This document shows, in pieces, positions 1 to 44,783 of a stretch of DNA of 44,783 bases. This DNA is from Candidatus Chloroploca mongolica (GTDB taxonomy: Bacteria > Chloroflexota > Chloroflexia > Chloroflexales > Chloroflexaceae), in the NCBI RefSeq assembly GCF_004762035.2, contig NZ_SIJK02000039.1, positions 1-44,783 of the forward strand, given 5' to 3'. The translations under genes and the position numbers were made by a program. The notes beneath the pieces were generated by a model. That model did no database searches and was not told the DNA's origin. It saw only the letters and a program-made list of their open reading frames with translations. The stretch's first letter is position 1, and every line of letters starts with the position of its first letter.

Positions 1-60
1 CGGGGCGGGGGCCGAATCCGGTGTAGGGGCACCCCTTGCGGGTGCCCTTGCGGGTGCCTT
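1..60. repeat. GC-rich palindromic repeat (GGGCACCC...GGGTGCCC family)
   Basis: The stretch has a stem-forming core (GGGGCACCCCTTGCGGGTGCCC with a second GGGTGCC copy). It is essentially identical to 8724-8775, and related units make up the array at about 10018-10416. It lies just downstream of the minus-strand secreted-protein gene. I see no gene in 1-194. Confidence 0.75.
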
Positions 61-140
61 GGCGGGGTGCATCCACGGAAGATGCGATCGCCCTGGTACT
101 TCCAGAGCCAGAGTTTGGGTAATCGTGGCAAAATCGATTG

Positions 141-163
141 TGGGGGAGACTTCGCCTCCCCCA
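141..163 (-). terminator. Hairpin downstream of the secreted repeat-protein gene
   Basis: The 8-base arms TGGGGGAG and CTCCCCCA enclose a 7-base loop, about 30 bases past the stop of the minus-strand gene. On that strand the stem is followed by CAATCGATTTT, a weak U-tract. The left arm and its flank (TCGTGGCAAAATCGATTG) recur at 8776-8800 beside a decayed copy of the same gene. Confidence 0.5.
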
Positions 164-194
164 CGCCCCCGCCGGGGGCCGCAGGCCCAGGAAC

Positions 195-3100
195 TTACCG
201 CCTCACCAACGGCAGATAGACCGAGAAGCTCGTGCTCAACCGCACATCGGTGGCTTCGACATCGGTGCCGGCGGTGGTCACGCTCACCTCGCGGCTGACC
301 GTCCCCAGGCCACTGTCCGCCGGCGGGATGAAGCGTAGGTGATAGCTTCCCGCAGGCAAGCCGGGTGCCGTCGTATAGCTCCCGTCGGCATTCGTGGTCG
401 CACTGGCAAGGATCGGGTCGTCTGCGGCTAGCGTGGCCTGTGCCCTGACCTCGATGTGTACCCCGGCAAGCCCGTTGCCTTCGGGATTCAGCGCACGCCC
501 ACGGATCTGGCTTCCCGCAGTGAGACTCGCGTTGATATTCTCAACCGGCGTTGGTGCCGTGACGGTGATCGGATCGGCGCTGGCAAGATCGGGCTTGTTG
601 TTGTAGCAATTCGCCATCAGGCGGCTATTCTGGGGCCGGAAACAGACGCGATACGTGCCACTGGGTAGGGCTGCCGTGATGTAACGCCCATCAGCGCCAA
701 CACCTGCCGTCTGCACAAGCTGATCCGTTGCGTTGTAGACTTGCACCAACGTCCCCTCGGCACTCAGTCCTTCTGGCGCACTCACTTGACCCGAAATCGC
801 ACTGCCCACGACCAAGACTGCATTGATGTCGCCAACAATGCCTGTGCCCTGAACCTGCACCGGATCGGCGCTTTCCAGATCGGGCTTGTTGTTGTAGAAC
901 TGCGGCGCGTACTGGGCTGATCCTCCATCAGAGAAGGGCCAGAACTGCAGGTAGTAGGTTCCATCAGCCAGACCAGGGGAGGTGTAGCGCCCATCGCTGT
1001 CCGTCGTGGCACTGTTCACAAAGTTCCGGTTCGCGTCATAGATAAAGACCGAGACATCAGGCAGCCCGGCCCCGGTGCTATTGGTCACTCGCCCACTAAT
1101 CCGGCCCCCGAGGGCCAGTTGGGCATCCACCAAGGTAAACGTGTTCGCCGTAATCTCGAATGGCCCCAACATCACGCGTGCGAACCCGGTGCTCGGCCCA
1201 GATGAGGATGGCTCCAGTTCAAGCATGTAGCGGCCCGGTGCTACGGCTGCCGAGGTAAACACGCCGTCATCGCTGCTCCACGTAGCACTAAACGTCGCCA
1301 GTGCGCCATCAAGGGTATAGGCCCATGCGGTAATTCCACTGAGCGGATTGCCCTGCTCATCGGTTACCGTTCCCCGGAAGGCCCCGCCCGGCTCCAACAC
1401 GGCGTTGATGTCGGGAACGTCGGTGCTGGCAACCACCATCGGTGCAGCATACTCCTGCCTGGCATACCCAGGCCGAAGACTCGCATTGGATGCAGAACGA
1501 CCCGTGAACGCAACCTGGTACGTTCCGGGCGGCAAGCCCGTCGTGCGGTAGCTGCCGGTGGAATCCGCGCTGAAGCTCTCGAAGAATCGCCCCTCCGTTG
1601 TGCGAATCTCTACTCTTGCATTTGCAATCCCGCGTCCAGTATCGTTTGCACTGATACACCCGCTAATCCGTGCGCCACGGGCCAAGACGGCATTGATATT
1701 GCTGGTGGTATTTGGCGCCGTTACCGTAACCAGATCAGCGTTGCCTCGATTAGATTGGTTGTTGTAGTGTTGGGTGATGTATCCTTCAGAGGTACGAGAC
1801 GGACGAAACTCAAGCTCATACTGCCCGCTCGGCAGACCACCGATGCGATAGGTACCATCCTCGTCGGTTGAGGTGACGTTAAAACCTGTTATACGGCTGT
1901 ATGCAAAAATCTGTACGCCGTGTAGCCCCTGGCCTTCGGCGTTGGTGACCCTGCCGGTAATCGTGCCCTCGCTAACCCGACTCATCTGGGCATTCACATT
2001 CGGTGTGATGGTTGTTCCAGTGAGCGTAAGCGGAGTTGCTTGTTCCAGTCTCGCTTGGGCGTTGTAGTAGACATCAGCGTAGCCACTCTGTTCAAAGCCA
2101 ACCTTATAGCTACCCGGCACGAGGCCCCGCGAAATAAACGTGCCATCAGATCCAGAATTGGCTACCAGCCCGCGTGGCGCATTCGTTGCCGCATCATAGG
2201 CATAGACCGAAACGTTACGCAGCCCAGCACCATCACTGTCCGTCACCCGCCCACTGAACTGCGCCCCACGTACGAGTTGGAAGTTGACATTGGGGTTGCT
2301 GCTGGCAGCGGCAACGGTTAGTTCATTAGAGGTCTGGTTGAAGAATGGGAGCGCTGTCGCATTACTTGAAGCGCGGATGTCGGTTACTACCACATAGGTG
2401 CCAGGTGGTAGTCCCGTGAGCCGATAATTGCCTTCGACATTGGTGTCCGCACTGCGTACAAAAGCACGCGCACCATTGACCAAACGATACGCTTCGAGTC
2501 GCACCCCACTTACCGGCTCGTTATTCGCTGTAGTCACCGTACCGCTGATGATCGCTGGGGCCACTAGAGCCGCATTGATATTACTAACGGCAGCCCCTTC
2601 AGCGACCACAACCCGATCAGCGAAGTCAGCATCCCATTTGCCATTATAGAATTGCCCAATCGGGCTGTCTGTGCGGGGCTGGAAGCGGATGGTGTAGCTG
2701 CCCGCTGCAAGATTCGTCAAGGTGTAAGCACCAGTCGCATCACTGTCCACTGTGCCAGCGTTAGGTCCGCTTGCCGTCACTCTGACTTGATTGATCGGTG
2801 CCCCGGTTGCTGCTTCCGTCACCACTCCACGAATCGTCGCCGTCCCCGGCGGCAACTCTTCGCAGCGCGTATCCTCCGCCGCTAAACTCGCTCCAGGCTG
2901 CGCCAGCGGTTCTCCAAGCGCCATAACCACTGTTTCACCCGGATGCAGGAAGACTTCCTCGACGGCAAACGGATGATCCATTGCATCATACGCCCGCACC
3001 TGGTAACTGCCCTCTTCTCGTACCTGGAAGTGGTACATCCCAGCCGCATCCGTCGTTGTGACCTGAAGCAGCGCCTCCCCTTGCGCCAAGCTGACGCGCA

Positions 3101-3305
3101 AACCCACCTGTGGCAGACCATTGGGCGCAGCCGAACCAATAAGTAGGGCTGGTCGAACTGGGCGTAGCACGGTCTCCCCCTGGCGGGGGTGGGTCGGTGC
3201 CGCTTGCGAATTGGGGATGCGCGGTAGCATAACCGTTACGAGCAGGAGCATACAGACGGTTAATACCATTCGGAGCGAAGACGACGGTAGAACTGATCTT
3301 TGCAT
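195..3305 (-). CDS. Secreted protein with about ten carboxypeptidase-regulatory-like (Ig-like) repeats
   Basis: The protein has about 1,036 residues. I start it at ATG 3305 rather than the upstream TTG at 3323, because AAGGAG lies six bases before that ATG. An N-terminal signal peptide (hydrophobic MVLTVCMLLLVTVMLP) is followed by a half domain and nine full repeats. Each opens like ISGRVTNxxGxGLxxVxVxxY and closes near GxYxxxGLPxGTYxxxF. Most are followed by a YNNKPDLxSADPVTV-type linker and VxNINAVL. The carboxypeptidase-regulatory/CNA-B-like fold is structural and no catalytic residues are seen. The chain ends in SVYLPLVRR, the same tail as the metalloprotease at 4330-7779. A surface or matrix role is likely. 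The 5' leader is shared with that gene, and a truncated copy lies at 8821-9093. Confidence 0.85.
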   Translation of the reverse strand: MQRSVLPSSSLRMVLTVCMLLLVTVMLPRIPNSQAAPTHPRQGETVLRPVRPALLIGSAAPNGLPQVGLRVSLAQGEALLQVTTTDAAGMYHFQVREEGSYQVRAYDAMDHPFAVEEVFLHPGETVVMALGEPLAQPGASLAAEDTRCEELPPGTATIRGVVTEAATGAPINQVRVTASGPNAGTVDSDATGAYTLTNLAAGSYTIRFQPRTDSPIGQFYNGKWDADFADRVVVAEGAAVSNINAALVAPAIISGTVTTANNEPVSGVRLEAYRLVNGARAFVRSADTNVEGNYRLTGLPPGTYVVVTDIRASSNATALPFFNQTSNELTVAAASSNPNVNFQLVRGAQFSGRVTDSDGAGLRNVSVYAYDAATNAPRGLVANSGSDGTFISRGLVPGSYKVGFEQSGYADVYYNAQARLEQATPLTLTGTTITPNVNAQMSRVSEGTITGRVTNAEGQGLHGVQIFAYSRITGFNVTSTDEDGTYRIGGLPSGQYELEFRPSRTSEGYITQHYNNQSNRGNADLVTVTAPNTTSNINAVLARGARISGCISANDTGRGIANARVEIRTTEGRFFESFSADSTGSYRTTGLPPGTYQVAFTGRSASNASLRPGYARQEYAAPMVVASTDVPDINAVLEPGGAFRGTVTDEQGNPLSGITAWAYTLDGALATFSATWSSDDGVFTSAAVAPGRYMLELEPSSSGPSTGFARVMLGPFEITANTFTLVDAQLALGGRISGRVTNSTGAGLPDVSVFIYDANRNFVNSATTDSDGRYTSPGLADGTYYLQFWPFSDGGSAQYAPQFYNNKPDLESADPVQVQGTGIVGDINAVLVVGSAISGQVSAPEGLSAEGTLVQVYNATDQLVQTAGVGADGRYITAALPSGTYRVCFRPQNSRLMANCYNNKPDLASADPITVTAPTPVENINASLTAGSQIRGRALNPEGNGLAGVHIEVRAQATLAADDPILASATTNADGSYTTAPGLPAGSYHLRFIPPADSGLGTVSREVSVTTAGTDVEATDVRLSTSFSVYLPLVRR

Positions 3306-3341
3306 CAGGCTCTCCTTAATCAAAGCTGAAAACTATGGGGC

Positions 3342-3442
3342 ATCAATAAGTAGCCAAACGCCCCCTTCCGTGCTTGCGCAAAAGGGGGCGTTTGGATGAC
3401 AATGTTGTCATCTTGGCGCGACAGGGGAGGGGTGAGTGTCAA
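3342..3442 (-). promoter_or_regulatory. Conserved structured leader, copy A
   Basis: This lies upstream of the secreted repeat protein. Read on the minus strand it has a TTGACAC block, CCTGTC, GCCAAGA, the palindrome TGACAACATTGTCA, and a hairpin whose 12-base arms CCAAACGCCCCC and GGGGGCGTTTGG enclose a TGC-GCAA-GCA tetraloop stem. GGCTACTTAT follows. The same blocks occur in order upstream of the gene at 4330-7779 and, in part, at 9094-9155. Function is unknown. It could be a promoter/operator or a structured 5' UTR. Confidence 0.6.
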
Positions 3443-3521
3443 GCTCCGGGCCGCCCTGCGCGCCTGGCCGCAAGCTGCTCCGCGCCCGCTCGTACTCCTG
3501 ATTGACGAGATCGTGATCTAG
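3441..3521 (+). pseudogene. Fragment of an AAA-type ATPase (Walker B region)
   Basis: The frame from 3441 to the TAG at 3519-3521 encodes about 26 residues ending PRPLVLLIDEIVI. This matches the RPLVLLIDEID Walker B segment of the large ATPase/PD-(D/E)XK family common in Chloroflexi and Cyanobacteria. Nothing else of that gene is present. It is a relic interrupted on its 5' side by the conserved leader of the neighbouring secreted gene. Confidence 0.5.
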
Positions 3522-3524
3522 GCA

Positions 3525-3553
3525 TTGCCGTCTGAGCAAAATTTAGCTATAAT
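3525..3553 (+). promoter_or_regulatory. Sigma-70-type promoter of the RelE/Phd operon
   Basis: TTGCCG (3525-3530) and TATAAT (3548-3553) are separated by exactly 17 bases, about 50 bases before the toxin start codon. It fits as the promoter of the toxin-antitoxin pair. The region around the -10 is AT-rich, unlike its surroundings. Confidence 0.65.
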
Positions 3554-3603
3554 CTAGCCAGAATTTTGTTGCGCGGGCTTTCTAACCAGTCCATGGTGGT
3601 GCT

Positions 3604-3948
3604 ATGGCTCTACCCTATACCATTATCTTGGCACCGGAAGCAGTAGAGGATTTACAGCAACTCAAAGCTCATACACGAGCAACCGTCCGGGCTGCACTAA
3701 CCACGCATCTGCGCTACCAACCCACACAACTCAGCAAAAGTCGGATCAAGCGCTTACAGGGTCTGCGCCGTCCCCAGTATCGTCTGCGGGTGGACGACAT
3801 TCGAGTGTTTTACGATGTGCAGGAACAGGCGGTCGAAATCCTTGCCATCATCAATAAGGCGGAAGCCGATGCTTGGCTAGCCCAGTTCGGTGAATCTGAG
3901 GAAGGAGTGAGCGATGAAGCAGATCCCCCTTTCGGAAGTGAAGAATGA
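3604..3948 (+). CDS. RelE/ParE-superfamily toxin
   Basis: The 114-residue protein has the RelE/ParE layout: an N-terminal strand (YTIILAPEAVEDLQQL), a helical hairpin, a basic turn (IKRLQGLRRPQYRLRVDDIRVFYDV) and a closing strand (AVEILAIINK). RelE-type toxins are ribosome-dependent mRNA interferases that stop translation. Catalytic identity cannot be settled here. The order is toxin first, and the 3' end overlaps the antitoxin gene by 35 bases, so the two are translationally linked. The C-terminal 20 or so residues, inside the overlap, are acidic and probably dispensable. A strong promoter lies just upstream. Confidence 0.85.
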   Translation: MALPYTIILAPEAVEDLQQLKAHTRATVRAALTTHLRYQPTQLSKSRIKRLQGLRRPQYRLRVDDIRVFYDVQEQAVEILAIINKAEADAWLAQFGESEEGVSDEADPPFGSEE

Positions 3949-4165
3949 CCTCTCGAAATATCTGCGCATGGCTGAGGAGGAGCATATTATTATTACGCGG
4001 CATGGCAAGCCAGCAGGCATCCTGATTGGCTTTGAATCCGAAGATGAGTGGTTCGAATATCGCTTGGAGAATGATCCGCGTTTTCTGGCACGGATCGAGC
4101 AAGCACGCGCTAGCTTACGAGCGAAGCGCGGCATTCGGCTTGAGGATCTCCCGGAAGAACCCTAA
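3914..4165 (+). CDS. Phd/YefM-family antitoxin
   Basis: The 83-residue protein opens MKQIPLSEVKNDLSKYLRMA and continues with ITRHGKPAGILIGFES, the Phd/YefM N-terminal DNA-binding fold. The charged C-terminal tail (ARASLRAKRGIRLEDLPEEP) would be the toxin-binding part. It overlaps the RelE-like toxin gene upstream and has an AAGGAG ribosome binding site inside the toxin reading frame (near 3901). In this family the antitoxin neutralises the partner toxin and represses the shared promoter. Confidence 0.85.
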   Translation: MKQIPLSEVKNDLSKYLRMAEEEHIIITRHGKPAGILIGFESEDEWFEYRLENDPRFLARIEQARASLRAKRGIRLEDLPEEP

Positions 4166-4329
4166 GCGCAGGCTTCGCCTTTCCGTTTTCAGCTTTCAGC
4201 TTTCTCTTGCCCTCCGCATCCACCCCATCGGAATGGGGGGTTGCGGGAGCCATGCCCCTTCGACAAGCTCAGGGCAGGCCCCGCACCCTTGCTACGGCAG
4301 CGGCAACAGCTGTAACGATGCACCTGCCC
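4166..4329. repeat. Intergenic region with a CTTCGACAAGCTCAGGG-type dispersed repeat
   Basis: This is the gap between convergent genes. It carries CCCCTTCGACAAGCTCAGGG at about 4256-4275, a short dispersed motif seen in many bacterial genomes that gives spurious FDKLRAGP peptides. No convincing gene is seen. Confidence 0.5.
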
Positions 4330-7300
4330 CTAGCGCCGCACCAGCGGCAGGTAGACCCGTTGCGAGGTGATTGGGCCAATTGTTGGGGTGGGCGACGGCG
4401 TCGGCGATGGGCCGGCGGTGGGTGAGGTGGTGGGCGAGGCTGACGGGCCAGCGGTGGGCGAGGTGGTGGGCGTAGCTGAAGGCTCCGCGGTGGGTGTAGG
4501 CGTAGGCGCAAGGGGATCACTGGCGCTGCGCTCGACGGCACCGATATCGCATGCTGGCCCAACCGGGCGGGCGATGCCCCGTTGATCGGTGGCGGGGCAG
4601 GTACTCCCGGCTGTGTCTACCGCCGGACTGTCGGCATAGGGCGGATGGTTTAGGGTCGTGCCGCCGTAGATGCCAAGCGGGGCGAGACGCGGATCCAGGG
4701 GTGCTTGGAGTGTGCCGCCCTGATCGCCAGTGGCGTCAAATAAGCAGGAGCCGTCACCAATGAGGTTATGGCCTCCAGAACTGAGGCGGTCTGGACGCTC
4801 AGCAGCATTCCTACTGAACGTGCAATCACGATTACCGTTAGCAGCAATAATGTTGCCCGTCGCAGTGACGCTGCCGCCTGCCCAGAAGATACCACTGGGG
4901 CTGTTGTTGGCAATCGTATTGTAATGCAGCAGCACAGGTTGTACATTTTGGGTGGTGTTGGCTTCGACAAAGAGAGCACCACCAGTACGAGCGGTATTTT
5001 CGCTCAGGGTACTATTCTCGATCCGCATGTCACCAGTTGCCGTTCCATAGTTGGTTCCCAAATATACTCCACCGCCCGAACCTGCCTCATTATTGGTAAG
5101 CGTGCTACGTTCAATGCGCAAGGTCGCACTCGGCCCCGTCGTAAATGAGAGGAAGTAGACGCCACCGCCATTTAGATCAGCACGATTCGCGCTGATGGTA
5201 CTATCAATAATCGTCAATGAAGCTGTCGCGTTGATCCCACCACCTCTGCCTTGGGTTTGGTTGTCACGGATGATGCTCTTCACGACGACGAGTTGCCCAC
5301 TTCGATGAAAAATCCCGCCACCGACTCCTGCTTGATTAGTTTCGACCATCGCATTCTCAAGGGTCAGATCGCCTTGATTATAGATGCCACCACCGACATC
5401 TGCTTGATTGCCTGCAATCACCACATTCTCAAGGGTCAGGTTAGCGCGACTATAGATCCCACCGCCATTGCCGTCGGTAGCGCCATTGCGAATCGTCAAG
5501 TTGCGTAAGACGACCTGGTTGGTTTGCAGATCAAAGACGCGATCCAGCCCCCCGCCATCAATGATCGTCTGATCTGGCCCAGCGCCTTCGATCGTCAGCG
5601 TATCGTTGATCACCAATGGCCCTGCCCCGTTCAGGCTGAGTTGGTAGACCCCGGCGTTCAGTTCAAGGACATTCGCGCCAGGGAGGGCGTTGACCAACGC
5701 GACCGCTTCACGCAGCGCACAATCTTCACGCGTGCAGGTGCCGTTGTCGTCGCTGGTTTTGGTGACAATGGAACCTGCCGTGCTGAAGGTGGGCGAAAGA
5801 TCAAGGAAGATGTTGTCGGCGCACTTGACGCGCAGGTTAGCGGCGAGCAATGGGTAATCGGGCAACGTGACATTGGCACTGCCGGTATTGGGCGTGCTGG
5901 CGAGCAGGGTGGTGTAGCTGACACCGGCGTCTTCGGTGAGATCGATCTGCACATTGGCGCAACTAATCGGCGCTTGGTCGGTGTTGGCAACATCCCACTG
6001 CACCGGGATTTGTTCACCTTGGGCAAAGCGTTCGCCGCCGGCAATACTCGTGATCTGGAAGGGGCCAGCAGCCGCCACGACCGCCAGGGTCGTCGTATCG
6101 AAGGCAAAAGCCCCCGCGCCGGGACGGTTATCGCGAGCGGTGAAGCGAAACGTGAGCGTGCGATTCGTCGTTGGCAGCGTTTCACCAAGCGTCTCTTCAC
6201 GGGTCACAATGTCGAGGTACTGCGGGAAGAGTCGGTTCGGGTTGGCGCTCGGCGGCGAGGAACGGAACAATGGGCGCGCCCCATCATCGCTCAGCGGTGG
6301 CGAGGCTGGCCCCAGGTCGTACTGTTCCCAGGTGAAGGTCAGTTGGTCGCCATCGGGATCACTGGCCGTACCAAGCAACTCAAACGGCGTGCGGGCCGGG
6401 ATGGTGTAGCTCGGGCCAGCACTGACCACCGGCGGGGTGTTGCCGGTGGGCACGTCGGTGCCGCCACAGGCCAGGGCGTTGCCACTGCGGGGGTAGGTTG
6501 TCATCTGTTCAAGGCTGTAGCTGTGGTAGTAAAGATCAACAGCAGTGCGGAAATTGATGATATTTTCGGGGGCGCAGCTACCCGCATAGCTCATGATCGT
6601 CGAACCGCTACCGGGTTCGTAGGCTGTGGTTGGTGAACGTTGACTTCTACCAAGCAGATTACCACATGCTCCACTTTCGCTATTGAAGGTATGTTGGGAT
6701 CCGAATTGATGACCTAACTCATGGACGAAGGTTCCAATGATACGGGCACTTGTCGGTTGCCAAGACCCACTATTTGCCCTTCCCCGATTCTGAAAGAATT
6801 CGTTGCACCAGAGAAACGCCGCAATCCCACCGCTTCCAGTCGTGAGCAGATGTCCAATATCGTAGGTTCTTCCGAGGGTCGCTTCGATCACTGTGTTTGA
6901 TTCACCGAGCCAAATTTCGCGTACATCGTTATCGGGATCGTATGCGGTGAACGGATCAGTAGCTGGATCAAGAAAAAAGAGTTGATCGGTGTTTTCGGCC
7001 AGGATGAACCGAAAGGCAATCTCGCGCTCAAAGATCGCATTGGTCGCATTCACCAACGCCACGACTTCCGCCATGACACTCGCGGTCGTCCCGCCGTGGA
7101 ACTGGGCATACTCGCCGGTGGTAGCAATCGCCAAGCGAAAGTCGTGGCGCATGCTGCCGTTGCTGCCGCTCTGGGCGAGAGTAATGGCCTGAGCAGGCTC
7201 CAGTTCGGGTTCGGGCAGCCATTCCAAGGCGCGCTGATCGCTGGAGGCGAAGGCGATATGCAAGGTGCGATCCGGCCCGCCGTAGGGCGTGACGAAGCTG

Positions 7301-7779
7301 CTGGTAGTAGGCCCAATGATAATAGCATGATAGCCATTTTGGCTGCGAGTGAGCCGGGCGGTCACGCTGGGGTCGTCGCGCTGCTGCCCGAGGTAGGTGC
7401 GGATCTGCGGATAGCGGGCGGCAAGTTCGGGGGCCATGACCGGACTTTCCACCAAGGCAAAAGAAGCCACACTACCGTCGGGCAGCGGCAGATCGAGCAT
7501 CGCAGCGCGCTCCCAGGCGCGGGGGCTGTCCTCGCGTGGCGCACGGTTGAGCACCGCATCGATCGGTTCTTCCACCGCAAGTAGCGTCACATAGCGCAGG
7601 GGATCATCGGCGGGCGGTTCGGCGGCGAGCGTAGGGCCAGCGGGGATCTGCCAGAACGGAGAGGTTTGTCCCGTAGCAGAATGCGACAGCGCGGTTGGTT
7701 GCGCCGGTTGAGGCAGGCTAACGACGATCGCGATCAAGGCCGTGACGACCAGACTAGCGAGCAGCAAGCGTGCGAGCAT
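4330..7779 (-). CDS. Secreted metzincin (reprolysin-like) metalloprotease with beta-helix domain
   Basis: The protein has 1,149 residues. A signal peptide spans residues 1-25 and a propeptide-like region runs to about 210. The metzincin domain has HELGHQFGSQH at 353-363, which fits HExxHxxGxxH with three zinc-binding His and the catalytic Glu, and a Met-turn IMSYA near 395-399. A PKD/Ig-like region follows (about 455-580). Then comes a CSLREA-type entry (CTREDCALREAVALVN) into a right-handed parallel beta-helix (NLTIRNGATDGNGGGIYS-like rungs, about 680-1040), a Thr/Pro/Ser spacer with SPTAGPS repeats, and the tail VYLPLVRR. It is probably an exported surface protease. GAAAGGGAAGCCC precedes the ATG. 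It shares its leader and C-terminal tail with the gene at 195-3305. Confidence 0.88.
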   Translation of the reverse strand: MLARLLLASLVVTALIAIVVSLPQPAQPTALSHSATGQTSPFWQIPAGPTLAAEPPADDPLRYVTLLAVEEPIDAVLNRAPREDSPRAWERAAMLDLPLPDGSVASFALVESPVMAPELAARYPQIRTYLGQQRDDPSVTARLTRSQNGYHAIIIGPTTSSFVTPYGGPDRTLHIAFASSDQRALEWLPEPELEPAQAITLAQSGSNGSMRHDFRLAIATTGEYAQFHGGTTASVMAEVVALVNATNAIFEREIAFRFILAENTDQLFFLDPATDPFTAYDPDNDVREIWLGESNTVIEATLGRTYDIGHLLTTGSGGIAAFLWCNEFFQNRGRANSGSWQPTSARIIGTFVHELGHQFGSQHTFNSESGACGNLLGRSQRSPTTAYEPGSGSTIMSYAGSCAPENIINFRTAVDLYYHSYSLEQMTTYPRSGNALACGGTDVPTGNTPPVVSAGPSYTIPARTPFELLGTASDPDGDQLTFTWEQYDLGPASPPLSDDGARPLFRSSPPSANPNRLFPQYLDIVTREETLGETLPTTNRTLTFRFTARDNRPGAGAFAFDTTTLAVVAAAGPFQITSIAGGERFAQGEQIPVQWDVANTDQAPISCANVQIDLTEDAGVSYTTLLASTPNTGSANVTLPDYPLLAANLRVKCADNIFLDLSPTFSTAGSIVTKTSDDNGTCTREDCALREAVALVNALPGANVLELNAGVYQLSLNGAGPLVINDTLTIEGAGPDQTIIDGGGLDRVFDLQTNQVVLRNLTIRNGATDGNGGGIYSRANLTLENVVIAGNQADVGGGIYNQGDLTLENAMVETNQAGVGGGIFHRSGQLVVVKSIIRDNQTQGRGGGINATASLTIIDSTISANRADLNGGGVYFLSFTTGPSATLRIERSTLTNNEAGSGGGVYLGTNYGTATGDMRIENSTLSENTARTGGALFVEANTTQNVQPVLLHYNTIANNSPSGIFWAGGSVTATGNIIAANGNRDCTFSRNAAERPDRLSSGGHNLIGDGSCLFDATGDQGGTLQAPLDPRLAPLGIYGGTTLNHPPYADSPAVDTAGSTCPATDQRGIARPVGPACDIGAVERSASDPLAPTPTPTAEPSATPTTSPTAGPSASPTTSPTAGPSPTPSPTPTIGPITSQRVYLPLVRR

Positions 7780-7923
7780 GGGCTTCCCTTTCAGGCACAG
7801 AGCTTCAGGAACGGCTTTCTTGCTATGTTACGGCTGCCAATCAGTTGCGGTAAACGACGCAACGCAACCTTCCCTTCTGCAGCGTTGAGCGGGCGACGTC
7901 ATCGGCTGCTCAATGCACTATTC

Positions 7924-8022
7924 ATAAGTAGCCAAAAGTTGCCTGCCGCGCTTGCGCGATGGGGAGGGTATTTGGCTGACAATTTTGTTGTCTTGGCTCG
8001 ACAGGGTATGGGCGGGTGTCAA
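7924..8022 (-). promoter_or_regulatory. Conserved structured leader, copy B
   Basis: This lies 145-245 bases upstream of the metalloprotease start. Minus-strand blocks: TTGACACCCGCCCA, CCTGTC, GAGCCAAGA, ACAAAATTGTCAGCCAAA, a CGC-GCAA-GCG tetraloop stem, then TTTTGGCTACTTAT. GCCAAA and TTTGGC bracket the stem. Order and spacing match copy A (3342-3442), while the loop-side sequence differs but keeps the pairing. Between it and the start codon (7780-7923) I see nothing else recognisable. Confidence 0.6.
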
Positions 8023-8101
8023 TCGCTCTGATGCTCTGCCCATCAGCCGACCAGATAAAATGCTCAGCCCACTGTTCGCGGCGGGGATGAAAGAGTGGAA
8101 C
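8018..8101 (-). pseudogene. C-terminal remnant of an HNH endonuclease
   Basis: The minus-strand frame encodes LVPLFHPRREQWAEHFIWS, which matches the conserved C-terminal segment of small HNH nucleases of Cyanobacteria and Chloroflexi (LFxPRxxxWxxHF). The Cys-rich N-terminus and HNH core are absent. The repeat element at 8097-8240 separates this remnant from the small gene at 8241-8480, which in related genomes often precedes such a nuclease. Confidence 0.55.
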
Positions 8102-8240
8102 TAAGCGCAATACCTTGCAAATAAGGCGGCTATTTTGACGCAAAGGCGCAAAGGCGCAAAGGTTTTTGCGTAGGTGAGCGTAACCCTTCGCGTCTTCGCG
8201 TCTTCGCGTGAGCCTATTTGAAAAGTATTGGAACTAAGCG
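8097..8240. mobile_element. MITE-like palindromic element, copy 1, with flanking direct repeats
   Basis: The 11-base direct repeat GGAACTAAGCG flanks the element at 8097-8107 and 8230-8240. Inside are imperfect terminal inverted repeats (CAATACCTTGCAAATA and TATTTGAAAAGTATTG) around an internal arm ACGCAAAGGCGCAAAGGCGC that pairs with CTTCGCGTCTTCGCGTC. It has no coding capacity. A second full copy lies at 22361-22486 and a core fragment at 38841-38868. The layout suggests transposition by an enzyme supplied from elsewhere. Confidence 0.7.
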
Positions 8241-8480
8241 TCATGACTCAGCAATGATCCGTGCATTTATCAAGGTAAAAATGCGCTCAAGCTCAGTCAG
8301 GCCAGCTAATTCAGTCGCCTCTTCAGGGGTCAGCAGGTTGGCTTTTTGGCGCTCAATCAGGGTTTCAAGCCGTGTTTGCAACTCATGGTTGAACTTAAAC
8401 AGCTTGAGCCCCCGAACTTTACGGAGGTCGATCCCTGCTTCAACCCAAGAAGAAGGTTGAACCAGGGTCTGGGTAATCAT
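8241..8480 (-). CDS. Small conserved helical protein, probable former partner of an HNH nuclease
   Basis: The protein has 79 residues from ATG 8480, which follows an AGGGGGG stretch; the longer frame to 8534 runs into non-conserved sequence. It is predicted all-helical after a short N-terminus. LQTRLETLIERQKANLLTPEEATELAGLTELERIFTLINAR has the pattern of small proteins encoded before HNH nucleases in Cyanobacteria and Chloroflexi. Its stop (TGA in TCATGA) overlaps an ATG that could have started such a nuclease, now replaced by the MITE-like element and a nuclease tail. It could be an antitoxin-like or accessory protein, but no function is established. Confidence 0.6.
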   Translation of the reverse strand: MITQTLVQPSSWVEAGIDLRKVRGLKLFKFNHELQTRLETLIERQKANLLTPEEATELAGLTELERIFTLINARIIAES

Positions 8481-8663
8481 GGGTGCATACCCCCCTATTG
8501 GTTGGCCACTGCCGTAGCAGGGCTGGTGTCCCAACCCTACCCTTCGCTATCTGCGAGCGTTGCAGAGCCGTTTGCATCGCTCGTTGACCGTGCGTGGTTT
8601 CGTTCGCATGCTCATGCTATGCCATCACCCAGCCCTTGTCAATCAAACAGCGCACTTCGAGCA

Positions 8664-8775
8664 GGGCGATTGCATCATACGAAACCGGAATACAACGGGG
8701 CACCCGCAAGGGGTGCCCGTACCGGGGCGGGGGCCGAATCCGGTGTAGGGGCACCCCTTGCGGGTGCCCTTGCGG
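8664..8775. repeat. GC-rich palindromic repeat cluster
   Basis: AGGGCGATTGCATCATACG, then GGGGCACCCGCAAGGGGTGCCC and GGGGCACCCCTTGCGGGTGCCC hairpins. 8724-8775 repeats 1-52 of the window. 8481-8663 upstream holds no gene I recognise. Confidence 0.7.
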
Positions 8776-9093
8776 GTACTCGTGGCAAAATCGATTGTGG
8801 GGGAAACGTGCGCTCCGTGGCGTCATACGCCCGCACCTGATAGTTGCCCTCTTCCCGTACCTGGAAGTGGGACATCTCCTCCTCATCCGTCGTTGTGACC
8901 TGAAGCAGTGCCTCCGCTTGCGCCAAGCTGACGCGCAACCCCACCTGTGGCAGACCATTGGGCGCAGCCGAACCAATAAGTAGGGCTGGTCGAACTGGGC
9001 GTAGCACGGTCTCCCCCTGGCGGGGGTGGGTCGGTGCCGCTTGCGAATTGGGGATGCGCGGTAGCATAACCGTTACGAGCAGGAGCATACAGA
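8776..9093 (-). pseudogene. Internally deleted copy of the secreted repeat-protein gene
   Basis: 8821-9093 aligns without gaps to 2984-3256, the signal-peptide and first half-domain region of the gene at 195-3305. It carries a few substitutions (for example DAAGMYHF became DEEEMSHF). 8776-8802 matches 123-149, the sequence downstream of that gene's stop. So this is a copy of the whole locus that lost about 2.8 kb of coding sequence. The frame then reads into GC-rich repeat. Its start codon region is also missing: the leader joins directly within the signal-peptide codons at 9093/9094. Confidence 0.85.
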
Positions 9094-9155
9094 AGGGGCG
9101 TTTCGCTGACAATTTTGTCATCTTGGCGTGACAGGTTGGGCGCGGGTGTCGATCG
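9094..9155 (-). promoter_or_regulatory. Conserved leader, copy C (truncated)
   Basis: Minus-strand CGACACCCGCGCCC, CCTGTC, CGCCAAGA and TGACAAAATTGTCA match copies A and B. The downstream hairpin and GGCTACTTAT block are deleted. It sits in front of the decayed secreted-protein copy, so leader and gene were duplicated together. Confidence 0.6.
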
Positions 9156-9263
9156 CCCTGTGGCGTGGCCCAAGGGGTATGGTCAGAGAGGTGGGATGGG
9201 TACGGATCGCCCCAACCTCCTCCGGCTGAGCAATGGGGGCAAGCTGCAACTAAGGGGGCTACG

Positions 9264-9404
9264 ATGACGGCACAGCCGCAACGCACGTTCACCGAAATGG
9301 CAACCGGGCTCTATACCTATCCTGATGTCACGGTGGTGGGTGAGCAACCCCGATTTCTGGACAGGCTCATGCCGTCCCTCAATAATGGTAGCGGCATGCA
9401 ATGA
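9264..9404 (+). pseudogene. Uma2-family nuclease remnant
   Basis: The frame from ATG 9264 encodes MTAQPQRTFTEMATGLYTYPD and continues VTVVGEQPRFLD. ATGLYTYPDVxVVxxxPxFLD is a hallmark of Uma2 (DUF820) PD-(D/E)XK-like proteins, normally about 190 residues and well inside the protein. Here the N-terminus is fused almost directly to it and the C-terminal half is missing. The 3' end overlaps the antisense YoeB gene. Confidence 0.6.
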
Positions 9405-9633
9405 TGATGATCTCGTTCGCAGTCGCAGCGTACACCAGACGATGCTCGTCGTTAATGCGTCGTGACCAGTAACCGCTGAGATCGGCCTTGAGCGGCTCCG
9501 GCTTGCCGATGCCTTCAAATGGTGAGCGCATAATATCTTGGATCAACAGATTGATGCGCCTGAGTAACCTGCGATCTTGCGTTTGAAACCATACGTAGTC
9601 TTCCCAGGCCGAACGCGAAAAGCAGAGTTTCAT
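9379..9633 (-). CDS. Txe/YoeB-family toxin
   Basis: The 84-residue protein is the usual length for YoeB. It shows FSRSAWEDYVWFQTQDRRLLRRIN, then SPFEGIGKPEPLKADLSGYWSRRINDEHRLVY and the terminal CRYHY, all signature positions of the family (Glu in GxGKPEPLK, Arg in SRRI, terminal HY). YoeB binds the ribosomal A site and cleaves mRNA. It overlaps the antitoxin stop by four bases (ATGA type), so the pair is co-translated in antitoxin-toxin order. Confidence 0.93.
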   Translation of the reverse strand: MKLCFSRSAWEDYVWFQTQDRRLLRRINLLIQDIMRSPFEGIGKPEPLKADLSGYWSRRINDEHRLVYAATANEIIIIACRYHY

Positions 9634-9884
9634 ACCTCAAAGAGTTTCCGTTCTGCGATTGCGCCATCTGTGACTTCGGCGATCGAGGTGCGTAAGTGAG
9701 CCGCATTGGCGGGACTTGCAAGCAGGTAGCGCGTTTCTTGCCAAGCCGCGTATTCTTCCTGTGGTAACATCACAACCTGTTGCCCACTTGCCAAAAGCAC
9801 AATAGTTGGAGCGGCATCGTCAAGAACTTGCGTGAGCAACCGTTCCAGATCCCGCTTGGCTTCCTCAAGGGTGACGATCTGCAT
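9630..9884 (-). CDS. YefM/Phd-family antitoxin
   Basis: The 84-residue protein starts at ATG 9884, 11 bases after AAGGAG. Upstream in-frame sequence is repeat, so the longer frame is rejected. The N-terminus MQIVTLEEAKRDLERLLTQV and LLASGQQVVMLPQEEYAAWQET follow the YefM pattern, with an acidic/basic C-terminal toxin-binding tail. It should neutralise the YoeB-like toxin encoded immediately downstream. An AT-rich stretch at about 9905-9955 probably holds the promoter. Confidence 0.9.
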   Translation of the reverse strand: MQIVTLEEAKRDLERLLTQVLDDAAPTIVLLASGQQVVMLPQEEYAAWQETRYLLASPANAAHLRTSIAEVTDGAIAERKLFEV

Positions 9885-9989
9885 ATGCTTGCATACTCCT
9901 TCGGTTGCTTGTAGCGATTGAACTTCATTCGCTCTTAGTATAGCGCGATTGTTCTGTGGGTTCAAGATCGGCACCAGTTGCAACCAGGG

Positions 9990-10416
9990 CGATTGCATCT
10001 TCCGTGTATGCACCCCACCAGGGCACCCCTTGCGGGTGCCCGCCCGTACATCGGATGCGGCCCTGGCCCCGGTAGGGGCACCCCTTGCGGGTGCCCGCCC
10101 GTACACCGGATTCGGCCCTGGCCCCGGTAGGGGCACCCCGTGCGGGTGCCCGCCCGTACACCGGATGCGGCCCCCGCCCCGGTAGGGGCACCCCGTGCGG
10201 GTGCCCCGTTGGATCCGGTTTCGTATGATGCAATCGCCCTGGCCCCGGTAGGGGCATCCCTTGCGGGTGCCCGCCCGTACATCGGATGCGGCCCGGCCCT
10301 GGTAGGGGCACCCCGTGCGGGAGCCCGCCCGTACACCGGATTCGGCCCCCGCCCCGGTACGGGCACCCCGTGCGGGTGCCCCGTTGGATCCGGTTTCGTA
10401 TGATGCAATCGCCCTG
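9990..10416. repeat. Array of about seven 54-66 bp GC-rich palindromic repeats
   Basis: Units start at about 10021, 10076, 10131, 10186, 10252, 10306 and 10361. Each has a GGGCACCCC-TTGC-GGGTGCCC hairpin and a spacer like GCCCGTACACCGGATTCGGCC that is itself repeated. GATGCAATCGCCCTGG occurs at one internal joint and at the end. There are no unique spacers, so it is not CRISPR. All long open frames here are spurious. Confidence 0.85.
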
Positions 10417-10439
10417 CAGTGGCAACAAGCGTAACTTGG

Positions 10440-12914
10440 TTACGAACCATCCCCAAGCTCCTCCAGCCGCCCCCGCGCCCGCTCGGTCAACGGGTGCTGC
10501 GGCCCGTAGGCGCTGCTCAAGAGGCTTTCGAGCAGGCGTAATTCGACCAGCGCGGCGTCGCGTTTGCCCAGCATGATCAATGGTTCGACTGCGTTCAGCC
10601 GCGCTAGCAAGGTCGTCGGGTGGCGCTCGCCGAGTACGTCGCTGAGGCTCACCACGGCTGTGCGCTGCGTCTCACGCGCTTCGGTCAGGTCGCCCAGTGC
10701 GGCCAGGGCGGTGCCCAGGTTGATCTGCGCTGTGGCGACCCGTGGGTCGTTTGCGCCAAAGAGGGCGCTGGCTGTGGCGATGAGGGGCCGTAGTTGTGCG
10801 GCGGCTTCGCGGTGAAATTGGAGTTTGCTGAGCAAGAGCGCTAGGTTGTTGCGGGCCGCCAGGGTGGTGTTGTGCTCGGGGCCTCCCGTCGCTAACGCCA
10901 ACGCTAGCGCCTGTTCGTAGTGGTAGCGTGAGGCCGCGTAGTCGCCCAGTTCGCGCAGCAATTCGCCCAGGTTGTTGTGGCTCTCGGCTAGGGCCATGTC
11001 GCCCGGTGGAAGAATGCGCTCGCGGATGGCGAGCGCCTCTTCGTAGAGCGGGCGCGCTGCATCGCGGTTCCCCAGGAGCCGCTGCCATTCGGCTAGGTTG
11101 GCGATTACTTCGGCCCCCAGTGGGGTTTCGAGTTGAGCCTGGGTTGCTAGGGCGTCATAGGCCCGCTGTGCGTACGCTCGGCTGCTGTGTAGGTCGCCAA
11201 TCAACTCGCAGAGGAAGGGCATGCTGTTGAGCAGATCCGGCGCGGGTTCGCGGTTGCTTGCGTCAAGGCGGGCCATGTGCGGCAAGAGCAGCGGGGCTTC
11301 GCCGGGTTGCTGGTTCAGGTAGGCCTGTTCGGTGCGGGCGATCAGGGCGGTCACCAGCGCGGTGCGTTGCGGTGCCGCGCTCACCGTTGCTTGCGCACAG
11401 TCGGCCACGAGACGGTGGACGCGCAGCAGGCCTACGTCACTGCGTAACAAGCCCAGGTCGCGTAGGCGCCGTACGGCGAGCCGTGCCGCCCCCGCTGCGC
11501 TGCTGGTCGCGGCCGCCAGCAGTTCGCCGTCGAACGGTTCACCAGGCGCCAACCAGCCCACTGCGCCGAGCATCGTGCGGGCCAGGGCGTCGCCAGGGGT
11601 TGCTGGATCGAGTTGCTCAATGCTCAGGGCGAAGGTGCGCCCTAGGTGTTGCTCGTGGCGCGTGAGCGATGGCGCCGCGCCTTCCCCTTGTAGGGCCGTG
11701 TGTTCGAGTGGCCCCTGGGCCTGGAGTTCGCGGAGAAAGTTCGCTGGATCGCCCAGCCTCCGGTCGTCCTGATAGGTTTCGAGGTAGCTCCCGGCCAGGT
11801 GCAGCGCCAACGGCAGCCCGGCCAGTTCGTTCGCAATTGCGGCCAGGTGCGGATCGTTGCTGGCAAGATCGGGGCGGTAGCGGTGCAGCAACGCCACGGC
11901 GTCGGCAGAGGCAAGCTCGTGTAGCGGCAACTCGCTCACCCCGAGGCTGCGCGGCCAGCGGGCGCGGCGACTGGTCAGCACCACCCGGCAGCCGCCGCTC
12001 GTCGGTCGCCAGCGCAGCAGGGTCTCGTCCTCTTCGCAGTTGTCGAAGATCAAGAGGCGTGGAACCGGCGCTTGCCAGGCTTCAAGTACCAGTGCGGCCC
12101 GTTCGCTCAGGGTGAGGTCGCGCCAGTCGGGGTGTTGCACCAGTCCCGTTGCCCCACACACGGCCAGCTCGCGCTCAATTGCAGTCGGGTCGGCGCAACT
12201 GATCCAGAAGACGCCGCCGCTGAAGTATTGTCCATACCGATGAACCAGTTCGCTTGCCAGGCTTGTCTTGCCCACCCCACCAATGCCGGTGATCGCCACG
12301 GCTTCGCCCACCCCCTGATCGCGGAGCAGGCGCACCAGGTTTTGCAATTCCTGGTCCCTGCCCCCAAAGAGCCGCGCCGGGGCAAGTGGCATGCGATGGG
12401 GCACAGGAAGCGTGGTGGGCGGTGGCGGTGGCCGGGTCGGATCGAGGTGCAAGGTGGCACTAGGTGCGCCGGGTGTCGCGGGACTGGCCCGACGCACTAG
12501 GTCGTCAATCGCGGCTAGCAGGGTGACAGGATCGGGCTGTGGCGCGACTGAAGGCAATTCGATCGCAAGGTGCTGTTGGAGCGCTGCACGCCAGATCTCG
12601 GGTGGGAAGAGGCCACGCTGCAGCACCTCGGGGTAGCGGTCGAGGGGGAGGCGTGTCGAAATAAAGAAGGCGACTGCCTCCTCTGGGGTGCAGCGCTCAG
12701 CCTCGGGGAGCCCGGTTGTCAGCGCCTGCACGACGCGCAACGCCGCCTCGGGATCAGTGCTGAGGGCCCGGCTCTGATCGAGATAGGCGCGGTAGAAGTC
12801 ATCGTAGCTCCCAAAGCCGGCCCGGGCCGCCAGCGCCTGCTTTTGCAAACCGGCCCGGAGCGTCCAGGTATTGATTAACGTTCGCACCGCCTGTTTTGCC
12901 GCAATGTCATCCAT
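10440..12914 (-). CDS. NB-ARC STAND ATPase with C-terminal TPRs
   Basis: The protein has 824 residues. Residues 1-150 form a helical N-terminal region of no family I recognise, followed by a Pro-rich linker. The NB-ARC NTPase starts near 180: Walker A GIGGVGKTS 210-218, Walker B LLIFDN about 287-292, RVVLTSR sensor region near 330, GLPLAL 366-371. A winged-helix region and TPR-like helical pairs follow to the C-terminus (ESHNNLGELLRELGDYAASR and related, about 645-824). STAND ATPases of this type are signal-gated oligomerising switches in bacterial conflict and signalling. It lies 230 bases downstream of the CHAT gene on the same strand with its own candidate promoter. GAGG lies about ten bases before the ATG. 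Confidence 0.88.
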   Translation of the reverse strand: MDDIAAKQAVRTLINTWTLRAGLQKQALAARAGFGSYDDFYRAYLDQSRALSTDPEAALRVVQALTTGLPEAERCTPEEAVAFFISTRLPLDRYPEVLQRGLFPPEIWRAALQQHLAIELPSVAPQPDPVTLLAAIDDLVRRASPATPGAPSATLHLDPTRPPPPPTTLPVPHRMPLAPARLFGGRDQELQNLVRLLRDQGVGEAVAITGIGGVGKTSLASELVHRYGQYFSGGVFWISCADPTAIERELAVCGATGLVQHPDWRDLTLSERAALVLEAWQAPVPRLLIFDNCEEDETLLRWRPTSGGCRVVLTSRRARWPRSLGVSELPLHELASADAVALLHRYRPDLASNDPHLAAIANELAGLPLALHLAGSYLETYQDDRRLGDPANFLRELQAQGPLEHTALQGEGAAPSLTRHEQHLGRTFALSIEQLDPATPGDALARTMLGAVGWLAPGEPFDGELLAAATSSAAGAARLAVRRLRDLGLLRSDVGLLRVHRLVADCAQATVSAAPQRTALVTALIARTEQAYLNQQPGEAPLLLPHMARLDASNREPAPDLLNSMPFLCELIGDLHSSRAYAQRAYDALATQAQLETPLGAEVIANLAEWQRLLGNRDAARPLYEEALAIRERILPPGDMALAESHNNLGELLRELGDYAASRYHYEQALALALATGGPEHNTTLAARNNLALLLSKLQFHREAAAQLRPLIATASALFGANDPRVATAQINLGTALAALGDLTEARETQRTAVVSLSDVLGERHPTTLLARLNAVEPLIMLGKRDAALVELRLLESLLSSAYGPQHPLTERARGRLEELGDGS

Positions 12915-12999
12915 ACGTTGCTATCCTCACCACTCCCCAATTCTGGCGCTTACTTTCGCCAGCCTTGCCGACTCTCCACGGCCCTCTCGCTTTATCCTG

Positions 13000-13026
13000 G
13001 TTATACACCCGGGTGTACCTGAACAA
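13000..13026 (-). promoter_or_regulatory. Candidate promoter with palindromic operator for the NB-ARC gene
   Basis: On the minus strand TTGTTC (13026-13021) and TATAAC (13005-13000) are 15 bases apart. The perfect 14-base palindrome TACACCCGGGTGTA (13004-13017) fills the spacer and touches the -10. The short spacer lowers confidence in the promoter, but the palindrome itself is clear. The rest of 12915-13143 holds no gene. Confidence 0.4.
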
Positions 13027-13143
13027 CTTTGTCACCGGCCGCTGTGTCGGTGGCTTCATCGCAATGAGGTACACCATGCCCGCACAATTTTGGCTCTGTC
13101 TCGTCGGCGATCCCGGCAATGAGAATGGTGGTGGTGGCTAGGC

Positions 13144-15972
13144 TCAACGACAGACAACATGAAACCCTCCCCAGATGTAGGGCGTATGCAACATCGAACC
13201 GGTGACCTCTGGGCGTGCGCACAGGTCACGCTGCGCGTGGGCCAGCGCCGTTGGGGCGTCATGACCACCGGCCAGAGCCTGGTAGAGTGGTTCGAGGAGG
13301 GCGAGGAGGCCTTGATCGTAGACCGTCCAGAGGCTCGCTATGACGCTGCGCGCACCTGCGGTCAGTAGCGCCCGGCTGAGACTCAAGACTTCATCGCCGG
13401 GTAAGACCGCCCCGGCACCGCCTTCGCACGCGGTGAGGATGACCAGATGCGCCTGCAAGCGCAACTGGACGACGTCGTCGAGCAGCATGTCATCGTCGGT
13501 GAGCTTGATCTGAGCCAGTAGGCCATCCGCAGACCCGAGTTGGGCGTGGCTGGCGATCTGGATCAAGCCGTAACGCTCGAGCGCTCGCTGTGCATTGGCG
13601 GCGCGGAGGGCAGCCAGGGTGGCGGCCTGATCGCGGAGTTGCACCACGGGGCCGGGCCACGTCCGTGCTGCGATCTCCAGGTTCGCGCCGACGAGCGGCA
13701 ACGGCACGGCCCGGGTCCCAAACTCGCTGCAACCGATCAGCAAGGCCGGGGCGTGGGGATCGAGTGATGGCTGTGTCCGCGCGGCACGCAGGTTCGGCAA
13801 GATCTGCAGGATGGCCTGCTCGCAGAGCCACGCTTCGTTCACGCGTAGCGCAGCCCAGGCGAGCCCGTGCAGTGGCCCCGAGGGGACGATCAGGAGACGA
13901 TGCTGCGGCGCGAGCCGGGCCGTCAACCATGTAGGTAACAGGCATTGCCCCAGTGCGCTGAGCGTCGCCCACGCTGGTCGTTCAGCTTCTCGCAGTCGCG
14001 CCAGGTCGCGGTAGGTCATCAGGCGCTGGCCTGGCAGACAGGCCCGGTCGAGAAGTTGGTGTAGCTGCTGGTCATAGGGCCTCGTGGTACAAAAACTCCC
14101 CTCAGCGGTGACGCCAACCAGCAACAGCGCATCGTCAGTGAAGAGCGGGCAGAGCAGTGTCCACGCAAGGCCATAGGCCGCCGTCAATTCGTGGCGTAAC
14201 CGCACGGGATCGCAGGGTTCGACAGGTTGGTGTGGGGGCAGGGTGACATGGCGCGTGTGCAGCAGCGTCGTGAGGTAGTGTTCCACCGCAGCGTCGCGTT
14301 GGGCTGGCTCTGCCGAGCTCGACAGCGCCTCGCGCAACGCTCGCCCCGCCGCCTCACGCACTCCCGCCGTGGCAGGTTGGTGTGTCGCCTGGATCAACTG
14401 GTATTCCAGGCTCAAACTGTGCTGACTGTCGGCCAGCCGAAGGAGTGCGTCGTGGTCTTCCAACTGCACAGCCAGCTTCAGGGCCGCGTTATGCAAATCC
14501 TGGGCCTGCCGAAAAATCCCACTTGAGGCATGCTCGCTGGCGAGGCGACGACGCATCCCGGCCACGAGGGTTACGGCGGTGAAGTAGGCGTCGCGTGCCT
14601 CGTGCAACGCGCCCTTCTGCACCGCAATGCGCCCAAGTGCAGAGTGGACACGCCAGAGTTGGGCTGGACGATCGGCAAGATCGGCGGCAATCACATGCAA
14701 AAGCCGATCAGCTAGCTCAACGTCCCCGGCTTCAAGCTGGAGCCAGGCCAGTTCCAGTTGACAGGCGGCGGCGGCACCCCGGTTGCCCAGGGCCACGAAA
14801 CGGCTCGCCGCCGTCGCCCAGGTCTCGGCAGCCTCGGTCGTGCGCCCCAGTCCAAGCAACGCTCGCGCCCGCGCCTCCAGCAGTTTACATGCTCCCAGGT
14901 CATCACCGAGTCTTTCACCCTCGGCGGCCAGGGTGTCGGCCAAGGCCAGGGCGTGCGCCGGATCACCCTGGGCACAGGCGACCAGCACTTGGTTGCGCCC
15001 CGCGACGAAGGCAAGAAACGCATGCCCCCGTTCTCGGTAGGTCTGCGCGGCACGCTGGTAAACCGCCATCGCCAGATCGTAGAGTCCGCTCACATGCGCG
15101 ACGGTTCCGAGATTGAAATCGCATCCGGCTGCGTGGGCGTGACGACCAAGCGCCAGAAAGCTGGTACGAGCGGCGACGCCGCGGGCGATCGCGTGCCCAT
15201 AGTCATTCTGCAGATAGGCGACCGTCCCCAGGTCGCGTTCGCAGAGGGCCACCCGGAAGGGGAGATCGAGGCGTCGGTAGATGGTGTGGGCCTGCTCAAG
15301 CATCTGCTTCGCCGTAGCCAACGCTTCCCGCCGAAGCGCGAGCCAGCCTTGCTCAAACGCAACCCGGGCCACTTCGGCGCGGTGTCCCAACTGGCGAAAG
15401 AGGGCACCTGCCTGGTTGAGGCATTGCTGGGCTGTCGAGAAATCACCGCAGCCAATCGCGGCGACGCCGCTGACGTGGAAGAAGCGCGCTTGCAGGGCCA
15501 GGCTCGTGCGGGCTGTCACGAGCGGCGTGAGCATTGTTGTCAGGGTACGCGCCTCACGGTAGCGCCCGAGCACGTTCAAATGCGCCACTTGCTCACAGCG
15601 TGCTGCGAGCATCGCGTCGCCTCCTGGTAGCGTATGACACCTCGCGACGTGGTCTTCCCAGCCTGCCTGAAGTTCCGCCCCGCGACCCTGCAATTGCGCT
15701 AGCATCAACTGCGCACGTTCGCACAACAGGTGTGTCGCATGATCGGAGGGTGGCAGGTTTGCTGCGGCGGTGCCTAGCGCCTGCGCGGCAGCCTCAAGGC
15801 GTTCCCAGCGCAAGAGCGCCCAGCCAATGGCGAGCTCTTCATAGGCTGTTCGCGTACCCCGCTGCGACCACTGGCAAGCAATGCGCCCACTGCGCCGAGG
15901 ATCGCGCTCGGCCAGTTGCATCAGGCGTACCCACTGCGCCGTGGTTGTCTGGCGGGAACTCTGCAACGCCAC
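13144..15972 (-). CDS. TPR-CHAT protein (caspase-like peptidase)
   Basis: The 942-residue protein uses a GTG start, sharing one base with the upstream TAG. Residues 1-560 are TPR-like helical repeats rich in AxxxxGxLxxA patterns. The C-terminal 280 or so residues form a CHAT domain: LLIVPSGPLHGLAWAAL, then QIASHAQL with the candidate catalytic His near 809, LVILTACEGG with the candidate Cys near 849, the GARSVIASLW strand and the closing PYIWGGFHVV. CHAT domains are caspase/separase-clan cysteine proteases, and TPR-CHAT is the protease of type III-E CRISPR (Craspase). It follows the zinc-finger gene with a one-base overlap, so the two are translationally coupled and sit downstream of the sigma gene. 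Substrate unknown; the adjacent zinc-finger protein is the obvious candidate. Confidence 0.9.
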   Translation of the reverse strand: MALQSSRQTTTAQWVRLMQLAERDPRRSGRIACQWSQRGTRTAYEELAIGWALLRWERLEAAAQALGTAAANLPPSDHATHLLCERAQLMLAQLQGRGAELQAGWEDHVARCHTLPGGDAMLAARCEQVAHLNVLGRYREARTLTTMLTPLVTARTSLALQARFFHVSGVAAIGCGDFSTAQQCLNQAGALFRQLGHRAEVARVAFEQGWLALRREALATAKQMLEQAHTIYRRLDLPFRVALCERDLGTVAYLQNDYGHAIARGVAARTSFLALGRHAHAAGCDFNLGTVAHVSGLYDLAMAVYQRAAQTYRERGHAFLAFVAGRNQVLVACAQGDPAHALALADTLAAEGERLGDDLGACKLLEARARALLGLGRTTEAAETWATAASRFVALGNRGAAAACQLELAWLQLEAGDVELADRLLHVIAADLADRPAQLWRVHSALGRIAVQKGALHEARDAYFTAVTLVAGMRRRLASEHASSGIFRQAQDLHNAALKLAVQLEDHDALLRLADSQHSLSLEYQLIQATHQPATAGVREAAGRALREALSSSAEPAQRDAAVEHYLTTLLHTRHVTLPPHQPVEPCDPVRLRHELTAAYGLAWTLLCPLFTDDALLLVGVTAEGSFCTTRPYDQQLHQLLDRACLPGQRLMTYRDLARLREAERPAWATLSALGQCLLPTWLTARLAPQHRLLIVPSGPLHGLAWAALRVNEAWLCEQAILQILPNLRAARTQPSLDPHAPALLIGCSEFGTRAVPLPLVGANLEIAARTWPGPVVQLRDQAATLAALRAANAQRALERYGLIQIASHAQLGSADGLLAQIKLTDDDMLLDDVVQLRLQAHLVILTACEGGAGAVLPGDEVLSLSRALLTAGARSVIASLWTVYDQGLLALLEPLYQALAGGHDAPTALAHAQRDLCARPEVTGSMLHTPYIWGGFHVVCR

Positions 15973-16697
15973 TACCCACCTTCTGCTCGTGCAAGCGCAA
16001 TGGCAAGCTCGGGGCCATCCGGATCAGTAAGCGTGGCCAGCGGCAGGTGCGTCAGCAAGGCCACCTGATCATCACGCAGCGCCTGCACAAAGACCTGTTC
16101 GCCCAGACCAACCAGTACCGTCCCTGGGTGAGGAGGATGCACCCGTACTTCGAGGCACCACTGGTCAACATCGTGCGCCCCCACCGAGAGGCTGATCCGT
16201 CCTTCTGGTACATCTTCTTCAGCGACCAGTTGAAGTTCAGGCGTCGCACTGTTCCAGGCTGCTCCCGCTGCCAATTGGGGCGCAAAGACGTTCGCCAGGA
16301 AGGTGTGCGACAGACGGAGCGTCGGCTGATGCGCCTGGGGAAGCGGCGCAGTCAAGACCCCCGCGTCGGTTGCATCCATCAGCACGGCGGTATCGTGGTA
16401 CACCTCGGCGCACAAAGGACACGTCCACAGGTGCCACCAAACATCAGGAAATGCGCGTGCAGCGGCAACTGCCCCTTCACTCCGCTCTACATCGAGCATC
16501 GCTGGCAGATCCATTTCCGTCGTTGCACAACTCGGATCACGTGGTGCCGGAATACCAATGCGTTCAGCGAGAAACGTCAGCAACGCCGTCTGGCAACGAG
16601 CGCAATCCTGCACATGGGCCACCAGGGCCACAGGCGGAGGGGCCTCATCGTAGGCAGCAAGCCAGTGATGAACCTCAACACACGGCGAAGAACTCAT
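15972..16697 (-). CDS. Double zinc-finger putative anti-sigma factor
   Basis: The protein has 241 residues from ATG 16697, preceded by GGAAGG at good spacing; the ATG at 16712 lacks one. Two HxxxCxxC motifs are visible: HVQDCARC (28-35) and HLWTCPLC (89-96). That is the zinc-associated anti-sigma (ZAS) pattern, here duplicated. There is no membrane segment, so a cytoplasmic anti-sigma is expected. The C-terminal 90 or so residues look like a beta-sandwich (RISLSVGAHDVDQWCLEVRV). It lies between a sigma-like gene and the CHAT protease gene. Anti-sigma function is inferred from motif and context. Confidence 0.7.
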   Translation of the reverse strand: MSSSPCVEVHHWLAAYDEAPPPVALVAHVQDCARCQTALLTFLAERIGIPAPRDPSCATTEMDLPAMLDVERSEGAVAAARAFPDVWWHLWTCPLCAEVYHDTAVLMDATDAGVLTAPLPQAHQPTLRLSHTFLANVFAPQLAAGAAWNSATPELQLVAEEDVPEGRISLSVGAHDVDQWCLEVRVHPPHPGTVLVGLGEQVFVQALRDDQVALLTHLPLATLTDPDGPELAIALARAEGG

Positions 16698-16717
16698 CGT
16701 CGATCCTTCCATCTACG

Positions 16718-16791
16718 TAGGGAGGGCTTGGCGTCCCTGAGACCCTCCCTATCTCCTGAATGTGGCAAGTGCAGCTTGCAGACATTCAGGA
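16718..16791 (-). terminator. Two hairpins between sigma and zinc-finger genes
   Basis: The first has 10-base arms TCCTGAATGT (16754-16763) and ACATTCAGGA (16782-16791) with an inner GCAAG/CTTGC stem; it covers the sigma stop codon. The second has arms TAGGGAGGG (16718-16726) and CCCTCCCTA (16743-16751). Neither has a U-tract, so partial termination or mRNA processing is more likely than full termination. Confidence 0.45.
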
Positions 16792-17574
16792 AGCAGCCTG
16801 CTGTTCATCGCCAGCTGCATACCACTGACGAATGACAGGATCATTGCGGAGCACCGTCCGCGCAAGTTTCAGCAGGGCGCGCACCCGTGACTCGTGGAGA
16901 TTGACCAGGCTCCCGATTTCAGCCGAAGTCCGTTCCTCCAGGGCCCACAGCCGAAAAATTGGTAATAGGCGTTGATCAGTATGGGCAGCCAGCACAGCCT
17001 GCACCCGTGCCGCGAGCAAGCGTGCATACGTTGTCTCCTCGTGGGACACGGCCAACGCCTCACCTGACCGGGTTGTCGTGAGGAGGTCCAGCGACACACT
17101 CGGTGCTGAACGTCGTTGCGCATGGCTCATCCGCACATAGCGGTGCGCACTACGCACCACCACACTATAGGCCCACGAGAGAAACCGGCTTTGATAACGA
17201 TAACTCGGGAGCGCCTGGGCCAGATCGCCACGGGCAATCTGCGCCAGATCATCAAGCTCGAGCGAGCCATCGCGTGACCAATCGATCCCCGCACGGCGCA
17301 ACACCCCAAGCACTTGTTGTGACCACTTCACCCAGGTCTCGTGGTGCGCGGGGTGATGGGCATCACGAAGTGCAGCTACCATGCGATGATCGAGATGGTA
17401 ATGTAACACCACCATTGATTGACGCTCGGGCGGGACAGCAGTTATCAATGGTGTCAACGCATGCACGTAATACTCGTATGTGAAGGCATCCAATTGCCAC
17501 CCATACGCTTGATTGCACGCACTAATGATCTGGCGGCAAGCAAGCAAATTGCTTGCATCAGAAACAACTGCCAT
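16786..17574 (-). CDS. Sigma-70-family RNA polymerase sigma factor (ECF-like, divergent)
   Basis: The 262-residue protein has a region-2-like helical core (LDDLAQIARGDLAQALPSY and SRFLSWAYSVVVRSAHRYVR) and a C-terminal region-4 helix-turn-helix (LPIFRLWALEERTSAEIGSL and HESRVRALLKLARTVLR). Residues 1-90 are extra and unrecognised. It leads a cluster with a zinc-finger anti-sigma-like protein, TPR-CHAT protease and NB-ARC ATPase. A TATACT -10-like box lies about 45 bases upstream (minus strand, near 17615), with no clear -35 and no clear Shine-Dalgarno sequence. Autoregulation is possible but not shown. Confidence 0.72.
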   Translation of the reverse strand: MAVVSDASNLLACRQIISACNQAYGWQLDAFTYEYYVHALTPLITAVPPERQSMVVLHYHLDHRMVAALRDAHHPAHHETWVKWSQQVLGVLRRAGIDWSRDGSLELDDLAQIARGDLAQALPSYRYQSRFLSWAYSVVVRSAHRYVRMSHAQRRSAPSVSLDLLTTTRSGEALAVSHEETTYARLLAARVQAVLAAHTDQRLLPIFRLWALEERTSAEIGSLVNLHESRVRALLKLARTVLRNDPVIRQWYAAGDEQQAAS

Positions 17575-17704
17575 ACGCTGAAAGATAAGAACATAAACGG
17601 ATCGTATTCAAAGTATAACATGAAAAGATGGAGTTTCTCCTGGATGATGAAGTTCTCACCTGGATCACATCTTTCTTGTGTTCACATGTAGGGTAACAGG
17701 CAAG

Positions 17705-17767
17705 CCTGGGAGCGAGGGCGTCTCGCCCTCAAAGGCATTCCGAGGGCGGGACGCCCTCGCTCCCAGG
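17705..17767. repeat. Palindromic repeat (CTGGGAGCGAGGGCG type)
   Basis: Perfect 18-base arms (17705-17722 and 17750-17767) enclose a second nested CGCCCTC/GAGGGCG stem. It lies between the divergent sigma gene and the XRE remnant/prfC. This belongs to a widespread repeat type that also appears as hairpins between operon genes. Confidence 0.75.
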
Positions 17768-17784
17768 AAAAGTGTGAACACTTA

Positions 17785-17814
17785 TTTCACATTTGTACAA
17801 TAATAGTGTACAAT
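17785..17814 (+). promoter_or_regulatory. Candidate promoter with TTGTAC inverted repeat ahead of prfC
   Basis: TTTCAC (17785-17790) and TACAAT (17809-17814) are 18 bases apart. The inverted repeat TTGTAC (17793-17798) / GTACAA (17808-17813) overlaps the spacer and -10. The region is AT-rich and just upstream of the XRE-like frame. Tentative. Confidence 0.35.
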
Positions 17815-18005
17815 ACGGCTTTTCGCCCTCTTTTATCGCTCAAATTGAGGCAGATGTGGCCTCGCCTTCGCTTGCTTCGCTCGAGAAGATTGCCAGTGCC
17901 CTTGGAGTCACTCGCGGCCAACTCTTGAGCTCGCTGGAACATAACGCTGCGGACGGTTCTAGGAGATGCCTGCCTGATGTCTATGATGATCACCCCACCA
18001 ACTGA
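17793..18005 (+). pseudogene. 5'-truncated XRE-family helix-turn-helix gene
   Basis: The frame encodes SPSFIAQIEADVASPSLASL and then EKIASALGVTRGQLL, the recognition helix and second half of an XRE/Cro HTH. The N-terminal helices (the LRxxRxxxGLTQxxLA part) are absent. The only in-frame starts are non-ATG codons such as the TTG at 17793. Upstream sequence is the palindromic repeat. The frame runs into the first 29 bases of prfC. It is either a relic or an unusually short regulator. Confidence 0.55.
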
Positions 18006-19614
18006 GCAAACGCTTGCCGATCAGCAGTTGGTTTCCGAGACCGCCCGCCGTCGTACATTTGCGATTATCTCGCATCCTGATGCAGGCAAGACAACGCTAA
18101 CCGAGAAGTTGCTGCTCTACGCGGGGGCCATCGATCTCGCCGGTTCGGTGCGAACCCGCAAGCACCAGCGCCATGCGACGTCTGACTGGATGGCGATGGA
18201 GCGTGAGCGTGGCATTTCGATCACGTCCACGGTGCTGGCGGTTGACTATGCCGGCTGTCGGATCAATCTGCTTGATACCCCCGGCCACCAGGATTTCAGC
18301 GAGGATACCTACCGTACGCTGATGGCGGTTGATAGTGCCGTCATGGTGCTCGATGCTGCGAAGGGTATTGAGGCACAGACGCGCAAGCTCTTTGAAGTCT
18401 GCCGCCGCCGGGGGGTGCCGATTCTGACCTTTATCAACAAGCTCGACCAACCAGGGCGCGAGCCTCTCGATCTGCTTGATGAGATCGAGCAGGTGTTACA
18501 AATCGGTGCGACGCCACTCAACTGGCCGATTGGCTCGGGCGGCGATTTCCAGGGCGTCTACAACCTGTCTCGGCGTCAGGTGCTGCGTTTTACGCGTACT
18601 GCCCATGGTGCCCAACGTGCGCCGGTTCAGGTGGCTGATCTCGCTGATCCGTCCCTTGATACGCTGATTGGTCGTGCTGCGGCCCAGCGCCTGCGTGATG
18701 AGGTCGCCCTGCTGGAAGGTGCCGGCGCAGCGTTTGATGAGGCGACGTTCCTCCGCGGGGAGGTAACGCCGGTCTGCTTTGGAAGTGCGCTGAACAACTT
18801 TGGGGTCGAGCCCTTCTTGCAGACGCTGGTTGAACTCGCCCCGCCGCCTGGGATGCGGATGAGTGACCGGGGCTTGATCGATCCGATTGCCGAACCGTTC
18901 TCAGGCTTTGTCTTCAAGATTCAGGCCAACATGGATCCGCAGCATCGCGACCGTACCGCCTTTATCCGGATCTGTTCGGGTCGGTTTACCAAGGATATGC
19001 AGGTTCAGAACCCGCGCCTCGGGCGGAGCATCCGGCTCACACGGCCGAGTCGGATGTTTGCCCGTGAGCGTGAGACGGTGATCGAGGCTTTTCCGGGCGA
19101 TGTGATCGGCGTGACGAATCCCGGGGTCTTTGCCATTGGTGATACGCTCTGTGCCGGATCGCCCTTGACGTTCACCGCCATCCCGCGTTTTGCGCCCGAG
19201 TGTTTTGCGGTGCTGCAGAACCGCAGCCTCGCCAAACACAAGCAATTCCACAAGGGCCTTGAACAACTCGTTGAAGAAGGGGTTGTGCAGTTGCTCTATG
19301 ACCCTGATGGCCTGCGGCGCGAACCAACCCTCGCTGCTGTCGGCGCGCTCCAGTTTGATGTCGTGCAGGCCCGCATGGCCGCCGAGTACAATGTCGAGAC
19401 CACCCTTGAGCCTTTGGCCTATACTGCTGCCCGCTGGCCGACCTGCACACCCGAGGTGTTGTCAGAGACGCGCCTCTTTTCAACGATACGTCAGATGCGC
19501 GATCACAATGGCGATCCGGTGCTCCTCTTTGCCAACGAATGGGAGTTGGCCTATGTCGAGCGTGAGCGCCCCCAGTTGCTGCTTCGCGGCCCTGACAGGA
19601 TCGCGGATGAGTGA
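17977..19614 (+). CDS. prfC: Peptide chain release factor 3 (RF3)
   Basis: The 545-residue translational GTPase is typical RF3 length. G1 is HPDAGKTTLTEKLL. The effector region is RHATSDWMAMERERGISITS. G3 is LLDTPGHQDFSEDTYRTL, a diagnostic RF3 sequence. G4 is FINKLDQPGR. The domain III region continues with AVGALQFDVVQARMAAEYNV near the C-terminus. RF3 recycles RF1/RF2 after peptide release. AGGAG lies 11 bases before the ATG. The upstream remnant of an XRE gene overlaps the first codons. Transcription ends at a strong hairpin directly after the stop, facing the convergent LacI gene. Confidence 0.97.
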   Translation: MSMMITPPTEQTLADQQLVSETARRRTFAIISHPDAGKTTLTEKLLLYAGAIDLAGSVRTRKHQRHATSDWMAMERERGISITSTVLAVDYAGCRINLLDTPGHQDFSEDTYRTLMAVDSAVMVLDAAKGIEAQTRKLFEVCRRRGVPILTFINKLDQPGREPLDLLDEIEQVLQIGATPLNWPIGSGGDFQGVYNLSRRQVLRFTRTAHGAQRAPVQVADLADPSLDTLIGRAAAQRLRDEVALLEGAGAAFDEATFLRGEVTPVCFGSALNNFGVEPFLQTLVELAPPPGMRMSDRGLIDPIAEPFSGFVFKIQANMDPQHRDRTAFIRICSGRFTKDMQVQNPRLGRSIRLTRPSRMFARERETVIEAFPGDVIGVTNPGVFAIGDTLCAGSPLTFTAIPRFAPECFAVLQNRSLAKHKQFHKGLEQLVEEGVVQLLYDPDGLRREPTLAAVGALQFDVVQARMAAEYNVETTLEPLAYTAARWPTCTPEVLSETRLFSTIRQMRDHNGDPVLLFANEWELAYVERERPQLLLRGPDRIADE

Positions 19615-19646
19615 GCTTCCCGGAAGCTTTTAGCTTCCGGGAAGCT
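19614..19646. terminator. Bidirectional hairpin between prfC and the LacI-type gene
   Basis: Perfect 15-base arms AGCTTCCCGGAAGCT (19614-19628) and AGCTTCCGGGAAGCT (19632-19646) enclose a TTT loop between two convergent genes. Confidence 0.75.
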
Positions 19647-19651
19647 ACGCC

Positions 19652-20656
19652 TCACCCGCGTACGCGGGCGGTCGTTTCCCGAATCACGAGTTCGGTTGTG
19701 ATGGAGGGAAGCGCGGGTGGCTCGTTGGCAAGCAGCCTCAGCAACCCGCAGGCGGCCTGGCGACCCTGCTCAAGCATGGATTGACGGACGGTCGTCAGGG
19801 GCGGGGTGGTGTAGACTGAGCCGAGCAGATCGTCAAAGCCGACGAGCGAAATATCATCGGGAACACGAAGCCCGCGCCGGTAGAGGCCGAGCCTGATGCC
19901 GTAGGCCATCTGGTCGTTGGCGGCAAAGATCGCCGTGAAATGACTTCCCCGCGCCAGGAGCGTCTCAAGCGCAAGCAGGCCGCTCTGCTCGGTGAAGTTG
20001 CCCTCGACGATCAGGCGCTCATCAACGGCAAGCCCGGCTGAGGTGAGCGCCTCGGTATACCCGCGTTGCCGTTCGCATGCATCAAGGTGCGACGGAATGC
20101 CACTGATATGGGCGATCCGCCGATGACCGAGATCGATCAGATGGCGCACAGCCTGAAACGAGCCGGAGGCATTCTCGACGCGGATGCAGTGCTCTTCGAG
20201 ACCCTCGATGTGGCGCCCGACGGCAATCAACGGGATTTGCTTGTTGATCGCACGCAAATCGATATCAGGATGATAGCCCCCCAGCACGATCAGGCCATCG
20301 ACCTGGCGAGCCAGCAGAATATCAAGTGCAGCCTGTTCATCGAGCGACTCCCAGTGACCACTCGCAAAGACCCCCTGGTACCCACTGCCCGCCAGACCCT
20401 CTTCGATTCCCTGCGCTAGTTCACCATAAAACTGGCTCATCATGCTCTGCGTCAGGATGCCGATCACCATCGACTTCCCGAGAGAGAGGGCTCGGGCCGT
20501 CAGGTTAGGACGAAAGTTCAACTGCTCGATGGCCGCACGCACGGCTGCACTCTTGGCTGGGTGAACCCGGCTGCTCCCGGTGAGTACCCGCGAAACCGTG
20601 CTTGGCGAGACGTGGGCGAGCCGGGCGATATCACTGACGGTTGGTTGCTTTGACAT
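19652..20656 (-). CDS. LacI/GalR-family transcriptional regulator of sugar uptake
   Basis: The protein has 334 residues. An N-terminal LacI HTH and hinge helix (TVSDIARLAHVSPSTVSRVL, NFRPNLTARALS) is followed by a periplasmic-binding-protein-like effector domain (IGILTQSMMSQFYGELAQGI, DGLIVLGG, GHRRIAHISG, FAANDQMAYGI, VGFDDLLGS). It is divergent from the sugar ABC importer and phosphorylase genes. Four TGAAAxCGGTTTCA-like operators in the 386-base intergenic region suit a LacI repressor of both directions. Op1, 20 bases before its own ATG, suggests autorepression. The inducer is presumably the imported sugar or a product of it. Confidence 0.93.
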   Translation of the reverse strand: MSKQPTVSDIARLAHVSPSTVSRVLTGSSRVHPAKSAAVRAAIEQLNFRPNLTARALSLGKSMVIGILTQSMMSQFYGELAQGIEEGLAGSGYQGVFASGHWESLDEQAALDILLARQVDGLIVLGGYHPDIDLRAINKQIPLIAVGRHIEGLEEHCIRVENASGSFQAVRHLIDLGHRRIAHISGIPSHLDACERQRGYTEALTSAGLAVDERLIVEGNFTEQSGLLALETLLARGSHFTAIFAANDQMAYGIRLGLYRRGLRVPDDISLVGFDDLLGSVYTTPPLTTVRQSMLEQGRQAACGLLRLLANEPPALPSITTELVIRETTARVRG

Positions 20657-20675
20657 AGGAACTTGCCCTATTTTT

Positions 20676-20689
20676 TGACAGCGGTTTCA
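20676..20689. promoter_or_regulatory. LacI-type operator Op1
   Basis: TGACAGCGGTTTCA, a one-mismatch relative of the TGAAAxCGGTTTCA sites nearby. It lies between the lacI-type promoter and its start codon, as expected for autorepression. Confidence 0.65.
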
Positions 20690-20717
20690 CGAACTGTTAC
20701 GCGCAATATACCGACGT

Positions 20718-20746
20718 ATTCTACCATAGAAGCAAAAAAGAGCCAA
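20718..20746 (-). promoter_or_regulatory. Promoter of the LacI-type gene
   Basis: On the minus strand TTGGCT (20746-20741) and TAGAAT (20723-20718) are 17 bases apart, about 60 bases before the ATG. Confidence 0.55.
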
Positions 20747-20764
20747 TATCCGATTGGGTAATTT

Positions 20765-20778
20765 TGAAAACGGTTTCA
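20765..20778. promoter_or_regulatory. LacI-type operator Op2
   Basis: TGAAAACGGTTTCA, a near-perfect palindrome between the two divergent promoters, 22 bases upstream of the importer -35 box. Confidence 0.8.
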
Positions 20779-20799
20779 AATATTTGGGCTTATAATGCC

Positions 20800-20828
20800 T
20801 TGACAGGATTCTTTTGGCCTTGTATAAT
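20800..20828 (+). promoter_or_regulatory. Consensus sigma-70 promoter of the sugar importer operon
   Basis: TTGACA (20800-20805), 17-base spacer, TATAAT (20823-20828): full consensus at both boxes. Operator Op3 begins on the last base of the -10, so bound repressor would cover the transcription start. A strong but tightly repressible promoter is implied. Confidence 0.9.
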
Positions 20829-20841
20829 GAAATCGGTTTCA
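20828..20841. promoter_or_regulatory. LacI-type operator Op3
   Basis: TGAAATCGGTTTCA, overlapping the last base of the importer -10 box and the expected transcription start. Probably the main repression site. Confidence 0.85.
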
Positions 20842-20930
20842 AGATATGGGTCGGCAGCGTAAAGGCCGCAATCTGTTTTATTAGCTGACACTTATTTGCA
20901 AAAGAGGCCAACGTTGTTCCGTTATATCTC

Positions 20931-20944
20931 TGAAATCGGTTTCT
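20931..20944. promoter_or_regulatory. LacI-type operator Op4
   Basis: TGAAATCGGTTTCT, about 100 bases downstream of Op3 and 99 bases before the importer ATG. Spacing would allow looping with Op2 or Op3. Confidence 0.7.
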
Positions 20945-21042
20945 TAATCAGGCAACGAGCCAAGACCGGTCAAATGCTGTACCGGTAACGCATCGTTGCA
21001 AGTCAATGGCGACGTGTCGCTCAAAGCTCTGGGAGGTTTCCT

Positions 21043-22359
21043 ATGTCTAGGTGGCGTTCAACGATGTTCGGCCTGATCCTTGTCTTTGCGCTGCTCCTGT
21101 CGGCGTGTGGTGCCTCTTCTTCGGGTGGTGAGGGTACCGCCGGTTCGTCAACAACCCTTCGCGTGCTTGTCCATCAGAATCCCCCAATGGTCGCTTTTAT
21201 GGAGGAGTTCAATAAGGCGTTTGAGACAGCCAACCCCGGTGTCAAGGTTGACATGACAGTAGTTAACGCAAATGAACTGAGCACCGTGACCCAGACCCGC
21301 CTGACGGCCAATGATATTGATGTGATTGGCATCTTTGGCTTCTCGAATCAGGCTCAACCCTTCATGTCCAATGTGACTCCGCCGAACTGGCAGACCCTGA
21401 TTGAGGCTGGTTTGCTGCTCGATATCACTGATCAGCCGTTTGTCAAGAACTATGACGAGGTCTCGATCCGAGATGCGGGCACCTACAACGGCCAAGTCTA
21501 TCATATCAACCTGGGCCGTGTCTCCTACAGTGGCATCTACTACAACAAGGATCTCTTTGCGGCCAACAATGTTGTCGTACCCACCACCTGGGACGAGTTG
21601 GTGCAAGCATGTGAGACCTTTGCGCAGGCGAATATCTCTTGTATGACGGCGGGTGGCAAAGATGGCTGGCCGATCTTCGTCGGGGCCTATGGGTTGATTG
21701 GTGCGTTGTTCCCCGATCAGGCCCAACTGGTCGAAGACCTCTGGACCGGTGAACGGCGCTGGAACGATGAGGAGTCGATGGTGATGTGGGAACGGATGCA
21801 GATCTATGCCCAGCAGATGATGGAGCCAGGGGCGAGTGGGATTGCGGGCGATGCTGCGCCTGGTCGCTTTGCTTCGGGTGCGGTCGCGATGTTCCCCGGT
21901 GGTACCTGGTACGCTTCGGCGATCGAGGCGGCTGAGCCCGAGTTTGAATGGGGCTATATTCCCTTCCCAGGCAGCAATGATGTTGCTGACAACTCCTTCC
22001 TCTTTGGCAAGTATGACCAGGGTTGGGCACTTGCCGCCAAGAGCCCCAATACCGAGGCGGGCATCAAGTATCTGACGGCCTTCTCAGAGCCAGCTAACTA
22101 TCAGGCCTTTATCAATGCCGTTGGCTTTATTCCCACGCAGCCCGGCGCTACGCTCGATACCTTCATCGGCTCGGAAGTGGCTCCCTATCTCGCGAACTTC
22201 CGCGTAGGCTACGAGCAGTACTGGGTTGCCCCCAAGGGTGCCGGCGAGTATGCCAATCCGTTTGCTTCCTACTTCAAGCCCTTTGGTACCTTTGATGATC
22301 CTCAGGAACTTGCCGATCGAGTGCAGTCCGATTTGCAGTCGGGCCTCGATAGCAATTAG
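21043..22359 (+). CDS. Sugar ABC transporter substrate-binding lipoprotein
   Basis: The 438-residue protein has a lipoprotein signal peptide with lipobox LLSAC. The family-1 extracellular solute-binding fold follows (VHQNPPMVAFMEEFNKAFETANPGVKVDM, NLGRVSYSGIYYNKDLFA, TTWDELVQACETF, FASGAVAMFPGGTWYAS). It would be anchored outside the membrane and deliver an oligosaccharide to the two permeases downstream. It leads the LacI-controlled operon. No ATPase gene is present, so a shared MsiK/UgpC-type ATPase elsewhere is assumed. GGGAGG precedes the ATG. The large 350-base gap to the permease holds repeats that may set a higher level for the binding protein. Confidence 0.94.
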   Translation: MSRWRSTMFGLILVFALLLSACGASSSGGEGTAGSSTTLRVLVHQNPPMVAFMEEFNKAFETANPGVKVDMTVVNANELSTVTQTRLTANDIDVIGIFGFSNQAQPFMSNVTPPNWQTLIEAGLLLDITDQPFVKNYDEVSIRDAGTYNGQVYHINLGRVSYSGIYYNKDLFAANNVVVPTTWDELVQACETFAQANISCMTAGGKDGWPIFVGAYGLIGALFPDQAQLVEDLWTGERRWNDEESMVMWERMQIYAQQMMEPGASGIAGDAAPGRFASGAVAMFPGGTWYASAIEAAEPEFEWGYIPFPGSNDVADNSFLFGKYDQGWALAAKSPNTEAGIKYLTAFSEPANYQAFINAVGFIPTQPGATLDTFIGSEVAPYLANFRVGYEQYWVAPKGAGEYANPFASYFKPFGTFDDPQELADRVQSDLQSGLDSN

Positions 22360-22360
22360 G

Positions 22361-22486
22361 TGCAATACCTTGCAAAGAAGGCGGTTGTTTTGACGCAAAG
22401 GCGCAAAGGCGCAAGGGTTTTCGCGTAGGTACGTTCACCCTTCGCGCCTTCGCGTGAGCTTCTTTGAAAAGTAGTGCAACTAGGCG
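22361..22486. mobile_element. MITE-like palindromic element, copy 2
   Basis: Terminal inverted repeats (TGCAATACCTTGCAAAGAAG and CTTCTTTGAAAAGTAGTGCA) enclose the ACGCAAAGGCGCAAAGGCGC arm and its pairing arm CTTCGCGCCTTCGCG. Possible imperfect flanking repeat: GCAATTAG / GCAACTAG. It begins one base after the binding-protein stop codon. Homologous to 8097-8240. Confidence 0.7.
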
Positions 22487-22505
22487 TTCAATGATGCTTC
22501 ACGGT

Positions 22506-22574
22506 GGGTTGCCGTTCGTCAGGGCAAGGTGCCTTGCGGCAACCCGGGAGTGCGGGCGGCCCGCCCGCGCTCCC
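22506..22574. repeat. Two adjacent palindromic hairpins in the importer operon
   Basis: GGGTTGCCG (22506-22514) pairs with CGGCAACCC (22537-22545). GGGAGTGCGGGCGG (22546-22559) pairs with CCGCCCGCGCTCCC (22561-22574). Confidence 0.65.
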
Positions 22575-22616
22575 CGCCGGTTCATGAAGCTGAAGCATTA
22601 CATTGGGCATATGCGG

Positions 22617-22664
22617 AGTGCCGACTGAAGTCGGCTGACCCGGAAGCCGACTTCAGTCGGCACT
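22617..22664. repeat. Palindromic hairpin (AGTGCCGACTGAAGTCGGC type)
   Basis: Perfect 19-base arms (22617-22635, 22646-22664) around a 10-base loop, 45 bases before the permease start. With the other hairpins and the MITE copy it fills the gap between the binding-protein and permease genes. It could stabilise upstream mRNA, as REP elements do in malEFG. Confidence 0.75.
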
Positions 22665-22709
22665 ACCCGGAATACTTCGTTCATACACTACTCAGCGTGG
22701 AGGTGTAGC

Positions 22710-23639
22710 TTGCATAACTATCATTTTGGGCGTGGTCGGGCGAGGTGGGCGCCCTATTTGCTGTTACTGCCCGGCTTCTTCTTTTACGTCCTGATTATGC
22801 TCGGCCCTTCGCTGGCGACGGCGGTCTATTCGTTCACCGATGCCAGCGGCATCCAGGGGTCGCAGCTCAACTGGATCGGTTTCGAGAATTATCGCGAGTT
22901 CCTCTTTATGGGCCAGGCTTCCATCGATAACTATGGGGCTCTCTGGCGCACCCTCGTCTTTTCCTTTTTCGTGACCACCATCCAGTTTAGTCTCGGGCTC
23001 TTCCTGGCGTTGCTGGTGAACCAGCGTCTGATTGGTGTCAATATCTTTCGGACGATCTTCTTTATGCCGGTGATCCTTGGTGCGGTGATCCAGGGTCTGA
23101 TCTGGTCGCTCTTTCTCTATCCGCTCGGTGGGCCGCTCGCGACGATGCTTGAACCATTCGGCATTCGCTCGGAGTTTCTCGGTGGGCAGCCCTCGACGGC
23201 AATTGCCTGGGTGATCTTTGTCCAGATCTGGGCCAATGTTGGCGTGACGATGATGATCTTCATCGCCGGGTTGCAGACGATCCCTTCCGATCTCTACGAG
23301 AGTGCGCGCATTGATGGCGCGAGCGGCTGGCAAGCCTTCCGCCATGTGACATGGCCGCTCTTGACGCCGAGTGTCAATACGAATTTGCTGCTCAATATCA
23401 TCGGCTCACTCCAGGCCTGGCAGTTGTTCCTGGTGCTCATCGGCTATCGCAATGGTACCCAGGTGCTCGGCTATCTGATCTTCGCCCAGGGCTTTGGTCA
23501 GACCTCGGGGAGTGTGACGAGTGCGTTCCGCCAGGGCTATGCGGCTTCGGCCTCGATTGTGCTCTTTTTTATCGTGCTGGCAATCGGTTTGCCGGTGCAG
23601 TATTTCCTCCAGCAGCGTGAAAAGAGGATTCTTGGATGA
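22710..23639 (+). CDS. Sugar ABC transporter permease, MalF/UgpA-like
   Basis: The 309-residue protein starts at TTG 22710, preceded by GGAGG with five-base spacing. It has six predicted membrane helices (first PYLLLLPGFFFYVLIMLGPSL) and the permease EAA-type loop LYESARIDGASGWQAFRHVTWPLL that contacts the ATPase. It pairs with the second permease immediately downstream, whose start overlaps its stop by four bases. The operon should import the sugar captured by the lipoprotein at 21043-22359. Confidence 0.93.
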   Translation: MHNYHFGRGRARWAPYLLLLPGFFFYVLIMLGPSLATAVYSFTDASGIQGSQLNWIGFENYREFLFMGQASIDNYGALWRTLVFSFFVTTIQFSLGLFLALLVNQRLIGVNIFRTIFFMPVILGAVIQGLIWSLFLYPLGGPLATMLEPFGIRSEFLGGQPSTAIAWVIFVQIWANVGVTMMIFIAGLQTIPSDLYESARIDGASGWQAFRHVTWPLLTPSVNTNLLLNIIGSLQAWQLFLVLIGYRNGTQVLGYLIFAQGFGQTSGSVTSAFRQGYAASASIVLFFIVLAIGLPVQYFLQQREKRILG

Positions 23640-24508
23640 GTACGATAACGAACCCTGAAACAACAGCGCTTCCCGAGCGACGTTTATTCCCGGTCAAGCG
23701 CTTCAACTGGATCCGCTTTGTCTCGTATCTCATTCTCGGGCTCTTTGCCATCGTCTACCTCGGGCCGTTGATGATGCTGGTCATTACGTCGCTCAAGACG
23801 ATGCCCGAGTTTATGAAGAGTGCGACGGCGTTGCCCTCTGGCTTGCACTTTCAGAATTTCATTGATGCCTGGCAGCGGGCCAACTTCTTGCGCTACATGA
23901 CCAATACGTTGATCTATACGGTCTCGGCAACGGTGGTCTATGTGGTGATGGCGGTCTTTGTGGCCTTCCCGATCTCCCGTGGCTATGTCAAGGGCGCGGG
24001 TTGGTTGCTGACGCTCTATGTCATTGCGCTCTTTTTGCCTGTCGCCCTGATTCCTCAGTTCCAATTGATGCTCGGTCTGGGCCTCTACAACAACCCGTTC
24101 GGCTATGTGATGCTCTTCCTGGTCAATCCGATTGGCATTGTGATCCTGGTCAACTATATCAAGACGTTGCCAATCGAGTTGGACGAGGCGGCGGCGATGG
24201 ATGGCTGCGGGTATTTCCGTTTTGTGACCTCGATTGTCTTTCCGTTGATCCAGCCGGCGATTGCAACGATCGCGGTGCTGCACGCGATCGGGATCTGGAA
24301 CGAACTGATCTTGCCGACGATCTATTTGACCAGCAAGGATTACTATCCCATCACCCGTGGCATGATCGTCTTCCAGGGCGTCTATGGCAGTGAGTGGCCG
24401 ACGCTCGCCGCTGCCGTCCTGATTATGACCTTGCCGATGCTCTTGCTCTTCCTTGTGCTGCAACGCTATATCGTTTCTGGCTTGACCGCAGGTGCGGTCA
24501 AGGGGTAA
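23636..24508 (+). CDS. Sugar ABC transporter permease, MalG/UgpE-like
   Basis: The 290-residue protein has six predicted membrane helices and the EAA loop LPIELDEAAAMDGCGYFRFV before FPLIQPAIATI. ATGA overlap with the preceding permease indicates coupled translation. The N-terminus (STITNPETTALPERRLFPVK) is cytoplasmic and polar. The last codons contain a small inverted repeat, and a large hairpin follows before the phosphorylase-like gene. Confidence 0.94.
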   Translation: MSTITNPETTALPERRLFPVKRFNWIRFVSYLILGLFAIVYLGPLMMLVITSLKTMPEFMKSATALPSGLHFQNFIDAWQRANFLRYMTNTLIYTVSATVVYVVMAVFVAFPISRGYVKGAGWLLTLYVIALFLPVALIPQFQLMLGLGLYNNPFGYVMLFLVNPIGIVILVNYIKTLPIELDEAAAMDGCGYFRFVTSIVFPLIQPAIATIAVLHAIGIWNELILPTIYLTSKDYYPITRGMIVFQGVYGSEWPTLAAAVLIMTLPMLLLFLVLQRYIVSGLTAGAVKG

Positions 24509-24515
24509 GGTTTTT

Positions 24516-24556
24516 CGCTGGGCGTGGCAGCGGCTTTGCCGCTGCCACGCCCAGCG
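24516..24556. repeat. Strong hairpin between permease and phosphorylase-like genes
   Basis: Perfect 19-base arms (24516-24534 and 24538-24556) with a TTT loop. There is no U-tract downstream on the plus strand, so it may attenuate or stabilise mRNA rather than end transcription. Confidence 0.65.
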
Positions 24557-24570
24557 AGGGGTGAGGAGCT

Positions 24571-27500
24571 ATGCATATGGTTGAGGTGCAGGGTGACTTT
24601 GTTGAGCGCGAAGGTCTTGCGTGTTACCGGATCAGCAACATTGATCAGATGCCTCCCTTTCTGATGACTTTGGTCAGTGCGGCTGACCATTGGATGTTTG
24701 TGACGAGCAGTGGGGGCCTCACCGCTGGCCGCGTGAGTCCTGATACGGCGCTCTTTCCCTATGAGACGGTTGATCGGCTCTATGATAGTCAGGCCCACAC
24801 CGGCCCGCTGACGGTCGTTGCGGTTACCCGGGCGGGTTTTACCCATCTATGGGAGCCGCTGGTGCGCTGTGATCAACACGATGACAAGGTTGTGCAGCAT
24901 CTCTATAAGGATGCGTTGAGCACAACACTGGTCTTTGAGTCGATCAACCACGCGCTCGGGCTTGCGTTTACGATGACCTGGCAGACAAGCCCGCGGTTTG
25001 GTTTTGTGCGTACGTGTCGCCTCCAGGAATTGACGGGGGCACCATGTACAGTACGTCTGCTTGATGGTCTGCAAAATATCCTCCCTCACGGGGTGACTAG
25101 GCTTACCCAGTCACAGATGAGCAATCTGCTTGATGCCTATAAGCGCACCGTGCTTGACCCGAGTGGCCTGGCGATCTTTGCGCTCAGTTCGACCCTCACT
25201 GATCTCGCCGAGGCAAGCGAGTCGCTCCGGGCGACGGTGGCCTGGCAACACGGGCTGCCCAACGCGGTCACGCTGCTCTCTTCGGCGCAGGTCAGGGCTT
25301 TCCGCCGCAATGAGCCACTCCTTCCCGAGCACGATGTGCGTGGGCAACGCGGGGCCTATCTCCTTGCCACGACGCTTGACCTGGCCCCCGGTACGACCCA
25401 TACGTGGCGTGTCGTTGCCGATGTTGCCCAAGATGCCGCTGCGGTCGCCGATCTTGCGCGGGCGCTGCGCGATGATCCTGCGGGCCTCGTCGCTGACCTC
25501 GAGGCCGACATTGCCCGTGGCCGCGCTGAGGTCGAGGCGCTCGTTGCTGCCGCCGATGGCCTGCAACAGAGCGCCGAGCCGATGACGATCGCCCACCACG
25601 CCGCCAATACCCTCTTTAACCTTCTGCGCGGCGGGGTCTTTGCCGATGGGTATCGTTTGGATGCTGATGATCTGCGTGCGTTTATGGCCGAGCGGAGCCC
25701 GCACCTGCTTGACCAGCACCGTGCCTTTTTTACGCATCTCCCCCCTCATCTTGAACTCCGTGACCTGCGGAGCAAGGCGACGACCAGTGGTTCTCCCGAT
25801 CTCGAACGGCTCTGCACCGAATATCTGCCCCTCACCTTTAGCCGTCGCCACGGCGATCCCAGTCGTCCGTGGAATCGGTTCAGGATCAATGTCCGTACCC
25901 ACGATGGACGCCGCCGCCTCACGTATGAGGGGAACTGGCGCGACCTGTTCCAGAACTGGGAACCACTCGGCTATGCGTTTCCCGCCTTTCTCGAAAGCAT
26001 GGTTGCGCTCTTCCTGAATGCCACGACTGCTGATGGCTACAATCCGTATCGGCTCGCCCGGTCGGGCGTTGAATGGGAAGTGCCCGAGCCTGAGAATCCC
26101 TGGGCGAACATTGGCTATTGGAGTGACCACCAGATTATCTATCTGCTCAAACTGCTCGAGGCTACCGAGCGCTTTGAGCCGGGGCGGCTCAGTACGCTGC
26201 TGAACCGGCGCTGCTATAGCCATGTAGAGGTGCCGTACCGCATCAAGCCGTATGCGGCGCTGATCGCTGATCCAACTGCTACGATTGTTTTTGACTGGGA
26301 GCGTGAGCGCCTGATCGAGCAACGCGTTGCGGTCCGAGGTGCCGATGGCAAGTTGCTCCCCGGCCCCGATGGACAGGTCTTCCACGTGAGTCTGGCCGAA
26401 AAGTTGCTGCTGCTGCTGCTGGCCAAGCTCGTCAATTTCGTGCCTGAGGGTGGCATCTGGATGAATACCCAGCGCCCTGAATGGAACGATGCCAACAACG
26501 CTCTCGTCGGCAAGGGACTCTCGGTTGTCACCCTCGCCTACCTGCGGCGCTACCTCATCTTTTGCCGTGCCCTGTTTGCAAGTGGTCCCGGCGATCTCAC
26601 CGTGACGACCGAGGTGCGCGCGCTCTTCGACAGCGTCTTTGGCCTGTTGGAGTCAGCATGCTTGTTGCTGCCTGCTGGCTTCGATGATACGAGCCGCCGT
26701 ATCTTGATGGATGCGCTGGGCAGTGTGGGCGAGCATTACCGCGAAGGCATCTATGCCTCTGGTCTGAGCGGCACATTCCGCCCGCTCTCACGCAGCACCG
26801 TCGTTGAGCGTCTCGAGCTTGCGCTTGCCTTTGTCGAACAGAGCCTGCGGGTCAATCGGCGCGATGACGGCCTCTATCATAGCTACAATCTCTTACGGCT
26901 TGACCCAGATCGTGCGTCCATCGGTCGGCTCGGCGAAATGCTGGAAGGTCAGGTCGCGATCCTTTCGTCGGGCCTGCTGAGTGCTGAAGCGAGTCTGGCA
27001 CTGCTCGCAACGCTGCGCACAAGTGCCCTCTATCGACCAGACCAGCAGAGCTACATGCTCTACCCGAATCGCGATCTGCCCGGTTTTCTGCAGAAGAACC
27101 ATGTCGCGGCCACGCAGGTCGCCTCGCTCAAGCTTGTTGCGGCGCTCGAAGCGACTGGTGACCGCCGACTGCTTGTGCGCGATGCCAACGGTGATTACCA
27201 CTTTGGCGGCGATCTCCGCAACCTCCGTGATCTACAGGCGCTTTTTGACGAACTGAGTCGCGACGTACGCTTTGCCCCCGCCGTTGTCACTGATGGCCCC
27301 AGGCTGGCCGCGCTCTTTGAAGAAGTCTTTCGTCACAGTGAATTCACCGGACGCTCGGGCAGTTTCTTTGCCTACGAGGGTCTCGGCAGCATCTACTGGC
27401 ACATGGTTGCCAAGTTGTTGCTGGCGGTGCAAGAGACGCATGCGCGTGCCATCGCCGAGGGCGCTGATGTTGCGACGATCAACGGGCTTGCCGAAGCGTA

Positions 27501-27981
27501 CCACAGTGTACGGACGGGGCTCGGCTTCCGCAAAGATCCGGCCACCTACGGGGCGTTTCCGTTCGATCCCTATTCGCATACCCCGCTTGGCCGTGGGGCG
27601 CAGCAGCCTGGCATGACCGGTCAGGTCAAAGAGGAGTTGCTCACGCGGATGGGTGAACTCGGCCTTGTGGTCGAGGGCGGATGCCTCGCCTTTCGCCCGC
27701 ACCTGCTCGATCCAGCCGAGTGGGGGCGTGCAGCGAGCGTCTTCAACTACCTTGATGTCGCCGGCCAGCGTCGCACCCTGCGCCTCCTGGCAGGCGCGCT
27801 CGCCTTCACCTTTTGCCAGGTACCGGTGGTCTACCAGCGCGGCGACACTCCGCAGATCACGCTTCAACTCACCGACGGCACCACACAGACGATACCTGGA
27901 GACACCCTGGATCTCGCGACGAGTCGCAGCATCTTCGAGCGCACCGGGAAGATCGAGGCCGTCACCGTCATCCAACCTTAG
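24571..27981 (+). CDS. Large (alpha/alpha)6-barrel glycoside phosphorylase-like protein (GH94-related)
   Basis: The protein has 1,136 residues and no signal peptide, so it is cytoplasmic. The N-terminal 300 or so residues look like the beta-sandwich domain of glycoside phosphorylases. A helical barrel follows, with FRINVRTHDGRRRLTYEGNWRD, WANIGYWSDHQIIYLLKLLEA and RPEWNDANNALVGKG near 635-650. The last resembles the GH94 DWNDG catalytic loop but has Glu where GH94 has the catalytic Asp. It is longer than GH94 enzymes (about 800) and closer in size to GH149/GH161 beta-1,3-glucan phosphorylases. It is last in the LacI-controlled importer operon, so it probably phosphorolyses the imported oligosaccharide. 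Family assignment is uncertain. GTGAGGAG precedes the ATG. Confidence 0.6.
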   Translation: MHMVEVQGDFVEREGLACYRISNIDQMPPFLMTLVSAADHWMFVTSSGGLTAGRVSPDTALFPYETVDRLYDSQAHTGPLTVVAVTRAGFTHLWEPLVRCDQHDDKVVQHLYKDALSTTLVFESINHALGLAFTMTWQTSPRFGFVRTCRLQELTGAPCTVRLLDGLQNILPHGVTRLTQSQMSNLLDAYKRTVLDPSGLAIFALSSTLTDLAEASESLRATVAWQHGLPNAVTLLSSAQVRAFRRNEPLLPEHDVRGQRGAYLLATTLDLAPGTTHTWRVVADVAQDAAAVADLARALRDDPAGLVADLEADIARGRAEVEALVAAADGLQQSAEPMTIAHHAANTLFNLLRGGVFADGYRLDADDLRAFMAERSPHLLDQHRAFFTHLPPHLELRDLRSKATTSGSPDLERLCTEYLPLTFSRRHGDPSRPWNRFRINVRTHDGRRRLTYEGNWRDLFQNWEPLGYAFPAFLESMVALFLNATTADGYNPYRLARSGVEWEVPEPENPWANIGYWSDHQIIYLLKLLEATERFEPGRLSTLLNRRCYSHVEVPYRIKPYAALIADPTATIVFDWERERLIEQRVAVRGADGKLLPGPDGQVFHVSLAEKLLLLLLAKLVNFVPEGGIWMNTQRPEWNDANNALVGKGLSVVTLAYLRRYLIFCRALFASGPGDLTVTTEVRALFDSVFGLLESACLLLPAGFDDTSRRILMDALGSVGEHYREGIYASGLSGTFRPLSRSTVVERLELALAFVEQSLRVNRRDDGLYHSYNLLRLDPDRASIGRLGEMLEGQVAILSSGLLSAEASLALLATLRTSALYRPDQQSYMLYPNRDLPGFLQKNHVAATQVASLKLVAALEATGDRRLLVRDANGDYHFGGDLRNLRDLQALFDELSRDVRFAPAVVTDGPRLAALFEEVFRHSEFTGRSGSFFAYEGLGSIYWHMVAKLLLAVQETHARAIAEGADVATINGLAEAYHSVRTGLGFRKDPATYGAFPFDPYSHTPLGRGAQQPGMTGQVKEELLTRMGELGLVVEGGCLAFRPHLLDPAEWGRAASVFNYLDVAGQRRTLRLLAGALAFTFCQVPVVYQRGDTPQITLQLTDGTTQTIPGDTLDLATSRSIFERTGKIEAVTVIQP

Positions 27982-27996
27982 GGGAAACTGGCAAAA

Positions 27997-28043
27997 CACC
28001 GAACGGCCCGCTCGTCCTGCAAGGACGAGCGGGCCGTTCGGTG
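27997..28043 (-). terminator. Strong hairpin terminator between convergent genes
   Basis: Perfect 22-base arms (27997-28018, 28022-28043) with a GCA loop. On the minus strand the stem is followed by TTTTGCC, giving a usable U-tract for the small gene at 28057-28170. It may also stop plus-strand readthrough from the phosphorylase-like gene. Confidence 0.85.
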
Positions 28044-28056
28044 CTTGTCACCATCT

Positions 28057-28170
28057 CTACCAGTAGAAAGCAAAGACAAAGACGAGCAGCATAAACGACA
28101 GTGCCCCGGCCAAAGTATACATCAAGACCGTAGGCCCAACTTCCGGACTTCCACTCCACTCAGGCTTCAT
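28057..28170 (-). CDS. 37-residue single-span membrane protein
   Basis: ATG 28170 follows GGAGGT at ideal spacing, and the frame ends at TAG 28057. The N-terminal half is polar (MKPEWSGSPEVGPTVLMY). The C-terminal half is a single hydrophobic helix (LAGALSFMLLVFVFAFYW), so N-in/C-in-membrane or an N-terminal tail outside are both possible. It is too short for most gene callers. It lies alone between the ppdK terminator hairpin and its own strong terminator, which argues for a real transcription unit. I do not recognise the family. The size resembles small subunits of respiratory or photosynthetic complexes. Confidence 0.65.
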   Translation of the reverse strand: MKPEWSGSPEVGPTVLMYTLAGALSFMLLVFVFAFYW

Positions 28171-28251
28171 CGAGACCTCCTTCCACGTCAGCGAGGTGAC
28201 GCTCCACGCAACTATTGTGCTTGTCGCATCCCTCGCTATGAAACGTCGCTA

Positions 28252-28277
28252 CTGACGCCCATCAAGACAGGCGTCAG
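28252..28277 (-). terminator. Hairpin downstream of ppdK
   Basis: CTGACGCC (28252-28259) and GGCGTCAG (28270-28277) enclose a 10-base loop, 12 bases past the ppdK stop on the minus strand. The U-tract is poor. Confidence 0.5.
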
Positions 28278-28288
28278 CAGAGCGCCAC

Positions 28289-30919
28289 TTATTTATCGCG
28301 CTTGGCATCGCCAATCGCGGCCTGCGCCGCTGCGAGGCGGGCAATCGGCACCCGGTAGGGTGAGCAACTGACATAGTTGAGGCCAACCTGGTGGAAGAAG
28401 ACGACCGAAGCCGGATCGCCCCCATGCTCGCCACAGATACCGACCTTCAGATTGGGCCGGGTGCTCCGTCCGCGTTCGGTGCCCATCTGGACAAGTTGAC
28501 CAACACCACGCTGATCAATCGTCTGGAAGGGATCGTCGGCCATAATCTTACGCTCGACGTAGAGGGGCAAGAAGCGCCCGGCGTCGTCACGTGAGAGCCC
28601 GAGGGCCGTCTGCGTGAGGTCGTTGGTGCCGAAGCTAAAGAACTCGGCGACACCGGCGATCTCATCGGCGGTCAGGGCTGCACGGGGCAACTCGATCATC
28701 GTGCCCACGAGATACGGGATCTCAATGCCCGCCTCGGCAAAGACCTCGGTGGCGACCTTGCGTACCAGTTCTTCTTGCGGCTTGAGTTCACTGAGATGGC
28801 CGACCAGCGGGATCATCACCTCGGGATGCACATCAACGCCTTCGCGTTTTACCGCGACGGCAGCCTTGAAAATCGCCCGGGCCTGCATTTCGGTGATCTC
28901 AGGATAGATAATCCCAAGGCGGCAGCCACGGAAACCAAGCATCGGATTGGCCTCGCGGAGACTCTCGACCTTGGTTTTCACCCGCCTGGGATCGGCGCCA
29001 AATTTGGCAGCGAGGGCCTCGATCTCGTGATCGTCGTGAGGCAAGAACTCGTGCAGCGGCGGGTCAAGCGTTCGAATAGTGACGGGCAAACCGTCCATCG
29101 CCCGGAAGAGCCCTTCAAAGTCACTCTGCTGCAAGGGTTCGATCTTGGCCAGGGCGGCGCGGCGCTCTTCAACCGTATCAGCCAGGATCATCTCGCGCAC
29201 GGCATCAATGCGGTCGCCCTCAAAAAACATGTGCTCGGTGCGACAGAGCCCGATGCCCTCGGCCCCAAACTGGCGGGCAACTTCGGCATCGTGGGGCACA
29301 TCGGCATTGGCGCGTACGCCCATCGTCCGGATCTCATCAGCCCAACTCATCAACTCGGCAAAGTCTTCGGACAATTCAGGTTCGACGGTTGGCATCGCCC
29401 CGGCAAAGATCTCGCCGGTACCGCCATCGAGGGTGACCCAATCACCCTTGCGGATCGTCACGCTCCCGACCGAGACCGACTGATCGGCGTAGCTGACGCG
29501 CAATTCACCGGCACCAGCCACACACGGCTTGCCCATTCCACGGGCGACCACCGCAGCGTGCGACGTCATACCCCCACGGGCGGTCAGAATCGCCTGAGCG
29601 GCCACCATGCCGTGGAAATCTTCGGGGGCCGTCTCAACCCGGATCAGCACCACCTTCTCGCCCGTATTCGCCAGCAACTCGGCCTCATCGGGATCAAAGA
29701 CCGCCTTGCCACTCGCCGCGCCGGGCGAGGCAGGCAGACCAGTGGTTAGCACCGTCGCCGTCTTACGGGCCTCGGGATCAATCATCGGGTGGAGCAACTG
29801 ATCGAGCGCGTGGGGGTCAACCCGTTGCACCGCGGTTGCCTTATCAATGACACCCTCGTGAGCGAGATCCACCGCGATCTTGACTGCAGCGGCCCCAGTG
29901 CGCTTGCCAGCGCGCGTCTGCAACATCCAGAGTTTGCCACGCTCGATGGTAAACTCGACATCCTGCACGTCATGGTAATGCTGTTCGAGTTGCTTGGCAA
30001 TCGTCGCAAACTCGGCATAGACCTCGGGCATCGTCTCTTGCAACCGGCTAATCGGCTGTGGGGTCCGCACACCGGCGACCACATCTTCGCCCTGGGCATT
30101 GACCAGGTATTCACCGAAAATCGCCGAGTCGCCCGTACTGGGGTTACGTGTAAAAGCAACGCCAGTGGCCGAGTCGTTGCCCATGTTCCCAAAGACCATT
30201 GACTGCACGTTGACGCCGGTGCCGAGGCTATCCGCGATCTTATTGATGCGCCGATAATCGCGGGCGCGTCGCCCATTCCACGAGCGAAACACAGCGGCAA
30301 TTGCTTCGCGCAACTGCTCGTACGGGTCTTCAGGGAATTCGACGCCTGCATCTTCTTTGATAATGCCCTTGAACGTCTCGGCGATCTGAGTCAACTCTTC
30401 TGCCGAAAGATCGGTATCCTGGCGCTGACCATGGCCTTTGGCCTCGTCCAACACATGCTCAAAACGCTCGCCATCGACCCCGAGCACAATCTTGCCAAAG
30501 AGTTGCACAAAGCGGCGGTACGCATCGGCGGCAAAGCGTGGATTGTCGGTCAGTTGGGCCAACCCTTCACGCGTCGCTTGGTTGAGCCCCAGGTTGAGCA
30601 CGGTGTCCATCATGCCCGGCATGGAAAACTTGGCCCCGGAACGGACAGCCACGAGAAGGGGGTTGGCGGGATCGCCAAACGTCTTGCCTGTCTGCGTCTC
30701 AAGGTCTTTCATTGCGGCAATGACCTGATCCCACAGACCCTCAGGAAATTCCTGTCCGACATCGTAATACGTGTTACAAGCCTCAGTCGTGATGGTAAAC
30801 CCTGGTGGCACTGGCACACCGGTGCGGGTCATTTCTGCTACACCTGCACCTTTGCCGCCAAGAAGATCCCGCATCGTCGCGTCACCCTCACGAAAGAGGT
30901 AGACCCATTTCTTGCTCAT
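28289..30919 (-). CDS. ppdK: Pyruvate, phosphate dikinase
   Basis: The protein has about 876 residues from ATG 30919, which has GGAGG six bases upstream; an earlier in-frame ATG at 30958 lacks one. Order of domains: N-terminal ATP-grasp (FREGDATMRDLLGGKGAGVAEM), swivelling phospho-His domain (GGMTSHAAVVARGMGKPCVAG, with the catalytic His), and C-terminal PEP-binding TIM barrel (GLCRTEHMFF, SFGTNDLTQ, GICGEHGGDP with Cys acid/base). It interconverts pyruvate + ATP + Pi with PEP + AMP + PPi and so feeds PEP for gluconeogenesis or carboxylation. It stands alone on its strand, with hairpins at both ends. Confidence 0.98.
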   Translation of the reverse strand: MSKKWVYLFREGDATMRDLLGGKGAGVAEMTRTGVPVPPGFTITTEACNTYYDVGQEFPEGLWDQVIAAMKDLETQTGKTFGDPANPLLVAVRSGAKFSMPGMMDTVLNLGLNQATREGLAQLTDNPRFAADAYRRFVQLFGKIVLGVDGERFEHVLDEAKGHGQRQDTDLSAEELTQIAETFKGIIKEDAGVEFPEDPYEQLREAIAAVFRSWNGRRARDYRRINKIADSLGTGVNVQSMVFGNMGNDSATGVAFTRNPSTGDSAIFGEYLVNAQGEDVVAGVRTPQPISRLQETMPEVYAEFATIAKQLEQHYHDVQDVEFTIERGKLWMLQTRAGKRTGAAAVKIAVDLAHEGVIDKATAVQRVDPHALDQLLHPMIDPEARKTATVLTTGLPASPGAASGKAVFDPDEAELLANTGEKVVLIRVETAPEDFHGMVAAQAILTARGGMTSHAAVVARGMGKPCVAGAGELRVSYADQSVSVGSVTIRKGDWVTLDGGTGEIFAGAMPTVEPELSEDFAELMSWADEIRTMGVRANADVPHDAEVARQFGAEGIGLCRTEHMFFEGDRIDAVREMILADTVEERRAALAKIEPLQQSDFEGLFRAMDGLPVTIRTLDPPLHEFLPHDDHEIEALAAKFGADPRRVKTKVESLREANPMLGFRGCRLGIIYPEITEMQARAIFKAAVAVKREGVDVHPEVMIPLVGHLSELKPQEELVRKVATEVFAEAGIEIPYLVGTMIELPRAALTADEIAGVAEFFSFGTNDLTQTALGLSRDDAGRFLPLYVERKIMADDPFQTIDQRGVGQLVQMGTERGRSTRPNLKVGICGEHGGDPASVVFFHQVGLNYVSCSPYRVPIARLAAAQAAIGDAKRDK

Positions 30920-31030
30920 AGAGCCTCCTGCTCCTGCTGGCGTAGTCTTGAAAACCATATCAAACTATAACGCCCTGATCGCCAAATGTCAAAGGTTTGG
31001 GCCATATTCCCCTTCTGGCACGGGGTCAAT

Positions 31031-31079
31031 TGTTGCAGGGAGGTGTGGGCGACTTCGCCGCCCACACCTCCCTGCAACA
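31031..31079. terminator. Strong hairpin between the Doc/Fic operon and ppdK
   Basis: Perfect 21-base arms (31031-31051, 31059-31079) and a 7-base ACTTCGC loop, right after the last Fic-type gene on the minus strand. No long U-tract. Repeat-type origin is likely, as for the other hairpins. Confidence 0.65.
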
Positions 31080-31090
31080 TACGTCTCACT

Positions 31091-31504
31091 TCAGAGTACG
31101 GCAGGCGTACCTGGGGGTGCTGCCGTGGTATGTTCCACGATCCAGGTGGTGAGCATGCTATCACGGGGATCGTGGGTGGTCGTGGCAAGCCTTGTCAGGG
31201 CATCGAGATCCTCGCTGGTTGCCTGCAAGGCCAGGCCATTGCGCCCGAGAAAGAGCCGCATCGCTTCGCCGGCGATGCGTTTGTTGCCGTCACGAAAGGG
31301 GTGATTTGCGATCAGCAGAAAGACGAGGGCGGCAGCCTTATCGGCGAGACTGGGAAAGGATTCTTGCCCAAAGGCGGCCTGAAACGGCGTTGTGAGCGCC
31401 GAGAGTAACCCCGAAGGGTTGACGATCTCGAAACGCCATGGATCATCGACGGCAATCCGGTCACGAATATCTACCAGATCCCCCAGTGTAATATGGTGGG
31501 TCAT
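31091..31504 (-). CDS. Fic/Doc-family protein (second of a tandem pair)
   Basis: The 137-residue protein has the Fic core HPFRDGNKRIAGEA, preceded by FPSLADKAAALVFLLIAN. Doc proteins phosphorylate EF-Tu and other Fic enzymes transfer AMP. The HPFxDGNKR motif alone does not decide between them. ATG overlaps the stop of the upstream Doc by four bases. The protein is only modestly similar to its neighbour, so this looks like an old pair rather than a fresh duplication. It is the last gene of the aat-linked operon. Confidence 0.85.
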   Translation of the reverse strand: MTHHITLGDLVDIRDRIAVDDPWRFEIVNPSGLLSALTTPFQAAFGQESFPSLADKAAALVFLLIANHPFRDGNKRIAGEAMRLFLGRNGLALQATSEDLDALTRLATTTHDPRDSMLTTWIVEHTTAAPPGTPAVL

Positions 31505-31899
31505 GCGTTTGTCACCATCAGATGTTCACGTACCCAGGCAATGACCTCGGCACGTGCGTGATGTTCAGCTGCCGCCAGCGCAAGGGCATAGATCTCATCG
31601 TTACTCGCGGTGAGACTCGCCCCATTTAGCGTTGCCATCAGGTCAAGCGCTACAACAGCAACTCGTTTATTCCCATCCGAAAAGGGATGCCCGCGAATAA
31701 GCGCATAGGCCAGCGCACCAATCTTGCTCGCCAGATCAGGATATAAATCAACCCCAAACATGCTTTGTTGAGGCGTCGCGACGGCAGCTTGCAGACGGGC
31801 AAAGCCCGCCTCGGTAATGCCTGGCATCCCGCCAAACTGCTCGATCAGCGCTTCATGGATAATGAGCAGGTCGGTCGCGTGGAGATAGTGCATAGGCAT
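31501..31899 (-). CDS. Doc-family toxin (death-on-curing)
   Basis: The 132-residue protein begins YLHATDLLIIHEALIEQFGG, the usual Doc N-terminus, then PDLASKIGALAYALIRGHPFSDGNKRVA, the Doc/Fic active-site loop (HPFxDGNKR). The length matches P1 Doc (126). Doc inactivates EF-Tu by phosphorylation. It shares one base with the stop of the small upstream gene, its likely antitoxin, and overlaps the downstream Fic gene by four. Confidence 0.9.
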   Translation of the reverse strand: MPMHYLHATDLLIIHEALIEQFGGMPGITEAGFARLQAAVATPQQSMFGVDLYPDLASKIGALAYALIRGHPFSDGNKRVAVVALDLMATLNGASLTASNDEIYALALAAAEHHARAEVIAWVREHLMVTNA

Positions 31900-32111
31900 C
31901 AGGTCAGGTTCATCAGCGCTTCACGATATTTTGCCATCGTGATGCGCAGGCGGGCGAGCAATTCCGGGCTGGCTTCGGGTAACGGGCGCAACAAAACCCG
32001 CCCATCGCTGAGCCGTTCAAGTGAGACAGCAAACGCGGTTGGCGGAGCCTGTTCCAGCCAGGTGCGCAACGCAGCGCACAGTTCATATTCTTCAAGCAGT
32101 AGATCGTCCAT
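31899..32111 (-). CDS. Small protein upstream of Doc, candidate antitoxin
   Basis: The 70-residue, acidic N-terminal helix (MDDLLLEEYELCAALRTWLE) is followed by AFAVSLERLSDGRVLLRPLP and a basic C-terminal helix. No Phd-type N-terminus is visible, so if it is an antitoxin it belongs to another family. It sits between aat (six-base gap) and Doc (one-base overlap), the position expected for an antitoxin. Function is inferred from context only. Confidence 0.6.
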   Translation of the reverse strand: MDDLLLEEYELCAALRTWLEQAPPTAFAVSLERLSDGRVLLRPLPEASPELLARLRITMAKYREALMNLT

Positions 32112-32117
32112 AGAACC

Positions 32118-32705
32118 TTAAAACCTGGCCGGCACACGCAAGGCTGCGCGTAGACGGCGATGGTATTCATTGCGCGAGATCTCGATAGTACCGAATTGTA
32201 GCATATGGTCGCCCACAATGTACTGCGAATCGAGCAAAACAAAGCCCCCGGCATGCAGTCGTTCGACCAGATGCACCAGCGCCACTTTGCTCGCATCACG
32301 CTCGCAGTGAAACATGCTCTCGCCCGCAAAGAGGCCGCCAATGGCGACCCCATACAGCCCCCCGACAAGCTGGTTGTTGCGCCAACATTCGACGCTGTGC
32401 GCAAAGCCGAGTTGCTGCAAGGCAGTGTAGGCCGCGATCATCTCGTCACTAATCCAGGTCTGCTCGCGACCCGGGGCTGGTTCGGCACAGGCCCGCATCA
32501 CGTCGCGAAAGGCCGTGTCATAGCGCACCTCAAAGCGCCCGCTGCGCACGGTACGCGCCAGACGTCGCGGCACGACAAACCCATCTAGGGGGATAATGGC
32601 TCGGGTTCTGGGTTCGTACCACCCAATGGCACCGTCTTCATCCGCCATCGGAAAGATGCCCTGGCTATACGCCGCGATCAGCATGTCAGGCGTTACGTGG
32701 GTCAC
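32118..32705 (-). CDS. aat: Leucyl/phenylalanyl-tRNA-protein transferase
   Basis: The protein has 195 residues. GTG start (GTGA overlap with the upstream membrane-protein gene). Family motifs: AYSQGIFPMADEDGAIGWYEP, GFAHSVECWRNNQLVGGLYG, IGGLFAGESMFH, VALVHLVERLHAGGFVLLDSQY. It adds Leu or Phe to N-terminal Lys/Arg of proteins and so marks them for ClpS/ClpAP degradation (N-degron pathway). Slightly shorter than the E. coli enzyme. It is in an operon with a membrane protein before it and a toxin-antitoxin module after it. Confidence 0.96.
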   Translation of the reverse strand: MTHVTPDMLIAAYSQGIFPMADEDGAIGWYEPRTRAIIPLDGFVVPRRLARTVRSGRFEVRYDTAFRDVMRACAEPAPGREQTWISDEMIAAYTALQQLGFAHSVECWRNNQLVGGLYGVAIGGLFAGESMFHCERDASKVALVHLVERLHAGGFVLLDSQYIVGDHMLQFGTIEISRNEYHRRLRAALRVPARF

Positions 32706-33430
32706 CGTCGACCCTCGCCATACCGCTGTTCAGTCTGCCCGATCCCTCTGGTGATAATTTGCCACCCCCAGACCAGAAACAGCAACGTGCTGGCCAGGCC
32801 GGCCGTGATCGTCCAGTCGGCCCCGTCTAGCACCAGCGCCAGCCAGAGTGGTGCGCCCAGCACCCCGTACATCAGCAGGCTCAAGCCCAGAATCGCTGGA
32901 AGCAACGCGATGAGCATGCTTGTCCACGCAAAGCGCTGGACGACCAGCAGCAGGTAGAGTAGGCCGTAGCTGATCAGGCTCGCCATCATTGCGGCAAGCA
33001 CCGAAGCACTTAAGCCGAGCGGCAGCCCGCCGTTGCTTGCGTAGCTCCAGAACCCGAGGCGCATCCCAGCCACTTCGATGAGCAGGTGGTAGAGCAGAAA
33101 GACCAGATAGGTGAGCAGGCCGGTGACCTGCCCAGGGAACCACCAGCGGAATCGGTAGAGCGTAAAGACCGCCAGCGCCGGTAGGGGGATCAACCAGGCA
33201 CTACTTAACATAATGCCTAAAGGGACAGGCTCAGCCGCAAGGATCTGGACAGTCACCACATCAAGGCGATACTCAAGGCCATACGCAAAGCTCCAGAGAG
33301 GGATGACGAGGGCGCTCACATGGCCGGCGAGCAGCGTAAAGAAATAGATGGGCGTGCGTTGTGTCCAACTGAAATAGCCGATGGCTGCATACCAGATCAG
33401 CAACAGGAGAATCGTGAGAAATTCGCTCAT
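32702..33430 (-). CDS. Polytopic membrane protein of unknown function
   Basis: The 242-residue protein has about seven hydrophobic segments (for example FLTILLLLIWYAAIGYF, GLLTYLVFLLYHLLIEV, MMASLISYGLLYLLLV). Motif LIEVAGMRLGFWSY in the middle has acidic and aromatic residues within the membrane. I do not recognise the family. Its stop overlaps the aat start by four bases, so it heads the aat operon. GGAGG is not obvious; weak site before the ATG. 33431-33496 upstream holds nothing I can name. Confidence 0.7.
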   Translation of the reverse strand: MSEFLTILLLLIWYAAIGYFSWTQRTPIYFFTLLAGHVSALVIPLWSFAYGLEYRLDVVTVQILAAEPVPLGIMLSSAWLIPLPALAVFTLYRFRWWFPGQVTGLLTYLVFLLYHLLIEVAGMRLGFWSYASNGGLPLGLSASVLAAMMASLISYGLLYLLLVVQRFAWTSMLIALLPAILGLSLLMYGVLGAPLWLALVLDGADWTITAGLASTLLFLVWGWQIITRGIGQTEQRYGEGRR

Positions 33431-33496
33431 AAGCCGTTGCGACAGGTCAGGTTAAGCCCCACCCTGGTAAAAGCACAGAGGCGTGCGTCGACGCTG

Positions 33497-34069
33497 CTAC
33501 TGCCACTCATACTCACGTATTTGGCCTCCACGCAGGGTAAAGAGTTGATCGGTCAGTCCGTGGTCGCGTTGGGCTGCATCAAGTTGGATCTGATTGGCGA
33601 TGTTGGTCAGAATCTCGCGGTCAGCATCGCTAAAGGCAATCAGAAAGTCGCGATTGGGAATACCGATCACCATCTGCCCAGGAAAATCGATGCGATGCCG
33701 TTCGAGCAGATTCGCTAAGAGCAGACGGGTTGCATCAAACCCGTCAAGGGTATTATAGATCAGAAGTCGCGAAGCCCCCTCGCCAGCGATCGTGTAACTG
33801 GTCTTTTCTTCGGTGCGCTGGCGCAGATTGGCGATCGCCGTTGTGTGCAGGTCGTGTTCTGCCAGATCCCAGCGTTCCAGATGATCGTCATTGAGATAGG
33901 CAATGCTCGCCTGTTCGTCAATGACGTAGGTAAGCATCAGATCCGCCAGGAAGGGGCGGTAGACAATCATCGGGAGTTTGCGCTCGCGAATTGCCACGAG
34001 CAATTGGATCGGTTTGAGCATGGGGTAGACCCGATGCCCTATTTCATTAAAGATAGGATATTCGCGCAT
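33497..34069 (-). CDS. DUF1444 (UPF0354) family protein
   Basis: The protein has 190 residues. YRPFLADLMLTYVIDEQASIAYLNDDHLERWDLAEHDLHTTAIANL matches the DUF1444 pattern of a PFxxDLxxxYVID strand followed by E-H-A-NL helices. IGIPNRDFLIAFSD is also typical. The N-terminal 60 or so residues of longer members are shortened. No enzymatic role is established for the family. It follows the purL-type gene on the same strand, after a hairpin. Confidence 0.8.
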   Translation of the reverse strand: MREYPIFNEIGHRVYPMLKPIQLLVAIRERKLPMIVYRPFLADLMLTYVIDEQASIAYLNDDHLERWDLAEHDLHTTAIANLRQRTEEKTSYTIAGEGASRLLIYNTLDGFDATRLLLANLLERHRIDFPGQMVIGIPNRDFLIAFSDADREILTNIANQIQLDAAQRDHGLTDQLFTLRGGQIREYEWQ

Positions 34070-34108
34070 ACTTTCACCATGTCGAGGCTGCCGCTCTTAA
34101 AACCTGTT

Positions 34109-34136
34109 GCTTTGCTGGCAAAACGGCCAGCGAAGC
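34109..34136 (-). terminator. Hairpin downstream of the PurS-PurL gene
   Basis: GCTTTGCTGGC (34109-34119) and GCCAGCGAAGC (34126-34136) form an 11-base stem with one G-U pair, 14 bases past the purL stop on the minus strand. Followed there by AACAGGTTTTAAG, a weak U-tract. Confidence 0.55.
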
Positions 34137-34150
34137 AGAGATTCTTCCCT

Positions 34151-37096
34151 TCACTTTTTCCACGCTGTGCGTAACGCTTCAAGCGGCAGGTTGAGCACGC
34201 GCGCACCCTCGGCTTCGATCTGCAGGTGTGGCTCAACGGTGACCGTCCCAAGATGCACCAGCGGCACCCCGCGCAATACGTCTTCAAAAGCTTCACGCTC
34301 TTCTGACGGTACTTCGATCAGAAAACGACTTGGACTTTCGCTGTACAAGGTGACGACGACGCCTTCGGTGAGCAGGATGGGATCAAGCGTCAGGTCGAGA
34401 CCCAGGTTGCCGGCGATGACCATTTCGGCAGCGGCCACGCCAAGCCCGCCTTCGCTCAGGTCGTGACAGGCGGCAACTAGTCCGCCTTTGATCGCCGTAT
34501 GCAGGGCGTTGAAGGTTGTGCGCGCTGTGTCCAGGTCGACCCGAGGCACCTGGGTGCTACCGGGATACGCATGGGTATCCACGAGGCCGAGGTGACTGCC
34601 CCCGAGTTCGGCGCGGGTCGTGCCGACAAGGTAGATCGCATTGCCTGGGCGCTTGAGATCCATTGTGACGCAGTGGCGTACATCGGGTACAAAGGCTAGC
34701 GCCGAGACGAGCAGCGTCGGTGGAATGGCGACCCGGTTGCCCTCAGCGTCGCGGTACTCGTTGTTGAGCGAGTCTTTGCCCGAGATAAAGGGGGTGCCAA
34801 AGGCGACAGCGGCATCATAACAACCTGCGGTGGCGCGTACCAACCCCGCCATACGATCAGGCTGGCGTGGATCGCCCCAGCAAAAGTTGTCGAGGATCGC
34901 TGTCTGTGCGGGGTCGCCGCCGACGGCAACGACGTTGCGCATGGCCTCGTCAACCACGGCGAGCGCCATCCAGTAGGGGTCAATGTATCCGTAACGTGGA
35001 TTGATGCCACAGCCAAGGGCGAGGCCACGCGTGGTCGTTGGCACGGGTTGCAACACTGCCGCATTGCCGGGGCCATCCATCTGTGCCCCGACCAGTGGCT
35101 TGATCACCGTTGCCCCACGCACTTCGTGATCGTAGGTGCGCACGATGGCCTCTTTTGAGGCAATATTGGGGTGCCCGAGCAAGGCTATCAGGAGATCGCC
35201 CGCAGTTTGGTCTGACGGGGCGGTTGCCGGTAGGGGGGCGGTTTTTCCTTCCCCCGACCAGCGGGCCTCAAGAATACGCTGGGGCCTTCCATCGTGCAGA
35301 AAGTCCATCGTCAGATCAACCACATTGAGCCCACTGTGCGTTACGCGCAGGTGTTTGTCGTTGGTGAATTGCCCAATCACCGTTGCTTCGACATCCTCGG
35401 CCGCGCAGAGCGCCAGGAATTCGTCGAGATTCGCGTAGGGCACCGCCAGCACCATGCGTTCCTGCGCCTCAGAGAGCCAGACTTCCCAGGGTTGCAAGCC
35501 GGCATATTTTAGCGGAACCTGTGCTAGTTCCACCGTTGCGCCACATTCTGCGCCCATTTCGCCCACCGCTGAGGAGAGCCCACCCGCGCCACAGTCAGTA
35601 ATGGCGCTGTAGAGGCGGCGGTCACGCGCCTGCAGCAGCACATCAAGCATATTCTTTTCGGTAATCGGGTCGCCGATCTGCACTGCACTACCCACGGTGG
35701 TTGCTGTGTCATGGGTCAACTCGATGCTGCTAAACGTCGCCCCGTGAATGCCGTCGCGCCCGGTGCGCCCGCCAAGCACAACGACGGCATCCCCTGGTGC
35801 GACCTGGCGAGGGTGGTAGCCCCGCGGGGCCAGTCCCACAGTCCCCGCATAGACGAGCGGGTTGGCCGTGTAGCCCGGATCAAAGAGCACCGCCCCATTG
35901 ACGGTCGGAATGCCGAGTTTATTGCCATAGTCGCGCACGCCGGCGACCACCCCGGTGGCGACACGCTGGGGATGCAACACCCCTGGCTGCAAGCGCTCAG
36001 GGGGCATATCGGGCATCCCAAAGCAGAGCACATCGGTATTGGCGATTGGTTCAGCGGAAACGCCGAGCACATCACGGATCACCCCGCCCACCCCCGTATT
36101 CGCCCCGCCGAAGGGTTCCAGCGCACTCGGATGATTGTGGGTCTCGACCTTGAACGAAACCTCGTGCTCATCGGTAAAGGCGAGGATGCCGGCATTATCA
36201 ACAAACGCACTCAAGACCCACGGCGCGCTGGTGTGCGCAGCGCGGGCGGCGAGAACGGCGTCGGTTGCCGCCATCAGATAGTGGCGAATCAGACTGCTGA
36301 TCGTCACCGGCGCACCGGCAAGCTCGTGCCACATCGGGTAGAGCGTTGAGGCCCCGGGGGGGGGCGCTACGGTCTCGCCACGAAGATCCTGTTGATACCT
36401 AACTTCAGCCTTAAACGTCTTGTGGCTGCAATGCTCACTCCACGTCTGGGCCAGCGTCTCAAGCTCGCCATCACTCGGGTCGCGCCCGAGTTGCGCAAAA
36501 TAGTCGCGGATGGCGCGCATTTCGGCAAGATCGAGCGCAAGCACGCCCTCGCGGCTAATGCGCAGCAACGTTTCATCATCGGCGGCAAGCAAGGGCACCG
36601 CCATCACATGGAGGGCGTGCTCGGTTGGGGCCGCTAGCAGGGTGTCATAGAAGCCCAGGCGCTCATCAAACGCGCCGCCGGGCTGATAGATCAAGGTTGT
36701 CTGCACCAGATCGATGGCGAGCTCGTTGGCCCGTTGTTCGGGATCGCCGCCGGGCGGCAAGAGATAGCGCCGCAGGGCGCGGGCGCGTTCCACCTCTTCG
36801 ATGCCGAGGCGGTGAGCCCCAATACGCACACTTTCCCCTTCGTTATCCGTCACCCCTGGACGATACGCAACCTCAATAACGTGGCCCGCAACCGGGATCG
36901 GCTCGGTCGCCAGCGCTACCCGCTCGAGCGCACACCAGGTCGCTGTCTGCACAACGGGATCGTGCAGCAACTCTTCGGTCAGGCGGGCGACTGATGCAGC
37001 GTGCAACGCTTCACCAGCAAGCAAATAGAGCAGATGCAACTGCTCGTGATACGCGGTCGGCTCGCGTGGAACAACTGTGACCAGGAACTGAGCCAT
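34151..37096 (-). CDS. purL: Phosphoribosylformylglycinamidine synthase, PurS-PurL fusion
   Basis: The protein has 981 residues. It makes FGAM from FGAR, ATP and ammonia in purine synthesis. The N-terminal 170 or so residues are PurS-like (FLVTVVPREP; VIEVAYRPGVTDNEGESVRIGAHRLGI). A PurL linker and two AIRS-like halves follow: QTWSEHCSHKTF near 220, VETHNHPSALEPFGGANTG, and GCGINPRYGYIDPYWMA with ISGKDSLNNEY in the second half. Small PurL is about 740 residues and full PurL about 1,300. The glutaminase (PurQ) is absent here and must be encoded elsewhere. GGAGG lies eight bases before the ATG. Confidence 0.95.
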   Translation of the reverse strand: MAQFLVTVVPREPTAYHEQLHLLYLLAGEALHAASVARLTEELLHDPVVQTATWCALERVALATEPIPVAGHVIEVAYRPGVTDNEGESVRIGAHRLGIEEVERARALRRYLLPPGGDPEQRANELAIDLVQTTLIYQPGGAFDERLGFYDTLLAAPTEHALHVMAVPLLAADDETLLRISREGVLALDLAEMRAIRDYFAQLGRDPSDGELETLAQTWSEHCSHKTFKAEVRYQQDLRGETVAPPPGASTLYPMWHELAGAPVTISSLIRHYLMAATDAVLAARAAHTSAPWVLSAFVDNAGILAFTDEHEVSFKVETHNHPSALEPFGGANTGVGGVIRDVLGVSAEPIANTDVLCFGMPDMPPERLQPGVLHPQRVATGVVAGVRDYGNKLGIPTVNGAVLFDPGYTANPLVYAGTVGLAPRGYHPRQVAPGDAVVVLGGRTGRDGIHGATFSSIELTHDTATTVGSAVQIGDPITEKNMLDVLLQARDRRLYSAITDCGAGGLSSAVGEMGAECGATVELAQVPLKYAGLQPWEVWLSEAQERMVLAVPYANLDEFLALCAAEDVEATVIGQFTNDKHLRVTHSGLNVVDLTMDFLHDGRPQRILEARWSGEGKTAPLPATAPSDQTAGDLLIALLGHPNIASKEAIVRTYDHEVRGATVIKPLVGAQMDGPGNAAVLQPVPTTTRGLALGCGINPRYGYIDPYWMALAVVDEAMRNVVAVGGDPAQTAILDNFCWGDPRQPDRMAGLVRATAGCYDAAVAFGTPFISGKDSLNNEYRDAEGNRVAIPPTLLVSALAFVPDVRHCVTMDLKRPGNAIYLVGTTRAELGGSHLGLVDTHAYPGSTQVPRVDLDTARTTFNALHTAIKGGLVAACHDLSEGGLGVAAAEMVIAGNLGLDLTLDPILLTEGVVVTLYSESPSRFLIEVPSEEREAFEDVLRGVPLVHLGTVTVEPHLQIEAEGARVLNLPLEALRTAWKK

Positions 37097-37179
37097 AGGT
37101 TATGCCTCCGGCGGGGTATCGTCAAGGATGGAGGCGATTGTAGCCGATCAGTTGCAAGCCCGTCAAGCAATGAGGAGCA

Positions 37180-37188
37180 TGCTATAAT
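37180..37188 (+). promoter_or_regulatory. Extended -10 promoter of the tal-prk operon
   Basis: TGC-TATAAT (37180-37188) is a full consensus -10 with the TGn extension; no good -35 is present. It lies 38 bases before the transaldolase ATG, which has AAAGGAG in front. Confidence 0.65.
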
Positions 37189-37226
37189 AGCCAAAATGTT
37201 GCCTAAGCAACTCAAAAGGAGACGTT

Positions 37227-37874
37227 ATGCAGCTCTATCTGGATACCGCGAACCTCGATGAGATTCGCGAAGCAGCGAGTTGGGGTATCTTGAGTGGGGT
37301 CACGACCAATCCAACCCTGATTGCACGCGAGAAGGGGGCGGATTTCAAGCAGACGATTAGTGAGATCGCCGAGCTGGTGAATGGGCCCATCAGTGCCGAA
37401 ACCATTTCGCTTGATGCCCCGGGCATGATCAACGAGGGCCTGGAATATGCCCAGTGGCATCCAAATGTCATCATCAAGGTACCCAGTACCACCGAGGGGC
37501 TGAAGGCAGTCTATGAACTGGCGAAACGTGACATCCGTACGAACGTTACACTCTGTTTCAATGCAGCCCAGGCGCTGATGGCCGCGCGGGCAGGTGCCTT
37601 TATCATTAGCCCATTTGTTGGGCGGGTTGACGACACCGGCGTTGATGGTATGCAACTGATCCGTGAAATTGCGACGATCTATCGTCAGGATCGCGCCATT
37701 ACGACGCTCATCCTGTCGGCGTCGATTCGCCACCCACGTCATATTATTGATTCGGCGCTTGCCGGGGCCGATATTGCGACATGCCCCTTCAAAGTGCTGC
37801 AACAGGCTATGCGCCATCCACTCACTGATCGCGGGATTGAACAATTTCTTGCCGATTGGAAATCACGAACCTAG
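37227..37874 (+). CDS. tal: Transaldolase (small, FSA/TalC-like)
   Basis: The protein has 215 residues, the size of the short single-domain transaldolase/F6P-aldolase subfamily. [51 protein letters not shown] (Schiff-base Lys in the IKVP strand), [19 protein letters not shown] and [10 protein letters not shown] are the family landmarks. It interconverts pentose and hexose phosphates in the pentose phosphate/Calvin networks. The phosphoribulokinase start follows its stop with no gap, so the two are co-transcribed. Confidence 0.96.
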
Positions 37875-38801
37875 ATGGAAACGATGCAGCCATTGATGTT
37901 AGGGCTTGTCGGTGATGGGGCTTCCGGCAAGACGACCCTGGTGCGCGGGGTGGTGCGTCTGCTTGGCAATCAGGGGGTGACGCCGATCTGCCTCGATGAC
38001 TATTATCGGTATTCGCGCGCCGATCGCCGTGCTCGTGGGCTCACCGAAGCCGATCCAGCCGCCAACGATCTCGAGTTGATGATGCAGCACCTGGCGACGC
38101 TTCGCGCCGGTGGCACTGTCCGCAAGCCGTTCTACGATCATCGCACCGGCACGCTGCGTGGCCCCGAAGAGGTTGCGGCGACAGGGTTGGTGCTGGCGTA
38201 TGGGATGTTGACGCTGGCCTTGCCTGATCTGCTGCCCCTCTTTGATCTCACGGTCTATCTTGAACCCGACCAGGCGCTGCGGCGAGCATGGCGGCTGGCG
38301 CGTGATGTGCGTGAGCGTGGGTATACGGCTGCCGAAGTGAAGGAACAGCGTGAGCGGCGCGAACGTGATGGGGCTCGTTTTATTCGTGTGCAGCGCGTGC
38401 TGGCCGATGTGGTGGTGCGCTTTCACGATCGCCCCAGTGGCTCGAACCCCGATCTTGATGCCGAATTGATCTTGCGCCGTGCCGATCGTGCGACTCCACT
38501 CGATCCGTTGCTGGCGCGGCTTCAGCAGGCTAATGTGCCCGGCCTGCACATTACGCAACTCGACCGCGATGACGATGGCAAGCCCGCCGATCTGGTGACC
38601 ATTGATGCCACGATCAGCCAGTCAGCAGCGACGGCAGCCGCGATGATTCTCGGCGTCGGCATTCCCGATTTTCAACTCGCCGAGTGTGTCAATCTTGGGC
38701 AGATCCGAACCGACGATACCGCCCAGCATAGCCGTAGCCTCGCGCTGACCCAGTTGTTGATCGTGCGCCGGTTACTCCAGCGCTCGTCAGATACGAAGTA
38801 G
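37875..38801 (+). CDS. prk: Phosphoribulokinase (PRK family)
   Basis: The protein has 308 residues. P-loop GDGASGKTT at 13-21. CLDDYYRYSRADRRARGLTE, DPAANDLELMMQHLATLRAG and KPFYDHRTGTLRGPEEV line up with the substrate-binding segments of bacterial/cyanobacterial PRK (DDYHxxDRxxRxxxGxTxxDPxAN...KPxYNHxTG). It would make ribulose-1,5-bisphosphate from Ru5P and ATP. It directly follows transaldolase. No RuBisCO gene is in the window. The alternative is a related uridine/nucleoside kinase, but the DPxAN and KPxYxH segments favour PRK. Confidence 0.8.
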   Translation: METMQPLMLGLVGDGASGKTTLVRGVVRLLGNQGVTPICLDDYYRYSRADRRARGLTEADPAANDLELMMQHLATLRAGGTVRKPFYDHRTGTLRGPEEVAATGLVLAYGMLTLALPDLLPLFDLTVYLEPDQALRRAWRLARDVRERGYTAAEVKEQRERRERDGARFIRVQRVLADVVVRFHDRPSGSNPDLDAELILRRADRATPLDPLLARLQQANVPGLHITQLDRDDDGKPADLVTIDATISQSAATAAAMILGVGIPDFQLAECVNLGQIRTDDTAQHSRSLALTQLLIVRRLLQRSSDTK

Positions 38802-38840
38802 TGGGTCAACGACGTTTTCTGCTCTGCTCGCGGCCTTTGA

Positions 38841-38868
38841 TTTGACGCAAAGGCGCAAAGGCGCAAAG
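38841..38868. repeat. Core fragment of the MITE-like element
   Basis: TTTGACGCAAAGGCGCAAAG plus one further GCGCAAAG unit, matching the inner arm of 8097-8240 and 22361-22486, without the terminal repeats. 38802-38928 otherwise holds nothing recognisable. Confidence 0.6.
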
Positions 38869-38928
38869 AGCGTTGAGACCGTATCTGGACGCCAAGTATG
38901 CGATGGATAGCTGTGCCAGAGGTAGAGA

Positions 38929-38977
38929 AGAAAACGTAGGTTACACACTACTCAGTAGTGTGTAACCTACGTTTTCT
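38929..38977. repeat. 49-base perfect palindrome upstream of the RCC1-repeat gene
   Basis: Perfect 24-base arms (38929-38952 and 38954-38977) around a single C at 38953; the core is ACACACTACTCAGTAGTGTG. It lies 38 bases before the start codon of the next gene and after the prk stop. It could extrude as a cruciform, act as a dimeric operator or form an mRNA hairpin just ahead of the ribosome binding site. Confidence 0.8.
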
Positions 38978-39014
38978 GCTGTTGTACGATCTTCCTTGCC
39001 TAAGGATAGACGGT

Positions 39015-40913
39015 ATGATTCGCTACGGTTGGGCCATATCTTTGCTCTTGTGCCTCGGAACGGTCTTTGGTTTTGGGGCAGCGCAGTTGCTGGCCGTTCC
39101 CGAGTTGCCTGCAGCCTATCAGGTGCAACCCGCTTATGTCGTCCATGCAAGCACCCCCGTGCTCCCGGCGAGTCTCCCTGCGCTACCTGTCGTTGAGGCA
39201 GGTGGTACGCATACGTGCGTGATCAATGCCGTGGGTCAGCTTTCGTGTTGGGGCTTGCCCAGTGATCCGCCTGCGGATCTCGGCCCTGTCACCCAGGTCA
39301 GTGCCGGTTCGGCGCATACCTGTGCGCTGACGAAGACCGGGGAGGTGCGGTGTTGGGGGTGGGATGTTGATGGTCAGGCGAGCGTGCCTGTTGAGCTTGG
39401 CATCGTTACCCAGGTGAGTGCCGGCGGGTTGCATGCCTGTGCGCTGACGAAGACCGGGGAGGTGCGGTGCTGGGGCAATAACGATGATGGTCAGACCACG
39501 GTACCGAGTGACCTCAGCAGTGTGACCCAGGTTAGTACTGGCTGGGGTCACACTTGTGCCTTGATGAGCAGCGGATTGATCCGTTGCTGGGGGGCCAACG
39601 ACGACGGTCAGACCGGCGTGCCTGGAGGCTATGAGCGCTTTACCCAGGTCAGTGCGGGATGGTACCATACCTGCGCCGTGACGACGACCGGTGAAGTGCG
39701 CTGCTGGGGGGCCAACGACGATGGACAGACCACCGTACCGCGCACGCTTGGACGCCTTACTCAGATCGATGCCGGATGGCATCATACCTGTGCGCTCACG
39801 AGCGGGGGGATTGTCTTCTGCTGGGGCCAGCATACCTATGCTCAGACGACCGTGCCATCTGATGTTGGGCGCGCGACGCAACTCAGTGCTGGCTGGGGGC
39901 ATACCTGTGTGCTGACCGTCAACGGAGCAGCACGCTGTTGGGGCTACAACGCGTATGGACAGGCCAATGTCCCGGCTGATGTTGGTGATGCCGTGCAGGT
40001 GCGTACGGGTTGGGGGCACACCTGTGCGTTGAGTGACACCGGGGTGGCGCACTGTTGGGGCGAGAACATCGCAGCCCAGGCGACCGTGCCACCGGATCTT
40101 GACTCTGTCGCCGCGATGACCGCGGGCTGGTTTCACACCTGTGCGGTAACTGATAGCGGCCATCTGCGTTGCTGGGGCGACAACAAAGATGGACAGACCA
40201 CCATTCCACCTGACCTCGGCATCATTGCCCAGGTGAGCGCAGGCAGCGAACATACCTGTGTCCTGACGAACAGTGGTGACGTACGTTGCTGGGGGTACAA
40301 CTGGGAGGGCCAGGCAACGGTGCCACGTGACCTTGGTTTCGTCAGCCAGATCAGTGCCGGTGGGTATCATACCTGTGCCTTGACCAGCAACGGAAACCTA
40401 CGCTGCTGGGGGAGCAATACGGATTGGCAGGACAATGTGATTGGACAGGCGACCGTACCAGCAGATCTTGGTATGATCACGCAGGTCAGTGCAGGGTCGT
40501 ATCATACCTGTGCGTTGACCGACGAGGGCCTGGTTCGTTGCTGGGGGAACAATGTGGATTGGGAGGGCAAGCTGACTGGGCAGGCCACCGTGCCGCCGGA
40601 TCTCGGCCCTGTCACCCAGATCAGTGCCGGCGGGTTGCATACCTGTGCCTTAACGAACACCGGGGCCGTGCGTTGCTGGGGCAGTAATGCCCATGGTCAG
40701 GTGGATGTCCCAGAAGATCTTCATCTTGTGACCCAGATCAGCGCAGGTCACGGTCATACATGTGCCTTGCTGGAGAGTGGAAGGCTGCGCTGCTGGGGTG
40801 ACAATCGCTCGGGGCAGACGCGCATCCCACGCGATCCGCTGAAGGTACGACTCTATCTGCCAACGGTCTACGGTCTTTCTGGTTCACCTGCGGCAGCCTC
40901 AGCGAGCCGATAG
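39015..40913 (+). CDS. Exported RCC1-like beta-propeller repeat protein
   Basis: The protein has 632 residues from ATG 39015, with AAGGA nine bases upstream; the longer frame starts inside a palindrome. A signal peptide or N-terminal anchor ([20 protein letters not shown]) precedes fourteen RCC1/BLIP-II-type repeats of the form VTQVSAGxxHTCALTxxGxVRCWGxNxDGQxTVPxDL. Near the C-terminus VRLYLPTVY recalls the VYLPLVRR tail of two other exoproteins here but is followed by 14 more residues. Such propellers bind proteins; the ligand is unknown. Repeats are nearly identical at DNA level in places, so the copy number may vary. The 3' end overlaps the convergent gene by 46 bases. Confidence 0.88.
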
Positions 40914-41410
40914 CGAAAATCGCAGTGACTCGCCCCTTGCATAATCGTCTGGGTACGGGTCAACTCAACCCCAGGATTGAAGCCCTCGATCAGAGCATAA
41001 TCGCGATTGCACGAGAGCACCGCACCAAGTTCAGGAATACCGAGCGCCTGGTAGAGTTCTGCATAGCGACAGCGCGTCACATTGAAGCCAAAGCGTTGCG
41101 CATCGCGCTCGACGACCTCGATGCGCAACGCATCGTCTTGCGTCCAAGCGTCCAGCGTCTGCTCAAAGGCACCGAGGTCATTGCGGCCCACTTGTGTTGC
41201 CAGTTGCGCCCCTTGCTCGCGGGCGATCCGCACAATCGTCGCACGGGCGACCTCAAGCACCGCCTCACGACCGAACTCAGCCCCCAGCGCGTCTAATAAT
41301 GGCCCAACGATCCGCGCCTCGATCTCACGACGACGCAGCACCCCAATCGCATTGCCCGTATCGGCAAGGGTTCCCTGGGCGAGATTCTTTGACGCTTCCT
41401 GCTCGTGCAT
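40868..41410 (-). CDS. L-2-amino-thiazoline-4-carboxylic acid hydrolase-like protein
   Basis: The 180-residue protein has the ATC-hydrolase (PF14196-type) C-terminal signature: [55 protein letters not shown], with conserved Cys and His. The N-terminal half is helical ([20 protein letters not shown]). The family is named for cysteine synthesis in Pseudomonas, but most members have no known substrate. GAGGAG lies eight bases before the ATG, and its C-terminal codons overlap the end of the convergent RCC1 gene. Confidence 0.85.
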
Positions 41411-41486
41411 GGTTGGTACTCCTCAATCACGTGAAAAACACGCACTCTCGATCCAGAAACACGAAATACACGATATCTCTGCACAT

Positions 41487-41492
41487 ATTATA
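41487..41492 (-). promoter_or_regulatory. -10 box for the ATC-hydrolase-like gene
   Basis: Minus-strand TATAAT in the AT-rich 41411-41522 gap, about 77 bases before the ATG. No convincing -35. Nothing else is seen in this gap. Confidence 0.45.
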
Positions 41493-41522
41493 TACGCGCG
41501 CTCATACATCTTTTGCCCGCGC

Positions 41523-41774
41523 TCATAACTGCGACCGCAGGTGCTCATCTTCCAGGTCGATATCGTCGTCGAACTCCGAGACGCCGTAGCGCCCCAGGAG
41601 TCCGAGGAATTCGCGCCGCGACACGCCAAGGATCTCGGCGGCCTTGCCGGTCGAGAAAGCGCCGAGTGTATAGAGCCGGATCAAGCCCGCCTCGTGGGCA
41701 AGGTGCTCAAACTGATCTGGTGTCAGACCTGCAAGAGTGAGCAACTCGTCGGGGTAAGCAATCTGAATGGTCAT
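41523..41774 (-). CDS. UPF0175-family small protein (antitoxin-like)
   Basis: The 83-residue protein starts at ATG 41774, with GAGGAGGG just upstream. IQIAYPDELLTLAGL, then FEHLAHEAGLIRLYTLGAFSTGKAAEILGVSRREFLGLLGRYGVS, is the UPF0175 pattern: a strand, a helix and a helix-turn-helix (SxGKAAEILGVSRxEFxxLL), followed by an acidic tail. UPF0175 proteins often accompany PIN-domain toxins. None is seen downstream here, and the ATC-hydrolase-like gene follows after 112 bases. Confidence 0.85.
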   Translation of the reverse strand: MTIQIAYPDELLTLAGLTPDQFEHLAHEAGLIRLYTLGAFSTGKAAEILGVSRREFLGLLGRYGVSEFDDDIDLEDEHLRSQL

Positions 41775-41793
41775 ACCCTCCTCCTCTGTTGGT

Positions 41794-41919
41794 ATAGATC
41801 GCACCGCCCTCGGTGTTCGCCAGGCAGACCACCGTGGCGACCAGTTCACCGTCGGGCAGGCGCTTGAGGTCACTCTTGAACTCTACGCTGATGGACTCAC
41901 GTTCGGAGATGGTGCGCAT
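41794..41919 (-). pseudogene. N-terminal fragment of an AlbA_2 (Schlafen-like) protein
   Basis: RESISVEFKSDLKRLPDGEL, then VATVVCLANTEGGAIY, is the start of an AlbA_2-domain protein, normally 400+ residues with a GxxDxG motif next. Here the frame shifts after GGAIY into unrelated codons and stops at 41707, inside the UPF0175 gene. The start lies seven bases after the UDG-like gene. It is best read as a deletion scar that fused the two loci. Confidence 0.65.
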
Positions 41920-41926
41920 GACTTAC

Positions 41927-42649
41927 CTATGCGGAAGCTGGCGGCAGCCCGAGCCCCGCCTGGCGAAGGTATGCGAAGTACGCGTCACGCCGCTCGCGGT
42001 AAAAGAGCGTGCGCTTGCCTCGCTGGGTCGGCTGGTGTACCACTGGGAAGATCGCTCGGCTGACCCTGCTTTCAGTGGCGCTGATATGGTGCATGGGCGT
42101 GAACGTGCCCTGCTGCCAGTTCTTATGGTAGCCCCAGTAGTTGCGCATAGGCAGGAGCTGTTCTGCGTGAACCAGCATCGTTAGCACTGGCTCCCCAAGG
42201 CTGATCACTATGGCGTCGGGGAACTGGGCCAACTCTCGTTGGAGCACTGGTAGCCAAATATGGGCGCTGGCGTCCAGGACATCGACCCCGTGATCGCGCT
42301 TAATCGTTGTCGGCGGGTCGCTGAAGAAGCACTTGCAGGCGTTGGTAGCGTAGACATGCTGATCGAAGACGAGGCCGAGCCGTGTGCAGATGTCCTCGAG
42401 ATAACTGCGCAAGCTCCCGCGCCGATCAAGATTGAGTACTGTCGTAATGTTGCGGCGGCTTGCGGCTCGCTGAACGGTTGGGTCTTGGCCGATCACCACC
42501 AGCCGGATCGGGCCGGTCGCCAGATATGGGCGGGGGAGATCAAGGGTCATATCCACATATGACCCCACGCCAGCGAGCTGGCGAGTCTGTTCGTGCGCCG
42601 CTTGTGACAGCGCCATCATCTCATGAACAAAGTCGGAAGCTGTGCTCAT
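41927..42649 (-). CDS. Uracil-DNA glycosylase superfamily protein
   Basis: The protein has 240 residues from ATG 42649, whose A overlaps the methyltransferase stop (ATGA). UDG-fold landmarks: RLVVIGQDPTVQR (motif 1, water-activating loop, GQDP), VYATNACKCFF, DAIVISLGEPVLTML, and HHISATESRVSRAIFPVVHQP in place of the HPSP leucine-loop motif. It should bind DNA and excise a base; the substrate could be uracil or a modified base. Tight coupling to a PglX-like methyltransferase suggests a defence role, as the phage-defence glycosylase Brig1 is also of this superfamily. That link is inference. Confidence 0.75.
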   Translation of the reverse strand: MSTASDFVHEMMALSQAAHEQTRQLAGVGSYVDMTLDLPRPYLATGPIRLVVIGQDPTVQRAASRRNITTVLNLDRRGSLRSYLEDICTRLGLVFDQHVYATNACKCFFSDPPTTIKRDHGVDVLDASAHIWLPVLQRELAQFPDAIVISLGEPVLTMLVHAEQLLPMRNYWGYHKNWQQGTFTPMHHISATESRVSRAIFPVVHQPTQRGKRTLFYRERRDAYFAYLRQAGLGLPPASA

Positions 42650-44783
42650 CTCACCAGCCCTTTCGCGCGCAGCTGCTGGCCGATGCTGCTCCACGCATAC
42701 TTGCCGGCCAGCAGTTCGTTCCAGTAGTGCTTCGCTTCTTTCCATGGTACCAGTTCGTGAAGCGGTGCGATCGTCAGCACCACGCCATCGTTGAGATCTG
42801 GCTTCAGGTAGCTCTTTACCGCTCGGTCGAGCCGGTCGCGTAGCTCGCGGATATCGGCGATCACGCCTTCTTGTCGCTCGATGGCACGCTCGGCCTGACG
42901 GAGATCATACCCTATTGTACGGCTCTTGGCCTCGCGGAGGCTCGCCAGGCGCTCCTCTTCGCGGCGCAGCTTCGGCTCAACATAGCTCACCAGCGCCTTC
43001 GAAAGGGTATCGTCATCCAGGCGGTGCAGGTAGATCCAGAGGGCGTAGCTTCGCCTGGGCGCTTGCAGCAGCCAGTAGATCGGTGCCTTGCGTCGGCTCT
43101 TCGCGTAGCGCTTGATATGGTCGTCCCAGAAGCCCCCCTTGCCTGGCCGACGAACGTAGTCACGCAGTTCGTTCACGCCGAGGATCTGGCAAGCCTCGCG
43201 CTCGATCGCCTCGGCGCGTTCGCCGAAGATCACGTCGAGGGCAGCGCGCACCCGGCGCACGATGTCGTCGGCGTGGTCGGGGTCGTCAACCAGGATGCCG
43301 TTGGCATCGATGTGCAGCGGGTAGCCCTCGGGTGCCGTGCGCAGCGGCAACCCATCGGTGCCGGTGAGCATGCCCGGTGAGCATGCTGGCAACGGTGCAA
43401 AAGGATCGGGCAGCACCGGCGTGGGCCGCTCGCCGGTGGCATAGCGGATGTCAAAGCGCCCAAAGGCGCAGCCGACGAGGTAGGAGATCAGAGCAGTGAC
43501 GAGTGACGAGTGATCGGTGACGAGTGGTTCTTCGTTGGTGTCATCGTCTTCGTCCCCCCCACCCCCCCTGCCCCCCTCCCCCACGAGGGGGGAGGGGGGA
43601 GTCATATTGCTCCACCCCCCCTGGCCCTCCTCCCCCACGAGGGGGGAGGGGGGAGTCATATTGCTCCACCCTCCCTGGCCCTCCTCCCCCACAAGGGGGG
43701 AGGGGGGAGTTTCGGTGCCGGCCTCAATCGCCCACCGATCTTCGCCGTCAATTCCATACAGCTGAAAGGCAAGCTCATCAATCTCGCGCTGGTGGGCAGC
43801 GAGGTGTGCCTCGATAGTGGCGACGTGCGCTGCCCATGCGGCGGCACGGGCGGTGAGCGTTAGGGGGGGGGCTTGGCCCCCACCCCCCCTGCCCCCCTCC
43901 CCCACGAGGGGGGAGGGGGGAGTCATATCGCCCCTCCCCCCCGGTGGGGGAGGGGTTGGGGGTGGAGTCATATCGCCCCTCCCCCCCGGTGGGGGAGGGG
44001 TTGGGGGTGGGGGGGCCAGCGCTCGAAAGTCAAAAGCTGCCCGTATCGCCTCCAACGCACGCGGTAGATCCTGCTCTACCAATGCGGCGCTGACGCGCAC
44101 AAAGCGTAGTCCGAGGGACTCGATCAACTCCTGCCGTGCTCGATCAGCCTCGATCTGGTTGGCGTGGATTGCGCCGTCAACTTCGACAATCAGGCGTTCT
44201 TCCGAGCAAAAGAAGTCGACGACAAACGATCCGATTGGTTGCTGACGGCGGAACTTGCGGCCACCAAGCTGCTTGCCACGTAGCGCGTTCCACAGGATTG
44301 CTTCGCTGCCCGTCGGTTCCTTGCGGAATGTGCGTGCGACCTCGATCATCCGTCTGCGAAGCGGCTCTGGGACATGCCAGCGATCCCCCTCAGCCCCCCC
44401 ACCCCCCCTGCCCCCCTCCCCCACGAGGGGGGAGGGGGGAGTCATCTCGCCCCCTTGGCCCTCCTCCCCCACAAGGGGGGAGGGGGGAGTCATCTCGCCC
44501 CCCTGGCCCTCCTCCCCCACAAGGGGGGAGGGGGGAGTCATCTCGCCCCCTATGCTCTCCTCCCCCACGAGGGGGGAGGGGGGAGTCATCCCTCCCCTCC
44601 CCCCCGGTGGGGGAGGGGTTGGGGGTGGGGGGGGAGTCATCTCGCCTTGACAAAAGGAAGCCGGGTTGTTGCCCTCTTCCCCCCCACCCCCCCTCCCCCC
44701 CCCCCCCCGGGGGGGGGGGGGGGGGTCCTCTCCCCCCCCCCGCCCCCCTCCCCCCCCAGGGCGGAGGGGGGGGGCCTCCCGCC
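42646..44783 (-). CDS. PglX/DISARM-type DNA methyltransferase C-terminal part, with in-frame repeat and DUF559 insertions (5' partial)
   Basis: The frame is open through the last ATG at 44640 and on toward the window end. The C-terminal 300 residues (42646-43545) match large adenine-specific methyltransferases of BREX (PglX) or DISARM type: LVGCAFGRFDIRYATGE, GGFWDDHIKRYAKSRRKAPI, YALWIYLHRLDDDTL, PDLNDGVVLTIAPL, HELVPWKEAKHYWNELLAGK. A second host segment (43710-43868) has EIDELAFQLYGIDGEDRWAIE. Between and before these are palindromic repeats read as MTPPSPLVGEGGQGG-like peptide and a DUF559 domain. The catalytic NPPY part is off the window. Whether the protein works is unknown. Confidence 0.65.
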   Translation of the reverse strand, partial: REAPPLRPGGGGGRGGGEDPPPPPRGGGGRGGGGEEGNNPASFCQGEMTPPPPPTPPPPGGRGGMTPPSPLVGEESIGGEMTPPSPLVGEEGQGGEMTPPSPLVGEEGQGGEMTPPSPLVGEGGRGGGGAEGDRWHVPEPLRRRMIEVARTFRKEPTGSEAILWNALRGKQLGGRKFRRQQPIGSFVVDFFCSEERLIVEVDGAIHANQIEADRARQELIESLGLRFVRVSAALVEQDLPRALEAIRAAFDFRALAPPPPTPPPPGGRGDMTPPPTPPPPGGRGDMTPPSPLVGEGGRGGGGQAPPLTLTARAAAWAAHVATIEAHLAAHQREIDELAFQLYGIDGEDRWAIEAGTETPPSPLVGEEGQGGWSNMTPPSPLVGEEGQGGWSNMTPPSPLVGEGGRGGGGDEDDDTNEEPLVTDHSSLVTALISYLVGCAFGRFDIRYATGERPTPVLPDPFAPLPACSPGMLTGTDGLPLRTAPEGYPLHIDANGILVDDPDHADDIVRRVRAALDVIFGERAEAIEREACQILGVNELRDYVRRPGKGGFWDDHIKRYAKSRRKAPIYWLLQAPRRSYALWIYLHRLDDDTLSKALVSYVEPKLRREEERLASLREAKSRTIGYDLRQAERAIERQEGVIADIRELRDRLDRAVKSYLKPDLNDGVVLTIAPLHELVPWKEAKHYWNELLAGKYAWSSIGQQLRAKGLVR
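43496..43527. repeat. In-frame GTGACGAGT minisatellite in the methyltransferase
   Basis: GTGACGAGTGACGAGTGATC, then GGTGACGAGTGG, read on the coding strand as PLVTDHSSLVT. This short repeat family is common between genes in Chloroflexi. Here it lies inside an acidic hinge of the coding sequence without breaking the frame. Confidence 0.6.
43548..43710. repeat. In-frame palindromic repeat block 1 (three units)
   Basis: Three units of CCCTCCCCCACGAGGGGGGA type (second arm GGAGGGGGGAGTCAT), spaced about 54 bases, within the acidic linker of the methyltransferase. Minus-strand translation is MTPPSPLVGEEGQGGWSN and variants. Confidence 0.85.
43868..44013. repeat. In-frame palindromic repeat block 2 (three units)
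   Basis: One CCCCACGAGGGGG unit and two CCCCGGTGGGGGAGGGG units (read as MTPPPTPPPPGGRGD), directly downstream of the DUF559 module on the coding strand. Confidence 0.8.
44026..44358 (-). mobile_element. DUF559 endonuclease-like module inserted in the methyltransferase frame
   Basis: About 111 residues: MIEVARTFRKEPTGSEAILW, GKQLGGRKFRRQQPIGSF, VVDFFCSEERLIVEVDGAIH. This is a complete DUF559 (Vsr/PD-(D/E)XK-like) domain, which is normally an independent protein of 110-130 residues. Here it is in frame between two blocks of palindromic repeats inside a methyltransferase. Asp in VVDF and Glu in VEVDG are the likely catalytic acids. It could be a mobile nuclease; I infer this from the bracketing repeats. 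Confidence 0.7.
44394..44640. repeat. In-frame palindromic repeat block 3 (five units)
   Basis: Four units of the CCCCCAC(G/A)AGGGGGGAGG type and one CCCCGGTGGGG unit, spaced about 48-54 bases, reading MTPPSPLVGEEGQGGE and MTPPPPPTPPPPGGRGG on the coding strand. It lies on the far side of the DUF559 module from block 2. The codons beyond (44641-44675) stay open and read NNPASFCQGE. Confidence 0.85.
44675..44783. other. Low-complexity C/G runs at the contig end (probable assembly artefact)
   Basis: Runs of up to about 17 C followed by about 19 G, resembling a garbled copy of the neighbouring palindromic unit. A contig that breaks inside a high-copy hairpin repeat gives this pattern. Sequence here should not be trusted. 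Confidence 0.7.

Follow-up and report, generated by a model that had tools for sequence, protein, structure and literature searches.

Introduction

Proteolysis is proposed to release ECF-type sigma factors in certain CRISPR-associated pathways. According to published accounts, the protease Csx29 cleaves Csx30, a protein that binds and inhibits CASP-sigma (PMC10028731), and the protease CalpL cleaves the anti-sigma factor CalpT (PMC11417357). In the literature searched, cleavage of a sigma inhibitor by a CHAT protease was described just for type III-E CRISPR, and no description was found of a CRISPR-free module of sigma factor, anti-sigma factor and CHAT protease. Here we analyse a 44,783-nucleotide stretch of DNA from Candidatus Chloroploca mongolica (assembly GCF_004762035.2, contig NZ_SIJK02000039.1), hereafter the window. 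A preliminary description had read four of its genes as a candidate switch in which an NB-ARC protein senses a trigger and activates a TPR-CHAT protease, which cuts a zinc-finger protein and thereby frees a sigma factor. The four minus-strand open reading frames were confirmed at their coordinates (Table 1).

Table 1. Genes, domains and sites of the locus in the window.
Feature	Positions	Strand	Remarks
Sigma factor gene (predicted)	16786..17574	-	ECF-type, 262 aa, N-terminal extension ahead of region 2
Anti-sigma-like zinc-finger protein gene	15972..16712	-	246 aa; two C..HxxxCxxC units, linker, C-terminal beta domain
First zinc-site unit	16593..16682	-	C11/H33/C37/C40
Second zinc-site unit	16410..16529	-	C62/H94/C98/C101
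Linker, residues 118-159	16236..16361	-	length varies among homologues; pLDDT mostly <50
C-terminal transthyretin/CarboxypepD_reg-like beta domain	15975..16235	-	via homologue alignment; low-confidence model
TPR-CHAT protease gene (predicted)	13144..15972	-	942 aa
TPR superhelix, residues 40-477	14542..15855	-	domain search and model
CHAT domain, residues 670-939	13156..13965	-	His809 13546-13548; Cys849 13426-13428
NB-ARC/TPR ATPase gene	10440..12914	-	824 aa; judged accessory, lineage-restricted

The four gene products

The sigma-70-like identity proposed earlier is borne out by TIGR02937 (sigma70-ECF), against which the protein scores 55.6 bits (cut-off 42.9). Among the Pfam models, region 2 scores 25.2 bits (cut-off 24) and the two region-4 models score 18.6 and 18.3 bits, under their cut-offs. 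The PDB profile matches of its family alignment include sigma-E, sigma-H and SigW. Family and gene position together suggest that it functions as a sigma factor.

The zinc-finger protein carries the two HxxxCxxC motifs that had been noted, beginning at residues 33 and 94 and each with an upstream cysteine (C11 and C62). The first-unit ligands C11, H33, C37 and C40 are kept in 15, 18, 18 and 18 of 19 homologues, the unit being lost in L033, and the second-unit ligands C62, H94, C98 and C101 in 16, 16, 19 and 19 of 19, with tyrosine at the H94 position in L005, L038 and L039. Zinc ligands are absent from L006 and L007, and also from the second of the two pairs at each of L041, L044 and L047. The protein was also rightly described as soluble, since its most hydrophobic 19-residue stretch reaches only 0.96 and no strongly hydrophobic segment is present. 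In the single-chain model, residues 10 to 116 form helices (mean pLDDT per block 71-87 across residues 11-100), so that the C..HxxxCxxC signature of class I zinc anti-sigma factors, read from the sequence, lies in two units within an N-terminal domain that is helical in the model. Its confidence drops in the linker and the C-terminal domain; the model is weak because the underlying alignment held the window protein and one related sequence only, and when compared with PDB structures it matched nothing at E 0.001. A Pfam scan of the window protein matched no family; the zf-HC2 threshold was reached by no homologue, 4/18 matching weakly (best E 0.092) and the window protein not at all. In a PDB profile search with the family (to E 10), the six matches included the anti-sigma factors DdvA (E 0.074) and RsiW (E 0.16), neither of them significant; Csx30, whose chains are perhaps missing from the searched copy, was not among the six. 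From its family and gene position the protein is a putative anti-sigma factor, and the linker is the candidate cleavage region. A P-x-P-D-L-S-F-L-like linker motif occurs in 18 of 24 proteins of a second type, by a pattern loosened after inspecting them, and in no window-type protein as judged by eye; the idea of a single cleavage motif for all clades was dropped on this account.

The TPR-CHAT protein scores 138.4 bits against PF12770 (cut-off 24) and has, as first reported, an intact catalytic dyad (His809 and Cys849). Both residues are conserved in all 38 aligned CHAT proteins that cover the region. Four of the 42 in the alignment were set aside: L089 and L092 are cut by contig ends, L079_5328 is half of a split gene, and L079_2, a weak match truncated where its locus ends, shows the histidine and no cysteine. 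The structure model is confident in the TPR part only. By family and conserved dyad the protein is a predicted protease. The remaining protein is likewise the NB-ARC/TPR ATPase it was taken for (PF00931, 33.5 bits, cut-off 23.5); against NF040586 (FxSxx_TPR, FxsT) it scores 235.6 bits, under the cut-off of 300.

A conserved three-gene core

Homologues of the zinc-finger gene, and not of CHAT, were used to pick loci: 58 were fetched, comprising the stronger matches and a selection of weaker ones, and the upstream gene could be judged at 54. Searches covered this phylum, with an order set of 82 genomes, and absences and counts from the genome searches are to be read as lower bounds, since the best 32, 7, 12 or 10 candidates per genome at most were scored. 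A same-strand sigma gene lies upstream at 49 of the 54 loci according to TIGR02937, an independent model (E 0.001; 53 genes scanned, the 54th locus, L080, having no such gene), and at 51/54 within 900 nt according to our own profiles, part of which derive from the very genes they were used to score. Of the 38 loci with good flanks, 27 have a CHAT gene no more than 5 kb away (40/58 of all), with about 1.9% expected by chance from the CHAT density in this genome; as many loci are interrelated, a binomial tail on these counts is illustrative only. At the other 11 well-flanked sigma/zinc-finger pairs there is none within that distance. Approached from the other side, at least 22 of 34 window-type CHAT proteins have a zinc-finger match within about 5 kb by hand count, the other 12 having no pair nearby. 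The genes of the module co-occur in genomes (22/26 vs 5/56, Fisher 1.7e-11, with kinship ignored and the counts lower bounds), and the distance matrices of 13 triads are correlated (r 0.91-0.96, Mantel p 0.0001), also after removal of one near-duplicate (r 0.86-0.95, p <=0.0006). The conserved core thus consists of three genes, encoding an ECF-type sigma factor, an anti-sigma-like protein and a TPR-CHAT protease. The conserved linkage of four genes that had been anticipated extends far beyond this genome for these three, with the dyad kept, but not for NB-ARC; for the triad, the absence of linkage that had been named in advance as speaking against the circuit is therefore not what was found.

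The core is variable in layout. CHAT and the pair occur in four arrangements (13, 13, 12 and 2 loci), and hence do not represent one inherited operon; in L041, L044 and L047 one CHAT sits between two sigma/anti-sigma-like pairs. The one-base overlap of the zinc-finger and CHAT genes (minus strand, TAGTG) is real in the window but is not conserved in homologues, in which both the strand of CHAT and the side on which it stands vary. Because the two genes are on opposite strands in 26/40 loci, joint production of their products is not general, and the claim that they are constantly made together was abandoned. A promoter and terminator scan gave one terminator (shuffle mean 5.5), i.e., no enrichment over shuffled sequence, and two promoter-like sites (shuffle mean 0.9), both on the opposite strand and ahead of the sigma gene. 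Beyond the order, an adjacent CHAT above 80 bits was found at 2 of 10 fetched loci only (L137 and L138). In some other lineages an HExxH protein lies near the module instead of NB-ARC (14 profile matches); the profile used did not support a relationship between this neighbour and the reprolysin gene of the window. A scan of genome contigs returned one relative, and no match came from plasmids when these were searched with the zinc-finger and CHAT proteins.

A proposed protease-gated switch and its alternatives

We propose a cytoplasmic, CRISPR-free sigma switch in which CHAT frees the sigma factor by cutting the anti-sigma protein, a reading that we hold to be evenly balanced between right and wrong. 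In this mechanism, the helical N-terminal zinc units of the anti-sigma protein would hold the ECF sigma factor, the C-terminal transthyretin-like domain serving as a docking domain or handle. The TPR superhelix would sense a signal, which in the window's lineage the NB-ARC protein may relay, and the CHAT protease would thereby be activated. Its cut in the anti-sigma protein would probably fall in the linker, and the liberated sigma factor would direct transcription of its target genes. The frequency of CHAT near the pairs (27/38), the upstream sigma gene, the invariant dyad, genome co-occurrence and correlated divergence count in its favour, as do the single CHAT between two pairs, the non-significant profile matches to DdvA and RsiW, and the Csx29 and CalpL precedents. 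Counted against it are the CHAT-less pairs, the pair-less CHATs, the zf-HC2 shortfall, the lack of a cut motif common to all clades and the few CHATs outside the order. Of the circuit first envisaged, the three-gene linkage and the dyad have thus stood and the NB-ARC protein as a conserved member has not, and the CHAT-less pairs weaken what is left.

Gene neighbourhood cannot distinguish a protease that acts on the neighbouring protein from a gene that the sigma factor controls. CHAT could instead be the output of a pair that senses the signal itself, e.g., through its zinc thiols or its C-terminal domain, and drives transcription of a caspase-like CHAT effector, elsewhere together with the HExxH protein. 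Redox-sensing zinc anti-sigma factors are known, and the opposite orientation of CHAT and pair at 26 of the 40 loci that have CHAT no more than 5 kb away, where it is therefore transcribed separately, accords with this reading, as do the frequent CHAT-less pairs and the HExxH neighbours. However, proteins without zinc ligands mean that zinc-thiol sensing cannot be general, a single CHAT shared between two pairs agrees at least as well with a role as upstream regulator, and footprinting by upstream alignments of the sigma and CHAT genes yielded no defensible common motif; we consider CHAT as output rather unlikely, though a serious contender. It is less probable still that the pair is an ordinary one and that CHAT has a different substrate, in a related pathway of stress response or cell death, the two being linked by shared regulation only: the diversity of known CHAT substrates and the 11 well-flanked pairs lacking CHAT would fit, whereas the four arrangements, genome co-occurrence and correlated divergence suggest a tighter link.

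A stricter form of the switch, the four-part circuit with NB-ARC as the obligatory sensor activating CHAT, appears highly improbable. Full-length NB-ARC orthologues were found in at least 3/82 order genomes (best 12 candidates per genome at most scored), namely this one and exactly the two that hold the closest triads, G321 and G322 (83% and 81% identity), and none was among the scored candidates of the same-genus genomes G222 and G260, where the window-type triad was also not seen. Linkage of the gene to the triad is seen in two genomes, that of the window and G322, in the latter of which it lies downstream of CHAT on the same strand; contig ends intervene in G321. However, one extra ATPase gene is inserted before it in G322, 229 nt separate it from CHAT in the window, and when residues 171-560 were searched against all annotated loci, strong matches were confined to the window and L086, weak ones being L009 (25.8 bits) and L041 (20.2 bits, in a gene adjoining a triad). 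Given this rarity among loci and genomes, NB-ARC as a core component of a conserved unit was dropped, and on these comparisons the gene is regarded as accessory.

Comparison with described systems

A broader reading, which we advance tentatively and as somewhat short of probable, is that Chloroflexota widely possess a stand-alone signalling module made up of sigma factor, anti-sigma factor and TPR-CHAT. The type III-E cassette of Csx29, Csx30 and CASP-sigma would then be one CRISPR-captured or parallel case of a broader class. Such a module would be a bacterial counterpart of caspase signalling with transcription as its output and exchangeable accessories (the NB-ARC ATPase, the HExxH protein). 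If it spans many lineages, the rules of TPR-CHAT action (signal sensed, position of the cut, genes switched on) become testable. Natural variants are also at hand for comparison: zinc-bearing and zinc-less proteins, one CHAT with two pairs, and pairs without CHAT.

Among described systems, the EACC2-caspase/TRADD-N systems likewise bring a caspase-superfamily protease, an ECF sigma factor and a TPR protein into one neighbourhood, but with the adaptor domains EACC2, TRADD-N and DUF1822 (PMC8195603); none of these was matched when the four proteins of the locus were scanned against Pfam. With RsiW-like class I zinc anti-sigma factors the window protein shares HxxxCxxC with its upstream cysteine, a helical N-terminal region and an adjoining ECF sigma gene, and it differs in its two tandem units, C-terminal beta domain and protease-gene partner, in lacking a strongly hydrophobic segment and in falling short of the zf-HC2 threshold. 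The CalpL/CalpT/CalpS system of type III CRISPR is also a triad of protease, anti-sigma factor and ECF sigma factor, its protease being a SAVED-Lon protein activated by cyclic tetra-adenylate (PMC11417357), where the window has TPR-CHAT instead; SAVED and Lon families had no match in profile scans of the window proteins. A direct-repeat search (copies at most 120 nt apart) found no CRISPR-like array in the window, the five repeat families recovered having intervening stretches that look alike by eye, unlike CRISPR spacers. Unlike the Craspase components, the zinc-finger protein bears zinc units and a transthyretin-like domain, and the CHAT protein is not Csx29 by model NF041237 (28.2 bits, cut-off 300). 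The type III-E CASP/Craspase system nevertheless resembles the locus in that it, too, encodes a TPR-CHAT protein together with an ECF sigma factor and an inhibitor that binds it (a putative role in the window); release by proteolysis is proposed for that system (PMC10028731).

Genes of the module

The four minus-strand ORFs of the module are present where the preliminary description had placed them, and their types agree with it: an ECF-type sigma factor, a soluble zinc-finger protein of 246 aa, a TPR-CHAT protein of 942 aa and an NB-ARC/TPR protein of 824 aa. The window is the entire contig C93; its genome, probably from the Chloroflexota, order Chloroflexales, has a size of 6.3 Mb and contains 12 CHAT matches. 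Inverted repeats at the sigma/zinc-finger gap (Table) are not conserved, since this gap has only 6 nt at the homologous locus L085.

Table. Positions of the module, related triads, second pairs and further features, by window or homologous locus (L)
Location	Coordinates	Strand	Feature
Window	10440-17574	minus	four-gene module
Window	4330-7779	minus	reprolysin-type metalloprotease near the module; hydrophobic N-terminus, HELGHQFGSQH
Window	8715-8769 and 10007-10416		GC-rich direct repeats of ~55 nt, directly downstream of NB-ARC gene
Window	9379-10136	minus	toxin-antitoxin pair located between NB-ARC and reprolysin genes: YoeB-like toxin (133.8 bits), Phd/YefM antitoxin (59 bits)
Window	16718-16791		two short inverted repeats, of 9 nt and 10 nt, flanking sigma/zinc-finger gap
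Window	17705-17767		26-nt inverted repeat, arms 11 nt apart, upstream of sigma gene
Window	43554-44774		C-rich and G-rich repeats, 48-nt spacing, close to contig end
L006, window's own genome	530-4660		sigma/beta-domain protein/TPR-CHAT triad, no HxxxCxxC motif
L007, window's own genome	6296-10642		sigma/beta-domain protein/TPR-CHAT triad, no HxxxCxxC motif
L041	3482-5001		second sigma/anti-sigma-like pair, across same CHAT gene from first
L044	14464-15945		second sigma/anti-sigma-like pair, across same CHAT gene from first
L047	3662-5143		second sigma/anti-sigma-like pair, across same CHAT gene from first

Linkage of the sigma, zinc-finger and CHAT genes

Fifty-eight zinc-finger homologues with a profile score of at least 80 were taken, and 54 were judged for sigma linkage, the other four lying too close to a contig edge. 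The same-strand upstream gene matches TIGR02937 (E 0.001) at 49 of these 54 (53 genes scanned); by our own profiles, several of which derive in part from this gene set, a sigma gene occupies this position at 51 and is missing at L080, L090 and L107.

A CHAT gene scoring at least 80 bits is located no more than 5 kb from the zinc-finger gene at 40 of the 58 homologues, several of these loci being close orthologues of one another, and at 27 of the 38 that are flanked by 4 kb or more on either side; L079 and L033 are the same contig, which was counted as L079 alone. Well-flanked homologues with no such CHAT within 5 kb are L004, L005, L034, L038, L039, L083, L088, L091, L107, L125 and the second pair of L094, whose closest CHAT is ~5.4 kb away. 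Conversely, a hand count in 82 genomes, in which two pieces in genome G322 were taken as one gene, places a zinc-finger match within ~5 kb of 22 of 34 window-type CHAT genes; the 12 others include the second copy in the window's genome (contig C75). Strong zinc-finger matches, at E 1e-20, also share genomes with window-type CHATs, at E 1e-100 (22/26 vs 5/56), and the sigma, zinc-finger and CHAT distance matrices correlate across 13 complete triads.

Catalytic His and Cys are both present in all 38 CHATs that contain the region. Four of the 42 aligned were set aside: L089 and L092, truncated where their contigs stop; L079_5328, a split gene represented by its N-terminal half; and L079_2, a weak match ending at the locus edge that has the His and no Cys.

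The zinc-finger protein family

Proteins of this family carry one or two C..HxxxCxxC units, a linker of variable size and a C-terminal beta domain. Among 19 window-type sequences, C98 and C101 of the second unit are invariant and H94 and C62 each occur in 16, Tyr replacing H94 in three; in the first unit, C11 is found in 15 and H33, C37 and C40 each in 18. The profile has six PDB matches to E 10, every one weak: the anti-sigma factors DdvA and RsiW, one TetR protein and three zinc fingers.

Homologues were detected in at least 13 of 301 phylum genomes with the single protein (E 0.001), in at least 47 of 82 order genomes with an 18-sequence profile, many of these matches being weak and covering the first zinc unit only, and in at least 98 of 400 phylum genomes with a mixed 19-sequence profile (E 1e-5), where many are short ORFs, presumably ordinary zinc anti-sigma factors. 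These counts are lower bounds because scoring covered just the top first-look candidates of each genome.

The zinc motif is absent at L006 and L007, whose C-terminal domains score below (18.4 vs 32.3 bits) and barely above (33.2 vs 32.3 bits) the CarboxypepD_reg cut-off, respectively, and in the anti-sigma-like protein of the second pair at L041, L044 and L047.

NB-ARC and other accessory genes

Of the candidates scored, just two are full-length NB-ARC relatives, from G321 (83%) and G322 (81%); the one ranking after them is partial (46%). In G322, CHAT, one ATPase gene and NB-ARC follow one another on the same strand; in G321 the two genes are on separate contigs, with the NB-ARC start 223 nt and the CHAT stop ~50 nt from a contig end, positions compatible with a possible adjacency. 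Since neither an NB-ARC orthologue nor a window-type triad was seen among scored candidates of the same-genus genomes G222 and G260, the cluster including NB-ARC may move as one unit. Beside other triads, an NB-ARC-like match was found only at L041 (weak, 20.2 bits).

Other lineages have a different neighbour family near the triad (L096, L097, L099-L102, L114, L126-L130, L143, L144). HExxH is present in 14 of 14 profile matches, of which four belong to the profile itself, and a hydrophobic N-terminus in nine; the metalloprotease label rests on the motif, as Pfam assigns none of the six proteins scanned (0/6) to a metalloprotease. The reprolysin-type protein of the window does not match this profile.

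Proposed mechanism

Motif, gene position and precedent point to the zinc-finger protein as a putative anti-sigma factor. Linkage, together with two CRISPR triads for which experiments are described (PMC10028731, PMC11417357), suggests that CHAT would cut this protein. The candidate cut region is the linker, a natural place for a cut because it varies in length and is mostly of low confidence in the predicted model; a P-x-P-D-L-S-F-L-like motif, which the linkers of 18 of 24 second-type proteins (another clade of the family) contain, may serve for docking or cutting.

The strongest rival holds that the CHAT gene is a target of the sigma factor. Relative to the zinc-finger gene, CHAT lies on the opposite strand upstream (13 loci) or downstream (13), or on the same strand downstream (12) or upstream (2). 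Position alone does not separate CHAT as target from CHAT as switch. Cleavage of the putative anti-sigma factor by CHAT is the reading for which the CRISPR triads provide a precedent.

Comparison with known systems

Ten loci were taken from outside the order (L133-L142). A CHAT above 80 bits adjoins the zinc-finger gene at L137 and L138, L139 has a CHAT-like match of 77 bits and L136 only matches of 46 and 55 bits. No CHAT lies nearby at L133-L135 and L140-L142, which resemble ordinary membrane anti-sigma factors in that the sigma gene overlaps the zinc-finger gene and the zinc-finger protein has a strongly hydrophobic segment.

No such module was found among the literature matches listed, from a coverage that leaves out the copies on preprint servers and most subscription papers, and it may have been described elsewhere. 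Of the matches on CHAT domains together with sigma factors, some concern Craspase and the others are seemingly unrelated; caspase/ECF-sigma neighbourhoods with other adaptors have already been described (PMC8195603).
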